Shown: positions 1 through 64,000 of the stretch, one piece after another
Layout: every line of letters begins with the position of its first letter
How positions within the stretch are numbered: position 1 is the stretch's first letter
Assembly (NCBI GenBank): GCA_013791775.1
Contig: VMTE01000025.1
Location: 1 to 64,000 of the forward strand
Direction of reading: 5' to 3'
DNA length: 64,000 bases
From: Hyphomonas sp.
GTDB taxonomy: Bacteria > Pseudomonadota > Alphaproteobacteria > Caulobacterales > Hyphomonadaceae
Position numbers and translations under genes: made by a program
Notes under the pieces: model-generated
The model's database searches: none
What the model was told of the DNA's origin: nothing
Seen by the model: only the letters and a program-made list of their open reading frames with translations

Positions 1-135
1 GCTGAGCTGTTCGGCGCGCATCCATTTGAAGAAGCGGCCGAGCTGCCAGAAGAGAACCGGCCAGAACACCGGATGCACCGCGTCGAAGTAGCGGCGGAAA
101 TGGATATTGTTCCGGATGCGGAGGAAACGGGTCAT
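1..135 (-). CDS. Hypothetical protein, N-terminal 45 residues only
   Basis: The reading frame starts at an ATG at 135 on the minus strand and runs off the left edge of the window without a stop. The visible peptide begins MTRFLRIRNNIHFRRYFD and is rich in Arg, Phe and Trp (FWPVLFWQLGRFFKW), which suggests a membrane-proximal or amphipathic N-terminus. I do not recognise the family. It is too short for the ORF search but is open throughout and has codon use like its neighbours, so I call it a partial gene. Confidence 0.5.
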   Translation of the reverse strand, partial: MTRFLRIRNNIHFRRYFDAVHPVFWPVLFWQLGRFFKWMRAEQLS

Positions 136-289
136 CGGGGGAAAGTATAACCCCGTCGGCAGAGGGGGTGCGCAGGGAAACCCGGATTATTTCGCAAGCG
201 CTTGGGAGCGTTCGGTATTTTGTTTGCGGAAGGCGTGGATTCTGTTGCGTAAGGGCGTCCGGCGGGGACCGGGTGAAGCGCCTTGCGAG

Positions 290-475
290 ACCCCCGCCTG
301 CGCGCGGGTGAGCGGGGTGTGGGGAGTTCGGGTGCCTGTGTTTTTGGAAATTGGCACACCCTCTCCGTAGGCCCCTGCGGAGGCAGGGGCCCAGAGTCGG
401 AGGAAGCGTTTTCAGTGCGCTGGGTACCTGCCTGCGCAGGTACCTGCGGAGAGGGGGGATTTGCGGGGTGAGCGG
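290..475. repeat. Cluster of GC-rich REP-like palindromes in a 375-bp gene-free stretch
   Basis: The gap between the partial gene and mtgA (136-510) holds no convincing gene but several palindromes. GCCCCTGC-GGAG-GCAGGGGC lies at 371-390. GGTACCTGC-CTGC-GCAGGTACC lies at 423-444. A looser pair lies at 290-308. The word GGGTGAGCGG occurs at 306-315 and 466-475, and again in the inverted repeat between gap and pgk (25477-25486). This looks like a degenerate dispersed intergenic repeat family of the kind common in alphaproteobacteria. It could also act as a terminator or mRNA-stabilising element. Confidence 0.6.
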
Positions 476-510
476 GGTTTGGGGGTTAGTGAGGGCCCCC
501 GCCTGTCCGG

Positions 511-1563
511 TTATTTCGGGGTGAGGATAGTGGGGCCGGATTCGTCTGAGGGCGGATCGGGGGTGGGTTCTGGCGGCGGGTCTGTTTCCGGGACCGGGTC
601 CGGGACGGGGTCCGGCGCGGGGTTGAAGGTCTCGTCGGCGGAGTCGAGGAGGTCGTTCAGCGCGTCGTTGGCATTCTCGTCCGGGACAGGCGCCTCGGCC
701 GGGGCGGCGAGGCCTTCGTCGCCGGATTCGGGCGCGTCGGGCAGGTCTTCAAGGACCGGCGGCGGGCGCGGCGTCTCGCCGGGTTCGGGCTTCGGCAGGT
801 TCGAGCGGAAATCATCGCCGAGCACGCAGGCCGCATAGCCTTCATTGGCGACGACCCGCATGCGCGACTGGATCGAGCCGGTGCGTTTACGCACGTAAGG
901 GCCCGGCTTGTCGGCGCTCCACTTGTTCGGCGACGGAAGAACGGCGGCGAGGCGTGCCGCTTCCAGCGGCGTGAGGTCTGCGGCGGATTTCCCGAAGCGG
1001 GCCTGCGCGGCCGCCTCCGCGCCGAACAGGCCGTCGCCCCATTCTGCCACGTTGAGATAGACTTCCATGATCCGGCGCTTGCCCCAGACCGCTTCAATCA
1101 CATAGGTCATCCAGGCTTCGCCGGCCTTACGGACCATGCCGCCGCCATTCCAGAAGAAGACGTTCTTGGCCGTCTGCTGGCTGATGGTCGAGCCGCCGCG
1201 GCGCTTCGTGCCGTCATGCTTGCGGTTGTATTCGCGCGCCTTCCCGATGGCGTCCCAGTCGATGCCGTCATGCGCGCAGAATTTTGCGTCCTCGGCGCTG
1301 ATGACGGCGAGCACGAGGTTGGGTGAAATCTTGTCCAGGGAAACCCAATCCTGCCGGACCTTCTCGCCCTGCCCCGCGCGCTGGATCATCAGGAGGGTGC
1401 CGGGCGCGGGCAGGATGCTGAGGGCGAGGGCGTAGAGATGGAACAGGGCGAAGACAGCGCCGCCGAGCTGGACCGTGCCGACCGCGAGGCGGCGCCACAG
1501 GGGCACCACGCTTTTCGCCCGGGCAGCGACCGGTGGCGGCGAATGCGGTGTGTCGTCAGTCAT
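511..1563 (-). CDS. mtgA: Monofunctional peptidoglycan glycosyltransferase (GT51)
   Basis: Polymerises lipid II into glycan strands at the inner membrane, without a transpeptidase domain. The start is set at the ATG at 1563; a longer frame to 1782 would run into the divergent aminopeptidase gene. One membrane segment spans about residues 25-55. GT51 motifs follow: EDAKFCAHDG (catalytic Glu91), GGSTISQQ (123-130), and RRIMEVYLNVAEWG further on. The catalytic domain ends near residue 265. The last 80 or so residues are a Pro/Asp/Glu-rich tail (PDPVPDPVPETDPPPEP), longer than in typical MtgA and probably disordered in the periplasm. The total of 350 residues exceeds the usual 230-250 because of this tail. 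Confidence 0.9.
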   Translation of the reverse strand: MTDDTPHSPPPVAARAKSVVPLWRRLAVGTVQLGGAVFALFHLYALALSILPAPGTLLMIQRAGQGEKVRQDWVSLDKISPNLVLAVISAEDAKFCAHDGIDWDAIGKAREYNRKHDGTKRRGGSTISQQTAKNVFFWNGGGMVRKAGEAWMTYVIEAVWGKRRIMEVYLNVAEWGDGLFGAEAAAQARFGKSAADLTPLEAARLAAVLPSPNKWSADKPGPYVRKRTGSIQSRMRVVANEGYAACVLGDDFRSNLPKPEPGETPRPPPVLEDLPDAPESGDEGLAAPAEAPVPDENANDALNDLLDSADETFNPAPDPVPDPVPETDPPPEPTPDPPSDESGPTILTPK

Positions 1564-1769
1564 GCCCCGATATCCCGTTCCGGCGCACCGTCCTACCATG
1601 CCCGGCGGCGTTGCGGCGCGCCTTTTCGTCAGCAAAGCGGGCAGGAAAATGGCGGACCGCACGGGCGCCTGCGACGGATTTGTGACTGCAGGTTCCTGCC
1701 GCGCCACCTTGAGCCCTGCGCGATGCTTGCTGTAGGAGAAACGGGCCTTCACCCTGGGGAGTTTCCAAC

Positions 1770-4472
1770 ATGACGCGTTCATCTCTCACCGCCGCCCTCG
1801 CCGGTGCCGTCTCCCTGCTGGCGCTGGCGGCCTGCGGGGCGCCTGCCGGCGGACCGGCAGACGTTCCGGTGAAACTGGAACAGGCCCCCACCGGGCAGTT
1901 GCCCGAAGGCGTGACGCCCACAGTGTACCGGGTGAACCTCAAGACCGATCCAAAGGCGGGGACCTTCTCGGGCGCGGTCGAGATCGATGTACGGCTGGAC
2001 AAGCCGCACGCCCGCATCTGGCTGCATTCGGTGGACCAGGACATCGTCAAAGCCTTCGCCCGCCTGCCAGACGGCAGCGAAGTGGCGGCCACCTTCACCG
2101 GCAACCAGGCCGAAGGCGGCGTCAGCGCGCTCGACTTTGCCTCGCCGCTGCCGGCCGGCAACGCGACGCTGGTGATCGATTACACCGCGCCCTACAATTT
2201 CTCGCTGGCGGGTCTCTACAAGGTGACACAGGGCGGCAACGACTATCTCGTCACGCAGATGGAAGACATCGACGCGCGCCGGATGGTGCCGAGCTTTGAC
2301 GAGCCGCGCTTCAAGACGCCCTGGGTGATGACCGTGACGGCGCCGGAGGGCGACAAGGTGGTGGCCAACGCCATGGAGCGCGAGGCGCGCCCGCTGGGCG
2401 ACGGCTTCGTCGAGCATGAGTTCCTGCCGACTCGGCCGATCCAGTCGTACCTCGTCGCACTGGCGGTTGGTCCGTATGAGGAGGTTTCGGGCGAGCCGGT
2501 ACCGCCCTCGGGCGGTCGACCGGCGCCGATCCTGCTGCGGGCGTTCACCGCGCAGGGCAAGAGCGCAAAGACCGCCGATGCGCTGGCGATCACCGACGAT
2601 ATCGTGCTGTACCAGGAGGAATATTTCGCGCAGCCCTACCCCTATGGCAAACTCGATCTCATCGCCGCGCCGGACTATGCCTATGGCGCGATGGAAAATG
2701 CTGGCGCCATCGTGTACCGCGAGGCGGCGCTGCTGATTGATGCCGACACGCCGCTGTCCCAGCGCCGGTCGATCTACTCGATCCATGCCCACGAGTTGGC
2801 GCACCAATGGTTCGGCAACCTGGTGACGCCGAAATGGTGGAACGACATCTGGCTGAACGAGGCCTTCGCCACCTGGATGGCGAACAAGACTATGAATGCG
2901 GTCGATCCGGGCGGCGAGTGGCACCTCAACCCGATCACGGGCGGGCTCGGCGCGATGGCGGGCGACGGCCTCAAATCGGTGCGCACGGTGCGCAACCCGG
3001 TCAACACGAACGGCGACATCAATGACGCGTTCGACTCGATCACCTACCAGAAAGGCGGCAGCCTGCTGAACATGTTCGAGACCTATATCGGCGAGGACAA
3101 GTTCCGGGACGGGCTGCGCATCTACATGCGCCGGTTCTCCGACAGCGTGGCCGATGCCGACGATTTCATGGCGGCGCTGGCCGAGGGGGCCGGTGATACG
3201 GCGATCACGGACAGTTTCCGCACCTTCATCACCCAGCCTGGCATTCCGATGCTGGATGTGGCCGTGTCGTGCACACCGGATGGTGCGTCGATGAGCGTGG
3301 CGCAGAGCCGGTATGCGCCGCTCGGCTCGGAGATCGACCGGGCCGCCCAGATCTGGCAGGTGCCGTTCTCGGTACGGGTTCAGACCGGCAACGAGAGCAC
3401 GGTGATCCGCCAGATGTTGATCGCCCGGAGTGAGACCGTGCCGCTGACCGCCTGCCCGGATTACGTGATGCCGAATGCGGGCGGAACGGGATACTGGCGC
3501 TACGCGCTGGACGAGGCGTCGGCCGCGAAGCTGACGGCGAACTTCACCGGTTTGTCCGCAGGCGAACAGATGGTGTTCGTCGATTCACTGGTGGCCGGCT
3601 TCGGGGCCGGATCGGTGAGCGCCGACACGCTGCTGGACGGGCTGGAGGCTTCGGCGTCCGGCGCGGCGGTGGCGGCGGGCCAGCCGTTTGATACGCTGAA
3701 GGGCTACCACGCGCGCCTCGACGCGGACGGCAAGAAGAACCTCTCGGCCTGGATCGAGAAGACCTATGCGCCGCTGGAGCGGAAGCTGAACGCGGCGTCT
3801 GAAGCGCGTCTGACCGACCGGGAGAAGCTGCTGAAGGCCAGCCTGGCGAGCCTGCTGACACAGTACGGCGAACGCCCGGCGGCGCGCGCCAAGCTGATCG
3901 GCGCGGCCAAGGCAATGATCGGGCTTGGCCAGCCGGCCAGACCGGCGGCCTTGCCGGCGCAGGACGTCACCACCGCCTTTGGCCTCGCCGCGCAGGAAGA
4001 AGGCTGGCGCTTCGTCGAGCCGGCGCTGGACTATGCCTTTGCCTCCGAGAACCAGGCCGAGCGGACGAACATCTTCCGCGCCCTGGTCGCGAACGCCGAA
4101 CCGCGCCTCGCCGGTGAGATCGTCGGCGGCGCCGTGAACCTGCCCTACACACCGTCCGAACTCAGCACACTGCTGGGCGGCGCGTTCAGCAATACCGGCG
4201 CGACCGATACGGTCTGGACGGCGTTCAAGGACACCTTTGACGAGATGGTGGTGAAGCTGCCGGACGTGCGCAAGCAGCAGGTGGCGGGCTATGCCGGGGC
4301 GCTCTGCTCGGACGAAGGCGCGGCGGATGCCAAGGCCTTCTTCGAGAGCAAGGCCGGCATGATCGCCGGTTACGAGCGCAAGCTGGCGCAGGGTCTCGAA
4401 CAGGCGCGCCTCTGCTCGGCGCAGGCGAAGACGCAGTGGCCGCAACTGGCCGCCGCGCTGGCGGCGCGCTGA
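1770..4472 (+). CDS. M1 family metallo-aminopeptidase, lipoprotein
   Basis: Zinc aminopeptidase of the aminopeptidase N superfamily, 900 residues, which removes N-terminal amino acids from peptides. A lipoprotein signal with lipobox LAAC (Cys22) suggests an envelope-anchored enzyme. The exopeptidase motif GAMENAG is at 306-312. The zinc site is HELAH at 341-345 with the third ligand Glu364 in NEAF. A C-terminal ERAP1-like helical domain fills roughly residues 500-900. A GGGGAG ribosome binding site precedes the ATG. The gene diverges from mtgA, and its stop codon directly abuts the stop of the convergent lipoprotein gene. Confidence 0.92.
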   Translation: MTRSSLTAALAGAVSLLALAACGAPAGGPADVPVKLEQAPTGQLPEGVTPTVYRVNLKTDPKAGTFSGAVEIDVRLDKPHARIWLHSVDQDIVKAFARLPDGSEVAATFTGNQAEGGVSALDFASPLPAGNATLVIDYTAPYNFSLAGLYKVTQGGNDYLVTQMEDIDARRMVPSFDEPRFKTPWVMTVTAPEGDKVVANAMEREARPLGDGFVEHEFLPTRPIQSYLVALAVGPYEEVSGEPVPPSGGRPAPILLRAFTAQGKSAKTADALAITDDIVLYQEEYFAQPYPYGKLDLIAAPDYAYGAMENAGAIVYREAALLIDADTPLSQRRSIYSIHAHELAHQWFGNLVTPKWWNDIWLNEAFATWMANKTMNAVDPGGEWHLNPITGGLGAMAGDGLKSVRTVRNPVNTNGDINDAFDSITYQKGGSLLNMFETYIGEDKFRDGLRIYMRRFSDSVADADDFMAALAEGAGDTAITDSFRTFITQPGIPMLDVAVSCTPDGASMSVAQSRYAPLGSEIDRAAQIWQVPFSVRVQTGNESTVIRQMLIARSETVPLTACPDYVMPNAGGTGYWRYALDEASAAKLTANFTGLSAGEQMVFVDSLVAGFGAGSVSADTLLDGLEASASGAAVAAGQPFDTLKGYHARLDADGKKNLSAWIEKTYAPLERKLNAASEARLTDREKLLKASLASLLTQYGERPAARAKLIGAAKAMIGLGQPARPAALPAQDVTTAFGLAAQEEGWRFVEPALDYAFASENQAERTNIFRALVANAEPRLAGEIVGGAVNLPYTPSELSTLLGGAFSNTGATDTVWTAFKDTFDEMVVKLPDVRKQQVAGYAGALCSDEGAADAKAFFESKAGMIAGYERKLAQGLEQARLCSAQAKTQWPQLAAALAAR

Positions 4473-4943
4473 TCAGAGATACTGGCGGCAGGCGTCCCTG
4501 AGCTTCGCGACGCGGTCTGAATAGGCGCGGGCGAGGTCCGGCGTCCCGAACGGGACGGCGTGTTCGCGCACGCGGTCCGGCGTCGCGTCCAGCGCGCCCT
4601 GCCGGATGCAGGCCGAGCCGTCGCGGCAGGTGAGGCGGACGAGCGCGCTGCCGTCGGCGGCAAGCTCGGGTTCGCCCACGACGACTTCCCCGATGGGCAT
4701 GCGCCAGAGCCCCGAGGCCGCGTTGCGGCCATGGGCGTGGATCAGTGTATCGCAGGTGGCGGTGAGGCGGTGAAAGGCATAGGCGCCTTCGCCGGTGCCC
4801 CACTGGTCGAAGCCGGGCAGGGTCTGAACCTCGGCGCCGAGACGGTCAGGCTGCAGCTCCGACTCAGGTTCCAGGTCCGGCGCCGCAGCAACCGTGCAGG
4901 CCGCAGTCAGGGCGAGGGCCAAGCTGCCCAGGATGTTCCGCAT
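4473..4943 (-). CDS. Hypothetical lipoprotein
   Basis: A 156-residue protein starting MRNILGSLALALTAAC, a lipoprotein signal with lipobox TAAC. The mature part has four cysteines, in ATCDT, LTCRDGSACIRQ and DACRQ, which could form disulfides in the periplasm. The start is placed at the ATG at 4943 because it opens directly into the signal peptide; the frame runs further upstream without a convincing N-terminus. No family recognised. It lies just downstream of the glutamate dehydrogenase gene (65 bp) on the same strand and may be co-transcribed, but nothing links their functions. Confidence 0.75.
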   Translation of the reverse strand: MRNILGSLALALTAACTVAAAPDLEPESELQPDRLGAEVQTLPGFDQWGTGEGAYAFHRLTATCDTLIHAHGRNAASGLWRMPIGEVVVGEPELAADGSALVRLTCRDGSACIRQGALDATPDRVREHAVPFGTPDLARAYSDRVAKLRDACRQYL

Positions 4944-5007
4944 CGTACCTGACCTTTGCGCGTGAGGCTCCAGTAAACGCCGACGGCCTGAATGCCCCAT
5001 GAATGCG

Positions 5008-8000
5008 TCACCGGCCCATGAACTGGCGCACGGCGTCGGTCGACAAGGCGAACTTGGCGAAGGACCAGGACCGGTCCTTGCCGAGCGCGGTCAGGGTGCT
5101 GATCAATTGCCGGCGCCCTTCCCCGCGTTCGGTGAGCCAGGAGTCGGCGTTGCCGGATGACAAGGCTTCAGAGGCCGCGGCGGCCTGAAGGCGGACCAGT
5201 TCGGCGATGAGGCGGCGCCCGGCCACGCGGTCCCAGTAGGGCGCATGGACGAGACCTTCGCGGGCAGAGGCACGCAGCCGGTCGAGCCGCAACGCGTCGC
5301 CGATGGCATAGAAGCAGGCGGCCGTCTCCGGCACCTTGCGGCGGGTCGAGCGGGCCACATCGACGACGACCAGGCCTTGCGAGAAATAGCTCATCGCCGC
5401 CGCCCAGCGAGCGAGACCTTCCGGCGCGCCCTGCTTGATGAAGGCGCGCGCATCGCGCTCAATCCGCGAGGCCGGGAAGGCCGACTGGACGGAGGCGAGC
5501 GACGCCTTGAGCTCATTGAGCGGGCCGTGCGTCTGCTTGACGGCGTCGCCCACCGGCTGGCCCGGCGTGGCGCGAATGAACCAGGCGGCCGCTTCGCTGG
5601 CGGCGTGGATGGATTCGAGTTGAAGCGCGGTCTGCAGATCGGCCGGCACCTGCGTGTCGAGCGCAAAGATCTGTGCCCGGAAGGCCTGGATATCGAGCAC
5701 TTCGCGGGACGCTTCGAGCGCGCGGACGGCCTCGGCCGGCGCGGCGCCCGTCAGTTCGCGCAGGCGAAGCAGGGCGACCGGACCGGTGAAGTCCAGCGTA
5801 CGGTTGGCGATCACGGTGGCAATGATCTCGCGGCGCAGGCGGTGACCGCCCATCGCTTTCGAGAAGCCGTCGATCGGCGGCGGGAAATAGGCCTTCAGCA
5901 CCGGCCCGAACCAGGGATCGTCCGGAAGTTCGGAGGCGACGATGTCATCGAACAGGACGATCTTCGACCAGGCGAGCAGCACCGCGAGTTCGGGCCGCGT
6001 CAATGGGTGGCCGGCGGACTTGCGGGTCTGCATTTCGGTCGTCGTAGGCAGGCCTTCGAGCGACCGGTTCAGCACGCCGCGTTCTTCAAGATAGACCATC
6101 AGGCGCTCGAGCGCTTCATGGTCGTCCAGGGCCGTGGCCGAGGCCAGCGTCAGGGCGTTCGACTGGTCATAGTTGTGGGCCAGCACATGATGGGCGACAT
6201 CGTCGGTCATTTGCGCCAGCAGGGCGTTGCGGTCGGCGTCCTTGAGGTTGCCGAGCCGGATCGCCTCGGCGGCCAGGATCTTGATGTTCACTTCGTGGTC
6301 GGACGAATCGACGCCGGCGGAATTGTCGATGGCGTCGGTATTGAGGCGTCCGCCCGCGAGCGCGAACTCGATCCGCCCCGCCTGGGTCATGCCGAGGTTT
6401 GCGCCCTCCCCGATGACCTTGACCTTCAGATCGCGGCCATTGACGCGCACGGCGTCGTTGGCCCGGTCGCCGGCATCTAGATTGGTTTCGCGCGTCCCTT
6501 TCACATAGGTGCCGATGCCGCCGAACCAGAGAAGGTCGGCCTCCGACTTGAGCAGCGCGTGGATCAGTTCATCAGGCGTGACCGCATCGCTGGAGAGACC
6601 GGTCAGCGACTTGATTTCCGGCGTCAGTGCAATCGACTTGGCGGTACGCGGGAAGATGCCGCCGCCCCTGGAGATCAGCTTTGCGTCATAGTCAGCCCAG
6701 CTGGAGCGCGGCAGGTCGAACATGCGCTGGCGCTCGGCCAGTGAGGCCGCCGGATTGTCCGGGTTCGGATCAAGGAAGATGTGCATGTGGTTGAAGGCCG
6801 CGACGAGACGGATCTCGGGCGAGAGCAGCATGCCGTTGCCGAAGACATCGCCGGACATATCGCCGACGCCGATGACGGTGAACGGCTCTTTCTGGATATC
6901 CTTGCCCATCTCGCGGAAGTGGCGCTTGACCGCTTCCCAGGCGCCGCGCGCGGTGATGCCCATCTTCTTGTGGTCATAGCCGGCCGAGCCGCCGGACGCG
7001 AAAGCATCGCCAAGCCAGTGCCCCTTCTCGAGACTGATCGCATTGGCGGTGTCGGAGAAGGTGGCCGTGCCCTTGTCGGCGGCGACTACGAGATAGGGAT
7101 CCTCGCCGTCCCAGATGACGGTGTCCTTCGGGGCGACGAGCTTGCCTTTGACGAGATTGTCGGTGAGGCCGAGCAGCGCCGTGACGAATTCCTTGTAGGC
7201 GTCGCGGCCCGATTCGAACCAGGCCGGATCGGTGCGCGGCGGCAGCTGTTTCGGATAGAAGCCGCCTTTCGAGCCGACCGGCACGATGACGGCGTTCTTG
7301 ACCTGCTGCGCTTTCACGAGGCCGAGAACTTCGGTGCGATAGTCGGACGGGCGGTCGGACCAGCGCAGGCCGCCGCGGGCGACCGGGCCGAAGCGCAGGT
7401 GCACCCCTTCGACGCGGGTGCTGCTGGTGAAGATCTCGCGGTAGGGTTTGGGCTCCGGCAGGTCGGCGAGCTCGCGGCTGGCGACCTTGAAGCTGACCCA
7501 GGCGGGCGGGGCGCCGTCTTCGTCAAGCTGGTAGAAGTTGGTGCGCTGGAGCGCGCCGGTCAGTTCGAAGAGGCGGCGAAGGACGATGTCGTCTGCGAGG
7601 CTCGCGACGTCCTTCATTTCCGCCTCGAACGCCGCTTCCAGCTTGCGGGCCGCCTCGGTGCGGGCCTCAAGCGATTTGTGCGCCTTCGGATCAAACCGCG
7701 TCCTGAAGAGGTCAAGGATCAGGCGTGTGGCGGCAGGATAACGCGCGACGGCGGCCTCCTGCACGTCCTGCGGCTGGTCGAGGCCACTCTGGCGGCGATA
7801 GGCGGCCAGCGCGCGGATGAGTGCAGCCTCGCGCCAGGTGGCGCCGGCGGTGAGCACGAGACGGTTGAACTTGTCATTCTCCGCCTTGCCGCTCCAGACC
7901 GCGATGAAGGCGTCTTCGAACAGGTGCGCCAGCTTGTCGAGATCAACGACCGAGCCATCGGCCGGCTGCATCGAGACGGCGTGGACCCAGTAGGTGTCCG

Positions 8001-9729
8001 GGGCATCGTCAGCCGGTTTGGCGACGGGACGCACGGGGTAGCCGGTTTCGAAATGCACGAAGAGGCCGATATTCTCGAACACCGGCACGCAGCGCGACAG
8101 GGCGATGGCGCCGTTCCGGGCAAAGATCTTGACGCGCAGCTGAGCCGGATCGTCCGACTCCAGACGATAGGCGCGGGCGACAACCGGCCGGCCGGCGCTG
8201 AGCTCGGCCATGCTGATGACATCCCTCAAGGCTTCTTCCGGAGGGAAGGCTTCGCGGTAAGCCGCATTGAAGGCGCCGATGAAGCCACGGGCCCCTTCCC
8301 TGTCCGCGCCGGTCAGGCTGGACTCCATCAGGAAGTCGCGGAAGCCCTGGTCCCAGGTACGGGCGAGTTCGACGATCTGATTTTCGATCTCGCCGGCATC
8401 CGGCTCGGGATGGCCGGGCGTGAGGCCGATTTCGAAATGCACGCGGGCCATCGGGCCGGCATCGAAATACGGCTGGAACGAGCGCAGCTTGCCGCGATAG
8501 GCGTCGGTCAGGACCTGGCCCATCCGTTGGCGCAGAGCCGTGTCATAAGATTCGCGCGGGACGAAGACCAGCGCGGTGACGAACCGGTCAAACTCGTCCC
8601 GGCGGAGGAACACTTTCGTCCGCGGGCGGCCGATCAGGTGAAGCGCGCCCATGATCATCGGGCCGAGGAGCGTCGAACGGGTCTGGAAGAGTTCGTCGCG
8701 CGGCCAGGTCTCGATCAGGTTGGCGAGCGCTTTTTCGGTATGCCCGCCCGGCGCCGCGCCCGAGGCGGCCATGACCTTCTGCACACGCCGGCGCATGAAG
8801 GGGATCGAGCGCGCCGTCTCGTCATAGGCCTCTGCCGTGAACAGGCCGAGGAAGCGGACCTCGCCGATCACGCGGCCGTCAGCGTCGTACTTCTTGACGC
8901 CGATATAGTCGCACGGGACGCGGCGATGGACGCGGCTTGGCAGGGTCGACTTGGCGATGATCAGCGGCGCGGGCTGGGCGATGAAATCGCCGATGGCCTG
9001 GGTCAGCACCAGCGGCTCGCTGTCACGCGAGAGCACGTTAAGATTCTCGTTGCGCAGGATGCCGAGGTTCGAGCCCTCGATCATCAGCGGCTCGAGCGGC
9101 AGCACGCGGCCGTCCTTGTCCGTGTCGAACTCGTACTCGCGGCTGCCGAGAAAGACGTAGTGGTCCTTTAGCAGCCATTCGAGGAAGGCGACCGCTTCAT
9201 CCCGCTCGGCGGAGGCGACGTGCTGGACGGCGGCGAGGCGTTTCATTTCCACGCGCATCCGCGCCTGCATCGCGGCATGGTCGGATACGGCGCGGGCGAC
9301 ATCGGCCAGCGTCGCCAGTGCGCCGGTTTCGAGGAGGCGTTCTTCTTCCGGGGTGAGCGGCGAGGTGTGGATCTGGATGACCGAGATCATCCGCCCGTCG
9401 GCGAGCGTGACGACGGGGTGGAACATCGTCTTCACCTCGTGCCCCTGCGCGGCGCACTCGCCGAGCAGCGAGTCGACGAGGAACGGCATGTCGGGGCCGG
9501 TGGCTTCCAGGAGGCTGCGTCCGAGGCGGCCTCCGGATCCCTCCGCATGCGGAACGACGCGCACGGCCTGCTGGCCGGCAGGCACTTTCGAGGCCCAGTC
9601 CCACAGGCGCCGGGACAGGCTGTGGAGATCGGCGTCGGTGAGACCGGTCAGGTCTTCGCCCGCCGCCTCCTGCAAAATCTGTTCAAGCACCTGGCTCTCG
9701 GGCCCGGCGACAGCGGCGGATCGGTTCAT
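5008..9729 (-). CDS. NAD-specific glutamate dehydrogenase, large (180 kDa) class
   Basis: Converts glutamate plus NAD to 2-oxoglutarate and ammonium; cytoplasmic. At 1573 residues it has the size of the large GDH class, including Caulobacter GdhZ. The N-terminal half holds the regulatory region (HPVVTLADGR, then HVEKAL-type helices). The catalytic half is marked by GGLRWSDRPSDYRTEVLGL, VPVGSKGGFYPKQ, GVGDMSGDVFGNGML, AAFNHMHIFLDPNPD and LLWFGGIGTYVKG, all characteristic of the Bac_GDH family. In Caulobacter this enzyme links glutamate catabolism to cell division control; a similar role here is inference. The upstream Shine-Dalgarno sequence is weak (TGAG). Confidence 0.95.
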   Translation of the reverse strand: MNRSAAVAGPESQVLEQILQEAAGEDLTGLTDADLHSLSRRLWDWASKVPAGQQAVRVVPHAEGSGGRLGRSLLEATGPDMPFLVDSLLGECAAQGHEVKTMFHPVVTLADGRMISVIQIHTSPLTPEEERLLETGALATLADVARAVSDHAAMQARMRVEMKRLAAVQHVASAERDEAVAFLEWLLKDHYVFLGSREYEFDTDKDGRVLPLEPLMIEGSNLGILRNENLNVLSRDSEPLVLTQAIGDFIAQPAPLIIAKSTLPSRVHRRVPCDYIGVKKYDADGRVIGEVRFLGLFTAEAYDETARSIPFMRRRVQKVMAASGAAPGGHTEKALANLIETWPRDELFQTRSTLLGPMIMGALHLIGRPRTKVFLRRDEFDRFVTALVFVPRESYDTALRQRMGQVLTDAYRGKLRSFQPYFDAGPMARVHFEIGLTPGHPEPDAGEIENQIVELARTWDQGFRDFLMESSLTGADREGARGFIGAFNAAYREAFPPEEALRDVISMAELSAGRPVVARAYRLESDDPAQLRVKIFARNGAIALSRCVPVFENIGLFVHFETGYPVRPVAKPADDAPDTYWVHAVSMQPADGSVVDLDKLAHLFEDAFIAVWSGKAENDKFNRLVLTAGATWREAALIRALAAYRRQSGLDQPQDVQEAAVARYPAATRLILDLFRTRFDPKAHKSLEARTEAARKLEAAFEAEMKDVASLADDIVLRRLFELTGALQRTNFYQLDEDGAPPAWVSFKVASRELADLPEPKPYREIFTSSTRVEGVHLRFGPVARGGLRWSDRPSDYRTEVLGLVKAQQVKNAVIVPVGSKGGFYPKQLPPRTDPAWFESGRDAYKEFVTALLGLTDNLVKGKLVAPKDTVIWDGEDPYLVVAADKGTATFSDTANAISLEKGHWLGDAFASGGSAGYDHKKMGITARGAWEAVKRHFREMGKDIQKEPFTVIGVGDMSGDVFGNGMLLSPEIRLVAAFNHMHIFLDPNPDNPAASLAERQRMFDLPRSSWADYDAKLISRGGGIFPRTAKSIALTPEIKSLTGLSSDAVTPDELIHALLKSEADLLWFGGIGTYVKGTRETNLDAGDRANDAVRVNGRDLKVKVIGEGANLGMTQAGRIEFALAGGRLNTDAIDNSAGVDSSDHEVNIKILAAEAIRLGNLKDADRNALLAQMTDDVAHHVLAHNYDQSNALTLASATALDDHEALERLMVYLEERGVLNRSLEGLPTTTEMQTRKSAGHPLTRPELAVLLAWSKIVLFDDIVASELPDDPWFGPVLKAYFPPPIDGFSKAMGGHRLRREIIATVIANRTLDFTGPVALLRLRELTGAAPAEAVRALEASREVLDIQAFRAQIFALDTQVPADLQTALQLESIHAASEAAAWFIRATPGQPVGDAVKQTHGPLNELKASLASVQSAFPASRIERDARAFIKQGAPEGLARWAAAMSYFSQGLVVVDVARSTRRKVPETAACFYAIGDALRLDRLRASAREGLVHAPYWDRVAGRRLIAELVRLQAAAASEALSSGNADSWLTERGEGRRQLISTLTALGKDRSWSFAKFALSTDAVRQFMGR

Positions 9730-10096
9730 GGTAACGACTCACGCAAGGGAAATCTGATCTTGCGGGTCTACTCCCCGACCGATGGCGCTTCAAGAAACTT
9801 GGTTTGAAGAAAGCAGGCCGACCTGGAAACGTCTGCTGACGTTTGCGTTCACGGAAAGCGGGCGTCTGGCCTGAACCGGAAACAAGCGGGCCCGCCGAAC
9901 GGGGACATGTCCGGCGGGCCCTTCAGAAACTTCCGCAGGCTGGGTGGGGGGACGCACGCGGAAGCCTGAATTCACTATCTCGTAAGTCTACAACCGAATT
10001 CAACCCGGAAGCAGTCTCTAAAGCGTTAACAATTTTACATGAGCCGGTCGCCGAGACCGTCCCCTCTGGAACGGTCCATACATGAACGGGACCCAA
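9730..10096. other. Gene-free region between AI-2E permease and glutamate dehydrogenase
   Basis: This 367-bp stretch holds no credible gene. It must contain the promoter of the glutamate dehydrogenase gene and the 3' end signals of the AI-2E permease gene, both on the minus strand. I see a strong hairpin at 9888-9921 (listed separately) and a weaker one, GACCGT/ACGGTC, at 10055-10076 just after the permease stop. No clear -35/-10 pair was found. Confidence 0.5.
9888..9921 (-). terminator. Hairpin, possible terminator after the AI-2E permease gene
   Basis: GGGCCCGCCG (9888-9897) and CGGCGGGCCC (9912-9921) form a perfect 10-bp stem with a 14-base loop. On the minus strand it is followed by GCTTGTTTCC, a short T-rich run, so it could terminate transcription coming from the permease gene 175 bp upstream. 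Confidence 0.4.
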
Positions 10097-11206
10097 TTAG
10101 CCATTGTTTACTGCAGCCGCACCCCCGTCCGGCAGCCCCGCGCTCCCCCTTGGGTTGCCATCGGAGGACAGGAGGATGGCCATCCAGCGCATGTCCTTTG
10201 ACTGCGCCAGCAGGATCATCATCAGCACGGTCAGGGGCGCGGACAGGAACATCCCCGGTATGCCCCACAGGACGCCCCAGATGGCCAGTGCCAGCAGCAC
10301 GACCAGGGCCGACAGATTGAGCGACTCCCCCATCATCCGGGGCTGGATGAAGTTGCCGATGGAGAATTGCCAGAAACTGACCGTTCCGAAAACGATCGCC
10401 GCATAGACATACGAGTTCTCGGGCACGATTCCCGGCACCCAGCCCGGCACGGCCGGCTGGACCAGGGCAAACAGAGGTGGAACGAGGGCTGCGGCAATAG
10501 AACCTACCGTCGGTATATAATTCAGCACGAAAATGAGCGCCGAGAGGAACAGAGCGTTCTGGACCCCAAGCGCCAGCAGCGAGATGTAGCTGAGGATCGT
10601 GATCAGGGCTGAGATCAGGGTCTGGACCCAGAGATAACGCTCGATGCCGATCCGGGCCTCATTGCCGATGGCGCGTACCTGATCGCGCCGCTCGGCGCCG
10701 GGAAAGATGTTGTCGAGCTTGAGCGACCAGCCCGACTGGGCCGAGAACAGGAACGCCACGTAGATCAGGATCAGCATCAGGTCGCCCGACAGGCCGCTGA
10801 CCGAATTGGCGATGGTGGCAAAGAACTCCTGGCCGCGCGCGTTGAATATGAGCTGCGTCAACGTCGGCGCCTCGTGCATGCCGACAACCCTGTAGGCATC
10901 CGCAATCAGCGCATTGATCTTGGTCTCGTAATCGCCCGCGTCGCGGCCGAACTCGGCAACGCCATTGGCCATCAGCGCAATGAAGGCGACGAAGCCGCCC
11001 ATCACCATGAGGACGGCGATCAGGCGCGCCTGGTGCAGATTCACGTATCTGGTCGCATTGTCGATGGCGGTCGCGAAGCCTTCGATGATCAGGAACAGGA
11101 ACACGGCCAGCGCGAAGGTCGACAGGATATCCCGGCCTGCATACAGGAGCGCGAAGATGACGCCGGTGGCGATGATCCAGATGCCCACCCTGGCTGAACG
11201 ATCCAT
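10097..11206 (-). CDS. AI-2E family transporter (PerM-like permease)
   Basis: Inner-membrane protein of the AI-2E/PerM family, whose members export small molecules or ions; the substrate cannot be told from sequence. It has about eight hydrophobic segments in the usual arrangement: two pairs at the N-terminus, a soluble middle segment (NGVAEFGRDAGDYETK), then LSALIFVLNYIPTVGSI and the conserved GNFIQPRMMGESLNLS near the C-terminus. The ATG at 11206 is preceded by GGAG at 10 bases; a TTG two codons earlier is possible. The final 20 or so residues are Gly/Ala-rich. Confidence 0.88.
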   Translation of the reverse strand: MDRSARVGIWIIATGVIFALLYAGRDILSTFALAVFLFLIIEGFATAIDNATRYVNLHQARLIAVLMVMGGFVAFIALMANGVAEFGRDAGDYETKINALIADAYRVVGMHEAPTLTQLIFNARGQEFFATIANSVSGLSGDLMLILIYVAFLFSAQSGWSLKLDNIFPGAERRDQVRAIGNEARIGIERYLWVQTLISALITILSYISLLALGVQNALFLSALIFVLNYIPTVGSIAAALVPPLFALVQPAVPGWVPGIVPENSYVYAAIVFGTVSFWQFSIGNFIQPRMMGESLNLSALVVLLALAIWGVLWGIPGMFLSAPLTVLMMILLAQSKDMRWMAILLSSDGNPRGSAGLPDGGAAAVNNG

Positions 11207-11347
11207 GCTCAAACATCTCCGCGATTACGCCCTGCAGGGTGAAAGGCCCCGCGCACGGCGTCAAGCGCACGTCGCGGCTGATGCAGCTTGCCGAATCCGG
11301 CCAAATCACTAGCCTGCAGCGTTGGAATTCAGAATGAAGGGCCGAAT

Positions 11348-12871
11348 ATGAGCGACACAATCTTCCTGGGCGGCGCCGATGCCAATGGCACGGGCCATCC
11401 CGATGCGGCCCAGTCGCTGATCCTGAAGGTGGCGAACCGTCACGGCCTCGTCGCCGGCGCAACCGGCACCGGCAAGACGGTGACGCTGCAGATCATGGCG
11501 CAGGCCTTCTCGGACGCGGGGGTGCCGGTGTTTGCGGCGGACGTGAAAGGCGACCTGTCGGGCATCTGCATGCCGGGCAGCGAGACGCACAAGGCGCATG
11601 CGGCGCTGACCGCGCGCGCGCAGGCGATCGGCATGGGCGAGCTGAAATATGAAGGAGCGCCGACGATCTTCTGGGACGTGTTCGGCGAGTCGGGCCATCC
11701 GATCCGCGCCACGATCAGCGAGATGGGGCCCCTGCTCCTCTCGCGCCTGATGGGGCTGACCGATGTGCAGGAAGGCGTACTCAACATCGCCTTCCAGTAT
11801 GCCGATGATAACAGCCTGTTGCTGCTCGACCTGAAGGATCTGCGCAAGCTGCTGGTGAGTCTCGGCGACGACACGGTGCGCGCCGAGGTCAGCCGCAAGT
11901 ATGGCAACGTGGCGCCGGCGTCCCTGTCGGCGGTGCAGCGCGAGCTGCTGGTACTGGAGCGCGGCGGGGCGGAACGCTTCTTCGGCGAGCCGGCGCTGGA
12001 ACTGGCCGACTTCATGCGCACGACCACGGACGGGCGCGGCTATGTCAACATTCTCGACGCGCGCAAGCTGATCAACTCGCCAAAGCTCTATTCGACTTTC
12101 CTGCTCTGGCTGCTGTCGGAACTGTTCGAAGAGCTGCCGGAAGTGGGCGACCCGGACAAGCCGCGCCTCGTTTTCTTCTTTGACGAAGCCCACCTTCTGT
12201 TCGCAGACGCGCCGCCGGCGCTGATGCAGAAGATCGAACAGGTCGTGCGCCTGATCCGCTCGAAGGGGGTGGGCGTCTATTTCGTCACGCAGAACCCGCG
12301 CGACCTGCCGGAATCCGTCATCGCCCAGCTTGGCAACCGGCTGCAGCACGCACTGCGCGCCTATACGCCGACCGAGCAGAAGGCGGTGAAGTCGGCCGCG
12401 TCCTCGTTCCGGCCGAACCCCGCCTTCAAGACCGAAGCGGCAATCACCGAGATGGGCGTCGGCGAGGCGCTGGTCTCGACGCTGGAAGCCAAGGGCGCGC
12501 CGACGATGGTGCAGAAGACGATGATCCGCCCGCCATCCTCGCGCCTCGGCCCGGCCACCGACCCGGAACGCGCGGACATCCAGAAGACGAGCCCGGTGCT
12601 CGGCAAGTATGAGAAGACGGTGGACCGCGAGTCCGCCTACGAGATCCTGTCGAAGCGTGAGGAGGCCGCCGCCAAGGAGGCCGAGAAACTGGCGAAACTG
12701 GAGGCCAAGGCAAAGGAAGCCGAAGCCAAGGCAAAAGCCAGGGGCAAGACGACCACCCGCTCGCGCCGGATGAGCACGACCGAGCGCGCGGTCAACAACG
12801 CCGCCAGCACAGCCAGCCGCGAAGTGGTGCGGTATGTGCTGCGCGGCATCTTCGGAACACGGAAACGGTGA
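11348..12871 (+). CDS. DUF853 / HerA-like ATPase (YjgR family)
   Basis: A 507-residue cytoplasmic P-loop ATPase of the HerA-FtsK superfamily, related to E. coli YjgR; the physiological role is not established. Walker A GATGTGKT is at 37-44 and Walker B VFFFDEAH at 275-282. A sensor-like stretch FVTQNPRDLPESVIAQLGNR follows. The C-terminal 70 residues are a Lys/Ala/Glu-rich coiled coil followed by a basic segment (TTTRSRR). The start at 11348 opens the conserved MSDTIFLGG; an upstream frame extension to 11288 has no family-like sequence. The downstream small lipoprotein gene begins six bases later. Confidence 0.9.
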   Translation: MSDTIFLGGADANGTGHPDAAQSLILKVANRHGLVAGATGTGKTVTLQIMAQAFSDAGVPVFAADVKGDLSGICMPGSETHKAHAALTARAQAIGMGELKYEGAPTIFWDVFGESGHPIRATISEMGPLLLSRLMGLTDVQEGVLNIAFQYADDNSLLLLDLKDLRKLLVSLGDDTVRAEVSRKYGNVAPASLSAVQRELLVLERGGAERFFGEPALELADFMRTTTDGRGYVNILDARKLINSPKLYSTFLLWLLSELFEELPEVGDPDKPRLVFFFDEAHLLFADAPPALMQKIEQVVRLIRSKGVGVYFVTQNPRDLPESVIAQLGNRLQHALRAYTPTEQKAVKSAASSFRPNPAFKTEAAITEMGVGEALVSTLEAKGAPTMVQKTMIRPPSSRLGPATDPERADIQKTSPVLGKYEKTVDRESAYEILSKREEAAAKEAEKLAKLEAKAKEAEAKAKARGKTTTRSRRMSTTERAVNNAASTASREVVRYVLRGIFGTRKR

Positions 12872-12876
12872 CCCCC

Positions 12877-13074
12877 ATGCGCAGACTGATGCTTGTTGCC
12901 GCCCTCGCTCTTTCCGCCTGCGCCACCGGCCCTCAGGAGGGCGGATGGACCAGCGGCAAGGACGCGCAACCCTTTCAAACGGCGGTCGCTGCCTGCAGCC
13001 AGAGCAGCTACAATGTTGATACGAATTTCACGATCTGCATGGCGGGGCGCGGCTGGTCGCGGCTTTCGAAGTAG
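12877..13074 (+). CDS. Small hypothetical lipoprotein
   Basis: A 65-residue protein: MRRLMLVAALALSAC is a lipoprotein signal with lipobox LSAC. The mature part of about 50 residues carries two further cysteines (AACSQ and FTICMAGRGW) that may form a disulfide. The motif CMxxRGW near the C-terminus resembles that of many small proteobacterial lipoproteins, but I cannot name the family. It starts six bases after the HerA-like gene, so they are probably co-transcribed. A GTG three codons upstream is a less likely start. Confidence 0.7.
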   Translation: MRRLMLVAALALSACATGPQEGGWTSGKDAQPFQTAVAACSQSSYNVDTNFTICMAGRGWSRLSK

Positions 13075-13170
13075 CGCCCCTCCCGCCGCGTCAGGAGTGG
13101 CGGAAAGTCCCGGTCGTCCCTATAGTAATGGCAGAGCCCGATCAGACACGCCAAAGGGAGGCACCGGCCC

Positions 13171-14601
13171 ATGAAAGAGTATCTCAAGTTTTACATCGAC
13201 GGCGCCTGGGTTGACCCGGTCACGCCGCGCCGCCTCGAGGTCGAGAATCCGGCGACGGAAGAAAACTTCGCGGTCATCTCGCTCGGCTCGAAAGCCGATG
13301 CGGACAAGGCCGTAGCCGCTGCCAAGGCCGCCTTCCCGAGCTTCTCGCAAACCTCGGTCGAATACCGCGCCGACCTGCTCGACAAGATTGCCGCCGGAAT
13401 CCAGAAGCGCCTGCCGGAACTCGCCGAGGCGATTTCCAGCGAAATGGGCGCGCCGATGTGGCTGGCGAACGCGGCGCAGGTGCCGGCCGGGATGGGCCAC
13501 TTCGCAACTGCGGCCGCGATCCTGCGCAGCTACAAGTTCGAGGAACTGAAGGGCACGACCCTGGTGCGCAAGGAGCCGATCGGCGTCTGCGCGTTCATCA
13601 CGCCGTGGAACTGGCCGCTGAACCAGATCGCCTGCAAGGTCGCCCCGGCGCTGGCTGCGGGCTGCACGATGGTGCTGAAGCCTTCGGAAATCGCGCCGCT
13701 GGATGCGATGATCTTTGCCGAGATCCTGCATGAAGCCGGTGTGCCGAAAGGCGTGTTCAACCTCGTCAATGGCGACGGCCCGGGCGTTGGCTCGGTGCTC
13801 TCCTCGCACCCGGACGTGGACATGGTGAGCTTCACCGGTTCGACCCGCGCCGGCGTGCTTGTGGCGCAGGCCGCTGCCCCGACCGTCAAGCGCGTGGCGC
13901 AGGAACTCGGTGGCAAGAGCCCGAACATCGTCCTGCCGACGGCCGACCTGACCAAAGCCGTCTCGAGCGGCGTGATGGCGATGATGACGAATACCGGACA
14001 GAGCTGCAACGCGCCGAGCCGGATGTTTGTCCAGAAGGGCCAGCATGACCAGGCGCTCGCGATTGCCAAGGCGACCGCGGAGTCCGTGAAGGTGATGATG
14101 CCGGCGGAAGCCTCGCCCGGCGCCATTGGCCCGATCTCGAACGGCAACCAGTACCAGAAGGTCCAGGACCTGATCCAGAAGGGCATCGAAGAGGGCGCAA
14201 CCCTCGTGGCCGGTGGTCCGGGCCGTCCCGAGGGCTTCAACAAGGGCTACTTCGCCCGCCCGACCGTGTTTGGCAACGTGCGCAATGACATGACCATCGC
14301 CCGCGAGGAAATCTTCGGGCCGGTGTTGTGCATCCTGCCCTATGACACGGTCGATCAGGCCGTGGAGATGGCGAACGACACGGTTTACGGCCTTGCCGGT
14401 TACGTCCAGGGCCCGGAGAAAGAGGCCAACGCCGTCGCCAACCGCATCCGCGCCGGCCAGATCCAGGTCAACGGCGCACGCCCTGACTTTTCGGCGCCGT
14501 TCGGCGGCTATGGCCAGTCCGGCAACGGCCGCGAGTGGGGCGAGCATGGCTTCGAGGAATTCCTCGAAGTGAAAGCCGTGATCGGTTACGCGGCAGCCTG
14601 A
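13171..14601 (+). CDS. NAD(P)-dependent aldehyde dehydrogenase
   Basis: Oxidises an aldehyde to its carboxylic acid, cytoplasmic, 476 residues, the normal family length. Catalytic elements are all present: oxyanion Asn147 in PWNWP, general base Glu245 in ELGGKSPNIV, and nucleophile Cys279 in NTGQSCNAPSR. The nucleotide-binding FTGSTRAG is at 221-228. Overall features resemble the broad aldehyde dehydrogenase class rather than a named enzyme, so the substrate is unknown. A strong AGGGAGG ribosome binding site precedes the ATG and a clear terminator follows the gene. Confidence 0.92.
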   Translation: MKEYLKFYIDGAWVDPVTPRRLEVENPATEENFAVISLGSKADADKAVAAAKAAFPSFSQTSVEYRADLLDKIAAGIQKRLPELAEAISSEMGAPMWLANAAQVPAGMGHFATAAAILRSYKFEELKGTTLVRKEPIGVCAFITPWNWPLNQIACKVAPALAAGCTMVLKPSEIAPLDAMIFAEILHEAGVPKGVFNLVNGDGPGVGSVLSSHPDVDMVSFTGSTRAGVLVAQAAAPTVKRVAQELGGKSPNIVLPTADLTKAVSSGVMAMMTNTGQSCNAPSRMFVQKGQHDQALAIAKATAESVKVMMPAEASPGAIGPISNGNQYQKVQDLIQKGIEEGATLVAGGPGRPEGFNKGYFARPTVFGNVRNDMTIAREEIFGPVLCILPYDTVDQAVEMANDTVYGLAGYVQGPEKEANAVANRIRAGQIQVNGARPDFSAPFGGYGQSGNGREWGEHGFEEFLEVKAVIGYAAA

Positions 14602-14626
14602 TCCGGGCCGCCCGCCGAGTTACCGG

Positions 14627-14661
14627 AAGCGGCAGCCCCACCGGCTGCCGTTTCTTTTTTT
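14627..14661 (+). terminator. Rho-independent terminator after aldehyde dehydrogenase
   Basis: CGGCAGCC (14630-14637) pairs with GGCTGCCG (14643-14650) around a five-base loop, extended by AA/TT pairs, and is followed by TTTCTTTTTTT. Confidence 0.88.
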
Positions 14662-14683
14662 CCGCGTACGGAGGAACAAGCCC

Positions 14684-15298
14684 ATGACCCTGAAACTTCA
14701 CCACCTCAACGCCTCGCGGTCGCAGCGCATTGTCTGGTTGCTGCTCGAACTCGGCGTGCCGCACGAGATTATCCACCACAAGCGCAACGAGACGACCCGG
14801 CTGGCGCCGCCGGACCTGATGAAGATCCACCCGCTCGGCAAGTCGCCGCTGCTGGAGCATGATGGCGTGGTGATTGCCGAGACCGGCGCAATTGCCCAAT
14901 ACCTGCTGGCCAAGTTCGATCCCGCGCACAGATTGCATCCCGAAACGGACTCGCCGGACTTTCCGCGTTACCTCGAATGGATCCATTCGGCGGAAGGCGC
15001 CGCGTTCCTGCCGTCGCTGCTGACGCTCTATCTGGGGTTGGCGGGGGCGATGGACGGCCCCGTGGGGCACCGGACCGAGCAGGAACGCGAAAAGGCCGCC
15101 AACCACATCGAGGTTCACCTGTCCCAGAATGCCTATTTCGCCGGCAGCCAGTTCACGGCTGCAGATTGCCTGATGGGTTTCCAGATCGTGACCGCGAAAG
15201 CCCAGGGCGCACTGGCGAACCGGCCGGCGACGAGCGCCTGGCTGGACAAGGTCACCGCGCGGGACGCCTATAAGGCCATGCTGGCGGTCGGGGTCTGA
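14684..15298 (+). CDS. Glutathione S-transferase family protein
   Basis: A 204-residue protein with an N-terminal thioredoxin fold (HLNASRSQRIVWLLLELGV, then HPLGKSPLLEHDG, then ETGAIAQYLL, the glutathione-binding region) and a C-terminal helical domain from about residue 88 (FAGSQFTAADCLMGFQ, the conserved N-capping box area). Such enzymes conjugate glutathione to electrophiles or serve as peroxidases or isomerases; the substrate is unknown. GGAGG lies 9 bases before the ATG. It sits alone behind the aldehyde dehydrogenase terminator. Confidence 0.9.
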   Translation: MTLKLHHLNASRSQRIVWLLLELGVPHEIIHHKRNETTRLAPPDLMKIHPLGKSPLLEHDGVVIAETGAIAQYLLAKFDPAHRLHPETDSPDFPRYLEWIHSAEGAAFLPSLLTLYLGLAGAMDGPVGHRTEQEREKAANHIEVHLSQNAYFAGSQFTAADCLMGFQIVTAKAQGALANRPATSAWLDKVTARDAYKAMLAVGV

Positions 15299-15422
15299 TC
15301 GACCCCGGCGCTTGTAGACGGCTGCAAGGCGGTCTCACAAAATTACGATTAGGAAAGTTGTCTGGCATTCAGCTTACCGGGCCCATAGATAGAAGAGGTA
15401 CAATCTGTCAGGAGACATTCAG

Positions 15423-16010
15423 ATGTCGAAGATCAGTATGGTAACGGGGCTCGCCGCCTTGGCGATGCTCGGCGCGTGCGCCACCGCAACGCCCTACCAG
15501 GCCGCAAGCGGCACGGATCGGGGCTATTCCGAGCAGAAGATCGAGAACAACCGGTTCCAGGTCCAGTTTGCGGGAAACTCGCTGACTGACCGCAAGACGG
15601 TGGAGACTTACCTTCTCTACCGCGCGGCGGAGCTGACCAAGCAGAACGGCTATGACCACTTCCGCGTCATGCGGCGCGACACCGACGCGAACACGAAAGT
15701 TGTCGCCTCCGGCGCGGCCTATTCGCCGTTCTATGATCACTTCTATTGCGACTACCGGTACTTCGGACCCCGCGCCGCCTACTTCCGCGATCCCTATCGC
15801 AGCTATTATCCGGGTCCGTCCTATGCGTCGCGCTTCGGGTATTATGACCCTTTCTGGGGCGGTCCGGCAGATTTTCGCGAACAGACGAGCTATATCGCCT
15901 CGGCCGAGATCATCATGGGCAAAGGCGAGAAGCCTGACGACGTGGCCTATTTCGATGCCGCCCAGGTGATCTTCAATCTCACTGGTACGATCCAGTGGCC
16001 GGAGTCCTGA
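15423..16010 (+). CDS. Lipoprotein, probably CC0125/CC1285 family
   Basis: A 195-residue envelope lipoprotein: signal MSKISMVTGLAALAMLGAC with lipobox LGAC. The region GYSEQKIENNRFQVQFAGNS followed by DRKTVETYLLYRAAELT is the hallmark I associate with the Caulobacter CC0125/CC1285 lipoprotein family of unknown function. The middle is tyrosine-rich (YFRDPYRSYYPGPSY). An AGGAG ribosome binding site is present. The family assignment is from memory and was not checked by search. Confidence 0.75.
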   Translation: MSKISMVTGLAALAMLGACATATPYQAASGTDRGYSEQKIENNRFQVQFAGNSLTDRKTVETYLLYRAAELTKQNGYDHFRVMRRDTDANTKVVASGAAYSPFYDHFYCDYRYFGPRAAYFRDPYRSYYPGPSYASRFGYYDPFWGGPADFREQTSYIASAEIIMGKGEKPDDVAYFDAAQVIFNLTGTIQWPES

Positions 16011-16034
16011 GCTGACGGAACGCGCCGGCAGAGC

Positions 16035-16069
16035 GCCCCGCGTACGCAGCGCGGCGTGCGGGGCTATTT
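16035..16069 (+). terminator. Hairpin, likely terminator after the lipoprotein gene
   Basis: GCCCCGC (16035-16041) pairs with GCGGGGC (16058-16064) and is followed by TATTTAAT. The loop is itself GC-rich. It lies 25 bp after the lipoprotein stop. Confidence 0.45.
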
Positions 16070-16145
16070 AATAGATTCCATGCCCATTCGGTACTAGGCA
16101 ATCACGCCCGGCGGGTCCAGAACGGGCCGTTCCCTTTCCTCCCGG

Positions 16146-17414
16146 ATGTTGCGCTGCCCGATGGCCGATTCAGAATCCCTCCGCGCACCGCCGTTGGCGC
16201 CGCCTGCCGGGCTGCGCAAGGTTGAGCTGGTGGCGATGATTGCCGGGTTGATGACGCTGAACGCCATGGCGATCGACGTCATGCTGCCGGCGTTGTCGCA
16301 GATTGCGGCGGCGACCGGACTGACGGCCGAAGGCGGCCCCACCGACAACCGCCAGCAACTGATCATCTTCGCCTATGTGCTGGGCTTTGGCGCGCCGCAA
16401 CTTGTCTGGGGCCCCGTGACCGACCGGTTCGGCCGGCGCGCACCGCTGTTCATCGGGCTCGCGGGCTATATCGCCGTGTCGCTGCTTTGCGTGATCGTCA
16501 GCGACTTCTGGGCGCTGCTGGCTGCGCGCTTCCTGCAGGGCATCTTCTCTTCCGGTGCCCGGATCGTGGCCACGGCGGTGGTACGCGACACGTTTGCAGG
16601 CCGCGCCATGGCGAGCTTCATGTCGCTGGTCATGTCCATCTTCATGATCGTTCCGATCATCGCGCCGAGCCTCGGACAAGCGATCCTGCTGTTTGCGCCC
16701 TGGGAAGGCATTTTCATCTGGCTGGCCATCTGGGGCAGCGTGATGCTGGCCTGGACCTGGCTGCGCTTGCCGGAGACATTGCCCGCCGCCGCGCGCCGGC
16801 CATTGAACTTCGCCAGCGCCTTCGGGGCCTATCTGAGCGTGCTGCGCTCGCAGGTGAGCTTTGGCTATATGTGCGCTTCCGGCATCGTGTTCGGGGCGCT
16901 GTTCGCCTTCATTGCCTCGTCCGAGCAGGTCTTCCGCCAGGTGTTCGGCAAGGGCGACACGTTTGCCTTGTGGTTTGCCGGGATAGCGGGCGTGATGGCG
17001 GCGGCCAACTTCATGAACTCGCGCCTCGTCGTGAAGATCGGCATGCGGCGCATCAGCCACACGGCCCTGATCGTGTTCACGGTGCTGTCGGCAACGCTGG
17101 CACTCTCAACACTGTTGTTTGGCGAGAACTTCGCCGTGTTCTTCCCGCTGTTTGCAATCGCCTTCGGCTGCTTCGGCCTGATGGGCTCGAACTTTTCGGC
17201 GCTGGCGATGGAGCCACTGGGCAAAATCGCCGGCACCGCCTCGGCCGCCTACGGCTTCGCCACGACGCTCGCCTCGGCCGTGACCGGCGCCTTCATCGGG
17301 TCCCTGTTCAACGGCTCGACCGTGCCGTTGATGTCCGGCTTTGCCTGCCTGGGCGCCGGCGCGCTGGTCGTCGTGGTGATCACCGAGAAGGGCCGGCTGT
17401 TCAGCACCCGCTGA
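16146..17414 (+). CDS. MFS efflux transporter, Bcr/CflA type
   Basis: A 422-residue inner-membrane drug:H+ antiporter-like protein with about 12 hydrophobic segments. The family motif A is GPVTDRFGRR in loop 2-3. The TM1 sequence MTLNAMAIDVMLPAL with an embedded Asp is typical of the DHA1 Bcr/CflA group. The substrate is unknown. The ATG at 16146 has no good Shine-Dalgarno; the ATG at 16161 (MADSESLR) is an alternative start. The gene is convergent with ecm, 62 bp away. Confidence 0.88.
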   Translation: MLRCPMADSESLRAPPLAPPAGLRKVELVAMIAGLMTLNAMAIDVMLPALSQIAAATGLTAEGGPTDNRQQLIIFAYVLGFGAPQLVWGPVTDRFGRRAPLFIGLAGYIAVSLLCVIVSDFWALLAARFLQGIFSSGARIVATAVVRDTFAGRAMASFMSLVMSIFMIVPIIAPSLGQAILLFAPWEGIFIWLAIWGSVMLAWTWLRLPETLPAAARRPLNFASAFGAYLSVLRSQVSFGYMCASGIVFGALFAFIASSEQVFRQVFGKGDTFALWFAGIAGVMAAANFMNSRLVVKIGMRRISHTALIVFTVLSATLALSTLLFGENFAVFFPLFAIAFGCFGLMGSNFSALAMEPLGKIAGTASAAYGFATTLASAVTGAFIGSLFNGSTVPLMSGFACLGAGALVVVVITEKGRLFSTR

Positions 17415-17476
17415 CGGTCGGCGCCGGGCCGTTCGGGCCGGGCTGGATCCGGAAGCGAGCCTTCAGGATGCTGGAC

Positions 17477-19471
17477 CTAACCTTTTACAAGCCAGGCTTT
17501 TTCAACAAGCCTTGTCACGTCGCCCATGATCTCGGTGATCTTGAAGTCCTTGGGCGTATAGACGCGGGCAATGCCCATCTGCTTCAGCGCGCGGGCATCC
17601 TCGGGCGGAATGATGCCGCCGACGACGACGGGAACATCGCCGAGACCGGCCGCGCGCAGCTCGGCAATCGTCTCGCGGACGAGATCCAGGTGGCTGCCCG
17701 ACAGGATCGAGAGGCCGACGACATGCGCCTTGGCGGCCTTGGCCTGGGCGGCGATCTCGGCCGGCGTGAAGCGGATGCCTTCGTAGACGACCTCCATACC
17801 GACGGCGCGGCCGCGCGCGGCGATCTGCTCGGCGCCGTTGGAGTGGCCATCGAGGCCCGGCTTGCCGAGCACGTATGTCAGTGTACGTCCCAAAGCCTGC
17901 GAAACGCGGGCGACCTCTGCCTTGACGGTTTCGATGTCTTCGCCGCCATCGGAGCCGACGACGAGGGCAACACCGGTGGGCGCGCGGAACTCGCCGAAGA
18001 CTTCGCGCAGGACCGTGCCCCATTCGCCGGTGGTGACGCCGGCCTTGGCGCAGGTGATGGAGGGTTCCATGATGTTGCGGTTCTCGGCTGCGGCAGCGCG
18101 CAGGGCGGCGAGGGCGGCCTCGGCGGCCTTGCCATCGCGGGCGCTGCGCCAGGCCTTGAGATCGCGCACCTGGGCGGCCTCCTCGGCGGGATCGACGGTC
18201 ATGATCGCGCCGTCGCCCGAGCCGAGGGGGCTTTCCTCGGTTTCGGTGTAACTGTTGACGCCGATCACTTTCATCGCGCCGGATTCGATGGCGCGGATGC
18301 GGTCGATGTGCGCGCCGACGAGGCTTTCCTTCATGAAGCCGATGGCGTCCTTGGCACCGCCGAGCGCGTCGATCTTCGCCAGCGTCAGGCGGGCCTTCTG
18401 TTTCAGTTCCTCGGTCTTGGCGTCGATGACATGGCTGCCATCGAAAATGTCCTCGAACTCGAGGAGGTCGGTCTCGTAGGCGAGGATCTGCTGCAGGCGG
18501 AGCGACCATTGCTGGTCCCAGGGACGCGGCAGGCCCATGGCTTCGTTCCAGGCGGGCAGCTGCAGCGCCCGGCAACGGGCCTTCTTGGACAATGTGACGG
18601 CAAGGGCTTCGATCAGGATGCGATAGACGTTGTTCTCCGGCTGCGGCTCCGTGAGGCCGAGGGAGTTCACCTGCACGCCGTAGCGGAACAGCAGCGCCTT
18701 CGGATCGGTGACGCCGTAGCGCTCCCGGCCGATCTCTTCCCAGAGATCGACGAAGGCGCGCATCTTGCAAAGTTCCGTTACAAAACGGACTCCCGCGTTC
18801 ACGAAGAAGGAAATCCGGCCGAAGACGGTTTCAAAGTCTGATTCCGGAACTTGCCCGCCAGCCTTGACCGTGTCGAGGACGGCGATGGCGGTCGCGAGGG
18901 CGTAGGCCAGTTCCTGTTCCGGCGTCGCCCCGGCTTCCTGAAGGTGGTAGGAGCAGACGTTCACCGGGTTCCATTTCGGAACTTCCAGATAGCACCAGCT
19001 GACCATGTCGCCGATCAGGCGCAGGGAGGGCTCCGGCGGGAAGACGTAGGTGCCGCGCGACAGGTATTCCTTGACGATGTCGTTCTGCGTCGTGCCGCGC
19101 AGCTTCTTGCGGCTTTCGCCGCGTTCGTCGGCAAGGGCAACGTACAGCGCCAGCATCCAGGCGGCCGGCGCGTTGATCGTCATCGAGGTGTTCATCTGTT
19201 CCAGCGGCAGCTGGTCGAACAACAGGCGCATGTCGCCGAGGTGTTTGACCGGCACGCCGACCTTGCCGACTTCGCCTTTGGCGAGGATGTGGTCGGCGTC
19301 ATAGGCGGTCTGGGTGGGCAGGTCGAAAGCGATGGAGAGGCCCGTCTGGCCTTTGGAGAGGTTCAGACGGTACAGTTCGTTCGACTTCTGCGCGGTCGAG
19401 TGCCCGGCATAGGTGCGGAAGATCCACGGCTCTTCGGCGGCGTGCTGGTAGTTTGCTTCGGGCTTGCTCAT
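17477..19471 (-). CDS. ecm: Ethylmalonyl-CoA mutase (MeaA-type, B12-dependent)
   Basis: Interconverts (2R)-ethylmalonyl-CoA and (2S)-methylsuccinyl-CoA with adenosylcobalamin, in the ethylmalonyl-CoA pathway for growth on acetate and C2 units. The 664-residue single-chain protein has a TIM-barrel substrate domain (YAGHSTAQKSNELYR, FDLPTQTAYDAD, MNTSMTINAPA) and a C-terminal B12 domain with the DxHxxG signature at Asp541, His543 and Gly546. Its length fits MeaA/Ecm rather than methylmalonyl-CoA mutase (over 700). ccrA, the enzyme that makes the substrate, lies 2 kb away. The ATG at 19471 has a strong GGGGAGG site; the longer frame is unlikely. An isobutyryl- or methylmalonyl-CoA mutase is the alternative. 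Confidence 0.9.
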   Translation of the reverse strand: MSKPEANYQHAAEEPWIFRTYAGHSTAQKSNELYRLNLSKGQTGLSIAFDLPTQTAYDADHILAKGEVGKVGVPVKHLGDMRLLFDQLPLEQMNTSMTINAPAAWMLALYVALADERGESRKKLRGTTQNDIVKEYLSRGTYVFPPEPSLRLIGDMVSWCYLEVPKWNPVNVCSYHLQEAGATPEQELAYALATAIAVLDTVKAGGQVPESDFETVFGRISFFVNAGVRFVTELCKMRAFVDLWEEIGRERYGVTDPKALLFRYGVQVNSLGLTEPQPENNVYRILIEALAVTLSKKARCRALQLPAWNEAMGLPRPWDQQWSLRLQQILAYETDLLEFEDIFDGSHVIDAKTEELKQKARLTLAKIDALGGAKDAIGFMKESLVGAHIDRIRAIESGAMKVIGVNSYTETEESPLGSGDGAIMTVDPAEEAAQVRDLKAWRSARDGKAAEAALAALRAAAAENRNIMEPSITCAKAGVTTGEWGTVLREVFGEFRAPTGVALVVGSDGGEDIETVKAEVARVSQALGRTLTYVLGKPGLDGHSNGAEQIAARGRAVGMEVVYEGIRFTPAEIAAQAKAAKAHVVGLSILSGSHLDLVRETIAELRAAGLGDVPVVVGGIIPPEDARALKQMGIARVYTPKDFKITEIMGDVTRLVEKAWLVKG

Positions 19472-19490
19472 GCGGCTCTGCCTCCCCTTT

Positions 19491-19503
19491 GTTGCGGCGC
19501 AAC
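19491..19503. promoter_or_regulatory. 13-bp perfect palindrome in front of ecm, possible operator
   Basis: GTTGCG-G-CGCAAC at 19491-19503 is a perfect palindrome around one central base, just upstream of the ecm ribosome binding site and 20 bp before its start. A related sequence, TGCGCCGCAAC, lies upstream of ccrA. The position suggests an operator or a transcript-start element. Confidence 0.4.
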
Positions 19504-19632
19504 ATGGCGGACCATCGCACGGCTTGCAAGCGACTTGCCGCCGCGCCCCTTCGACACGCTGGCAAAGCCGGGCCGGCATCCCCATCTCGCCCCTCTGGCC
19601 CATCCGGCGCCAGACCGACGGGAGCCTGCCCC

Positions 19633-20133
19633 ATGAACCGCCCCGGCCTGCAGACCGTGCTCAACCTGCGTCTCGTTTCACTGTTCGCTTTTCCCTTCGG
19701 CGCGGCGCTGCTGGCCATTTACCAGCGCAGTCCCCTTGCCCTGGCGGGTCTCGCGGCCCTGATGCTGGCGGTCAGCTTGATCGAACGCCGCCGGTTGGCG
19801 GTGGCGCAAGTGAGCGGCGCTTCGCTGTTTATGGGCTTTGCCTTCCGGCTGGGCCTGCTGATCGGCGTGTTCGTCCTGTTCACCGGCGTGCTGACCTTGT
19901 TTCGCGACACCGCGCTGGCCCGGGAAATCGCCCTGCCTGACCTGTTGATCCTCGGCGGCACGGCAGGTCTTGCACTCGGCGCCAACGAGGTCAGCGCGCG
20001 GATCGCCGGCCGGCAGATCGCAGAGGTCCGCTCCGGACTGGAAGCGGCCCTGCGCGCACAGCAGGGCGGAGCGGCAGTACCCGGCGACGGGGAAATCATC
20101 GAAGGCGAGATCATCGACCGCGATCTGCCGTGA
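19633..20133 (+). CDS. Hypothetical membrane protein
   Basis: A 166-residue protein with about four hydrophobic helices: LVSLFAFPFGAALLAIY, ALAGLAALMLAVSLI, FMGFAFRLGLLIGVFVLF and LPDLLILGGTAGLALGA. A soluble C-terminal tail ends in the acidic GEIIEGEIIDRDLP. GGAG sits 8 bases before the ATG at 19633. It diverges from ecm and is followed after 55 bp by the SemiSWEET gene. No family recognised. Confidence 0.75.
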   Translation: MNRPGLQTVLNLRLVSLFAFPFGAALLAIYQRSPLALAGLAALMLAVSLIERRRLAVAQVSGASLFMGFAFRLGLLIGVFVLFTGVLTLFRDTALAREIALPDLLILGGTAGLALGANEVSARIAGRQIAEVRSGLEAALRAQQGGAAVPGDGEIIEGEIIDRDLP

Positions 20134-20188
20134 CGCGGGCGCCAAAGCGCCCTATGGCTGCCGGCCGGACGCGGCAGGAGCGCATTTC

Positions 20189-20497
20189 TTGACAGACATT
20201 TTCGGCTTCGTGGGCGCTTTCCTGACCACGCTTTCCTTCGTGCCGCAGGCCTGGCTGGTGCTGCGCACCGGCAAGACCGAAGGCATCTCCCTCGCCATGT
20301 ACGCGCTGTTCACCGTGGGCGTGGCGGCCTGGCTGGTTTACGGCATCCTCCAGGGCGCCCTGCCGATCATCCTCGCCAACGCGATCACACTGTCGCTGGC
20401 ATCCCTGATCCTGACGATGAAAACGCGGGCTGTGATTCAGGCCCGTTCCAGCGTCCAGGGCGCGGCGGTGGCGACGTCGGCGCCCATGGCTTCGTAG
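20189..20497 (+). CDS. SemiSWEET-family (PQ-loop) sugar transporter
   Basis: A 102-residue, three-helix half-transporter that works as a dimer to move sugars across the inner membrane. The helix 1 sequence FGFVGAFLTTLSFVPQAWLV carries the PQ motif, followed by LRTGKTEGISLAMYALF, which fits the SemiSWEET family. The predicted start is TTG at 20189, with GGCAGGAG eight bases upstream; no ATG is better placed. The C-terminus extends about 15 residues beyond the last helix and overlaps the 3' end of the convergent transaminase gene by 61 bp. Confidence 0.82.
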   Translation: MTDIFGFVGAFLTTLSFVPQAWLVLRTGKTEGISLAMYALFTVGVAAWLVYGILQGALPIILANAITLSLASLILTMKTRAVIQARSSVQGAAVATSAPMAS

Positions 20498-21327
20498 TAA
20501 AGGCGCTGCAGCGTGCGGGTGACCGGGCCCGGCAGGCCTTGGCCGACCGGCCGGCCGTCGACGTGCGTGACGGGAGCGATCATGGCGCCCGCCGAGGTCG
20601 TGAAGACTTCAGCGGCGCCCGCCACTTCGTCCGGTGTGAAGGCGCGCTCGGTGATGGTGAAGGCTCCCTTCCCGCGCAGGGCCATGACGCCCACCCGCGT
20701 GATGCCGGGGAGGATCGCCGGCGAAAGGTCGCGCGTGATGATCTCGCCCGCCGGCGTGACGATCCAGGCATTGGCGGAGGCCGCCTCGGTGACGAAACCA
20801 TCCTCGACCATCAGGGCCGTGTCGGCGCCTTGCGCCTTTGCCGTGCGGTAGGCGAGCGCCTGCGAGAGCAGCTGCGTGGTTTTCATGTCGCGCCGCTTCC
20901 AGCGCGTGTCATTGATGAACACGGCCTTGATCCCGTCCCGGGCGGCGGCGCCGATCAGGGGCCGGGCGTCGGCATAAGCGAAGACGGTGGGCGTGAACGT
21001 GTCGGGCCCGGCGAAATCGCGGGCGTCATAGGCGCCGCCGGTGACTTCGAGATAGACAAGACCCTCGGCGAGATCGTTGCGGACGATCAGTTCCCTATGC
21101 AGCGCCTCCCAGCCGGCCGGGTCGTGCGGATTGGGGATCGCGATGCCGTCCAGGGTGCGGGTCAGCCGGGCGATGTGACCCGCGAGATCCACGAAGCGGC
21201 CACCGTAAACGGCGGTCACCTCATAGGCCGCATGGGCGAACAGGAAACCGCGGTCCAGCGGGGATATCCGCGCCTCGGTGAGCGGCAGGAACGAACCGTT
21301 CAGGTGAACGACAGGGCAGACAGGCAT
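20437..21327 (-). CDS. D-amino-acid transaminase-like class IV aminotransferase
   Basis: PLP enzyme of fold type IV, 296 residues. DRGFLFAHAAYEVTAVYGG near residue 25, Lys149 in RRDMKTTQLL (the Schiff-base lysine position of D-alanine transaminases) and EAASANAWIV are all present. D-amino acid transaminases make D-Glu or D-Ala; branched-chain or aminodeoxychorismate-lyase-like activity cannot be excluded. GAGG precedes the ATG at 21327. It is divergent from ccrA and convergent with the SemiSWEET gene. Confidence 0.85.
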   Translation of the reverse strand: MPVCPVVHLNGSFLPLTEARISPLDRGFLFAHAAYEVTAVYGGRFVDLAGHIARLTRTLDGIAIPNPHDPAGWEALHRELIVRNDLAEGLVYLEVTGGAYDARDFAGPDTFTPTVFAYADARPLIGAAARDGIKAVFINDTRWKRRDMKTTQLLSQALAYRTAKAQGADTALMVEDGFVTEAASANAWIVTPAGEIITRDLSPAILPGITRVGVMALRGKGAFTITERAFTPDEVAGAAEVFTTSAGAMIAPVTHVDGRPVGQGLPGPVTRTLQRLYYEAMGADVATAAPWTLERA

Positions 21328-21357
21328 GCGGCGGGCCTCGGGCAAACGGGCGGGGTT

Positions 21358-21406
21358 TGTGCGCCGCAACATTTTTCTTGCGCTGCGGCATTACACTTGC
21401 CAGTGT
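21358..21406. promoter_or_regulatory. Palindromic elements upstream of ccrA, possible regulator sites
   Basis: Between the divergent transaminase and ccrA genes lie TGCGCCGCAAC (21360-21370, matching 11 of 13 bases of the ecm palindrome), TTGCGCTGCGGCA (21378-21390), and ACACT-TGCC-AGTGT (21393-21406), a perfect spaced palindrome. They sit 75-120 bp before the ccrA start, where an operator would be expected. No regulator gene is adjacent. Confidence 0.4.
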
Positions 21407-21480
21407 GCCCGCGCCAAAGAGGGCTGTGAAGTCACCGTCAGTGTGTCACTCAGTCATAAACAACATAACGGAGGACGGTG

Positions 21481-22752
21481 ATGGCCACCACAACAACCGG
21501 GCGGGCAACGAAAGACATCTACGAGCTGGGCGAGATTCCGCCCGAGTTCCACGTTCCCAAGCTGATGCACGCCTGGGCGATCCGGCGCGAACGGCACGGG
21601 CGCCCGATGACCGCCATGCAGGTCGAGCAGGTGCCGGTGCCGGAGATCGATTCCGACGAAGTGCTGGTCCTCGTGATGGCAGCTGGCGTCAACTATAATG
21701 GCATCTGGGCCGCGCTCGGCGAGCCGATCTCTCCCTTCGACGTGCACAAGCAACCCTTCCACGTGGCGGGCTCCGATGCGGCAGGCATCGTCTGGGCCGT
21801 CGGCAAGCGCGTCACCCGCGTGAAGCCGGGCGATGAAGTGGTGATCCACTGCAACCAGGATGACGGCGACGACGAGGAGTGCAATGGCGGCGACCCGATG
21901 TTCTCGCCGAGCCAGCGCATCTGGGGCTATGAGACGCCGGACGGCGCCTTCGCGCAGTTCTGCCGCGTGCAGGCCCGCCAGTGCATGCCCCGCCCGAAAC
22001 ACCTGACCTGGGAAGAGAGCGCCTGCTACACGCTGACGCTGGCGACCGCCTACCGCATGCTGTTCGGCCACCGCCCGCATATCGTGAAGCCTGCTGACAA
22101 CGTGCTCGTCTGGGGCGCCTCGGGCGGTCTCGGCAGCTTCGCGGTGCAGCTCTGTGCGGTGACCGGCGCGAACGCGATCGGCGTCGTGTCGTCCGATGAC
22201 AAGCGCGACTATGTCGTGAGCCTGGGCGCCAAGGGCGTGATCAACCGCAATGACTTCAACTGCTGGGGCCAGCTGCCGAAAGTGAACGGCCCGGAGTTCA
22301 ATGACTACATGAAAGAGAGCCGCAAGTTCGGCAAGGCGATCTGGGACATCACCGGCAAGAAGGACGTCGATATCGTCTTCGAACATCCGGGCGAAGCCAC
22401 CTTCCCCGTTTCGGTCTTCGTGGTGAAACGCGGCGGCATGGTGGTGATCTGCGCGGGAACCTCGGGCTTCAATCTGACCATGGACGCACGGTTCCTGTGG
22501 ATGCGCCAGAAGCGCGTGCAGGGCTCGCACTTCGCGAACCTGAAGCAAGCCTCAGAAGCCAACCAGCTGGTGATCAACCGCCGGATCGACCCCGGCATGT
22601 CGGAAGTCTTCACCTGGGCGGACATTCCGCTGGCCCACGAGAAGATGCTCGACAACAAGCACCTGCCCGGCAACATGGCGGTGCTCGTGACGGCGCCGAA
22701 GCCTGGCCTGCGGACCGTCGAGGACGTTCTGGCGGTGAACGGGCAGGGCTGA
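21481..22752 (+). CDS. ccrA: Crotonyl-CoA carboxylase/reductase
   Basis: Reductively carboxylates crotonyl-CoA with NADPH and CO2 to (2S)-ethylmalonyl-CoA, the key step of the ethylmalonyl-CoA pathway. The 423-residue medium-chain dehydrogenase/reductase protein has the family-specific N-terminus (YELGEIPPEFHVPKLMHAW), AAGVNYNGIWAALGEP, the insert CNQDDGDDEECNGGDPM and the nucleotide-binding WGASGGLGSFAVQ. These distinguish it from simple quinone reductases. GGAGGAC precedes the ATG at 21481. It pairs functionally with ecm 2 kb upstream and is followed closely by a SnoaL-like gene. Confidence 0.95.
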   Translation: MATTTTGRATKDIYELGEIPPEFHVPKLMHAWAIRRERHGRPMTAMQVEQVPVPEIDSDEVLVLVMAAGVNYNGIWAALGEPISPFDVHKQPFHVAGSDAAGIVWAVGKRVTRVKPGDEVVIHCNQDDGDDEECNGGDPMFSPSQRIWGYETPDGAFAQFCRVQARQCMPRPKHLTWEESACYTLTLATAYRMLFGHRPHIVKPADNVLVWGASGGLGSFAVQLCAVTGANAIGVVSSDDKRDYVVSLGAKGVINRNDFNCWGQLPKVNGPEFNDYMKESRKFGKAIWDITGKKDVDIVFEHPGEATFPVSVFVVKRGGMVVICAGTSGFNLTMDARFLWMRQKRVQGSHFANLKQASEANQLVINRRIDPGMSEVFTWADIPLAHEKMLDNKHLPGNMAVLVTAPKPGLRTVEDVLAVNGQG

Positions 22753-22761
22753 GGCTCTGCC

Positions 22762-23127
22762 GTGAAACCGCCGTTCGACCGCGCCAAGTCCGAGAAGTTT
22801 GCCCGTGCTTGGCTGTCGGCCTGGAACGACCGGGACATCGACCGGATCCTGTCTCACTATTCCGACGCCGTGGTGTTCCACTCGCCGCGCATCGCGCTGG
22901 TGATGGGCACGGACGCGGCCAGCATTTCCGGCAAGCCGGCGCTGCGCGACTACTGGACGAAGGCGCTGGCGCGGTCGCCGGAATTGTTCTTCGAGCTTGA
23001 GAATGTCCTGACGAGCTCGGACGCGATCACCCTTCTGTACACAAACCACCGGGAAGAGCTGGTGGCCGAGACCTTCGTGTTCGACGGGGACGGCGAAGTG
23101 AGCGAGTCAGTCGCCGCCTATCGCTGA
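22762..23127 (+). CDS. SnoaL/NTF2-like protein
   Basis: A 121-residue protein with an NTF2-like cone fold pattern: FARAWLSAWNDRDIDRILSH, DAVVFHSPRI, GKPALRDYWTKAL and a final strand FVFDGDGEVSES. Members are small-molecule isomerases, hydrolases or non-enzymatic. It starts with GTG nine bases after the ccrA stop and is probably in the same transcript. Its 3' end overlaps the convergent EamA gene by 10 bp. Confidence 0.75.
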   Translation: MKPPFDRAKSEKFARAWLSAWNDRDIDRILSHYSDAVVFHSPRIALVMGTDAASISGKPALRDYWTKALARSPELFFELENVLTSSDAITLLYTNHREELVAETFVFDGDGEVSESVAAYR

Positions 23128-24065
23128 GCGGCGCTGCGTCCGCGTCCGCCGGTGCGGGCAAGCCAGACGCCGCCGAGGATGAGGATGAAGGCGAAGACCG
23201 CATTCCAGCTTTGTGTTTCGTGGAAGAAGACCCAGCCGAAGGCCGCGCTGATGACCGGGATGGCATAGCCGCTGAGCGAAACGAATGTGGCGCCGGCGCG
23301 CGCGATCAGGGTCATGTAGAGGATCTGGCCGATCCCGGACGAGCCGATCCCAAGACCGAGCACGCCGAGCCAGTTGACCCAGCTGGCATCCACCGCCGCC
23401 GCGTCGATCGTGAACACAAGCGGGATCGACGTCAGCGCCGAGACCGTGGCGTAGCTGGCGGCGAAGACAATCGCCTCCATTGGCGGTGCGCCGCGCGCAA
23501 TCAGCGTGCTGAGGGCGTAGGACAGGGTTGCGATCAGCAGGAAGACCTGTGCGATCACATCGGCGGAGGCCAGACCCTGGGCGGCGTCCGGGCCAAACAG
23601 CACACCAACCCCGACAAAGCCGAGGACGACGCCGATTCCGGTGCGGGCCGTCATCCGCTCCCCGGCGAACAGCAGGTGGGCCCCGATGGCCACAAAGACG
23701 GGCGAGGCCGCCGTGTAGAGCGCCGCGAGGCTGGAACTGACGGTCTGCTGCGCCGTGGTGATGAAGAAGAACGGGATCACCGAGCCGACAATGCCCATGC
23801 CGGCAATGGTCAGCCAGCGGCGCCGGTCGCTCCAGGGTGGCAGGTGCTTGCGGCTGGCCAGCAGCAAGGTCCAGAGGAACACCGCGCCGATGCAGAGCCG
23901 GCCCGGCAGCACCCATTGGGGCGGAAGGCCCGTGTCCAGCCCCTTGCCGACCGCCAGGCGCGTCAGCGGATAGGCCCCGGCCCAGATGACCGAGAGACCG
24001 GCGAACAGCAACCAATCCAGCATCGGGCGGCCGGCCTCCCTCCCCTGTGCCTGCGCGCTGTCCAT
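23118..24065 (-). CDS. EamA/DMT-family transporter
   Basis: A 315-residue inner-membrane protein with two EamA repeats of about five helices each. Typical elements are LFAGLSVIWAGAYPLTRLAV in helix 1, YTAASPVFVAIGAHLLFAGERM at the end of the first repeat, and YAIPVISAAFGWVFFHETQS at the end of the second. DMT proteins export amino acids, metabolites or drugs; the substrate is unknown. The start is ATG at 24065. Confidence 0.88.
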   Translation of the reverse strand: MDSAQAQGREAGRPMLDWLLFAGLSVIWAGAYPLTRLAVGKGLDTGLPPQWVLPGRLCIGAVFLWTLLLASRKHLPPWSDRRRWLTIAGMGIVGSVIPFFFITTAQQTVSSSLAALYTAASPVFVAIGAHLLFAGERMTARTGIGVVLGFVGVGVLFGPDAAQGLASADVIAQVFLLIATLSYALSTLIARGAPPMEAIVFAASYATVSALTSIPLVFTIDAAAVDASWVNWLGVLGLGIGSSGIGQILYMTLIARAGATFVSLSGYAIPVISAAFGWVFFHETQSWNAVFAFILILGGVWLARTGGRGRSAAQR

Positions 24066-24234
24066 TGTCTGCCTCTCATCGTTCCTCGCACCGGATCAAA
24101 GGGCTGACGGCCTGAATCAGAACGGTGATCCGGCCGTCATGTTGGTCGCGGCATGTTCCCGAAAACCGGGACCCCTTTTCGACCCGCCGCTCTAGGCGCC
24201 CGCGTCAGACGTGTCCAGCCGCGCCGGTTGCATG

Positions 24235-24286
24235 GAACTTGCAGGCCCGGGAAGGGCGCGAAACGTCCTTCCCGAGCGTCAAGTTC
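24235..24286 (+). promoter_or_regulatory. Long two-part hairpin in the gap leader
   Basis: GAACTTG (24235-24241) pairs with CAAGTTC (24280-24286). Inside it, CGGGAAGG (24248-24255) pairs with CCTTCCCG (24267-24274) around an 11-base loop, with a small internal loop between the two helices. It ends 98 bp before the gap start, in a 319-bp stretch (24066-24384) that has no other feature I can identify. It may be a structured 5' UTR element, or a terminator reading the other way. Confidence 0.45.
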
Positions 24287-24384
24287 GCGGCGCGGTGCCA
24301 CACGGATTTCGGGTGGACGCGGGGGGCCAGCGCCAGTAAATGGCAGCAAAACCGCGAGAAATCTCGCCTGACAGGAGAAAACTG

Positions 24385-25395
24385 ATGGCCGTTCGTGTTG
24401 CAATCAATGGTTTTGGCCGGATCGGCCGCCTCGTCCTGCGCTCGATCATCGAACATGGCCGCACCGACATCGAAGTGGTTGCCATCAATGATCTCGGCCC
24501 GGTCGAAACAAATGCCCATCTCCTGCGCTTCGATTCGGTACACGGCCGCTTCCCGGCCGATGTGAAGGTTGACGGAGACAAGATCGTCATCAACGGCAAG
24601 CCGATCCTCGTGACCGCGATCCGCGATCCGAAGGACCTGCCGCACCGCGAGCTCGACGTCGATATCGCGATGGAATGCACCGGCATCTTCACCTCGAAGG
24701 ACAAGGCCTCAGCCCACCTCGCCGCCGGCGCCAAGCGCGTGCTGGTTTCCGCCCCGGCGGACGGCGCCGACCTGACGGTCGTTTACGGCGTCAACCATGA
24801 CAAGCTGAAGAAGGAACACCTCGTCGTCTCGAATGCCTCGTGCACCACGAACTGCCTCGCACCGGTCGCGCAGGTTCTGCACGCCGCGGTCGGCATCGAG
24901 AAGGGTATGATGACGACGATCCATTCGTACACGAATGACCAGCCTTCGCTCGACCAGATGCACAAGGACCTCTACCGGGCCCGCGCCGCGTCGCTGTCAA
25001 TGATCCCGACTTCGACCGGCGCTGCCAAGGCGGTCGGCCTCGTCCTGCCGGAACTGAAGGGCAAGCTCGACGGCATCTCGGTGCGCGTGCCGACGCCGAA
25101 CGTTTCGGTCGTTGACCTGAAGTTCATCGCCAAGAAAAGCACCACGGCCCAAGACGTGAACGCAGCCATCATCGCAGCCGCCAGCAACGGCCCGCTGAAG
25201 GGCATTCTTGGCGTCACCGACCAGCCGAACGTGTCCTCGGACTTCATCCACGACGACCGCTCGTCGATTTTCCACCTCGACCAGACGAAAGTGATGGACG
25301 GCAACTTCGTGTCGATCATGACCTGGTATGACAACGAGTGGGGCTTCTCGACCCGCATGGCCGACACGGCCGTCGCGCTGGCGAAACTGATCTAG
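24385..25395 (+). CDS. gap: Glyceraldehyde-3-phosphate dehydrogenase, type I
   Basis: Oxidises glyceraldehyde 3-phosphate to 1,3-bisphosphoglycerate (glycolysis) or runs in reverse in gluconeogenesis; cytoplasmic tetramer. 336 residues. NAD-binding INGFGRIGR is at 8-16, catalytic Cys153 in [12 protein letters not shown] and His180 in [10 protein letters not shown]. The C-terminal [12 protein letters not shown] is intact. AGGAG lies 9 bases before the ATG at 24385; the longer frame has no family-like N-terminus. It leads a gap-pgk-aldolase gene string and is preceded by a structured leader. Confidence 0.97.
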
Positions 25396-25406
25396 CCCAC
25401 ATTTTC

Positions 25407-25486
25407 CCGCTCACCCCCGCGAAGGCGGGGGGCTGCGGCGGCTTCTTGAAACGTCACGAGGCCCCTGCCTTCGCGGGGGTGAGCGG
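25407..25486 (+). repeat. 25-bp inverted repeat between gap and pgk, covering the pgk ribosome binding site
   Basis: The arms at 25407-25431 and 25462-25486 are complementary at 24 of 25 positions, separated by 30 bases. The right arm ends in GGTGAGCGG; the pgk Shine-Dalgarno (GGAG, 25485-25488) overlaps its last two bases. The sequence belongs to the same family as the palindromes at 290-475. It could reduce read-through from gap, stabilise the gap mRNA, or limit pgk translation. Confidence 0.7.
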
Positions 25487-25494
25487 AGATTACA

Positions 25495-26691
25495 ATGACC
25501 TCCTTCAAACGCATTTCCGACGCGGGCAATCTTACCGGCAAGGTCGCGCTCGTCCGAGTGGACTTCAACGTGCCGATGGAGAATGGTCTGGTTACGGACG
25601 ATACGCGCCTGCGCGCCGCCGTCGATACCGTCCAGAGTCTGCGAACGGCGGGCGCCAAGGTCGCTCTGCTCGCCCATTTCGGTCGCCCCAAGGGTGAGCG
25701 CGTGGCGGAGATGAGCCTCGCCCCGGTCGCCGGCGCCTTCGCCAAGGTGCTCGGCGCGAATGTCAGCTTCGTGGCCGACTGCAAGGGCGAGCACGTCAGG
25801 AAGGCGATCGCCGACCTGGCGCCAGCCGGCGTGATCCTGCTGGAGAATACCCGCTTCCACAAAGGCGAGGAAAAGGGCGATCCTGAACTTGCGAAGGAGA
25901 TCGCCGCGCTCGGTGATCTTTTCGTCAATGATGCGTTCTCCGCTGCCCACCGCCGCCATGTGACGACCGCCGTGCTGGCCGACTTCCTGCCCGCTTATGC
26001 CGGCATCAACATGGAAGAAGAACTCGTCGCCCTGGACAAGGCGCTCGGCAATCCGGAGCGCCCGGTGCTGGCGATTGTCGGCGGCGCGAAAGTGTCCTCG
26101 AAGATCGACCTGTTGAAAAACCTGGTGACCAAGGTGGACATGCTGGCCATCGGCGGCGGCATGGCGAACACCTTCCTGGCGGCACAGGGCGTCAATGTCG
26201 GCAAGTCGCTCTGCGAGCATGACCTGGCCGACACGGTGCGGGAAATCGAAGCGGCGGCGAAAGCGGCGGGCTGCGAGATCCTGCTGCCGCGCGATGTCGT
26301 GGTGGCGAAGGAATTCAAGGCAAACGCCGACAACCGCGTCTGCGCGCTCGGGGATGTGGCGGCGGACGAAATGATCCTGGACGCCGGCGCGCTGAGCATC
26401 GCGCACCTCGCCGAAGCCCTCGGTCGCGCCAAGACGGTGATCTGGAACGGACCCCTGGGCGCGTTTGAACTGACGCCGTTCGACACGGCGACGGTGAAAG
26501 TGGCCGAAGAAGCGGCGCGCCTCGCCAAAGCCGGCAAGCTCGTCGCGGTCGCCGGCGGCGGCGACACCGTTGCCGCGCTGAACCATGCCGGCGTAGCCGG
26601 GGACTTCACCTTCATCTCGACCGCCGGCGGCGCGTTTCTCGAGTGGATGGAAGGCAAGGAACTGCCGGGCGTCGAGGCCCTGAAGGCCTGA
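25495..26691 (+). CDS. pgk: Phosphoglycerate kinase
   Basis: Transfers phosphate from 1,3-bisphosphoglycerate to ADP, giving 3-phosphoglycerate; cytoplasmic monomer. 398 residues, family length. The substrate loop VRVDFNVPM is at 20-28 (Arg21, Asp23, Asn25). Further motifs are [24 protein letters not shown] and nucleotide-site [13 protein letters not shown]-terminal GGGDTVAAL and [21 protein letters not shown] are complete. It lies 99 bp after gap on the same strand, and the inverted repeat between them overlaps its ribosome binding site. Confidence 0.97.
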
Positions 26692-26963
26692 ACACCCCGC
26701 GCCTTGACCGCCCCGATTCCGGCGCTTGGCCCGGACACCAAAATCACTTGCAGCATGGCAACGTTGTCTGCCTTTCCCGGCATGACAGTTGAATATAGGG
26801 CAGACAGAAAGGTCTCCCGCCGGGCACCCTGGCCGTTCAGGCTGAGGAATGCGCCGGCCCAGGCAGAGCTGTCCCAAAGCGTGACAGCCTGCAGCCAGGA
26901 AGGGCGGCCAGCGTGAAACAATTCGGGCGGGATATCGTCCGGGGACAAATGGAAGGTTCAAAC

Positions 26964-27884
26964 ATGGCGGGTACGGACATGGCAGTAAAGACAGCAGACA
27001 AGGCCGCGATGGCGAAACAGGCCGCCTCGAAGGACGGCTTCATTGCCGCGCTCGACCAGTCGGGCGGCTCGACGCCGAAAGCCCTGCGCCTTTATGGCAT
27101 CATGGAAGACGCCTACGGCAATGACGAAGAGATGTACCGCCTGATCCACGAGATGCGGGCACGGATCATCAAGTCGCCGGCCTTCACCGGCGACAAGGTG
27201 ATGGGCGCCATCCTGTTCGAGCGCACCATGGAAGGCGACATCGACGGCGTCCCGACCGCGGAATACCTCTGGGACAAGCGCGGCGTCGTGCCCTTCCTGA
27301 AAGTCGACAAGGGCCTTGAGGCGGAAGTGAACGGCTGCCAGCTGATGAAGCCGATGCCGGAACTCGACACCCTGCTCGAGCGCGCCGTCGCCAAGGGCAT
27401 GTTCGGCACCAAGATGCGCTCGGTCATCTCGGCCGCCAATGCCGAAGGCATTGCCGCCGCCGTCGCCCAACAGTTCGATGTCGGCCGCCAGATCCTCGGC
27501 CATGGCCTGATGCCGATCATCGAGCCGGAAGTGACCATCTCGATTGCCGACAAGGCCGAGGCCGAGGAAATCCTCCTCGCCGAAATCCTCAAGCAGCTCG
27601 ATGCGCTTGGCCATGACAAGCAGGTGATGCTGAAGCTGACGCTGCCGACGAAGCCGAACCTCTACAAGCCGCTGGTCGATCATCCGCGCGCGATGCGCGT
27701 GGTGGCCCTGTCGGGCGGCTATTGCCGCGCGGACGCCAACAAGATCCTCGCCGCCAACAATGGCATCATTGCCAGCTTCTCGCGCGCCCTGACCGAAGGC
27801 CTGTCAGCCCAGCAGACCGACGCGGAATTCGACAAGGTGCTCGGCGACGCCATCAACGGAATTTTCGAAGCCTCGCGGTCCTGA
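26964..27884 (+). CDS. Class I fructose-bisphosphate aldolase
   Basis: Cleaves fructose 1,6-bisphosphate to two triose phosphates through a Schiff base, without metal. About 306 residues. Conserved elements are [43 protein letters not shown], and [16 protein letters not shown], in which Lys224 is the likely Schiff-base lysine. Of several in-frame ATGs, 26964 has the best site (GGAAGG, seven bases before); 26913, 26949 and 26979 are alternatives. It follows pgk after 270 bp that hold no clear gene, so it may have its own promoter. A clear terminator follows. Confidence 0.93.
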
Positions 27885-27940
27885 GGCTCAACGCGGGGCG
27901 AATTGCCCCTTGCAGGCAGGGTCCGGCCTACCATGTGAAG

Positions 27941-27969
27941 AGGGCGCGGCGTAAGGGCTGCGCCCTTTT
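27941..27969 (+). terminator. Rho-independent terminator after the aldolase gene
   Basis: AGGGCGC (27941-27947) pairs with GCGCCCT (27960-27966) around a 12-base loop and is followed by a short T run (27966-27969). Confidence 0.75.
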
Positions 27970-27987
27970 GCTTTCAGGAGTGTCCCG

Positions 27988-28284
27988 ATGAAGTGCCCGG
28001 TCGATGGTGAAACCCTGGTGATGACCGAACGCTCCGGCGTCGAGATCGACTATTGCCCGAAATGCCGCGGCGTCTGGCTGGACCGGGGCGAACTCGACAA
28101 GATCATCGACCGGTCGGCGGCGGCGGTTGCCACCCCCGCCCCGCAGCCCGAAGCGCACCGGCCGGAACACTTCCGCGACGAGGGCCACTTCCAGGACCGT
28201 CACGATGACGATGACGACTGGCGCTACAAAAAGGGCAAACGGCACAAGCGCGAGAGCTTCCTGAGCGACCTGTTCGACTTCTGA
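27988..28284 (+). CDS. zf-TFIIB domain zinc-ribbon protein
   Basis: A 98-residue cytoplasmic protein. The N-terminal zinc ribbon has ligands Cys3 (MKCPVDGE) and Cys23/Cys26 (YCPKCRGVWLDRGELDKI), the signature of the TFIIB-like zinc-binding family. A low-complexity middle follows (His/Asp-rich HFQDRHDDDDD), then a basic stretch KKGKRHKRESF and the C-terminal FLSDLFDF, typical of this family. The function is unknown. AGGAG lies 8 bases before the ATG. Confidence 0.9.
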   Translation: MKCPVDGETLVMTERSGVEIDYCPKCRGVWLDRGELDKIIDRSAAAVATPAPQPEAHRPEHFRDEGHFQDRHDDDDDWRYKKGKRHKRESFLSDLFDF

Positions 28285-28322
28285 GGCTTGCGCCAGGCGT
28301 CCTTCCGCTTAGGATTTTCCAG

Positions 28323-28556
28323 ATGCTCGAAATGCGCCCCAACTGCGAACACTGTGACCGTGACCTGCCGGCCGATGAGCCCGGCGCCTTCATCTGTTCG
28401 TTCGAATGCACGTTCTGCGATGACTGCGCGGACGGCCCGCTCGATGGCCTCTGCCCCAACTGCAAGGGCGACCTGGAACCGCGTCCGATGCGCCGGGGGG
28501 CCGCCCTCGCAAAGAACCCGGCCAGCTCGAAACGCGTGTTCAAGCCGGCGGGCTGA
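28323..28556 (+). CDS. DUF1272 cysteine-rich protein
   Basis: A 77-residue protein with the DUF1272 pattern: MLEMRPNCEHCDRDLP, ICSFECTFCDDCAD and LCPNCKGDLEPRP. Eight cysteines in four pairs can bind two zinc ions. The function is unknown. It follows the zf-TFIIB gene by 38 bp on the same strand, so the two small zinc proteins may be co-transcribed. Its last 17 bp overlap the convergent DUF2798 gene. Confidence 0.92.
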   Translation: MLEMRPNCEHCDRDLPADEPGAFICSFECTFCDDCADGPLDGLCPNCKGDLEPRPMRRGAALAKNPASSKRVFKPAG

Positions 28557-28818
28557 CCTCCGCCCGTGCCGAAGGCGCGGCAAACGGCGACTCGGCGAAG
28601 CGTAGCGCGAGACGCCGGGCGACTGGCGCGACGATCAGGATGGCGGGATAGGCCAAGACGAAGGCGATGCCCCAGGCGTGCATCCACCGGCCGGAAAAGT
28701 CCGGCGGAAACCCGATATTGAGGGCCGTGATCGCGCCCGACATCAGGAAGCTCATGAAGAAAGCCATGAACAGCCCGAACAAGGGCTGAAACAGGCGGAC
28801 GGGAAGTTTTCGGGTCAT
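28540..28818 (-). CDS. DUF2798 small membrane protein
   Basis: A 92-residue protein with two hydrophobic helices: PLFGLFMAFFMSFLMSGAIT and WGIAFVLAYPAILIVAPVA. The linker FSGRWMHAWG joins them, which fits DUF2798, a family of unknown function. The C-terminus is RLALRFAESPF followed by a short tail. The ATG at 28818 has only a weak Shine-Dalgarno. Confidence 0.8.
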   Translation of the reverse strand: MTRKLPVRLFQPLFGLFMAFFMSFLMSGAITALNIGFPPDFSGRWMHAWGIAFVLAYPAILIVAPVARRLALRFAESPFAAPSARAEVSPPA

Positions 28819-28923
28819 CCGGGAAGTCCGTTCACTGTGAGTTCCAATATGGCACTTGCTGTGTGATAGTCAAGAACGGCCCGGCGTTGACTTCTGGCCG
28901 CCTGCGCCGCAGAGGCAACATCC

Positions 28924-29598
28924 ATGAGTCCCTCGCTACCGCCCCGCCCCCGCACCCGCCTCTATCTGATCACACCGCCGCAGATTGCGGATGTCGCGGC
29001 CTTTGCCAGAACGCTGGGCGCCGTGCTCAGTGCCGGAGACGTGGCCTCCCTGCAGCTGCGTCTCAAGGGCGCGGACGGTATGACAGATATGCAGGCAACG
29101 CGGGAGGCCGGCCGCGCCTTGACCGCGATGGCGCAGGAAGCGGGGGTCGCCGTGCTGGTCAACGATGTGCCCGACCTCGTCCGGGAACTCGGCGCCGACG
29201 GAGTACACCTCGGCTGGACGGACATGCCGGTGAAGACCGCCCGCAACCTGCTCGGCCCCGACACGATCATCGGCGCAACCGCCAAGAACAGCTATCACAA
29301 GGCCATGCAGGCGGGTGAAGACGGGGCGGACTATGTGGCGTTCGGGGCGTTCTATCCCACCGCGACCAAGGCGGAAACCGTGCCTGCCGAGCTTGAGCTG
29401 CTGCAGGTCTGGCAGGCCGCCATGCTGATCCCCTGTGTCGCGATCGGCGGGATAACGGCGCAGAACGCTGCGCCCCTGGTGACCGCCGGCGCGGATTTCC
29501 TCGCGGTTTCAAACGGCGTCTGGAACCACGCCGAAGGCCCCGCCGAAGCGGTCAGGGCCTTCAACGCGCTGTTCGACCAGCTCGAAGGCGCAGCCTAG
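28924..29598 (+). CDS. thiE: Thiamine phosphate synthase
   Basis: Joins hydroxymethylpyrimidine diphosphate and the thiazole phosphate to make thiamine phosphate; cytoplasmic TIM barrel, 224 residues. Motifs are LQLRLKGAD, VLVNDVPDL, GADGVHLGW, GATAKNSYHKA, GADYVAFGAFYPTATK and CVAIGGITAQN. The usual GxS(C/T)H of loop 5 is GATAKNS here, a variation seen in alphaproteobacterial ThiE copies. No TPP riboswitch is visible in the 105 bp upstream. Its last four bases overlap the convergent DUF4282 gene. Confidence 0.9.
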   Translation: MSPSLPPRPRTRLYLITPPQIADVAAFARTLGAVLSAGDVASLQLRLKGADGMTDMQATREAGRALTAMAQEAGVAVLVNDVPDLVRELGADGVHLGWTDMPVKTARNLLGPDTIIGATAKNSYHKAMQAGEDGADYVAFGAFYPTATKAETVPAELELLQVWQAAMLIPCVAIGGITAQNAAPLVTAGADFLAVSNGVWNHAEGPAEAVRAFNALFDQLEGAA

Positions 29599-29897
29599 GA
29601 GGCGCTGACCGGAGCGCCCGACTTCATGGTCTTGATGTCGCGCAGGTCGTCCGCCATGCGGAAGAGCAGCAGGTAGACTTCGCAGATGAACCGCCAGAAC
29701 AGCACGGCCAGCGCCGCGCCGACGATGCTGGCGATCACCATGCCGAGGCCCGACAGGAAGCCGTAGCGCATGCTGCCCAGCCCGCCGAAAATACCGCCCA
29801 GGCCGCCCAGCGCGATGCCGATCAAACCCAGCCAGTAGAGAAGCACGATCAGCTTGGTGCCGATCAGTTTATCGAAGTTGGTAAAGTAAGACAGCAT
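29595..29897 (-). CDS. DUF4282 membrane protein
   Basis: A 100-residue protein with an N-terminal soluble helix (LSYFTNFDKLIGTKLI), two hydrophobic glycine-rich segments (LLYWLGLIGIALGGLGGIFG and FLSGLGMVIASIVGAALAVL), and the conserved end FWRFICEVYLLLFRMADDLRDIK. This order is the DUF4282 pattern; the function is unknown. It diverges from the inositol-monophosphatase-like gene. Confidence 0.85.
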   Translation of the reverse strand: MLSYFTNFDKLIGTKLIVLLYWLGLIGIALGGLGGIFGGLGSMRYGFLSGLGMVIASIVGAALAVLFWRFICEVYLLLFRMADDLRDIKTMKSGAPVSAS

Positions 29898-30066
29898 TGC
29901 CCAGCCCTCCTGAATTGCAGTGCGGGCGGAGGGTGACCCGAGTTTGCCATTTGCGCAACTCTTCCAGGACCCGCCCCCTTGTTAACACTCCGCAGCCTTG
30001 ACCCTGCGCAGACAAGGCCTTACGCCCCGCGCTTTCCGCCCCAAAAGCGCGCAAGAGCTATTTCTC

Positions 30067-30888
30067 ATGTCAAAACCCTCCCCCGTTGGCGCCGTCATGA
30101 TCGCCGCCGCACGCGCCGCCGGGCGCAGCCTCGCGCGTGATTTCGGCGAAGTCGAAAACCTGCAGGTCTCCAAGAAGGGACCGGCTGATTTCGTGTCAAA
30201 CGCCGACCACCGCGCCGAAGAGACGATCTACACCCACCTGATGAAAGCCCGCCCCGGCTATGGCTTCGTGATGGAGGAGCGCGGCATCGTCGAGGGGACC
30301 GACAAGTCGAACCGCTTCATCGTGGACCCGCTCGACGGCACCCTGAACTTCCTGCACGGCCAACCGCATTACTCGGTCTCGATCGGGCTTGAGCGCGACG
30401 GCCAGCTGCTGACCGGTGTGGTGTTCGACGTTGCCAAGAACGAGATCTTCTGGGCCGAAACGGGCCGCGGCGCCTGGCTGGAACAGCGAAAACTGCGGGT
30501 CGCCACGCGCCGGAAGCTGACCGAGGCGGTGATTGCCACCGGCTCGCCCTGGCACGGCAAATCGGAAGACGCTCATACGGTGTTCGCCCGCGAGATGCTC
30601 GCCATGACCCCGAGCTGCGCGGGAATCCGCCGCTATGGCTCAGCCGCGCTGGACCTTGCCTGGGTCGCCGCGGGCCGGTTCGACGGGTTTTGGGAACGCA
30701 GCCTCAAGTCATGGGACATCGCCGCCGGGATCGTCCTGGTGCGCGAAGCCGGCGGCATGGTCACCGAGATCGACGGCGGCAATGTGATGACTACGGGTTC
30801 GATCATCGCGGGCAACGAGGACATCGTGCCGCTGGTGCAGGAGCAATTGCGCCATGCCGGAGCGTTCGGACGGCAGGCGAACGTCTAG
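30067..30888 (+). CDS. Inositol monophosphatase family protein (SuhB-like)
   Basis: A magnesium-dependent phosphatase, 273 residues, cytoplasmic. Metal-binding motifs are MEERG (Glu70/Glu71), VDPLDGTLNF (Asp87, Asp90, Gly91, Thr92) and the C-terminal SWDIAAGIVLVREAGG. Such proteins dephosphorylate inositol phosphates; SuhB of E. coli also acts in rRNA antitermination. The substrate is inferred from family only. The ATG at 30067 opens the conserved part; a 23-residue extension upstream is unlikely. Confidence 0.9.
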   Translation: MSKPSPVGAVMIAAARAAGRSLARDFGEVENLQVSKKGPADFVSNADHRAEETIYTHLMKARPGYGFVMEERGIVEGTDKSNRFIVDPLDGTLNFLHGQPHYSVSIGLERDGQLLTGVVFDVAKNEIFWAETGRGAWLEQRKLRVATRRKLTEAVIATGSPWHGKSEDAHTVFAREMLAMTPSCAGIRRYGSAALDLAWVAAGRFDGFWERSLKSWDIAAGIVLVREAGGMVTEIDGGNVMTTGSIIAGNEDIVPLVQEQLRHAGAFGRQANV

Positions 30889-30962
30889 GCTGCTCGGACG
30901 CCTGAAGGGTGACACCCGCGTCACCTATTTCCTTTTTGCCATTCTCGCGTAACCTGCCGGGC

Positions 30963-32459
30963 ATGACAAAACTCGATAAAGACGTACTCATCATCGGCGC
31001 CGGCCTGTCCGGCATTGGCGCGGCCGTGCACCTCCATAAGCTGTCGCCGGGAAAGACCTACCGGATCTATGAGGCGCGCGACGCCATCGGTGGAACCTGG
31101 GACCTGTTCCGGTACCCAGGCATCCGATCAGACTCCGACATGCATACACTGGGTTTTGACTTCAAACCTTGGACTGAGGCCAAGGCGATTGCCGACGGTC
31201 CGTCCATCCGCAAATACGTGAACGACACGGCCGACGAGTACGGCGTGCGACCGCACATTTCATTCAACACGAAGATCGTCTCGGCGGACTGGTCCAGCAA
31301 GGACCAGGCCTGGCACGTCGTCAGCGAAGGCAAGGACGGCGCGCGCCAAACGACTGTCTGCCGCTTCCTGTTCATGTGCGGCGGCTATTACCGCTATGAT
31401 CAGGGCTACCGGCCGGAATTTCCGGACGAGGCTGCGTTCAAGGGCCAGATCATCCACCCGCAGCACTGGCCGGAAGACCTCGACTATTCGGGCAAGCGCG
31501 TGGTCGTGATCGGTTCCGGCGCAACCGCCATGACGCTGGTTCCCGCGATGGCCGAGACCGCGGCGCACATCACCATGCTGCAGCGCTCACCCACCTATGT
31601 CGTCTCGCGCCCGGCCGTGGACAAGATGGCGAACTTCCTGCGCCAGATCCTGCCGGATCAGTGGGCCTACACGCTCATCCGTTGGCGGAACGTTCTCTTC
31701 CAGCAGTTCTTCTTCCGCCAGACCCGCAAGAACCCGGACAAGGCCCGTGAACGCCTGATCGGCATGGTGCGCGAGGAGATGGGGCCCGGCTACGACGTCG
31801 ACAAGCACTTCAACCCGGCCTACAATCCGTGGGAGCAGCGGCTCTGCCTTGTTCCGGACTCGGATCTGTTCAATGCGCTGAAGTCCGGCAAGGCCAGCGT
31901 CGAGACCGACCATATCGAGCGCTTCACCGAAACGGGCATTCTACTCAAATCCGGCAAGACGTTGGACGCCGACATCATCGTCACCGCAACCGGCCTGAAC
32001 CTCATCTTCATGAACGGGGTTCAGGTCTCGCTCGACGGCGCGCCGGTCGATCCGGGCCGGCTGCTCAACTACAAGGGCGTGATGCTGTCGAACATGCCGA
32101 ACCTCGCCGTCACGTTCGGTTACACCAACGCGTCGTGGACGCTGAAGGCGGACCTGACGAGCGAGTATGTCTGCCGCCTCCTGAACCTGATGGACGAGAA
32201 AGGCGCGACGTCGGCGATGCCCTACCTCGCCCAGTATCCGAACGAAACCGAGCCGTTTGTCGATTTCTCGTCAGGCTACTTCCAGCGCGTGATGGACCAG
32301 TTCCCCCGGCAACACACCGAGGCGCCGTGGAAACTGCACCAGAACTATTTCGCGGACCGGAAGAACCTGCGCGAGCAGCCGATCGAGGACGGCGTGATGC
32401 AGTTCACGGTTCCGGCGGCGCCGGCTTCGGCCAAGTCCGAACTACAGGCGGCCGAATAG
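30963..32459 (+). CDS. Flavin-dependent Baeyer-Villiger-type monooxygenase
   Basis: A 498-residue FAD/NADPH monooxygenase. FAD-binding GAGLSG is at 12-17, the Baeyer-Villiger fingerprint FKGQIIHPQHWP at 159-170, and the NADPH-binding GSGATA at 184-189. GTWDLFRYPGIRSDSD is typical of the EtaA-like group. Expected reaction: insertion of oxygen next to a ketone, or sulfoxidation. The real substrate is unknown. The ribosome binding site is weak, with the ATG at 30963; the gene follows the phosphatase after 74 bp. Confidence 0.9.
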   Translation: MTKLDKDVLIIGAGLSGIGAAVHLHKLSPGKTYRIYEARDAIGGTWDLFRYPGIRSDSDMHTLGFDFKPWTEAKAIADGPSIRKYVNDTADEYGVRPHISFNTKIVSADWSSKDQAWHVVSEGKDGARQTTVCRFLFMCGGYYRYDQGYRPEFPDEAAFKGQIIHPQHWPEDLDYSGKRVVVIGSGATAMTLVPAMAETAAHITMLQRSPTYVVSRPAVDKMANFLRQILPDQWAYTLIRWRNVLFQQFFFRQTRKNPDKARERLIGMVREEMGPGYDVDKHFNPAYNPWEQRLCLVPDSDLFNALKSGKASVETDHIERFTETGILLKSGKTLDADIIVTATGLNLIFMNGVQVSLDGAPVDPGRLLNYKGVMLSNMPNLAVTFGYTNASWTLKADLTSEYVCRLLNLMDEKGATSAMPYLAQYPNETEPFVDFSSGYFQRVMDQFPRQHTEAPWKLHQNYFADRKNLREQPIEDGVMQFTVPAAPASAKSELQAAE

Positions 32460-32535
32460 GCAGGTTGTGCGCCGGCTGCGGCGTCTTATCTGAAAAGGGC
32501 AGGTTTTCGCCTGCGCAGTTGGAGGGTTGGCGCCG

Positions 32536-32697
32536 ATGTGGCTCTGGATATTCTGGTGGTGCGTTGACGATCATATCGCCAAGGCCGCAGGCGCACCGGG
32601 CATCGGCGCGCTGCCGATCTGGGTGCCGCTGATCCTGTCGCTGGCTTTCGCCTTCTCGCTCGACGGCGCCTTCGACCGTGCGCGGAAGAAGCGCTGA
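32536..32697 (+). CDS. Small membrane protein, 53 residues
   Basis: An ATG at 32536, with a strong GGAGGG nine bases before, opens a 53-residue frame. The peptide begins MWLWIFWWCVDDHIAK, has one hydrophobic helix (LPIWVPLILSLAFAFSLDGA) and ends in the basic FDRARKKR. The pattern suggests a single-pass or re-entrant inner-membrane protein with a cytoplasmic C-terminus. I do not recognise a family. It lies 76 bp downstream of the monooxygenase gene on the same strand. Confidence 0.6.
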   Translation: MWLWIFWWCVDDHIAKAAGAPGIGALPIWVPLILSLAFAFSLDGAFDRARKKR

Positions 32698-32774
32698 AGC
32701 CCGCCGCAAGAACCGGGTGGCGGACAAGACTGCGCTCATGTGAACCTCATGACCTCACCATCCGGAGGCCGCGC

Positions 32775-33521
32775 ATGAGACTGTCGCAGAAAACCGCAAT
32801 CATCACGGGCGCGAGCTCGGGCATCGGGCGCGCCGCCGCGCTACGCTTTGCGCAGGAAGGCGCCGCTGTAGTTCTCGCAGCGCGCGATTCTGCTAGACTT
32901 GGTGTACTCGCAAGCGAAATTCGCGCGAAGGGCGGCACAGCGTTCGAGCTTGCAGGTGACGTGCGCGACCCAGGTTACGCCCCTTCCCTGACGGCGTTGG
33001 CGCTGCGTGAGACAGGCCGGCTCGACATCGCCTTCAACAATGCAGGCACACTTGGCGCTGGCGGCCTAGTCGAATGTTCGGATCCGGACGATTGGCACGA
33101 CGTGCTTCGCACCAACCTGACCAGTGCCTTCTTCGCTGCGCGCAGCCAGATCCCTGCGATGCGGGCTGCAGGTCGCGGATCACTGATCTTCACTTCGAGT
33201 TTCGTGGGCCATGCGATCGGCCTACCCGGCATGGGCGCGTATGCCGCCAGCAAGGCAGGGCTAATCGGACTGGTGCAGGTGCTTGCCGTAGAGCTTGGCT
33301 CGTCGGGCATCCGCGCAAATGCCTTGTTACCCGGAGGCACGCGAACCGGCATGCTGATGGACGGTGCCGAGGCTGCCATCGCGGGCCTGCATGCCCTTAA
33401 AAGAATTGCTGAGCCGGATGAAATCGCAAATGCCGCGTTGTTCCTTGCCTCTGATGAATCGAGCTTCATGACCGGTGCTGCGATGACGGTAGATGGCGGC
33501 AACTCGGTCACAAAGGCCTGA
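32775..33521 (+). CDS. SDR family oxidoreductase
   Basis: A classical short-chain dehydrogenase/reductase, 248 residues. NAD(P)-binding TGASSGIG is at 11-18, FNNAG near 87-91, and the active site has Ser141/142, Tyr156 and Lys160 (YAASK). The C-terminal SSFMTGAAMTVDGGNS is typical. The substrate is unknown. GGAGG precedes the ATG. Codon use differs from its neighbours: AGA, CTA, TTA, CTT and GTA recur, where nearby genes use almost only CTG/CTC and CGC, suggesting later acquisition. Confidence 0.9.
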   Translation: MRLSQKTAIITGASSGIGRAAALRFAQEGAAVVLAARDSARLGVLASEIRAKGGTAFELAGDVRDPGYAPSLTALALRETGRLDIAFNNAGTLGAGGLVECSDPDDWHDVLRTNLTSAFFAARSQIPAMRAAGRGSLIFTSSFVGHAIGLPGMGAYAASKAGLIGLVQVLAVELGSSGIRANALLPGGTRTGMLMDGAEAAIAGLHALKRIAEPDEIANAALFLASDESSFMTGAAMTVDGGNSVTKA

Positions 33522-33536
33522 GCCAACGGGAACTGC

Positions 33537-35369
33537 TCAACGCTCCGTGAACTGAAGTTCGGCCAGGCGCGCATAGAGCCCGCCTTGCGCAACCAGCGTA
33601 TCGTGCGTGCCTTCTTCGACGATGCGGCCATTTTCCATCACGAGGATCCTGTCAGCCCGGCGCACGGTTGACAGGCGGTGAGCGATCACCAGCGTGGTAC
33701 GCCCCACGGCCGCGTTCTCGATGGCGCGGCGCACGGCGGCCTCGCTTTCCGAATCGAGCGCCGAGGTGGCTTCGTCCAGCAGCAGAACCGGCGCGTCACG
33801 CACCAGGGCGCGGGCCAGCGCGATGCGCTGGCGCTGGCCGCCGGACAGGCTGCGACCCTTCTGTCCAAGCTGTGTGGCGAGGCCTTCCTTCGCCTCCAGG
33901 AAGCCCATGGCCTCCGCCATGCGCGCGGCTTTCTCAAGCTCGGCGTCGCCGGCATCTTGCCTGCCGAAGCGGATGTTGTCAGCAGCGGTTCCCGTGAACA
34001 GTGCCGATTCCTGAGGCGCATAGGCGAAACGGCGGCGCCAGTCGCGCGGCTCTGCCTCGGTCGAGGCGGTACCGTCCAGTCGTATGACACCGGATTGCGG
34101 ATCGAACAGGCGCAGCGCGAGCCGGAACACGGTCGTCTTGCCCGCGCCGCTGGGACCGACCAGCGCGACAAACTCGCCGGGCTTCACGTCGAGAGAAAAG
34201 TCCTCGAGCGCCGAGGCGTCGCTGCCCGCGTAGTGGAAGGTGACGGCGTCGAAGGAGAGGGCGCCCTTCCCTGCGGCATTGACGGGACGCGGATGAGCGG
34301 GCGCAGCGATCTCCGGCGTCTCGCGCAGCACTTCCGCCGCGCGGTCAGCGGCGCCGGCCGCGCGCATCACTTCGCCGTACACTTCGGCCAGCATGCCGAA
34401 GCCGGAACCGGCATAGGCGGCGTACATCACCATCGTTGCGAGATCCCCGAAGCTCATCTCGCCATTGGCCACCGAACGTGCCCCGAGCCAGAGCACACCC
34501 GTGAAGCCGCCGAAAAGCAGAACAGAGACAAGCACGATCATCCAGGCCCGCGCGCCGGTCCGGCGCATGGCGGCCGCAAAAGTAGCTTCTATGGACTCAG
34601 CAAAGGTTTTCAGCTGCCGCTCTTCCCGGCCATAGGCCTGGACGAGTTCGATTGCATCCAGCGTTTCGGCCGCCTCAGCGCCGGCATCGGCGAGGCGCGA
34701 CTGGGCCCGGTTCGACATGCGGCGGATGATCCGGCCGATGCCCATCACCGGCAGGACCGCCACCGGCAGCATCGCCACCAGCGTCAGGCCGAGCTGCCAG
34801 TTGACGGCGATCATCAAGGCCAGCGCGCCAAACGTCGTGATCAGGGTTCGAGTGGCCAGCGAGGCCGAGGATCCGAGGAAGTTCTCGATCAGGGTGACAT
34901 CCGCCGTCAGGCGCGACACCGCCTCACCGGAGCGCATCTTCGCGTGATAGGCCGGCGATAGCCGCAGCAGGTGGGCATAGAGGTCGCTGCGCAGGTCGGC
35001 GGCGATGCGCTCTCCGAAGCGGGAGACAAAGTAGAATCGGAAGGCGCCGAGCACCCCTGCCCCCACCGCCGCCGCAAAAACCCACAGGAACGCCTGGTCG
35101 ATGAGCCTCAGCAGCGCTGCCGGGTCCGAGCCTGCATGGCGGCCGGCATCAGCGGCCCGGCCCAGCAACATCGGGATCGCCAGGCTGACAGCAGACGCCA
35201 GGATCAGGAACACGAGCGCGATGGCGACGGTGGCCCAATGGCGGCGGACATAGGGCCACAGCAGCGCCAGCGGACGCAGGCTGCGCCCCTTGGGCCGGCT
35301 CATCGCCTCACCGCCGTCAGGCAGCGTGGTGCGGCGGTCATCGGTGATCTGCGCGCCTGAATCGGCCAT
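33537..35369 (-). CDS. ABC exporter, fused permease and ATPase (MsbA-like)
   Basis: A half-transporter of 610 residues that would work as a homodimer in the inner membrane. Six transmembrane helices fall within about residues 35-330, followed by a nucleotide-binding domain. That domain has Walker A GPSGAGKTT, signature LSGGQRQR, Walker B LLLDEATSALD and the H-loop VIAHRLSTVRRAD. The family includes lipid and drug exporters; the substrate is unknown. The convergent SDR gene ends 15 bp away, so the two share a narrow termination zone. Confidence 0.92.
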   Translation of the reverse strand: MADSGAQITDDRRTTLPDGGEAMSRPKGRSLRPLALLWPYVRRHWATVAIALVFLILASAVSLAIPMLLGRAADAGRHAGSDPAALLRLIDQAFLWVFAAAVGAGVLGAFRFYFVSRFGERIAADLRSDLYAHLLRLSPAYHAKMRSGEAVSRLTADVTLIENFLGSSASLATRTLITTFGALALMIAVNWQLGLTLVAMLPVAVLPVMGIGRIIRRMSNRAQSRLADAGAEAAETLDAIELVQAYGREERQLKTFAESIEATFAAAMRRTGARAWMIVLVSVLLFGGFTGVLWLGARSVANGEMSFGDLATMVMYAAYAGSGFGMLAEVYGEVMRAAGAADRAAEVLRETPEIAAPAHPRPVNAAGKGALSFDAVTFHYAGSDASALEDFSLDVKPGEFVALVGPSGAGKTTVFRLALRLFDPQSGVIRLDGTASTEAEPRDWRRRFAYAPQESALFTGTAADNIRFGRQDAGDAELEKAARMAEAMGFLEAKEGLATQLGQKGRSLSGGQRQRIALARALVRDAPVLLLDEATSALDSESEAAVRRAIENAAVGRTTLVIAHRLSTVRRADRILVMENGRIVEEGTHDTLVAQGGLYARLAELQFTER

Positions 35370-35545
35370 GAGGCAGCTCTACTCCCATTTTGGGCCCGGT
35401 ACAGCCGCCGAATCCCTGCCGGCGCCTCTTGCGGCGGCTCAGCCTTTCACCTATACGGCCCACTTCGATTTCAGGCTGAGACATGCCAGCGCACCCGGGG
35501 CGTCAACCCGGATTGAAACAAGACTTGAGAAAGAGGCCCAGGCCA

Positions 35546-35764
35546 ATGAAAAAAGAGGGGCACCCCGACTACCACTTCATCACGGTCGTGATGACGGACG
35601 GTACGGAATACCAGACCAAATCAACGTACGGCAAAGCGGGCGACCGGCTGGTGCTGGACATTGATCCGAAAGTGCACCCGGCCTGGACCGGCGGCGAAGG
35701 CAAGTCGCTTGACCGCGGCGGCCGCGTCTCGCGCTTCAAGGACAAGTTCAAGGGCTTCGTGTAA
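35546..35764 (+). CDS. rpmE: 50S ribosomal protein bL31
   Basis: A 72-residue ribosomal protein of the large subunit, starting [19 protein letters not shown]. It has the alphaproteobacterial layout with [12 protein letters not shown]-type middle and [11 protein letters not shown] end. The cysteine ligands of zinc-binding bL31 are absent, so this is the zinc-independent form. The ATG at 35546 begins the conserved sequence; 21 residues upstream in frame are not part of the family. A strong terminator follows. Confidence 0.93.
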
Positions 35765-35802
35765 GCGCCTCGCCGCGCCCACGATGTGTTGCGTAAGGAA
35801 TG

Positions 35803-35833
35803 CCCCGGCCTGACGGCCGGGGTTTTTCTTTTT
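35803..35833 (+). terminator. Rho-independent terminator after rpmE
   Basis: CCCCGGCC (35803-35810) pairs with GGCCGGGG (35815-35822) around a TGAC tetraloop, followed by TTTTTCTTTTT. Its end touches the stop codon of the convergent glycosyltransferase gene. Confidence 0.93.
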
Positions 35834-36636
35834 CAGGCCCTCAGCTTCATGGCCAGGCCGATGAACGGCGCGGCGAGTTCGACCATCAGCCGCTCGGCCG
35901 GTCCGCGCGCGAACCTGCGGAGGTAACGGGCGAGGCTCTTCGCCTTGTGGCCGGTCACGAAGGCGGACGGCACATCCGACGTTGAGCCATAGTGCAGCGC
36001 CCCGGCGCCCGGCACGTAGATCACCGCGCCGCCCATCTCCAGTGCGCGCCGGCAGATGTCCACATCCTCGAAATGGAGGAAATACCCTTCGTCAAACCCG
36101 TTCAGCCGGTCGAAGTCGGCCTTGCGGATCAGGAAGAATGCGCCGGAAATGGCGCCGACCGCCACCGGGCCTTGCGGCGGCGGTTCCTGGTCCAGCGTCC
36201 AGCGCGCGAGGCCGAGCGCGCGGGCCAATGTCAGCGTCTCGCGCCGGGCGCCGCGCTCTTCCCTGCCCTGAAGGTCGAATATCCGCCCGCCCGCGATGGC
36301 CGGCGCCGGCGCGCCGGCGAGCGCATCGATCAAGGGGCGAAGGCTTCCGCGCCGGATCACGCAGTCAGGATTGATCACCAGGAGATGCCGGGTCGCGGCA
36401 AGGCGCGCGGCGGCGTTCACGGCGGCCCCGAAGCCCGGATTGGCAAGCCGCACAATCTGCGCCTTGGGCGTCGCCGCAACGAAAGCATCCAGCCAGGCCT
36501 CCGTGCCCGGAGGATTGCCGTTGTCGGCGATCACGATGGCGGACACGCCCGGATCGCCCTTCAGAGCGTACAGGCATTCCGCGAGGCGCGGACCGGTGTG
36601 AAAGCTGACCACGAGGGCAGTGACCGACTCCATCAT
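35833..36636 (-). CDS. Family 2 glycosyltransferase, rhamnosyltransferase-like
   Basis: A 267-residue GT-A enzyme that transfers a sugar from a nucleotide donor, probably in surface polysaccharide synthesis. Motifs are VVSFHTGPRLAECL (strand 1), NPGFGAAVN, the metal site INPDC, ISGAFFLIRK, and FLHFEDVDICRR with its acidic acceptor-base pair. The C-terminus is basic with a hydrophobic end that may touch the membrane. It overlaps the ligase-like gene by four bases (ATGA), so their translation is probably coupled. Confidence 0.88.
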   Translation of the reverse strand: MMESVTALVVSFHTGPRLAECLYALKGDPGVSAIVIADNGNPPGTEAWLDAFVAATPKAQIVRLANPGFGAAVNAAARLAATRHLLVINPDCVIRRGSLRPLIDALAGAPAPAIAGGRIFDLQGREERGARRETLTLARALGLARWTLDQEPPPQGPVAVGAISGAFFLIRKADFDRLNGFDEGYFLHFEDVDICRRALEMGGAVIYVPGAGALHYGSTSDVPSAFVTGHKAKSLARYLRRFARGPAERLMVELAAPFIGLAMKLRA

Positions 36637-37874
36637 TCGTCCGTCTCCCGCAGTGTCCGGTGCCAGAGAATGATCGCCGCCGCCGCCAGCGCCAGCGAGG
36701 CCCAGAAGCCTTCATTCCAGAGACTGTAGGCAAAGCTGAAGATGCTCGCTGCAGCGCCGGCGAGCCCCGCCGCCGCAAAGCGGATTTCCGGCCGCAATTC
36801 GGCGGGCCGGGGCAGGTGGAAGGCCAGCGCGACGAGGCTGAGCGCGGCCAGCACGGCGCCGATCATGCCGGTCTCGGCCCAGATCTGCAGCGCCATGTTG
36901 TGCGGGTGCCCCGGTACGACCGGATAGTCTTTCCAGTAGTCCGGCAATTGGGCGAGCCAGTCGGGCCGCGTTGCGAATGTTTCCTTCCAGGTCCGCGTCG
37001 CATTCAGGCCGTGACCAAGGAACGGGGCATCCGACATACGCCCGATGACGATTTCCCATGACCAGAGCCGCGACCGGAACGAGGCCGGCAGATGCGGCGC
37101 AACCCCGTCAAGCGCCCGGATGAGCAGCGCAAAGAGGACAGGCGCCGCCGCGATATAGCCCGCCAGGCCGCCGAACAGCCAGCGGAAGCCGCTGCGCGGC
37201 AATACCGCCACGAACATGATGGCCGCCGACATGCCGATCATCGCCACCAGCGCCGAATCGTAACCGGAGATGATGAACATGGCGACGGCGCCGATTGCGA
37301 GCAGTGCGGCCAGCGCCGGGCCTACAAATTTGAGCCGCAAGACCAGCATCGGCAGAAGCAGCGGCAAGGCCAAAGCCAGCGTGTTGGCGCTGCGGCCGAT
37401 GTTTTGCGCGCCTTCCTGCAAGCGGCGGGCATCTTCTCCGTACACGGCGGACAAGACAGGCCCCGACAATATCGTCGATGCAATCACCAGCACCGCCTGA
37501 ACACCCAGCATGACCGCCACAACGCCCGATGCCCGGGGGGCCGGCGACGCGCGCAGGGTGCTCCCGATCGTCAGCGCGGCCATGAGGGCGAGCAGGATGG
37601 CCGACACACTGCGCGCTTCGACTGAAAAATTGCCGTCAAGAAGGCTTCCTGAAACCAATCGGGGATGGCCGGGCGCCCAGAGTTCGCTGAGCGCCGCCCA
37701 GGCAATGAAGCCGAACCCGATCAGAGCGAACGGGGCCGGTGGCAAGCGCGGCCGGGAGACCGCCAGCGCGGCCAGTCCCGTCAGCCCGACGAGCGGCGCA
37801 AAGCCCTGCCCGCCCAGCACCGCCATGACGGGCCAAAGCACAAAGGCGGCAGCGAGAAAGGGCCCGAATGACAT
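36633..37874 (-). CDS. O-antigen ligase / polymerase-like membrane protein
   Basis: A 413-residue inner-membrane protein with about 12 hydrophobic segments and one large periplasmic loop. The loop region contains GHGLNATRTWKETF and HPHNMALQIWAETG, the conserved part of the Wzy_C/O-antigen ligase family. It probably joins or polymerises O-antigen or another glycan. The neighbour glycosyltransferase supports a role in surface polysaccharide. It begins 34 bp after thrS, with no terminator between them. Confidence 0.85.
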   Translation of the reverse strand: MSFGPFLAAAFVLWPVMAVLGGQGFAPLVGLTGLAALAVSRPRLPPAPFALIGFGFIAWAALSELWAPGHPRLVSGSLLDGNFSVEARSVSAILLALMAALTIGSTLRASPAPRASGVVAVMLGVQAVLVIASTILSGPVLSAVYGEDARRLQEGAQNIGRSANTLALALPLLLPMLVLRLKFVGPALAALLAIGAVAMFIISGYDSALVAMIGMSAAIMFVAVLPRSGFRWLFGGLAGYIAAAPVLFALLIRALDGVAPHLPASFRSRLWSWEIVIGRMSDAPFLGHGLNATRTWKETFATRPDWLAQLPDYWKDYPVVPGHPHNMALQIWAETGMIGAVLAALSLVALAFHLPRPAELRPEIRFAAAGLAGAAASIFSFAYSLWNEGFWASLALAAAAIILWHRTLRETDE

Positions 37875-37908
37875 CTGGCCCTACTCTAGTCGCCGCCCGC
37901 GCGCCTTG

Positions 37909-39900
37909 TCACCGCTGCGTATCAGCGGCCCGTTTCAAGTCCGGCGGCAGGGCCTCGTGAGCAAGGGCCTTCACCGCCTCCTCCAGCGACACGATCTGCT
38001 GCCCGTTGGAGCCCAGCCGGCGCAACGCCAGCTGGCGGCCTTCCGCCTCGCGGGCGCCGACCACCGCAATCACCGGCACTTTCTGCAGGGAGTGCTCGCG
38101 GACCTTGTAATTGATCGTTTCGTTGCGCCGGTCGACCTCGACCCGGAGCCCCGCCTTGCGAAGTTCGGCGGCGACATCGTCGGCATAGTTGCCCGCCGCA
38201 TCATCCGAAATTGCCGCCACAACGACCTGAACCGGCGCGAGCCAGATCGGGAAAGCCCCGGCGAATTCCTCGATCAGGATTCCGATGAACCGCTCCATCG
38301 ACCCGAGGATCGCGCGGTGCAGCATCACCGGCCGCTGCTTGGATCCGTCCGAGGCCGTGTATTCCGCGCCCAGACGTTCCGGCAGCACATAGTCGAGCTG
38401 AAGTGTACCACATTGCCAGACCCGGCCGATGGCGTCCGTCAGCTGGAATTCGAGCTTCGGCCCGTAGAAAGCGCCCTCGCCGGGCAGCAAGTCGCAAGGC
38501 AGGCCCGCAGCATCGACGGCAGCTTTGAGGCCTTCCTCGGCCCGGTCCCATGTCGCGTCATCGCCTGCCCGCACAGCGGGCCGCGTTGACAGTTTCACGG
38601 CGATCTTCTCGAAGCCGAAGTCCCGGTACACGCTTTCCAACAGACGGCAGAAGCGGATGGATTCCTCGACGATCTGATCTTCGCGGCAGAAGATATGGGC
38701 GTCGTCCTGCGTGAACTGGCGCACTCGCATGATGCCGTGAATGGCGCCATGCGGCTCGTTGCGGTGGCAGCATCCGAACTCGGCGAGTCGCAGCGGCAGG
38801 TCGCGATAGGACTTCTGGCCCGACTTGAACACCTCGACATGCGCCGGGCAGTTCATCGGCTTCAGCGCCATCAGCTTGGCATCTTCTGGCACCGAGATTT
38901 CCACGCCCTCGTCGCCTTCCGGAATGAAGTCCGGCACGATGAACATGTTCTCGCGGTACTTGCCCCAGTGGCCGGACTTTTCCCACTGCGCGGAGTCCAT
39001 CAGCTGCGGCGTCTTGATCTCCTCGTAGCCCGACACATCGAGGCGCCGGCGCATATAGGCTTCAATCTGGCGCCAGATCTGGAAACCGTTCGGGTGCCAG
39101 AAGACCGAGCCGGCGGCCGCCATGCCGTCGAGGTGGAACAAGTCCAGCTGCGCGCCCAGCTTGCGATGGTCGCGCTTCTCCGCTTCTTCGAGGCGGTGGA
39201 GATGGTCCTTGAGGTCTTTCTCATTGGCCCAGGCCGTGCCGTAGACGCGCTGCAGCATCTCGTTGTTGCTGTCGCCGCGCCAATAGGCGCCCGCGAGTTT
39301 CATCAGCTTGAATGCCTTCGGCAGTTTGCCCGTCGATGGCAGGTGCGGCCCCCGGCAGAGGTCAAACCAGTCGCCCTGGCGGTAAAGCGTGATCGCTTCG
39401 CCGGGTGGGATGATATCGTCGATAATCTGGGCCTTGTAGTCTTCGCCCTTCTTCCTGAACTCAGCGATGGCTGCGTCCTTTTCCCAGACCTCGCGGACGA
39501 TGGGAAAGTCCGCATCGACGATTTCGCGCATCCTGGCTTCGATCTTTTCGAAGTCGTCTGTCGAGAACGGCGCCTTGCGGGCGAAGTCGTAATAGAAGCC
39601 GTCCTCGATCACCGGGCCGATCGTGACTTGCGTGTCGGGATACAGCGCCTGCACCGCCTGCGCGAGCACATGGGCGGCGTCGTGGCGGATCAGTTCGAGC
39701 GCGTCCGGATCCTTGTCCGTGACGATCTCGACCTGGGCATCACCCTCGAGGGGGCGTTTCAGGTCGCGCAATTCGCCGTTCACACGGGCGGCAATGGCTT
39801 TCTTGGCAAGGGATTTGGAGATGCTCTCGGCGACATCGAGGGGCGAGGCCCCATCGGCGTATTCTCGCTTCGAACCATCAGGCAGCGTGACGTTGATCAT
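37909..39900 (-). CDS. thrS: Threonyl-tRNA synthetase
   Basis: Charges tRNA-Thr; class II synthetase of 663 residues. An N-terminal TGS domain (about 1-60) is followed by the editing domain with [10 protein letters not shown] and the [10 protein letters not shown] segment. The catalytic core contains [11 protein letters not shown] and [18 protein letters not shown] (motif 2 region), and the C-terminal anticodon-binding domain includes [16 protein letters not shown]. The ATG at 39900 starts MINVTLPDG. The 259-bp upstream gap shows no obvious T-box or attenuator, but has a near-CtrA site at 39978-39992. Confidence 0.97.
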
Positions 39901-40159
39901 GGGTCTTCGTTTCTTTGACTGGCCGCACGCGCGGCAGAATTCGGGTGATCCGGCGAAGGCATCTGGCGCGGCCACGCTTAACGCGGCTTTACCGGGATTC
40001 CCACCCTGTTTTCAGGGGTATGCCGGGGCGTATCAGGAATTTTGCGGGTACATGAACGGACGCGCACATGTCGTGCGGGCCAAGGGCGCTTCATGCACCC
40101 TGGCGAGTTCGCGTGGTCAGTCCGGTGAGGAAGAAGCCTGCGTTCATGCGGCCGCTATG

Positions 40160-40480
40160 TCACGACTCAGGGCCGGTTTCAACCAGCCCTCTCGGACCGG
40201 ACTTCCAGTCGCCATAGCGCCACGGCTGCCAGAACGGAACCTGCGGGACCGTTTCCGGCGCCGGATCATGGCCGTGGCTGCCGCCCGGCCGGCACCGGAT
40301 GAAGCGCGCCAGCGCCATCCACCCGCCCGGCCACCAGCCATGGCGGGCGATGCACTCTGCGCCGTATTCGCTGCAAGTGGGCATGTGCTGGCAGCGCGCG
40401 CCCGCCAGTTGAAGCAGCTGGCTGGGCCCATGCTTGTAGATCCAGAGCAGGGCGTAGGCGGTGCGCCGGCGCAAGGCCAT
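40160..40480 (-). CDS. yidD: Membrane protein insertion efficiency factor YidD
   Basis: A 106-residue amphipathic inner-membrane-associated protein that aids YidC/Sec insertion. The family signature is CQHMPTCSEYGAECIARHG, then WMALARFIRCRPGGSHGHDP. The C-terminus is longer than in E. coli YidD (85). The ATG at 40480 starts one base after the stop of the IscU-like gene. In many bacteria yidD lies in the rpmH-rnpA-yidC cluster; here it is instead behind an iron-sulfur scaffold gene. Confidence 0.9.
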   Translation of the reverse strand: MALRRRTAYALLWIYKHGPSQLLQLAGARCQHMPTCSEYGAECIARHGWWPGGWMALARFIRCRPGGSHGHDPAPETVPQVPFWQPWRYGDWKSGPRGLVETGPES

Positions 40481-40481
40481 C

Positions 40482-40925
40482 TCAGGCCGCCGCCCGGGCC
40501 GCAAGCGCTTCCTCGATGGCGGCCACGGCGGCCTCGAAAGCGAGCATCGTGGACGCATGGCGCGGCGGATAGTCGGCCACAGGCTCAAGGTGGCGCAGCT
40601 CCCAGAACCGCCCCTCCGGCGGAGCACCGCCGGCCTTGAGCATATTCCGCAGGGCGTCGCGGGCAGCCCGGATCTCTTCGACCGCAGCGCCGACCGCATG
40701 TTCGGCCAGGATCGCCGTGGTCGCCTGCCCCAGCGCGCAGGCCTTGGGGTCCACGGCAATCGCGATGACCCGCTCGCCGACTTCGTCCAGCTTCAGATCC
40801 ACGTTGACCGTTGATCCGCACACCCGCGAGACCTTCAACACCGAACCTTCGGCGTCTCGCAACCGCCCGACATGCGGAATGCCGGCAGCCAGCTCGAGAA
40901 TGCGGTTGTGATAAAGCTCGCTCAT
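40482..40925 (-). CDS. Iron-sulfur cluster scaffold-like protein (NifU N-terminal family)
   Basis: A 147-residue protein of the IscU/NifU_N fold. Cys36 (RVCGSTV) and Cys63 (KACALGQA) match the first two cluster ligands of IscU. The third ligand position is Ala124, in YPPRHASTMLAFEA, so it lacks the usual third cysteine. This variant is common in alphaproteobacteria and its role in Fe-S assembly is unproven. It sits one base upstream of yidD and 52 bp downstream of exoD on the same strand. Confidence 0.85.
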   Translation of the reverse strand: MSELYHNRILELAAGIPHVGRLRDAEGSVLKVSRVCGSTVNVDLKLDEVGERVIAIAVDPKACALGQATTAILAEHAVGAAVEEIRAARDALRNMLKAGGAPPEGRFWELRHLEPVADYPPRHASTMLAFEAAVAAIEEALAARAAA

Positions 40926-40977
40926 GGGTGCCTAGATGGCCCGGCGGCGCGTGTCCGGCAAGAGGCCGGAGCCGGCG

Positions 40978-41598
40978 TCAGAATGGCCACAGTCCGATCA
41001 ACTGCGGCAGCATGTGAAAGACGATGAACATTGCCGCGACAAGGGAGAGCGTCGCCAGCAGCACCACAACCCCGTCCCGCGCCGTCAGGCCAAGACCGAA
41101 CAGCAACACGGTCAACCCTGGCAGCAAGGGCCCGAGCGGTACCAGGCCGAGCGGATAGGTTATCAGCGAAGCCAGCACGCAAATCAAACCCACAACCTGC
41201 ACGAAGGGCGCCTCCGTCAGGAAATGAAGGCGCGGGCGCACCAAGGCATCCACCATGTACGCATACTTTTCACTCGCACCCACACCCTGCACGAGAAGGT
41301 TTCGCTTGAAGCTGAAGTCCAGCGCACGTTTCGGCAGCCAGGGCGTCTTCCGGCCAATCACGATCTGGAGTGCAAAGATCAGGGTGACCGTTGCCACGAA
41401 CCAGTTGGCACCGGGGATGACCGTCAGCGGGCTGACGGCAATGAACCCCAGGAGGAGAAGCACCGGCCCATAGGCCCGGCGCCCTATGGCGGTCAGCAGC
41501 TGGCGCACCGTGACGTCGTCGCCCTCGGTGTTGAGCACGAGCGAATGCAGAAGCGACCGCAAGTTGGTGACCGGGACTTTGGTGCCCTGACGGTTCAT
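40978..41598 (-). CDS. ExoD-family membrane protein
   Basis: A 206-residue protein with four or five hydrophobic segments and the ExoD pattern: TVRQLLTAIGRRAYGPVLLL, AVSPLTVIPGANWFVAT and RDGVVVLLATLSLVAAMF. ExoD of rhizobia influences exopolysaccharide synthesis and alkali tolerance; the mechanism is unknown. Its ATG overlaps the stop of the histidine phosphatase gene by four bases, so the two are translated together. Confidence 0.88.
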   Translation of the reverse strand: MNRQGTKVPVTNLRSLLHSLVLNTEGDDVTVRQLLTAIGRRAYGPVLLLLGFIAVSPLTVIPGANWFVATVTLIFALQIVIGRKTPWLPKRALDFSFKRNLLVQGVGASEKYAYMVDALVRPRLHFLTEAPFVQVVGLICVLASLITYPLGLVPLGPLLPGLTVLLFGLGLTARDGVVVLLATLSLVAAMFIVFHMLPQLIGLWPF

Positions 41599-42158
41599 TG
41601 ACTGGCTCCGGGTAGCGCCTTCGACGGCGCGCCATAGCGCTCGATCCGGGACCGGACGATTCCACCCGCGTCAATGTCGATGACATAGAGCCGATCGAAC
41701 TCGGCCGCCTCGTCAATTGCAGGACCGGGATCCGCCCCGAGCAGCGCGGCGAGCGCATCGGTCGTATTCGAGTGCCCGACCACCAGTTTCACGCCGGGCG
41801 TATCCAGCAGCCAGCTGGCAAAAGCCGGCAGGGTCGAGGCGTCATAGGTCTGCAACACCAGGCCGGTCTGCGCCGCCGTGGGAGCTGCGGTCTGTTCGGT
41901 TCGCCGGGTGCGCGTTGACCAGATTTCCGTCACGCCCGCGTCCCGGAGCCGTGCAGCCAGCGCGTCTGCCCGCGCGGCGCCGGCCGGTGTCAGGCCCGGA
42001 TCGCTGCCGGCCTCCTTCTCGCCGTGGCGCACAAGGAACAACCGCGTGATGCCCGCCACATCAGGTTCCGGGGCGGGCGCAGGCGCGGACGCGCAGGCCG
42101 TCAGGCACGCTGCCGCCAGCAGGCCCAGAACGCGTCTCCGGATCATATCCGCCGCCAT
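41595..42158 (-). CDS. Histidine phosphatase family lipoprotein (SixA-like)
   Basis: A 187-residue phosphatase with a lipoprotein signal (RRRVLGLLAAACLTAC), anchored in the envelope. The active-site LFLVRHGEKE carries the RHG motif; a second histidine is in LVVGHSNTTDAL. Related enzymes dephosphorylate phosphohistidine or small phosphate esters; the substrate here is unknown. The start at 42158 has GGGAGG six bases upstream; the ATG at 42146 is possible. The 5' end overlaps the cysS stop by 16 bp. Confidence 0.88.
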   Translation of the reverse strand: MAADMIRRRVLGLLAAACLTACASAPAPAPEPDVAGITRLFLVRHGEKEAGSDPGLTPAGAARADALAARLRDAGVTEIWSTRTRRTEQTAAPTAAQTGLVLQTYDASTLPAFASWLLDTPGVKLVVGHSNTTDALAALLGADPGPAIDEAAEFDRLYVIDIDAGGIVRSRIERYGAPSKALPGASQ

Positions 42159-43528
42159 GTGCTGCCTCCCGCGCTGTCCATGATTTCCACGCCTTCTTCG
42201 ATCAGGGCCTTGCGGATACGGTCCGCCTCGGCCCAATCCCTGGCGGCTCGCGCCGCGACCCGCGCGGCCACAAGCCCATCAATCCGCGCGGTTTCATCTG
42301 CGTTGCCCCCCTGCTCCCATTCCCTGGGGGTGATCGTCAGTAGGCCGAGCAATTTACCCGCAGCGAGCAGGTTTGCCCGCGCGTTGGCCATGGCGCCAGT
42401 GTCTTTCTGATCCGCTGCCATGTTCGCCTCGCTGGCAATCCGTGACAGTTCGGCCAGCGCTTCCGGCGTGTTTAGATCATCCTCCAGCGCATTGAACACG
42501 CCGCGGTCCCGGGCCTCGCCGCCCGTCTCGTCCCAGACACGGCGCAGCGCGCCATAGATCCGGTCGAGGGTTGTCTTCGCCTGCTTCAACAGCTCCGGCG
42601 TCCAGTCAAGCGGCGCACGGTAGTGCCCGCTCAACATCGCAAAGCGGATCACCTCGCCGGGCCACTGCTTCAGCAGGTCGTGCACGAGCACGACATTGCC
42701 GAGCGACTTGGACATCTTCTCCCCGCCCATGTCGAGGAAGCCGTTGTGCAGCCAGTAGCGCGCCATGACCTGGCCATGCGCACATTCAGACTGTGCGATC
42801 TCGTTCTCATGGTGCGGGAACTGGAGGTCCACACCGCCGCCATGGATGTCGATCGTCTTGCCCAGATGCTTGGCGGCCATGGCTGAGCATTCGATGTGCC
42901 AACCCGGGCGCCCCCGGCCCCAGGGCGAATCCCAGATGGCATCTTCAGGCTCGCCGGGCTTGGCAAATTTCCAGAGTGCAAAGTCTGCCGGATTGCGTTT
43001 GTCGGGATCGACGTCCACGCGCGAGCCCGCCGCGTTGTCATCGGCCTTGCGGCCGGACAGTTTGCCATAGTCCGACATCTGGCTCACTGAGAACCAGACG
43101 CCCTCCTTGCCGACATAGGCATAGTCCTTGCGCACCAGCTTCCCGATGATCTCGATCATCTCCGCCACATGCCCGGTCGCCCAGGGCTCGACACTCGGCG
43201 GCAGCACGTTCAGGGCCAGCATGTCGGCATTGTAGATATCCGCATACTTCCGGGTGATCGAGGCGATCGGCTGGCCACTGTCGAGCGCCGCCTTGATGAT
43301 CTTGTCCTCGATGTCGGTAATGTTGCGGGCAAACACGACCGAACCCTCGCCATACGTGGCCAGCAGCAGCCGGCGCAGCACGTCGAAGGCGATCGGCGGC
43401 CGGGCATTGCCGATATGGGCAAAGTTGTAGACCGTGGGTCCGCACACGTAGATCGTGATCCGGCGCGTGTCCTGAGGCTGGAACCCGCGTTTCTCGCGCG
43501 TCATCGTATCATAGAGCTTGAGGGTCAT
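42143..43528 (-). CDS. cysS: Cysteinyl-tRNA synthetase
   Basis: Charges tRNA-Cys; class I synthetase of 461 residues. Zinc ligand Cys29 is in IYVCGPTVYNFAHIGNARP (HIGH motif at 38-41); further zinc ligands lie in GWHIECSAM and HHENEIAQSEC. The KMSKS loop is GGEKMSKSLGN. The C-terminal DALR-type helical domain is complete. The start is ATG at 43528; longer frames are not family-like. It leads the minus-strand block that runs through exoD and yidD to thrS. Confidence 0.96.
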   Translation of the reverse strand: MTLKLYDTMTREKRGFQPQDTRRITIYVCGPTVYNFAHIGNARPPIAFDVLRRLLLATYGEGSVVFARNITDIEDKIIKAALDSGQPIASITRKYADIYNADMLALNVLPPSVEPWATGHVAEMIEIIGKLVRKDYAYVGKEGVWFSVSQMSDYGKLSGRKADDNAAGSRVDVDPDKRNPADFALWKFAKPGEPEDAIWDSPWGRGRPGWHIECSAMAAKHLGKTIDIHGGGVDLQFPHHENEIAQSECAHGQVMARYWLHNGFLDMGGEKMSKSLGNVVLVHDLLKQWPGEVIRFAMLSGHYRAPLDWTPELLKQAKTTLDRIYGALRRVWDETGGEARDRGVFNALEDDLNTPEALAELSRIASEANMAADQKDTGAMANARANLLAAGKLLGLLTITPREWEQGGNADETARIDGLVAARVAARAARDWAEADRIRKALIEEGVEIMDSAGGSTWRRI

Positions 43529-43754
43529 CTGGTCTCTTCGGGGCGGAAATGTCGTGAATGCGGCGGCAGGGCGTGTGATCCGGCCAGCCCTATGGCCCGT
43601 TGCGGCGTCAGCAGCAACAGGGGCAGCAGCCCGAAGCGTTAATAGCGACCATCGACATGCGCGCTCCGATAACACCTTACGCCGCGAAAGCCAATAATCT
43701 GCTGATCCATGACGCGACGGCGTCCGTAGAAAGCGCTGGAAACGGACGATGTGC

Positions 43755-43857
43755 AGTCCTATGTGTTGTGGCATCGCCCTGAGGGTATCAACTCCGGGCG
43801 GGCGTTAAGTCCGTGCAGAGATGCCCCGGCTCGACCCCCGTCCCTCAGTGAAGGACT
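43755..43857 (+). promoter_or_regulatory. Structured folE leader with pseudoknot potential and ribosome-site sequestration
   Basis: Three perfect helices can form before folE. P1 is AGTCCT (43755-43760) with AGGACT (43852-43857), which contains the Shine-Dalgarno AAGGA. P2 is CTGAGGG (43779-43785) with CCCTCAG (43842-43848), nested in P1. A third, GGCATC (43770-43775) with GATGCC (43820-43825), crosses P2 and would be a pseudoknot. A second AGTCC at 43808-43812 competes for GGACT at the ribosome site. A candidate RNA called the folE motif has been reported from alphaproteobacteria; I could not test a match. The rest of the 336-bp gap (43529-43754) shows no gene. Confidence 0.6.
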
Positions 43858-43864
43858 AAAACCA

Positions 43865-44491
43865 ATGGCTATGGACGCCGTCACACCCAAGAACGACCTC
43901 ATCCGTGCGGATTCCGTGATCCGCCCGACGCAGGAACAGGCCGAAGAGGCCGTCCGCACGCTCATCGCCTGGGCGGGAGACGACCCAAGGCGCGAAGGCC
44001 TGATCGACACGCCCAAGCGCGTCGTCAACGCCTACAAGGAATGGTTCGAGGGGTACGGCGAAGACCCGGTCAAATACCTCAGCCGCACTTTCGAGGATGT
44101 GCAAGGCTATGACGACATCGTCATGCTGCGCAATATCGAGGTCGAAAGCCATTGCGAGCACCACATGGCACCGTTCATCGGCAAGGCCTTCGTGGCCTAC
44201 AAGCCGTCGCACGCTGTTGTCGGAATCTCGAAACTCGCCCGCGTAGTCGAAATTTTCGCCAAGCGCCTGCAAACACAGGAAACCATGACCGCGCAGATCT
44301 GCGACGCCATCACCGAAAGCCTCGCGCCGATGGGCACCGCCGTGCTGATCGAAGCCGAGCATCAGTGCATGTCCACACGCGGCGTGCACCACCGCCACGT
44401 CACCACAGTGACGACGCAGTTCACCGGCGTCTTCAAATCGGACGCAGACCTGCGCAACCGCTTCCTTCGCATGAGCGAGCAGCAGACCTGA
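43865..44491 (+). CDS. folE: GTP cyclohydrolase I (FolE1)
   Basis: Converts GTP to dihydroneopterin triphosphate, the first step to tetrahydrofolate. 208 residues, decameric cytoplasmic enzyme. Zinc ligands are Cys97 and His100 in [10 protein letters not shown], and Cys168 in [32 protein letters not shown] is intact. AAGGA lies 9-10 bases before the ATG at 43865; an ATG at 43871 is possible. The leader is strongly structured and may regulate translation. The gene is divergent from cysS. Confidence 0.96.
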
Positions 44492-44513
44492 CACCGGACG
44501 GCACGGCACAGAC

Positions 44514-44547
44514 AAAACGCCCGTCATGGTTTCATGGCGGGCGTTTT
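44514..44547. terminator. Rho-independent terminator after folE, symmetric
   Basis: AAAACGCCCG (44514-44523) pairs with CGGGCGTTTT (44538-44547). The loop contains a second short pair (CATG/CATG). The A tract before and T tract after make it potentially active in both directions. Confidence 0.88.
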
Positions 44548-44643
44548 CTGTTGAATGAGGTTGCGCGCGAAACCGGCGGCGCTATCAATCCTCCGGCGTA
44601 GAGTTAACCTTGAATCAGACCACGCCCCGGGAGATGAAACACC

Positions 44644-44964
44644 ATGAAGAAAACCCTGATCCTCGCCGTCCTCGCCGCAGCGGCCCTGCCCGCTTTCGCC
44701 GGATCAACGACCGTCGAGTTCGCACCGGCTGAAGGCGACGCACTCGTTGCCGTGTTCAGCGACGACATGACCGTGACGTTCAATGGCGGCGAGCCCGTCG
44801 CCTACACGATGGACGAGTCGGCCCGGAAAGTCTGCTCCACCGTCAATGGCGCCGACGACTGCGCCATTTTTGAAACCTGGGGCAACGAAGTCGGCCACGT
44901 CACGCCTTACACCACCCTGCAGGGCTCTGCGGGCACCGCGACGGTGACGGCGAAAACCGAGTAA
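44644..44964 (+). CDS. Small secreted hypothetical protein
   Basis: A 106-residue protein with a Sec signal peptide (MKKTLILAVLAAAALPAFA, cleavage after AFA, near residue 19). The mature 87 residues contain two cysteines, CSTVNGADDC, spaced nine apart and likely disulfide-bonded in the periplasm. The mature part is acidic and shows a beta-strand pattern. GGGAG is present ten bases before the ATG. No family recognised. It stands alone between the folE terminator and the convergent sulfotransferase gene. Confidence 0.75.
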   Translation: MKKTLILAVLAAAALPAFAGSTTVEFAPAEGDALVAVFSDDMTVTFNGGEPVAYTMDESARKVCSTVNGADDCAIFETWGNEVGHVTPYTTLQGSAGTATVTAKTE

Positions 44965-44974
44965 TCTACGTCAT

Positions 44975-45706
44975 TCAGACGTGAAATTGGAGGAGGTGCT
45001 CGTAAACCGCGAGCGCCTCCTTTTCGATTCCGGCAGCCTCGCCCGTGTGGACCGGCAGCAAGCCGGTCGGCGCGCCGAAGCCGGTTGATCGCCAGACCGA
45101 GTCGTACCAGTGCGGCGCCCAAGCGCCATCCTCCGCACGCGGACCAGATGGCCAGGCCAGCATCGCCGGGTCAAAGCCGATGCCCAGCGTCTCGCACAGG
45201 CGTGTCAGGACGCCTTCCGGGTCCGCTAGGATCCGGTCTGCATCCACCACCGGCGGCGGCGCGCCGAGCCGGTGCGTCAGGCCGGCATGCAGCGCCGCGC
45301 TCTGCGGCACGCCGATAGCTTCCAGCGACACGGTTTCCATCTTCGCCGCATAGGACGCGATCACCCGCGCCGGATGGCGCACCAGCAGGACATGCCGCTC
45401 GATTCCGCCGGCCCAGTCCATCGGGATGCCTGGCACCATATGGTGAACCATGTGCTTCTGGTAGAATACCCGCCTGCCGCCCGGAACAGGCCCGGTCAGG
45501 GCCGCCGCAATCCGTGCAGGATCGGCCTCGTGCGCTTTGAGGATCTCATCCGTCATCGGATGGTTGAGCCCCGTGATCGCCAGATAGGCAGCATAGAACG
45601 GCTCGTCCACCACCGCCGTATCGGCCCGCGCCCCGAAGCTGCGCATCATCGTGGTCGAGAGGTTCCTCGGTCCCGACCACATCGCGATCCGCACGGGCGC
45701 ACTCAT
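44975..45706 (-). CDS. Sulfotransferase family protein
   Basis: A 243-residue protein with the PAPS 5'-phosphosulfate loop IAMWSGPRNLSTTMMRSFG (about residues 7-25) and the 3'-phosphate-binding strand HVLLVRHPARVIASY. These are the two signatures of cytosolic-type sulfotransferases. The acceptor is unknown, and many bacterial members have unproven activity. It overlaps the aminotransferase gene upstream by four bases, so the two are translationally coupled and may act in one pathway. Confidence 0.82.
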   Translation of the reverse strand: MSAPVRIAMWSGPRNLSTTMMRSFGARADTAVVDEPFYAAYLAITGLNHPMTDEILKAHEADPARIAAALTGPVPGGRRVFYQKHMVHHMVPGIPMDWAGGIERHVLLVRHPARVIASYAAKMETVSLEAIGVPQSAALHAGLTHRLGAPPPVVDADRILADPEGVLTRLCETLGIGFDPAMLAWPSGPRAEDGAWAPHWYDSVWRSTGFGAPTGLLPVHTGEAAGIEKEALAVYEHLLQFHV

Positions 45707-46632
45707 GCGATCGGGGTCAGGCTTTTCGCCTGCAGGGACTTGTAGAGCCCGCGCACGCGCTGCGAGACCGGTCCACCGAGATGTTCGATCACCCGGCCGT
45801 CCACCTCGCGCACCGGTGTCACGCCGGCGAAGGTGCCGGTGATAAACGCCTCGTCAGCCGAATAGACATCAAACAGCGAGAAGCGTTTCTCCACTGCCGG
45901 GATGCCTGCCTCGCGGCACACCCGGAGAATGTTGCCGCGCGTGATGCCGCCGAGGCAGTAGTCCGGAGGCGAGGTCCACACTTCCCCGTCGCGCACGATA
46001 AAGAAGTGGGTCGAATTGCACGTCGCGACAAAGCCTGCCGGGTCCAGCATCAGCGCTTCGTCCGCCCCTGCCTTGTCGGCCTGGATGCAAGCCATGATGC
46101 AGTTCAGTTTGGAATGCGAGTTCAGCTTCTGGTCCTGCTCCGCCGGCCCCGTCCGGCGCACATGCACCGTGAACAGACTGACCCCGCGCGCCTGCACCTC
46201 CGGCACCGGCGTCTTGTATTCCGGAATGATCACGACCGTCGCCTTGCCGATCGTGAAGCGCGGCCCCTGATAAGGAGTCTTCTTGATGCCGCGCGTCACC
46301 ATCAGGCGGATGTGCACACCGTCGCGCATGCCGTTGGCCTTCAGGCAATCCATCAGGCGCGCGGTCATTTCTTCGCGCGTCAGGCCGATGTCCATGTCGA
46401 TCGTCTTGGCGCCCGCATAGAGCCGCTTCAGGTGCTCCGGCCAGAAGGCCACGCCGCCATCCATGACGCGCAGCCCCTCCCACACGCCGTCGCCGAGCAG
46501 GTAACCGGAATCGAAAACCGAGACGACCGCTTCGTCGCGGTGCTTCAGCGCGCCATTGACTGAAATCAGCACATCCGCATTACGGGGGTCGGCGACGTAA
46601 TCGTGAACGCCGTGGACTTCCTCTTCCGTCAT
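45703..46632 (-). CDS. Class IV aminotransferase (branched-chain-like)
   Basis: A 309-residue fold-type IV PLP enzyme. Conserved elements are DSGYLLGDGVWEGLRV, the basic RLYAGAKTIDMDIG, Lys175 in LNSHSKLNCIMA (PLP lysine), GADEALMLD, and GGITRGNILRVCREAGI. It resembles branched-chain or D-amino acid transaminases; the exact substrate is not clear. Its stop overlaps the sulfotransferase start and its start overlaps the hydrolase stop, each by four bases. Confidence 0.86.
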   Translation of the reverse strand: MTEEEVHGVHDYVADPRNADVLISVNGALKHRDEAVVSVFDSGYLLGDGVWEGLRVMDGGVAFWPEHLKRLYAGAKTIDMDIGLTREEMTARLMDCLKANGMRDGVHIRLMVTRGIKKTPYQGPRFTIGKATVVIIPEYKTPVPEVQARGVSLFTVHVRRTGPAEQDQKLNSHSKLNCIMACIQADKAGADEALMLDPAGFVATCNSTHFFIVRDGEVWTSPPDYCLGGITRGNILRVCREAGIPAVEKRFSLFDVYSADEAFITGTFAGVTPVREVDGRVIEHLGGPVSQRVRGLYKSLQAKSLTPIA

Positions 46633-47387
46633 GCCGCGCGCCCGAGCCAGCCGGCGATGTCGGCCACCACCTTGTCCGTACCCGGCTCATCCACGATCCA
46701 GTGCGCGTGGTCCGGATACTCGATGAAGTCGCCCTTCGCCGGGCTTTTCGCATACTTGGCCGCCACCTTGCGCACGCCTTTCGGCAGGGTAGCCCGGTCC
46801 TGACATCCGGCGATGGTCAGGGTAGGGATCGTCACCTTGCGCTCGTCCACCTCGATCCCATCGGTCATGTCACCATAAACCTTGCCGGAATCGTACAGCG
46901 CCGTCGCATAGATCGCGTCATGGCGCGCCTTCGGCACGCGGTTCAGGACGCCCCAGCTGAACCCGGTCTTCCACACCTTGTAGGATCGCTTCCGGTCCTG
47001 CCTGAGGATGATGTTGAGGAACGTCCAGGCGACCGGCAGGCCGATCTCTGCGCAGCCCTTCGGCTGGGCCGGCGTCAGGAACACCGCCTTCGACACCTCG
47101 CCGCGCTCAGCCAGCACCTGCGCGATCAGCCCGCCCATCGAATGTCCGATCACGGCCGGCTTGGCACCGTCGCGGGCCGCCAGGCGCCGCGCTTCGGCGG
47201 TGGCCGCTTCGACAAAATCCGCAAAGCCGAGGTCCGGCAGGCTTGCGGGCGGGTTTTCGCGCACGCGCCGGTCAGGAAACAGCGTGATCGCTTCGCAGGT
47301 CCAGCCGGCCGCCTCGAAACCCGGTTTCATCACATCCCACGCGCTGCCATCGCAGCCTATCCCGTGGATCATCAGCAAAGTGGCCAT
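46629..47387 (-). CDS. Alpha/beta hydrolase
   Basis: A 252-residue hydrolase with the HG oxyanion motif in MIHGIGCDG, nucleophile Ser83 in GHSMGGLIA, an acid in AGCQDRATLP and the C-terminal histidine in PDHAHWIVDEP. It is presumably a cytoplasmic esterase; the substrate is unknown. The ATG at 47387 starts MATLLMIHG; earlier in-frame residues are not family-like. It is part of the rppH-to-sulfotransferase gene string. Confidence 0.87.
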   Translation of the reverse strand: MATLLMIHGIGCDGSAWDVMKPGFEAAGWTCEAITLFPDRRVRENPPASLPDLGFADFVEAATAEARRLAARDGAKPAVIGHSMGGLIAQVLAERGEVSKAVFLTPAQPKGCAEIGLPVAWTFLNIILRQDRKRSYKVWKTGFSWGVLNRVPKARHDAIYATALYDSGKVYGDMTDGIEVDERKVTIPTLTIAGCQDRATLPKGVRKVAAKYAKSPAKGDFIEYPDHAHWIVDEPGTDKVVADIAGWLGRAA

Positions 47388-47403
47388 GGCCCTTCCCCTT
47401 CTC

Positions 47404-47919
47404 TCAGCCCTGCGGCACACGGCCCGGCAGTACGGGTTCCGTCCAGCGGCGGAAACGTTCCGCCACTTCCATATAGACCGGCCGTTTGAACGGCACGATC
47501 AGGTCCGGTGTCTCGTCCAGTTTTGCCCAGCGCCAGGCATCGAATTCCGGGGTGTGCCGATCGAGGCGCACGTCGCTGTCGGACCCCTTGAACCGCAGCG
47601 CAAACCACTTCTGCCGTTGTCCGTGGAACGGGCCGGGCAGGCGCTTCTTCAGGTCGGGCGGAAACTCGTAATGCAGCCAGTCCGGCGTCTCTTCCAACAC
47701 TTCGACAAGTTTTGCGGGAACGCCTATTTCTTCCTCAAGCTCGCGCAGGGCGCCCGCAACGGCGCTCTCGCCATCGTCAATGCCGCCTTGCGGCATCTGC
47801 CACTGGAAAGGCCCCCTGCCGTTGATCCGGCGCCCGACAAAGACGTGTCCCGCCTTGGAGAACAGGGCGAGGCCGACATTCGGCCGATACAGGCTTGAAT
47901 CAAACTTCGGCTGGGTCAC
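47404..47919 (-). CDS. rppH: RNA pyrophosphohydrolase
   Basis: Removes pyrophosphate from the 5' end of transcripts to start mRNA decay. 171 residues, with the Nudix box at 45-67 carrying all key residues (Gly45, Glu51, Arg59, Glu60, Glu63, Glu64, Gly66). YRPNVGLALF and WQMPQGGID are typical of RppH. It starts with GTG, four bases of which overlap the stop of the YibQ-like gene. Its place behind envC-ctpA-yibQ is a common alphaproteobacterial arrangement. Confidence 0.93.
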   Translation of the reverse strand: MTQPKFDSSLYRPNVGLALFSKAGHVFVGRRINGRGPFQWQMPQGGIDDGESAVAGALRELEEEIGVPAKLVEVLEETPDWLHYEFPPDLKKRLPGPFHGQRQKWFALRFKGSDSDVRLDRHTPEFDAWRWAKLDETPDLIVPFKRPVYMEVAERFRRWTEPVLPGRVPQG

Positions 47920-49196
47920 CCGCCCGTGTTTAGCCCAGACATGTCGAGGCTGCCAGTGCGCAGCGCGGGCGCTGGCTGACCGGAAATTGCCGAAACCGGT
48001 GCCAACACGAGACCCTTTTCGTCCAGTTGCCCGATCCAGTTCTTGGCCGCTTCCACCGTGACCGGGAAGGCGTAGCCGGAACCGAACGCAGCCCCCTTCT
48101 CAAGCGCGAGCGTCTCAAGGTCCATCAGCTCGGCATTGATGTCGTCCGGCGTCTGGCGGGCGTCGATGGGGCCGACAGCGCGCGAATACCGCAGACCGCT
48201 TGAGCCGGCCAGGCCAGCGAAGGCCGAGCGCTCGAAACTGCCATCGTCGATGAAGGCGAGGCCCTTCTCGCTGAGACGTTCGGCAACCGGCCCCGCAGCG
48301 GATTTGTCGGCGGCGAATTTTGCGCCCTGATAGTTCACGATCCCGAAATAGCCGGTGGCGCGCGACAGGATGGCATCCAGCCGGGCGAGGTTCGCCTTGG
48401 CGTCTGCGCCGGCCAGCAGCGTATCCGGATGCATCTTCGCCCGGCCGTAATCATAGGCCTCCATCGGCACTTCGATCAGCACTTCATGGCCGTCGGCGCG
48501 GGCCGTCTTGATCCAGTAGTCGAGGCGCTTGGAATCGAGCGCAAACGACAGGGTCACGTCGGCTGGCAGGTCGTCGATGGCGATCTGGGTCTGGGTGGCG
48601 CTGATGCCAAGGCCGCCGATCACAAGGCCCACCATCGGGCGGCCTTCCGGATTGGAGAACTTGCGCGCGTAGATGTCGGCCGGCGCCTTGCTCCTGGCCT
48701 TCGCCGGCGCTTCGGTTGCGGGGGTTGCCGAAGCGAGGCTCAGCGCCGTGCTGCCGGTCTGGGGCACGCTGCGCACCTGGCTCAGCGACTCCCCTGCCCG
48801 CACGATGCGGCCATTGATGCGGATCGCGTCTGCCGGGCTGACGGCCGGGCCGCCCTGGCCGCCGGTCACGCCGACACGGACCGCGTCGTTTTCCAGCTGT
48901 GCCAGCGCCCGTTCAAGCGCGCCGTCATCGCTCGGTTCGAGGTCGGCGAGGATATCGCCGCGGGACTTATCTTCAGGATCGGTGAAATGCGCCACGCGCA
49001 CTGGCTCGGCGTCCGGCGAATCGGTGGACTCGAACAGGGCAATTGTCCGGCTCGGGCTGGCTGCGCCGGGATCGGCCGTCACCTGGATCCCGAGCCCCAG
49101 CGATGCCGCCAGGCCGCCGAAAACGGCGAGGCTCATGCCGCCATGGACAATTCCCGTGCGGAAAGGAGACGGCTCGGACTCGCGCCGGTAACCCAT
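47916..49196 (-). CDS. Divergent polysaccharide deacetylase family protein (YibQ/DUF610)
   Basis: A 426-residue protein. An N-terminal membrane helix (HGGMSLAVFGGLAASLGLG) is followed by a variable linker and a deacetylase-like domain from about residue 190: VGLVIGGLGISATQT, LSFALDSKR, VLIEVPMEAYDYG and FIDDGSFERSAF. This matches the divergent polysaccharide deacetylase family, probably acting on envelope glycans; catalytic function is unproven. It overlaps the rppH start by four bases (GTGA). Confidence 0.9.
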   Translation of the reverse strand: MGYRRESEPSPFRTGIVHGGMSLAVFGGLAASLGLGIQVTADPGAASPSRTIALFESTDSPDAEPVRVAHFTDPEDKSRGDILADLEPSDDGALERALAQLENDAVRVGVTGGQGGPAVSPADAIRINGRIVRAGESLSQVRSVPQTGSTALSLASATPATEAPAKARSKAPADIYARKFSNPEGRPMVGLVIGGLGISATQTQIAIDDLPADVTLSFALDSKRLDYWIKTARADGHEVLIEVPMEAYDYGRAKMHPDTLLAGADAKANLARLDAILSRATGYFGIVNYQGAKFAADKSAAGPVAERLSEKGLAFIDDGSFERSAFAGLAGSSGLRYSRAVGPIDARQTPDDINAELMDLETLALEKGAAFGSGYAFPVTVEAAKNWIGQLDEKGLVLAPVSAISGQPAPALRTGSLDMSGLNTGG

Positions 49197-49328
49197 GGGC
49201 TCGACCTCTTTGCAAACGGGGACTTAATTCAGACCCCGACCATCACCCCGCAGGGTTAACAGGTCGCAAACAAAACACCCCTCCGGCCGTATTCGGGCCG
49301 GGCAATGACAGGCATTCCAAAGGTTAAT

Positions 49329-50657
49329 TCAGCCGGCCTTCATCGCCAGTTTCGAGGGCGCCGCGCGCCCCTCCCGGAGCATCTGAACGGCTTGTTCCAG
49401 CTGGAAATCCTCGCCTTCATAGCCTTCCGGCGGCTGCACGTCGGGCTTGCGCAGGTCGGGGCGCTTCTCGCCGGTCTCGTTCTCCAGCGCGTGCGGCAGA
49501 TCGGCCTCCGACCAGCGCTCGATCTTGGCGAGTTCTTCTTCGGTCAGGCGCACTTGTGTCACCATCACGTCCGGCTCGATGCCCAGCGCCTGGATCGACC
49601 GGCCCGCCGGCGTGTAATAGCGCGCCGTGGTCAGCCGGATGGCCCCCCGATCGGCGCCCAGCGGGATAACCGACTGGACCGAGCCCTTGCCGAAAGACGT
49701 CGTGCCGACCACCAGGGCGCGCTCCCGGTCCTGCAGCGCGCCGGCCACGATTTCGGAAGCCGAGGCCGAACCGCCATTGATCAGCACGATCATCGGCACG
49801 CCCTTGAACACTTCGCCCTTGGTGGCGTTGCGGCGTTCCACATCGATCGGACGCCGGCCCTGCGTCGAGACAACTTCGCCGCCCGACAGGAAATGGTCCG
49901 AAACCCTGACGGCCTCGTCGAGCAGGCCGCCGCCATTGTTCCGGAGGTCGAGCACAATGCCCTTCGGCTTGGCGCTGCGGCCAATGCCGTCGATGGCTTC
50001 CTCGAGCAGCAACGTCGTGCGCTCGTTGAAGGTGGAGACGCGGATATAGCCGATATCGCCGGGCTCCATGCGCCAGGTCACCGATTTCTGCTGGATCACG
50101 TCGCGCACCAGCTTGACCTCGAACGGATCAATGCCTTCGCGCAGGATCGTGATCTCGATCTCGGTGCCGCGCTCGCCGCGCATTTCCTTGACGGCGTCGT
50201 TCAGGGTCTGGCCGATGATCGGCTTGCCGTTGATCGCGGTGATGAAGTCGCCCGGCTTGATGCCGGCGAGGGCCGCCGGTGTACCGTCCATCGGGGAGAT
50301 GACCTTGACGAATCCGTCCTCCATCGTGACTTCGAGTCCGAGGCCGCCATATTCACCGGATGTCTGTACCTGCAGCGACTGGAAGTCTTCCGGGTCAAGA
50401 TAGCTTGAATGCGGGTCGAGCGAGGTCAGCATGCCGTTGATGGCGGCGGACATCGCCTCCTGCTCATCGATCGGCACGACATAGTCACGCTGCGCCCGGG
50501 CAAAGATTTCGGCGAACAGTTCAATCTGCTGATAGGTCGCCGTGCGCGGATCTTCGGGTGCCACGGCTTCCTGCTGAGGCCAGGCCATCGCCGCAAAGCC
50601 GACGGCCGCAGCGCCCAGAATCCCGCCAAGGGCGGTACCGGTCAGCAATGAACGCAT
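49329..50657 (-). CDS. ctpA: S41 family carboxy-terminal processing protease
   Basis: A periplasmic serine protease, 442 residues, with a signal peptide (MRSLLTGTALGGILGAAAVG). A PDZ domain lies at about 95-180 (GEYGGLGLEV, GIKPGDFITAING). The S41 domain has DLRNNGGG, the catalytic Ser region GSASASE (296-302) and Lys324 in FGKGSVQ. It trims periplasmic proteins or peptidoglycan enzymes. The start at 50657 has GGAG six bases upstream and begins the signal peptide; 50675 also has a site. The gene is 30 bp after envC. Confidence 0.93.
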   Translation of the reverse strand: MRSLLTGTALGGILGAAAVGFAAMAWPQQEAVAPEDPRTATYQQIELFAEIFARAQRDYVVPIDEQEAMSAAINGMLTSLDPHSSYLDPEDFQSLQVQTSGEYGGLGLEVTMEDGFVKVISPMDGTPAALAGIKPGDFITAINGKPIIGQTLNDAVKEMRGERGTEIEITILREGIDPFEVKLVRDVIQQKSVTWRMEPGDIGYIRVSTFNERTTLLLEEAIDGIGRSAKPKGIVLDLRNNGGGLLDEAVRVSDHFLSGGEVVSTQGRRPIDVERRNATKGEVFKGVPMIVLINGGSASASEIVAGALQDRERALVVGTTSFGKGSVQSVIPLGADRGAIRLTTARYYTPAGRSIQALGIEPDVMVTQVRLTEEELAKIERWSEADLPHALENETGEKRPDLRKPDVQPPEGYEGEDFQLEQAVQMLREGRAAPSKLAMKAG

Positions 50658-50687
50658 GTTCCACTCCAAAGTCATATCAGCGACCTT

Positions 50688-51908
50688 CTATTTGTCGCGC
50701 GGCATCCACTCTGCAGGATTCAGTACCCGGTCGCCAAGCCTTAATTCCACTGTCAACTCAGGAGGCGGATCATCGCGGTCAGGCATGCGGCCGACCGGTT
50801 CTCCGGCGCTGACGGTCTGGCCTTCGGATACATAAATCCGGCTCATCCCCGAAAGGATAACATGATATCCGTCACTTGTCCGCAGAATCAGCATATTTCC
50901 ATAGGTCCGGAACGGCCGGGCAAACTCGATCACGCCGCCGGCCGGCGCAACAACCTGCGCCTCCGCGCGGGTCTCGAACACCAGGAATTCGGTCTTGGCG
51001 CCGCTCGGCAGTGCGTCCCCGAATCCATGCAGCAGCGTGCCCGCTGCCGGCTGCTTCAGTCCGCCCAGGGTCGCCTTGCCCAGCGGATCGGCTGTCACCT
51101 TCGGCGCCGGGCTGATCGCCGTCTTGGCCTTGCCCGGCTTGGTCGTCCGCAGCGCGGCCAGTTGTAGCCGGCTCTCCGGCTTCACGCGCGGCGCCTCCGG
51201 CGCATTCGTTTCCAGCGCAGTCAGCAGGTCGCGCAGGGTGCCAGCTTCCCGGCCCAGCTTGTCCGCCCGGCTGCGGAGCCCCTCGAGACTCCCCGCGAGC
51301 CCCTCAAACGAGGCGCGCTTGGCCGCGGCCAGCTGTTCGATTTCCTCTTTCTTGAGTTTCATGTTCGCTTCGGCCACGCCGAGACGCGCCTGCTCGATCT
51401 TGATGCCGGATTCCAGCGCATTCAGCTCACTGATCTCGGCCGAGATCGCGGCGGCGCGTTCGGTCAGTTTCGGATAGGTCGCTTTCATCAGGATGGCGCG
51501 GCGGATGGCGACACCGGAATTGTCCGGGCTGACGACCAGGGCCGGCGGCCGGCGGCGATTGGCGGCGGCGAGCGCGCCAAGCAGATCCTCCAGCGCGCCT
51601 TCGCTGCTGATCAGTTCGGCGCGCGCGGTCTCCCGGCGGGCGCTGAGCCCGGCGAGCGCGGTTTCGGCCTTGCTCGCCTGTTCCTCACGGCGGCGCGCGT
51701 CCATGGCGGCAGACAGCAGCTCTCCGTCCAGCTCGCGGATGTCCAGCGCCGTGACTTCGCCCTCGCTCTCGAGGCGCCTCAGTTCATCCACCGCCGCAGC
51801 GCGTTCGGCTTCCAGCGCGTCAAGGTCAGCGCGCGTGAATGTATCCGGCGCCGCCGCGATCAGCGGTAGCATGCACAGGCAGGCAACGAGAGGCAGGAAG
51901 AAGCGCAT
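50688..51908 (-). CDS. envC: Murein hydrolase activator EnvC-like protein
   Basis: A periplasmic protein of 406 residues with a signal peptide (MRFFLPLVACLCMLPLIAAA), a long coiled coil (about 24-245) and a C-terminal LytM/M23 fold. The metal ligands of active M23 peptidases are degenerate (for example LLHGFGDALPSG and YHVILSGMSRIYVSEGQ), as in EnvC, which activates amidases at the division site. The family and gene order support this role; the partner amidase is not in the window. Confidence 0.9.
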   Translation of the reverse strand: MRFFLPLVACLCMLPLIAAAPDTFTRADLDALEAERAAAVDELRRLESEGEVTALDIRELDGELLSAAMDARRREEQASKAETALAGLSARRETARAELISSEGALEDLLGALAAANRRRPPALVVSPDNSGVAIRRAILMKATYPKLTERAAAISAEISELNALESGIKIEQARLGVAEANMKLKKEEIEQLAAAKRASFEGLAGSLEGLRSRADKLGREAGTLRDLLTALETNAPEAPRVKPESRLQLAALRTTKPGKAKTAISPAPKVTADPLGKATLGGLKQPAAGTLLHGFGDALPSGAKTEFLVFETRAEAQVVAPAGGVIEFARPFRTYGNMLILRTSDGYHVILSGMSRIYVSEGQTVSAGEPVGRMPDRDDPPPELTVELRLGDRVLNPAEWMPRDK

Positions 51909-51932
51909 CGCGCCACTCTTGCCGGCGAGGCG

Positions 51933-52493
51933 TCACTTTGACGTTAAAGCCTGCTCGAGACGGTCAAGCTCGATTCGGAAGCCGGCGACCAGCAGGTTCA
52001 CCTTGCGCGGATCGAACGCCGGGGCGTCCAGCACGAGGAACCGCAGGAGCCCGGCCGCGACGCGCGCATCCGGCCCGAACGTCTCCGGAACCCCGGTCGC
52101 CAGCGCATGCACCGCGCCGTTGCGCACCGCGATCAGCCGCTCCAGTGCGCGCTGGCGGGCGGCGTTGATCTCCACACGCTCCGGCGCGTTGAGCAGCTCC
52201 GCCGACCGCGCGCGCCGCAGCAACAATGCCACCGGCGCGATCCGGTCCGGCTGAGAGGGGTTCAGGACGGCGGTCGTGTCCGCCGTGTCATATCCCGACA
52301 GCGCGGCGACCAGCGCGCCTTGCAGGGCGCTGACGAGTCCGAGCGCCGCCCAGCGCAAGCGCGCCGCATCCTCACCGGCCGCTTCGGCTTCGCGCCGCGC
52401 CAGCCTGAGCGCTTCGAGCGCCGCGTCCAGCGCGAGCCGGACACGCTCGCCCCGGTCCTCCGGCACCGGCAGGATCGCCGGGTCGTCCGTCAT
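51933..52493 (-). CDS. Hypothetical protein
   Basis: A 186-residue protein, mostly helical, with no recognisable family: ERVRLALDAALEALRLARREA is an N-terminal helix and the C-terminal part ends in LLVAGFRIELDRLEQALTSK. No signal peptide or membrane segment is visible, so it is probably cytoplasmic. The start, ATG at 52493, overlaps the GNAT stop by four bases. It lies 24 bp before envC. The longer upstream frame reads through the GNAT gene and is rejected. Confidence 0.7.
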   Translation of the reverse strand: MTDDPAILPVPEDRGERVRLALDAALEALRLARREAEAAGEDAARLRWAALGLVSALQGALVAALSGYDTADTTAVLNPSQPDRIAPVALLLRRARSAELLNAPERVEINAARQRALERLIAVRNGAVHALATGVPETFGPDARVAAGLLRFLVLDAPAFDPRKVNLLVAGFRIELDRLEQALTSK

Positions 52494-53029
52494 CCGGCGC
52501 GCCGCGCCCGCCAGGCGTCTGCAGTTTGTCCGTACACGTCCCAGTGCATGTCGCTGAGGGGCGGCGGCGCGACAGCCTTGCGCAGAAACACCGAGCCGAG
52601 CCGCTCGGCAACCTTGATCGACGGCGCGTTCTTCTCGTCGATGCAATGGATGATCTCGCGCCAGCCGAGGATATCGACGGCATAGTCCATGGCCGCGCTC
52701 GCCCCTTCGATCGCATAGCCCCTGCCCTGCGCCGAGGTCAAAAGGCCCCAGGCCACTTCCGTGCCCGGCCAGCCCGCCGGTTGCCAGGGCCCGAGCCGGC
52801 CGATCCAGCGGCCACTTTCCTTCTCGATCACCGAGAACATCGAAAAGCCGTTGATCGTCCACGCGCCCGCCATTACGCAGAGCGTCCGCCAGACGGCTTC
52901 GCGCGGCTGTACGCCGCCAATGAAGCGCGCGCTTTTCGCGTCAGCCATCAGTTCGCAGAATCCGTCATAGTCCTCCGCCTGCGGAGGACGCAGGATCAGG
53001 CGTTCGGTTTCCAGCGTGATCGCGGGCAT
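52490..53029 (-). CDS. GNAT family N-acetyltransferase (RimJ-like)
   Basis: A 179-residue acetyltransferase. The N-terminal LETERLILRPPQAEDYDGFC is the RimJ/RimL-type opening. The acetyl-CoA loop is in AQGRGYAIEGASAAMDYA, followed by NAPSIKVAERLG, the last conserved strand-helix. The substrate is unknown; protein N-termini or small amines are typical. It overlaps the downstream hypothetical gene by four bases and follows the lipoprotein gene after two. Confidence 0.9.
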   Translation of the reverse strand: MPAITLETERLILRPPQAEDYDGFCELMADAKSARFIGGVQPREAVWRTLCVMAGAWTINGFSMFSVIEKESGRWIGRLGPWQPAGWPGTEVAWGLLTSAQGRGYAIEGASAAMDYAVDILGWREIIHCIDEKNAPSIKVAERLGSVFLRKAVAPPPLSDMHWDVYGQTADAWRARRAG

Positions 53030-53031
53030 CG

Positions 53032-53490
53032 CTACCCGCTTGCGGCGCAGCGCGCCTGATCCGGCGTATGCGGGCTGAGCAACCGGTGACCGTAATGCTT
53101 GTCGTCAACCGTGATGCACAACTGTTTGATGTCCGCGTCCTGCCTGAGCTTGATCCGGACTTCGAAACCGGAACCAAGCAGGTCCGGATCGCCGACGGCC
53201 GCGCTCACATCCGGACGCTCCATGCGGGCCACGCTGAGGACCGATTCGGCGCCCGGCATGTAGACCCGCAACTCATGCGGGTTCGTCTTGGGTGTCAGCA
53301 TGTGCCAACCCTTCGCCGTCAGGATATCCTTCTCCGGATCAATCTCGACCGAGTCGATACTTCCGCCAAGCTGGTAGCCGGCTTCGGGCGGCGTCTGCGC
53401 AAGCACGACATTCAGGTCACGGTCTTTCCCGGCCTGCGAGCAGGCACACAGGAAGATCAGGGTGGCAGGCAAAAGCAGTTTTGATTTCAT
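53032..53490 (-). CDS. Hypothetical lipoprotein
   Basis: A 152-residue protein starting MKSKLLLPATLIFLCACSQ, a lipoprotein signal with lipobox LCAC. The mature part has SIDSVEIDPEKDILTAKGWHML and ends with cysteines in QLCITVDDKHYG and ARCAASG. It looks like a small beta-rich envelope domain. No family recognised. GAGG lies 9 bases before the ATG at 53490. It may be the first gene of the string that includes envC and ctpA. Confidence 0.75.
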   Translation of the reverse strand: MKSKLLLPATLIFLCACSQAGKDRDLNVVLAQTPPEAGYQLGGSIDSVEIDPEKDILTAKGWHMLTPKTNPHELRVYMPGAESVLSVARMERPDVSAAVGDPDLLGSGFEVRIKLRQDADIKQLCITVDDKHYGHRLLSPHTPDQARCAASG

Positions 53491-53727
53491 CAGGTGAGAC
53501 CTCAGCATTCTTGGGGGAGGCAGCTGCACAGGGTTGAACCTCAACGGGGGCAAATCCTCGGTGAGCTTCCGGCATTTCCAAGGCATTCCAGGCATTCACA
53601 TTGCGGCTGCCGGAAACAGAACGCCCTTACCCCTCCCGGGTTCCCGCCCCGGCGGGCTACAACAGCGGTCCCCCGGCCGGCAGGCGGCGGGAGAACGGAA
53701 TTGCACCGGATTGGAACGAGCCGGTTC

Positions 53728-54819
<1,092 letters not shown>

Positions 54820-54829
54820 TCAGATCAGC

Positions 54830-55603
54830 CTAGTCGCGCGAGAGCAGCGACATCAGGATCGTGAAGATATTGTAGAACAGGATGAAGAAGTTCAGCGCGC
54901 CGAAATTCGTCATCACCGCCAGCGACCGTGTATCGCCTTCATACTGGAAATAGCTGTTCTTCAGGTTCTGCGTATCGGTGGCCACCAGCACGCCCGAGAC
55001 GCCCAGAACGCCGACCTGAATCAGAATTTCCATCATACCCGACGGCGGAAACAGGAAGCTCAGCAGCGACACCCCGATCAGGCCCCACAGCGCGAAGACC
55101 ATGAACACGCCGATCGGCTGGAGGTTTTTCTTCGTCGTGTAGCCGAACAGGCTGAGTGCGCCGAAGGCCGAGGCCGTCAGGAAGAAGGCTTTCGCAATCG
55201 TCAGGAAGGTCGGCGACAGAGTCGCGCCGGAGCGCAGTGCGCCGCCGGTACCGGCCGTCGCCATGTAGACCCAGATCGACAGGCTGAGACCCAGCACCGT
55301 CACGATGGTCCAGTACATGATGCCGGTCGCCAGCGGCGACGGGCGTTTCATCAGGAAGGCCGAGCCGAGAATCAGCACCAGCGGCGCGAACTGGATGACC
55401 AGCCGCAGCGGCGAGAACAATACCAGCTCCGTCAGGGCCGGGAACGTGTTCGAGCCGACGAGGAAGGCCAGGCCGCCGGCCAAGGCAATGCCGAGCGCCA
55501 GTTTCTGGTAGACGCCCAGCATGAAGGCGCGCAGCCCCACGTTTACGGACGTGTCGGCAGACCGGGCATCCAAAGCGCCGAAAGTCCGGTTGAAGTCGTT
55601 CAT
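54830..55603 (-). CDS. Bax inhibitor-1/YccA family membrane protein
   Basis: A 257-residue inner-membrane protein with seven hydrophobic helices. FMLGVYQKLALGIALAGGLA opens helix 1, and the acidic C-terminal motif region is GVLVATDTQNLKNSYFQYEGD, then NFFILFYNIFTILMSLL. Related proteins are calcium-leak channels or interact with the FtsH protease; the function here is inference. AAAGGG lies 11 bases before the ATG. It is transcribed on the minus strand toward mdh. Confidence 0.92.
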   Translation of the reverse strand: MNDFNRTFGALDARSADTSVNVGLRAFMLGVYQKLALGIALAGGLAFLVGSNTFPALTELVLFSPLRLVIQFAPLVLILGSAFLMKRPSPLATGIMYWTIVTVLGLSLSIWVYMATAGTGGALRSGATLSPTFLTIAKAFFLTASAFGALSLFGYTTKKNLQPIGVFMVFALWGLIGVSLLSFLFPPSGMMEILIQVGVLGVSGVLVATDTQNLKNSYFQYEGDTRSLAVMTNFGALNFFILFYNIFTILMSLLSRD

Positions 55604-55888
55604 TGGTTTTACAACCCTTTCCTTGATCGCGGACGCCCATCAGGCGCCGTTTGGATAATATATGGAGGCCTTTGCTCCGCTTCGCAACAACATCCGGAGA
55701 GTGAGGGCGCCGCCCATTCAACGTATAGTGTTGCGGTCGCTCCCGCTTTCGGGCTCCACCAGAATACTGGTCTTGGTTTATGCTTCATTTACTTAGTATA
55801 GATCACCGCCCGGCCAATATTCACTTGAATTCGCAGACAACGACTAGGCCGCCCTCAAGTGCCGGATCCAATGAACGGCTAGTCACGG

Positions 55889-55950
55889 TTGACTTGGATT
55901 GGCCGGGATTTACAGTCCCATCTGCTGTGAAACCACCGTTCGCAGCAGAT
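55889..55950 (+). promoter_or_regulatory. Candidate sigma-70 promoter and 5' hairpin before DUF2853
   Basis: TTGACT (55889-55894) and TACAGT (55911-55916) are separated by 16 bases, a plausible -35/-10 pair. A perfect 8-bp inverted repeat, ATCTGCTG (55920-55927) with CAGCAGAT (55943-55950), would sit at the very 5' end of the transcript, 29 bp before the gene. The rest of the 376-bp gap (55604-55979) holds no gene I can support. Confidence 0.4.
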
Positions 55951-55979
55951 TGAAGCCATAACTTAAAAGGGGAAAGAAC

Positions 55980-56312
55980 ATGGCGGATGCATCGGCTTAT
56001 GCCGAAAATATCAAAAAATATGCTACTGGTTACAACAAGGCAGCGGCCGAGAAGATCGTGGGTCACCTGGGCATCGCCCTGCGCAACAAGGACAGCTCTG
56101 TTGTCGCCTGCAGCGATGACGGCGAACTGGACCGGATCCGCGAGAAATGGTGCCGCGCAAAGTTGGGGCTCGCCGAGAATCAGAAGGAACTCGACGCAGC
56201 GATCCAGAAAGTCTGTGAAAAGATGAAGGCTGAAGGGGGCCAGAAGTCTCGCGTCACATTCTATTACCTGATCGCTGAACATTTCGGGAAACTGGCGCAC
56301 CTCGCCGGCTGA
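55980..56312 (+). CDS. DUF2853 family protein
   Basis: A 110-residue cytoplasmic, all-helical protein. MADASAYAENIKKYA and VGHLGIALRNKDSS, then DDGELDRIREKWCRAKLGL, fit the DUF2853 family of unknown function, widespread in marine bacteria. The C-terminus RVTFYYLIAEHFGKL is conserved. A GGGGAAAG site precedes the ATG, and a strong terminator follows 26 bp after the stop, so the gene is a single-gene unit. Confidence 0.9.
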   Translation: MADASAYAENIKKYATGYNKAAAEKIVGHLGIALRNKDSSVVACSDDGELDRIREKWCRAKLGLAENQKELDAAIQKVCEKMKAEGGQKSRVTFYYLIAEHFGKLAHLAG

Positions 56313-56338
56313 CCCGATCCTCCCGGACTCCTGTCCAG

Positions 56339-56367
56339 ACCCGGCCCGAAAGGCCGGGTTTTCTTTT
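56339..56367 (+). terminator. Rho-independent terminator after DUF2853
   Basis: ACCCGGCC (56339-56346) pairs with GGCCGGGT (56352-56359) around a five-base loop, followed by TTTCTTTT. Confidence 0.9.
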
Positions 56368-56394
56368 GCCCACTTCTATGGTCAAGGTTCGGAA

Positions 56395-56958
56395 ATGCTG
56401 CGCCTCTTCGCCGCCTTGCCCGTGCCGCCGGACGTCTCGGGCGCGCTTCTGAAACTTCAGAAGGACCTGCCCGGCGCCCATTGGCGGCCGCAGGAAAACT
56501 TCCACATCACACTCTGCTTCTTCGGCGAGATCAGTCACACCGCCGCGCGCGACCTCGACGAATTGCTGGGCGAGATCGAAACCCCGGCCTTCGAACTCGC
56601 ACTCGAAGGCGCGGGCTGGTTCGGACGACGCGAGCCCACCGCCGTATGGGCCCGGGTGCGGGAAAGCGACGAGCTGCGCGGTTTGGCCTCCGCCTGTGCG
56701 CGCGCCGCCCGCCGCCTCGGCCTGACGCTAGACCGTGCGCCGTACACGCCGCACGTCACCCTCGCCTATTGCCATGCCACCCCGCTGGAAGACGCCCGCA
56801 CCTGGAGCGAGCGCCATCAGACCTTTCGCAGTGCGCCCTGGCTTGCCGGCGCGTTCCATCTCTATTCCAGCCGGGCGCGCGCATCCGGCCCGTCGCTGTA
56901 TGTCGCCGAAGCGGACTATCCCCTCGCCGGGTTCATCTCGCCTGAAGAAATGTATTGA
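56395..56958 (+). CDS. thpR: RNA 2',3'-cyclic phosphodiesterase
   Basis: A 2H-phosphoesterase, 187 residues, that opens 2',3'-cyclic phosphate ends of RNA or tRNA halves. The two catalytic HxT motifs are His37 in HITLCFFG and His120 in TPHVTLAY, each with a following Thr. RLFAALPVPPDV is the standard N-terminus. It starts 28 bp after the DUF2853 terminator and overlaps the convergent DUF6445 gene by 26 bp. Confidence 0.93.
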   Translation: MLRLFAALPVPPDVSGALLKLQKDLPGAHWRPQENFHITLCFFGEISHTAARDLDELLGEIETPAFELALEGAGWFGRREPTAVWARVRESDELRGLASACARAARRLGLTLDRAPYTPHVTLAYCHATPLEDARTWSERHQTFRSAPWLAGAFHLYSSRARASGPSLYVAEADYPLAGFISPEEMY

Positions 56959-57616
56959 TCGTGAGGCGGCCGGTGCGGGGATCGGCCGGCAGCGCATGGC
57001 CGTCCGGAATCGTTCCGGCGTGCAGCGTCCAGCCCCGATAGATCACCAGCCGGTTGAAGGCCGCGTTCACCCGGTAGATCTGCTCGAACAGCGGCGTGTC
57101 ACCCTGCATGTAGGCCGGCGGCGGCGCGCCGCGCCGGTCGATCTCGTCGTCCAGGTGCAGCGCATAGTCTTCCACCCGGGAGGCGCTCACCGTCTCGAAG
57201 CCGGTCGCGCGATGCCGGTAGAATGCCGTCCCGCCGCACTCCGGGCCGCACAGGTAATGCAGCACGGCAAGCCGGCCGGGATCGGTGGAGTCGAAATGCG
57301 GCAATCGCTGAAGCGGTTGCAGGCCGGCCGGCGGCGTGGTCACCAGCGAGAAGTTGCACTCGACGAGGTTGGCGCCGTCCTGCAGCCCGAAGACATCCGA
57401 CAGCAGCCGCTGCAACAGGTCCATCCGCTCGGACAGGTACTGCGCCGCCAGCGGCGCGCGCACGCCCGGATAGTAGGGCCCCAGCGGGCGGTAGGTCTCG
57501 CCGGCTGCCCGCTCGACCAGCGCCTCGGGATCGGAGCTGAACCCGTCAATGATGATGATCGGTTCGCGCTCATTCCCGATGCGCCCGATGGTTGGCGAAG
57601 GCGCTATGGTCGGCAA
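56933..57616 (-). CDS. DUF6445 family protein, iron/2-oxoglutarate dioxygenase-like
   Basis: A 227-residue protein. The motif LPHFDSTD supplies His-x-Asp and the later RGWTLHAG the distal His of a 2-oxoglutarate/Fe(II) oxygenase. The remainder (YYPGVRAPLA, LHYLCGPECGGTAFYRH) fits the DUF6445 family, often found near tryptophan halogenase and TonB receptor genes in Caulobacterales; none is adjacent here. No enzyme activity is established. The start is TTG at 57616 because a stop lies just upstream in frame; an AAGGGA site fits it. Confidence 0.75.
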   Translation of the reverse strand: MPTIAPSPTIGRIGNEREPIIIIDGFSSDPEALVERAAGETYRPLGPYYPGVRAPLAAQYLSERMDLLQRLLSDVFGLQDGANLVECNFSLVTTPPAGLQPLQRLPHFDSTDPGRLAVLHYLCGPECGGTAFYRHRATGFETVSASRVEDYALHLDDEIDRRGAPPPAYMQGDTPLFEQIYRVNAAFNRLVIYRGWTLHAGTIPDGHALPADPRTGRLTINTFLQAR

Positions 57617-57836
57617 ACGTCGTCATCCCTTCGCTTCATCCCGGCCGGGCCGGTGCTGGTCGGGATGCCGGACCGGTACGCCCCTCCCCTTAAGCCCCGA
57701 ACATCCATCGGACCCGGGAACGGATCAACCGGCAAACTCAGTTTGTTGCACGGTCACTGTCATTGCCATGACCGGTCCGGCGCGCCATGCTGGAGTCCCG
57801 TCCCTGCCCGCGCCGCGTCCGAACAGGAGCCATCCG

Positions 57837-58100
57837 ATGCCGAAACTCACCCCCATCGCACTCGCCGCCTTCGCCGGCCTGATGCTCGCCGCCTGCAGCG
57901 CCGAGAAAGAAGGCGAAAAACTCGACACCGCCATCGAGGAAGCCACAACCGGCGAGACCGCCCACAGCGACGGACTCCTCGAAGACGCGGGGGAAGTCAT
58001 CGACGAAGTCACAGGCGCCGAGAATGACGACCCGGTCGATGCCGTCGGCGACGCCGTCGAAGACGCCGCCGACGAAGTGACCGACGAAAACCCCGTGTAA
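57837..58100 (+). CDS. Small acidic lipoprotein
   Basis: An 87-residue protein with a lipoprotein signal (PIALAAFAGLMLAAC, lipobox LAAC). The mature part is strongly acidic: repeated Asp/Glu as in EDAGEVIDEVTGAENDD and VGDAVEDAADEV, with almost no hydrophobic residues, and is likely disordered. AGGAG sits seven bases before the ATG at 57837. Such small acidic lipoproteins are frequent in alphaproteobacteria; the function is unknown. Confidence 0.75.
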   Translation: MPKLTPIALAAFAGLMLAACSAEKEGEKLDTAIEEATTGETAHSDGLLEDAGEVIDEVTGAENDDPVDAVGDAVEDAADEVTDENPV

Positions 58101-58247
58101 CAGGTCCGAACCACCCGGACCCGGCTGAATTCAGTCCGGCGCAACGTGCGGCCTGAGGTCACCCACCTGCAAACTGGCAGGGAGAAGCCTTGCGTTGCGC
58201 GTTGCATACAGAACCCCGATTTCACGCCGTCCGCAGCGCCCGGTCTT

Positions 58248-58964
58248 TCAGCGCGCGCCTCTGAAGATGTCCGCAAGCTGATCATGTGGAAGGCCGTACC
58301 CGGTCACGTCATCCATCCCGGTCATCGTTTCAGATGCAACGAGCTGATTTGCCAGGGCCTCCTCGACAGCCTGCACCGTGGCGGCGAACAAGCTGTTCAT
58401 CACCTCATCATCCAAGTCACTGATCGGTGCCGCCTGCATCGCCGGTGACCCATCGATCGACAGGATGTTTGTGGTTGAGAAGGCCAGCGAAAACTCACCG
58501 GACAGATTCCCAGCCGTGCTGCCCGTACGCCCCAGACCCAAGCGGGCCCGCCGGGCCAGGCGTTCCAGTTGGTGAGCCTGCAGTGGCGCATCTGTCGCGA
58601 TTACGATCAGCAGGGAATTCTTTTCCGGCATCGCCACCGTCTTGCCTGCGTCGGGGCCGAACACGACGACGCCTTTTTGCGAGGGCCATGCGCCGTCGAT
58701 CATTCGTCCCATAGGAAGACCGGCAATCCGCAGTTCATCGCGGTTTCCATGGTCTGCCTGGACGAGTACGCCGACCGTATACCGTTGATCTCCGCTGCCC
58801 ACCACGCGCGAGGCGGTGCCGATGCCGCCCTTGAAGGTGTAGGCGATCATGCCCGTGCCGCCGCCGACATTGCCCTCTTCAACGGCACCGCCCTTGGCAG
58901 AATTCAGGGCCGCGAAGACGTCCGCCTTGCTCGTCGGGTGTTCAACCTGCTGTGTCTTCGGCAT
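58248..58964 (-). pseudogene. 5'-truncated DmpA-type (P1) aminopeptidase remnant
   Basis: The frame encodes the C-terminal part of a P1 family (DmpA/BapA) self-processing aminopeptidase: EEGNVGGGTGMIAYTFKGGI, RIAGLPMGRMIDG, NSLLIVIATDAPLQAHQLER (the Ser is the self-cleavage nucleophile, after Asn as in BapA), TGSTAGNLSG and the end GYGLPHDQLADIF. Full-length enzymes have about 370 residues; here roughly the first 140-160 are missing. The frame stays open to 59186, but the sequence upstream of about 58964 does not resemble the family. Alternatively it is a rearranged, still expressed gene, with ATG at 58964. Confidence 0.65.
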
Positions 58965-59186
58965 CTGATTCCAGGGATTCAATTTGCTTCCGGCGTGACC
59001 CGCGTGAAAGACGAGCGCCGTTTGAGCATTGATCCCGCAATGGCGCGAAGTGCCTGGTCCGGCGCAGATTGATTTGCGCGCAACCGCGCGATGATTGCGG
59101 TATTTCTTGCCCAGGCGGTATCGAGCGCTGAAACGCGGAAACCGAAAGCCCCGGCACCCCCAAAACCCCCGGATCGGAACGGACAT

Positions 59187-59819
59187 ACCCGCACCCGTTT
59201 GGACAACAAACTGGCCAACCCGCGGGTTATTTCCCTGTTTTTATATTGATTTTCGGATGAAATCGGACTGTGTAAATCAGTCTGATGGTGCTCTGGCCGG
59301 ACTCGAAGTCGCGTTAAGCCTTTGTTTTACAATTGCTTAGTTGGCGGCTTTTGAAGCGTATCAGCAGAAATACCAACACTCAGCTTTCGTTCTCCGGTAC
59401 GAGTCCTGTTTTCCACAGGAATCGATGTCAGGATAATGAGCATTTTGTACCGGATTTGGCCGTCGTCAAATTCGATCTGGTTTGTTCACGTGTACCCGAT
59501 TTTCGTCATGGCAGCTCCTCCCCATCAGCCTTGAGCGGATGTTGAGATCAAACCCTCCCATCAACAGAGCTTGCCTGAATTCGCTGCGCCATGCCGACCG
59601 CGTTTGAAAGCATGAAGTTTCAGCTGCCAGCTGTAAACCGTTGCGGAATGCCGGAGCGCAATTCAGCAGGAGAACGTCGAAATTCGCACCGGAAACATAG
59701 TTTCCACACAGACGGTGCGTCGGGCTGGCCCTGGAAATTGGAAAGGAAAATTCACGCTTAATTCAAAACCTTAGTCTACATGCCAGAGCTACATTGCAGG
59801 ACACCCGGTACAAAGCGTT
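59187..59819. other. Gene-poor stretch upstream of the signalling operon
   Basis: This 633-bp stretch is clearly richer in A+T than the rest of the window and has no frame with convincing codon use. It probably includes the promoter of the response-regulator operon, but I could not assign -35/-10 elements with confidence. Together with the truncated aminopeptidase beside it, it looks like a site of past rearrangement. Confidence 0.5.
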
Positions 59820-61691
59820 ATGAAGATTCTCGTGGTCGATGATGAGCGCGCCGTGCTCGACGCCTACAAGCACATCCTGACGCCGTCCTCAGGACAGCCC
59901 CAGGAAGATGCCCTTCGCCAGCTGGCGAACAGCTTGTTCTCTGACGTCGCTTCGACCCCCAAGGTCCCTGCCCTCGCCGAAACTGAGGTCACCTATTGCT
60001 GCCAGGGACTTGAAGCCGTCGAGGCCATCAAACGCTCTTTGGCAGAAGGCGCTCCGTTCAAGGTTGCCTTTATCGACATCCGGATGCCGCCGGGAATCGA
60101 CGGCAAGGAGACCGCCCGACAAATTCGACGGATCGACCCCAACATCAACCTCGTGATCGTATCGGCCTATTCCGATCACAATGTAACCGACATTTCCGCC
60201 GTCGCCGGCCCACCGGACAAGATCTTCTATATTTCCAAGCCTTTTGACGCCGCCGAAATCACACAGATGGCGACTGCGCTGGCGAACCGTTGGGATTTTG
60301 ATACCCGCCAGCTCGAAGCGCTGAAATCCAAGGTCAATGAACTTGCAGCCAGCGAAGCGCGCGCCCGTCACATTGCCAGTCACGATTTCCTGACAGGCGC
60401 TCCGAACCGGATGTCGTTCCAACGTAGCCTGACCGACCGCGTCCGCTCTGGCGACAAGGGTTTTGCGCTCGCGCTTCTGGATCTCGACCGGTTCAAACAC
60501 GTCAACGACACCTTCGGTCATGGCGCCGGGGACGATCTGCTGACAAACGTCTACCAGTCGATCCGCGAACAGGTTCCGCCGAGTGCCATCGTGGCGCGGC
60601 TTGGGGGAGACGAGTTCGCAATCATCATCGACACGACGTCGATCGAAGAAGCCCGGAAAATTTTCTCCAGCGTCATCGACGTCTGCGCACGGCGCCATTC
60701 GATCTATGGAAACACGGTGCAGATCGGTGGATCGATCGGTTGGCTTCTTGCCAGTTCGTTCGAAAGCAGTTCGGCCGTTGATCTGATGCGCTTTTGCGAT
60801 GTCGCGCTTTACGCCGCAAAGAAAGACGGTCGCAGCATCGCCTTCCTTTTCGATGCCGCGATGGATGAAAGCACGAAGTTCAAACAGTCGATCGAGTCAG
60901 GCCTTAAGCACGCGATCACACAGGGCGAACTGGCCGTGCACTATCAGCCGATCATCGACCGCAACACCTTGGAACCTGTCGGTGTGGAAGCCCTTTTGCG
61001 TTGGACAAGTCCCGTACACGGCCCAGTATCGCCGACCGTCTTCATTCCGATCGCTGAAGAAAGCGGCCTGATCCACGAAATTGGAGACTGGGTCGTCCGC
61101 CGCGCGCTCGAAGACAGCTTAAACTGGCCTGAATATTTTATCTCCATCAATCTCTCGCCGCGCCAGTTCCGGCGCGTCGATCTGGTTGAATCGCTCTGCC
61201 AACACGCGCTGGCAGCTGGGGTTCCCCATAGCCGGGTGCAACTTGAAATCACCGAAACGGCGCTGTTCGACGATGCATCACGTGCGTCGTCCGTTCTCGC
61301 CGAACTTCAGTCCCTGGGCTTCCGTATCGCGCTCGATGATTTTGGCACAGGATACTCCAGCCTTTTGAACGTCAAGAATTTCGGGCTCGACTGTATCAAG
61401 ATCGATAAGAGCTTCGTTGAGGGGCTTGGCACCGAACCAAACGCCGCCGCCATTATCAACTCGATCGCACACTTGGCCAAAGGCCTGGGGCTGACTGTGG
61501 TTGCAGAAGGCGTCGAAACCGACGCGCAATGTCAAGCCCTTCGGTTGGTTGGCTGCTCACATCTTCAAGGATTCCTTTTCGGCGCCGCCGAAGAATTGAC
61601 GCAAGCAAACTTGCGCTATGCGGGAAGAAGCGCACTGAAAGCATCTGCAAATCCTCCGCCCCTCCTCGTAGTTCACAGCGCGGCAAACTGA
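59820..61691 (+). CDS. Response regulator with GGDEF and EAL domains (c-di-GMP signalling)
   Basis: A 623-residue protein. The REC domain has Asp7/Asp8, phospho-acceptor Asp86 (FIDIRMP) and Lys140 (ISKPF). About 35 extra residues lie between helix 1 and strand 2 (residues 21-55), which are unusual. GGDEF is intact at 262-266 but without the inhibitory RxxD site upstream. The EAL domain carries EALLRW (Glu390), ITETALFDD, DDFGTGYSSL and VVAEGVE. Both synthesis and breakdown of cyclic di-GMP are possible; one domain may be regulatory. The histidine kinase gene begins one base after its stop. Confidence 0.93.
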   Translation: MKILVVDDERAVLDAYKHILTPSSGQPQEDALRQLANSLFSDVASTPKVPALAETEVTYCCQGLEAVEAIKRSLAEGAPFKVAFIDIRMPPGIDGKETARQIRRIDPNINLVIVSAYSDHNVTDISAVAGPPDKIFYISKPFDAAEITQMATALANRWDFDTRQLEALKSKVNELAASEARARHIASHDFLTGAPNRMSFQRSLTDRVRSGDKGFALALLDLDRFKHVNDTFGHGAGDDLLTNVYQSIREQVPPSAIVARLGGDEFAIIIDTTSIEEARKIFSSVIDVCARRHSIYGNTVQIGGSIGWLLASSFESSSAVDLMRFCDVALYAAKKDGRSIAFLFDAAMDESTKFKQSIESGLKHAITQGELAVHYQPIIDRNTLEPVGVEALLRWTSPVHGPVSPTVFIPIAEESGLIHEIGDWVVRRALEDSLNWPEYFISINLSPRQFRRVDLVESLCQHALAAGVPHSRVQLEITETALFDDASRASSVLAELQSLGFRIALDDFGTGYSSLLNVKNFGLDCIKIDKSFVEGLGTEPNAAAIINSIAHLAKGLGLTVVAEGVETDAQCQALRLVGCSHLQGFLFGAAEELTQANLRYAGRSALKASANPPPLLVVHSAAN

Positions 61692-61692
61692 G

Positions 61693-63594
61693 ATGCTCTC
61701 AGCATTGAACAAGACGTTGCACGCGTTTTCATCTCGCATTTCGGCTTCGCTCAGCTTTCGCCTGGGCTGGAACCTCCTGCTCGCAGGCGGCGTGGGCGCC
61801 GCCGCGATGCTTTTCCTCCTCAACGCCACGATCAATGACCGGTTCGAGTTTCTCGAAGATACCGCAATCCAGGGTCACATCGACCGCTCCGGATCCATGC
61901 TGGAGTCGATGAAAGCGCAAGTCCAGGCGAAGTCGATGGACTGGGCCGTATGGGACGCAACGTTCGACTTCATTCACGATGGAAACCAGAGTTACATCGA
62001 CGAAAACCTGTCAACGGTGTCGATGTTGAATCTCGATGTAAACGCCATGGGCTTCGTCCGGTTCGATGGCGCTTTCCGGCGTGGCGAATACGTCGACCTG
62101 GAAAGCGAAGAGAAGACTCCCGATCTGGCGGCCATATTTTTGGCCCATACAACGACTCCGGATTTTATTGAGGCCGCGAAACGCGCGCCGAATTTCCAGA
62201 CATTTATCCGCCAGGGCGACCGGCTACTCGTGCTCAGCGCTGCTCAAGTCACGATGAGCGACGGCTCCGGCGCGCCAGAAGGCTTTCTGGTCCTTGGCAA
62301 GGAGATCGGCGAGGAAGATATTTTCGAAGCGCTCCAGATCCCCGGCCAAGTCGCTTTTGAACGGATCGACGCCCCGAGCGCTGTCATAAAAGATAGCAGC
62401 GGCTCCAAAATCACCCGCCAGGTGACGGGATTGAGCGGCGCACCGATTGCGACCATCGGCTTTACAGTTCCCCGCAATCTTGTGGCGCAAGGCCGAAGAC
62501 TTTTCTGGCTCGCCAGTTCCGGCATGCTCATCATGTTGATCCTGATGATCGCACTCGTCAGCTACCGGCTTTGGGCCATCGTGATCCGACCAATTGAATC
62601 GTTCCAGCACCACGTCGCGAAGATCAAGGACTCCGGCCAACTCGCCGACTTTACAAGCGATCCGCGTTCGGATGAGCTTGGAGAGCTGTACACCGAGTTT
62701 AACGAGATGGCCCGCGAACTGGATGCACTGCGTTCGAAGATCGAAGCGCAGTCCTTCGCCATCGGGAAAAGCGAAAGCGCCATTGGCACAATGCACAACG
62801 TCCGCAACGGCCTTAGCCCGGTGCGCGCCATTCTCACCAAGCTCGACGGTGAAATGATTTTGCCTATGGAAACTGAAATCGGCCGCGCGATTACGGAACT
62901 GTCTTCGGCGGCTGAGCCCTCAGCACGCCGCGAGAAGCTGTTGAGCTTTCTGCAAACGGCCATCAGCCATGCAAGCGGGTCCATGACCGACAAGAAGGTC
63001 CTGCTCAGAGAGGCTATCCGCAGCCTGAACGGCGCCGTGGAGACGATCGAGACCGTTCAGTCTGCGGACAACCAGAAACAGTCTTATTCAGAAACCTGCG
63101 ACCTCAGCTCGCTGGTCGGCAATGCCGCCACTCTGGCGCGCCATGTTGCCGGCCTGCCGATCGAAGTCGAGTTCGCGAGCGACGAACGGTTCCAGATCGC
63201 GGGCAACAGGGTCCTGCTTGCCCAGATCCTGGAGAACATCGTCACGAATGCGGTTGAGTCGATTTCGGCCACCGAGCGCGGCTCCGGACGGATCGACATC
63301 GCGGCGAGTCGTATTGTCGTGGGCACTGAGGCGTGCGTCCGCGTCGATATTACGGACAGCGGAAACGGCTTCGACGCAGATCTGACTTCCAGGATATTCG
63401 AGCGCGGCTTCTCGACCCGGGGCAAGACCGGCAGGGGTCTCGGCCTCCACTGGTGCGCCAACACCGTCAACGCCATGGGCGGCAACTTCACCATAAACAG
63501 CCCCGGCCCTGGCGCCGGCGCAACCGTCACCCTCGTTTTGCGTACCGCGACGCACAACGCCGAAAGCGGCCAGACTTCGCCGCGCGCCGCCTGA
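61693..63594 (+). CDS. CHASE4-domain sensor histidine kinase
   Basis: A 633-residue inner-membrane kinase. TM1 is at 25-44 and TM2 at about 270-291. Between them is a periplasmic CHASE4 domain with the motif SMDWAVWDATFDF (81-93). HAMP (about 292-345), a helical linker and an unusual dimerisation region with His368 in TMHNVRNGLSPV follow. The ATPase domain has the N box ENIVTNAVESI, the G1 box DSGNGF and G2 GRGLGLHWC. It is coupled to the preceding response regulator gene (one-base gap), its likely partner. Confidence 0.92.
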   Translation: MLSALNKTLHAFSSRISASLSFRLGWNLLLAGGVGAAAMLFLLNATINDRFEFLEDTAIQGHIDRSGSMLESMKAQVQAKSMDWAVWDATFDFIHDGNQSYIDENLSTVSMLNLDVNAMGFVRFDGAFRRGEYVDLESEEKTPDLAAIFLAHTTTPDFIEAAKRAPNFQTFIRQGDRLLVLSAAQVTMSDGSGAPEGFLVLGKEIGEEDIFEALQIPGQVAFERIDAPSAVIKDSSGSKITRQVTGLSGAPIATIGFTVPRNLVAQGRRLFWLASSGMLIMLILMIALVSYRLWAIVIRPIESFQHHVAKIKDSGQLADFTSDPRSDELGELYTEFNEMARELDALRSKIEAQSFAIGKSESAIGTMHNVRNGLSPVRAILTKLDGEMILPMETEIGRAITELSSAAEPSARREKLLSFLQTAISHASGSMTDKKVLLREAIRSLNGAVETIETVQSADNQKQSYSETCDLSSLVGNAATLARHVAGLPIEVEFASDERFQIAGNRVLLAQILENIVTNAVESISATERGSGRIDIAASRIVVGTEACVRVDITDSGNGFDADLTSRIFERGFSTRGKTGRGLGLHWCANTVNAMGGNFTINSPGPGAGATVTLVLRTATHNAESGQTSPRAA

Positions 63595-63616
63595 TCTCAT
63601 TTCAAGGAACACTCGA

Positions 63617-64000
63617 ATGTCCTCACCCCTTCAAACTGGCAAATGGCTTCTCTCCGGGCTGGCGGCGCTTGCGCTGGTTTTCTCCGCCCACGCCGACGAA
63701 GCGGAGACACCCGACTCCGGCGCCTTTGAAGTCGATTTCACGATCGTCGCGGTGTCCGATTACCGGTTCCGCGGATATTCCCTCACAGACAAGGGCCCAG
63801 CCCTCCAACCCGAGCTGACCGTTTCCCACGAAAACGGCCTATACGTCTTTGCTTGGGGCTCGAACATCGACGACAATGGCGGCGCAGGCATCGAGGTCGA
63901 TTTCGGTGCGGGCTATTATACCGAGTTCGGCCGCTTCAATTTCGATCTGAACGGCATGTACTATTCCTATCCCGACGCCAACGACGACAACTACGCGGAA
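63617..64000 (+). CDS. TorF-like outer-membrane protein (Gcw_chp family), 5' part
   Basis: The first 128 residues are visible; the gene runs off the window. A Sec signal (WLLSGLAALALVFSAHA, about 1-26) precedes a mature region with VAVSDYRFRGYSLTDKGPAL, the characteristic opening of the TorF/Gcw_chp family of small outer-membrane beta barrels. Strands such as GIEVDFGAGYYTEFG follow. AAGGA lies eight bases before the ATG. It starts 22 bp after the kinase gene and is probably in the same operon; a role in uptake or sensing is inference. Confidence 0.82.
   Translation, partial: MSSPLQTGKWLLSGLAALALVFSAHADEAETPDSGAFEVDFTIVAVSDYRFRGYSLTDKGPALQPELTVSHENGLYVFAWGSNIDDNGGAGIEVDFGAGYYTEFGRFNFDLNGMYYSYPDANDDNYAE

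Follow-up and report, generated by a model that had tools for sequence, protein, structure and literature searches.

According to an excerpt of the published description (PMC6800512), FolE performs the first step toward folate, and the THF-II RNA always precedes folE, binds reduced pterins and is distributed in Rhizobiales or metagenomes only. An excerpt of a second source (PMC9881143) places the THF-II pocket in J12/J21 by crystal contacts, with C22 (J12, UCAACUC) and U44 (J21) contacting the pterin, and lists U25 and C53 among the contacts of the three-way-junction pocket of THF-I. The Rfam consensus of THF-II reads CCGUUCAACUCG...ACUACGGGAG.

The window (the whole stretch of 64,000 nt of Hyphomonas sp. 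DNA that was analyzed) carries a leader RNA, R1, that resembled THF-II in its place before folE, in its occurrence in Alphaproteobacteria and in its form, a hairpin with an asymmetric 5′ bulge; in both, the Shine-Dalgarno sequence (SD) was at or near the 3′ side of P1. The fixed core of R1 was in P2/P3 and its J1/2 was variable, whereas the THF-II pocket is in J12; the SD of THF-II belongs to the P1 3′ arm, whereas that of R1 was outside P1, 1–7 nt past it; and R1 had an additional variable hairpin and belonged to a different taxonomic order. Of the pairs under the THF-II pocket (U17-A45 and G16-C46), U17-A45 had no counterpart, and in the window no A separated the facing U from the 3′ arm of P1. 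The window had both UCAACUC and a facing U, as in J12 and J21 of THF-II, as did 27 of the 113 leaders with P1; the other 86 were without UCAACUC. These occurrences could be accidental or could reflect kinship. THF-I forms a three-way junction with a pseudoknot, whereas the R1 consensus had no junction. We take the CGUUAAGU of R1 before a helix, with xxCG after it, to resemble the THF-I pocket strand with U25 and C53, but the R1 U corresponding to U25 was A in 15 of 128 leaders. As in riboswitches generally, the leader of a metabolic gene held an RNA whose structure was conserved and covaried.

R1 is an RNA family absent from Rfam 15. No Rfam 15 model matched the whole window at gathering scores, and no relevant model matched the leader at E up to 10; neither preQ1 nor ZTP models were among those leader matches. 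At gathering scores, 15 further folE loci (seven R1-type and eight Caulobacteraceae) were without a match, as were the leaders of seven loci, four of them R1-type (L023, L042, L063 and L078), at E up to 5. The preliminary description of this DNA had raised identity with a known folE motif; in the Rfam search RF02977 (THF-II) did not match the leader at E up to 10, and none of 41 genomes, those of the window and of its relatives, contained it. When a positive control was sought in genomes of the class, RF02977 exceeded its cut-off in 0 of 142 and 0 of 385, and none of four subthreshold matches was in a locus with FolE. RF01831 (THF-I) exceeded its cut-off in none of 21 genomes, including 14 control genomes that likewise had none, and a search at E up to 10 did not find it in the genome to which the window belongs. 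Membership in THF-II and in THF-I was therefore rejected on the covariance-model searches. No description of the R1 motif was found in the titles and abstract beginnings of the openly licensed papers that literature searches listed.

Occurrence of the motif before folE

R1 is a covariance model trained on 29 leaders, the window's own leader among them. It matched the window once (91.9 bits, E = 1.6e-19; Table 1), with no second match at E up to 10, and a search of the complete genome that contains the window, at E up to 0.01, likewise gave a single match. Strictly filtered searches of two genome samples found R1 in 136 of 398 genomes of the order (E up to 0.01; 21 of 59 genera) and, class-wide, in 2 of 385 genomes, both from the window's genus (Hyphomonas). 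All matched genomes had one copy, with a single exception that had two. This genome, G501, had its two matches (L166 and L204) each preceding a folE; one of the two folE loci resembled that of Parvularcula (L063), so that it could be a second copy or contamination.

Outside the genus, 99 of 100 R1 matches had folE downstream on the same strand. In 98 of these 99 the pattern placed the core start 52–97 nt upstream of the position of FolE residue 1; the remaining one, L196, was placed by inspection and had a core with one inserted T. The contig of the hundredth match stopped 27 bases past the motif. Every R1 match examined that had downstream sequence was followed by folE. A FolE match was found in all 42 genomes of the window's genus, and the nearest named relatives of the window's FolE were from Hyphomonas and Hyphomonadaceae. 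Of 80 named loci, 22 carried the motif upstream of folE; Hyphomonas and other members of the Hyphomonadaceae predominated, and single Henriciella, Ponticaulis and Parvularcula loci were included. The 17-base 5′ strand of the core was also found alone, as two exact pattern matches, in two viral contigs (L269 at 2212 and L270 at 3588); no FolE was found within 1.5 kb downstream and no 3′ core within 160 nt, and these copies were taken as chance.

Leaders were selected by the core pattern with up to two substitutions, and L196 was lost by its inserted T. From 220 loci with FolE, 159 had the core, one was masked (L121) and 60 were without the core by pattern; besides L196, most of these 60 were Caulobacteraceae, other families or loci at a contig start (L004). 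The 159 core loci gave 131 distinct leaders. The column test used 128 (L216, L218 and L223 dropped; insertion), the FolE tree 124 (four further leaders without usable FolE dropped) and the SD counts 130 (L246 dropped, start codon not found). Alignment A1 comprised 29 of 41 distinct leaders and alignment A2 100 of 134.

The preliminary description held the folE leader to be structured and probably regulatory, and the conserved, covarying RNA found before folE in relatives bears this out: we regard the leader as almost certainly a conserved cis-regulatory RNA of folE.

Structure, conservation and covariation

Table 1. Features of the folE leader in the window.
Feature	Positions	Strand	Basis
Probable promoter: −35 CTGGAA (43736-43741), 18-nt spacer, −10 TATGTG (43760-43765)	43736-43765	+	Similar words in relatives
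R1 motif, whole (~85 nt)	43776-43860	+	cmsearch with R1
P1 5′ arm, CTGAGGG	43779-43785	+	P1 in 113 of 131 distinct leaders
J1/2 strand, UAUCAACUCC, of variable sequence	43786-43795	+	UCAACUC in 27 of 113 P1 leaders; others vary
Core 5′ strand, GGGCGGGCGTTAAGTCC: P2, internal loop, beginning of P3	43796-43812	+	Column conservation, 128 leaders
P3 upper part, variable hairpin	43813-43827	+	8–44 nt in relatives; double changes on the FolE tree
Core 3′ strand, GGCTCGACCCCCGT: P3, internal loop, P2	43828-43841	+	Column conservation, 128 leaders
P1 3′ arm, CCCTCAG	43842-43848	+	Pyrimidine strand; SD partner in most P1-less leaders
Shine-Dalgarno, AAGGA	43851-43855	+	Sequence; 2 nt past P1
folE, GTP cyclohydrolase I, 208 aa	43865-44491	+	FolE match

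The window alone was not decisive, because its stem counts and folding energy were not exceptional, and the relatives had to decide. The RNA folding energy of 43740-43885 was ordinary (z = −0.62). The 103-nt stretch contained three perfect stems of at least 6 bp (mean of 300 dinucleotide shuffles, 0.89; P = 0.06) and one of at least 7 bp (0.18 in the shuffles; P = 0.16).

The RNAalifold consensus (29 of 41 distinct leaders) was a single rod, P1-P2-P3: P1 (CUGAGGG/CCCUCAG) was followed by a 5′ bulge of ~12 nt; P2 comprised GCGGG/YYCGY, a C.C mismatch, GUU/GAC, an A.C mismatch, AG/CU and a bulged U; and P3 comprised CCGG/CCGG and the variable hairpin. In the window, P2 started with G43798-U43841, C43799-G43840 and G43800-C43839, and P3 with C43811-G43829 and C43812-G43828. 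The near-invariant core, GGGCGGGCGUUAAG(U/A)CC..hairpin..GGCUCGACCYYCG, had its near-invariant nucleotides in P2 and in the P2/P3 internal loops. Among 128 leaders, 12 of the 17 columns of the core 5′ strand were invariant and 16 were at least 97.6% identical, as were 11 of the 14 columns of the core 3′ strand. Two columns of the 3′ strand were C or T only, with 16 and 9 changes on the tree, and faced an invariant G; the same C/U-only columns faced G in all 100 rows of A2. The last column of the 3′ strand was T in 97 leaders, C in 22, A in 8 and G in 1.

In A1 (a MAFFT alignment), 98.7% of the cells paired and four pairs had changes on both sides (0 of 500 shuffles). A1 alone was weak, because a control slid by −3 columns came close (three pairs and six double-changed cells, against four and five in A1). 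In the model-fitted A2, 96.9% of the cells paired, with nine such pairs and 54 double-changed cells (0 of 500 shuffles), against six pairs and 19 cells in the best slid control. Kinship was controlled for by placing changes at random on the FolE protein tree (124 leaders, 500 simulations). The three outer P3 pairs showed 4, 1 and 5 double-change events (null means 0.29, 0.30 and 0.56; P = 0.000, 0.258 and 0.000 of 500), the second being without significant excess; the next three column pairs, with no bulges allowed, showed 0, 0 and 3 events, without significant excess (P = 1, 1 and 0.054). G35-C85 changed jointly to A-U once, in L063 and L204 (P = 0.018, FolE tree). Most other core columns barely varied, so their pairing was neither supported nor opposed by them; P1 also scarcely varied, so that its support came from joint presence and absence more than from compensation. 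The motif is a real RNA structure, given that P3 covaries on the FolE tree and C/U-only columns face invariant G.

One clade (L207, L214, L217, L219 and related loci) had an extra 5′ hairpin directly before P1, whose arms by eye varied jointly between species (GGGACC/GGUCCC, GGGGC/GCCCC and GGGCC/GGCCC). From 43751 an open frame continues into folE. A coding extension was rejected, because the distance spanned by the core fell in all three frames (53, 40 and 38 of 131 leaders); likewise, with P3 hairpins of 8–44 nt, every frame relation between the core halves occurred.

The words on which the preliminary description based its helices were present (AGTCCT at 43755, AGGACT at 43852, CTGAGGG at 43779, CCCTCAG at 43842, GGCATC at 43770, GATGCC at 43820 and AGTCC at 43808), and the conserved core (43796-43812 and 43828-43841) had been missed. 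CTGAGGG/CCCTCAG was the only one of the proposed helices that was general, being found in 113 of 131 distinct leaders. In relatives, the outer helix and the pseudoknot were not kept: at the position of AGTCCT/AGGACT a stem of at least 5 bp was found in 2 of 113 leaders, and at that of GGCATC/GATGCC in 3 of 113, the window included in both counts. The second AGTCC, proposed as a competitor for the SD, could form a pair of at least 5 bp in 18 of 113 leaders, and an SD followed by GGAC was no more common with core GUCC (40 of 106 P1 leaders) than with GACC (2 of 5); conservation gave this competitor no support, and it was rejected. A pseudoknot of GCCC (before P1) with the GGGC of the core was considered by eye only and was not retained.

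The AGTCCT arm of the outer helix also overlapped the probable −10 element. In 74 of 113 leaders, TATN(T/C) preceded P1 by 13–20 nt, compared with 2–5 of 113 for four shifted windows. Relatives also had CTGGAA-like −35 words equally far from P1, and in the clade with the additional 5′ hairpin the CATATCC word stood farther upstream. A promoter consensus scan instead listed a site at 43669-43698. Judging from the promoter words, the RNA probably starts near 43771-43774, so that AGTCCT (43755-43760) is probably untranscribed. Directly past folE, at 44514-44547, an inverted repeat (AAAACGCCCG / CGGGCGTTTT) looked by eye like a long-loop intrinsic terminator; a terminator scan limited to loops of 3–8 nt listed none there. 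With this terminator-like repeat after the gene, folE would be a single-gene transcript.

Ribosome site and proposed regulation

P1, defined as CTGAG or CTCAG at most 24 nt before the core together with a matching 3′ arm, had exact CTGAGGG and CCCTCAG in register in 90 of the 113 leaders that possessed it. An SD-like word was found 1–7 nt past P1 in all 113, most frequently at 4 nt. CCCTCAG did not follow the core in any of the 18 P1-less leaders, most of which had at that place a strand of pyrimidines that complements the SD (CCCCUUU.GAAAGGGG, CCCCAA.UUGGGG, UUCCC.GGGAA and CCCCG.CGGGG). Folding from core to start codon reached −6 kcal/mol or lower in 15 of 18 P1-less leaders vs. 3 of 112 P1 leaders; those without a strong hairpin were L221, L227 and L233. 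A possible P1 of other sequence was seen in L093 (GGGCUG/CAGCCC, P = 0.07) and in L233 (GGGGCG/CGCCCC, P = 0.13).

The complementarity and folding of the P1-less leaders imply that the strand past the core can pair with either of two partners, P1 or the SD. This strand is the best clue to the expression platform, and it would suit either direction of control. P1 would free the SD, and the P1-less leaders look closed by default. In P1 leaders the alternative pairing past the core was weak (mean −2.4 kcal/mol); as P1 leaves the SD free, a shut-off of translation is unexplained there. Computed SD access did not tell the states apart, and an ON switch accounts no less well for the closed SD hairpins of P1-less leaders.

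R1 is best read as an undescribed cis-regulatory RNA, probably a translational riboswitch that would sense pterin or folate. The transcript would begin just before P1; the invariant internal-loop region would be the binding pocket, most likely for reduced pterin or folate; and binding would alter the access of the ribosome to the SD past P1, and in this way end-product feedback would tune folE translation. Control is probably exerted at the pyrimidine strand past the core, which is able to pair with the 5′ arm of P1 in the majority of lineages and, in most P1-less leaders, with the SD itself. The preliminary description had already named pterin/folate status, which is the natural signal to suspect. 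We infer the ligand and the direction from the sequences, and give about even chances to R1 sensing reduced pterin or folate to adjust translation. That it would further constitute a new riboswitch class, the third for reduced pterin or folate, with its own P2/P3 pocket and restricted to the families around Hyphomonas, is a tentative reading to which we assign somewhat less than an even chance.

A rival is a riboswitch for something other than folate, responding either to a deficiency signal that would turn folE on or to preQ1/queuosine; the bound core would hold the pyrimidines and free the SD. GGG of the core (43796-43798) can pair with the pyrimidines right past the core, the strand that closes the SD in most P1-less leaders, but the GGG side is invariant, which puts this pairing beyond a covariation test. 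FolE also feeds queuosine, and a preQ1 riboswitch is possible on this ground. An excerpt of PMC3766115 states that a preQ1 riboswitch regulates folE in many Firmicutes, but the preQ1 and ZTP models were missing from the leader matches already described, and we consider a non-folate ligand somewhat unlikely. A near-invariant rod with mismatches and a bulge, before one gene, could also be the site of an autogenous or other protein that blocks the ribosome; conserved internal loops under a variable hairpin, however, resemble an aptamer, and protein binding appears unlikely.

A divergent or related THF-II that escapes the Rfam model would account for the UCAACUC and facing U of the Hyphomonas J1/2, which correspond to J12 and U44 of THF-II in the excerpt of PMC9881143, and for the GU/AC step beside the 5′ bulge that R1 and THF-II have in common. 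Against it are the many P1 leaders without UCAACUC, the facing U, which 31 of 128 leaders replace by C, A or G, the missing counterpart of U17-A45, the SD outside P1 and the unmatched RF02977, which together make such a kinship quite improbable. The motif stands close behind a conserved promoter, as a conserved DNA or promoter element would; covarying P3, pyrimidine-only columns facing G and the extra 5′ hairpin of one clade are features of RNA, and a DNA element is hardly credible.

Being short and well conserved, R1 lends itself to tests of a possible third class of folate/pterin riboswitch, and the P1-less lineages are natural variants of its expression platform.

Leader RNAs of folE in other families

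Caulobacteraceae folE leaders (31 distinct) contained a hairpin, GGGUGGCACGCGUCAUUUCCGG...CCGGCGCAACUCAGCCC (GGGTGGCACGCGTCATTTCCGG..CCGGCGCAACTCAGCCC), borne out by one pair that was G-C in 21 leaders and A-U in 8. Hairpins of this type were directly before folE in L045, L053, L057, L064, L081, L106 and others, and no Rfam match was found in the eight loci tested. The hairpin resembled R1 in serving the same gene at the same place and in the words GCGU...UCCGG/CCGGC.C.AC. The model R2, built on the Caulobacteraceae leaders (alignment A3), matched 50 of the 398 order genomes (E up to 0.001), all in one family, which is called Caulobacteraceae after its source leaders and in which R1 had no match. 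No sampled genome of the 398 had both R1 and R2, and over half matched neither. Homology of the two was considered and was not supported, since the models did not recognize each other significantly: R1 scored 10.2 bits (E = 2.9) within the leader motif at 1 of 16 Caulobacteraceae loci, and of 20 subthreshold R2 matches (7.6–9.7 bits) on 28 R1 loci, 5 were inside the leader motif.

The non-overlapping use of two RNAs at this position suggests that the order has a persistent need to control folE through its RNA. Related families with differently designed leader RNAs for one gene bear on the origin and replacement of riboswitches; if the proposed function of R1 is true, Alphaproteobacteria would, counting the Caulobacteraceae hairpin and the Rhizobiales THF-II, have several times put different RNAs before folE.

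No Rfam model matched any of six folE leaders from Rhizobiales plasmids at E up to 1. The folE leaders of L261 (Shinella, 340-459) and L262 (Sinorhizobium, 331-449) shared a block of more than 100 nt, TGTTTGGGAAACCGTGCCGGACGGTCG ... GGAACCCAAGCCTGCAGGGTTAGGCG, which had no Rfam match at E up to 1 and is possibly another undescribed leader RNA. Three loci (L097, Glycocaulis; L102, an unassigned bin; and L109, Marinicauda) had a common CTGGATCCGGAAACCGG just before folE and shared AAAGGATCCGC at the ribosome site; GGATCC words in these leaders could pair.
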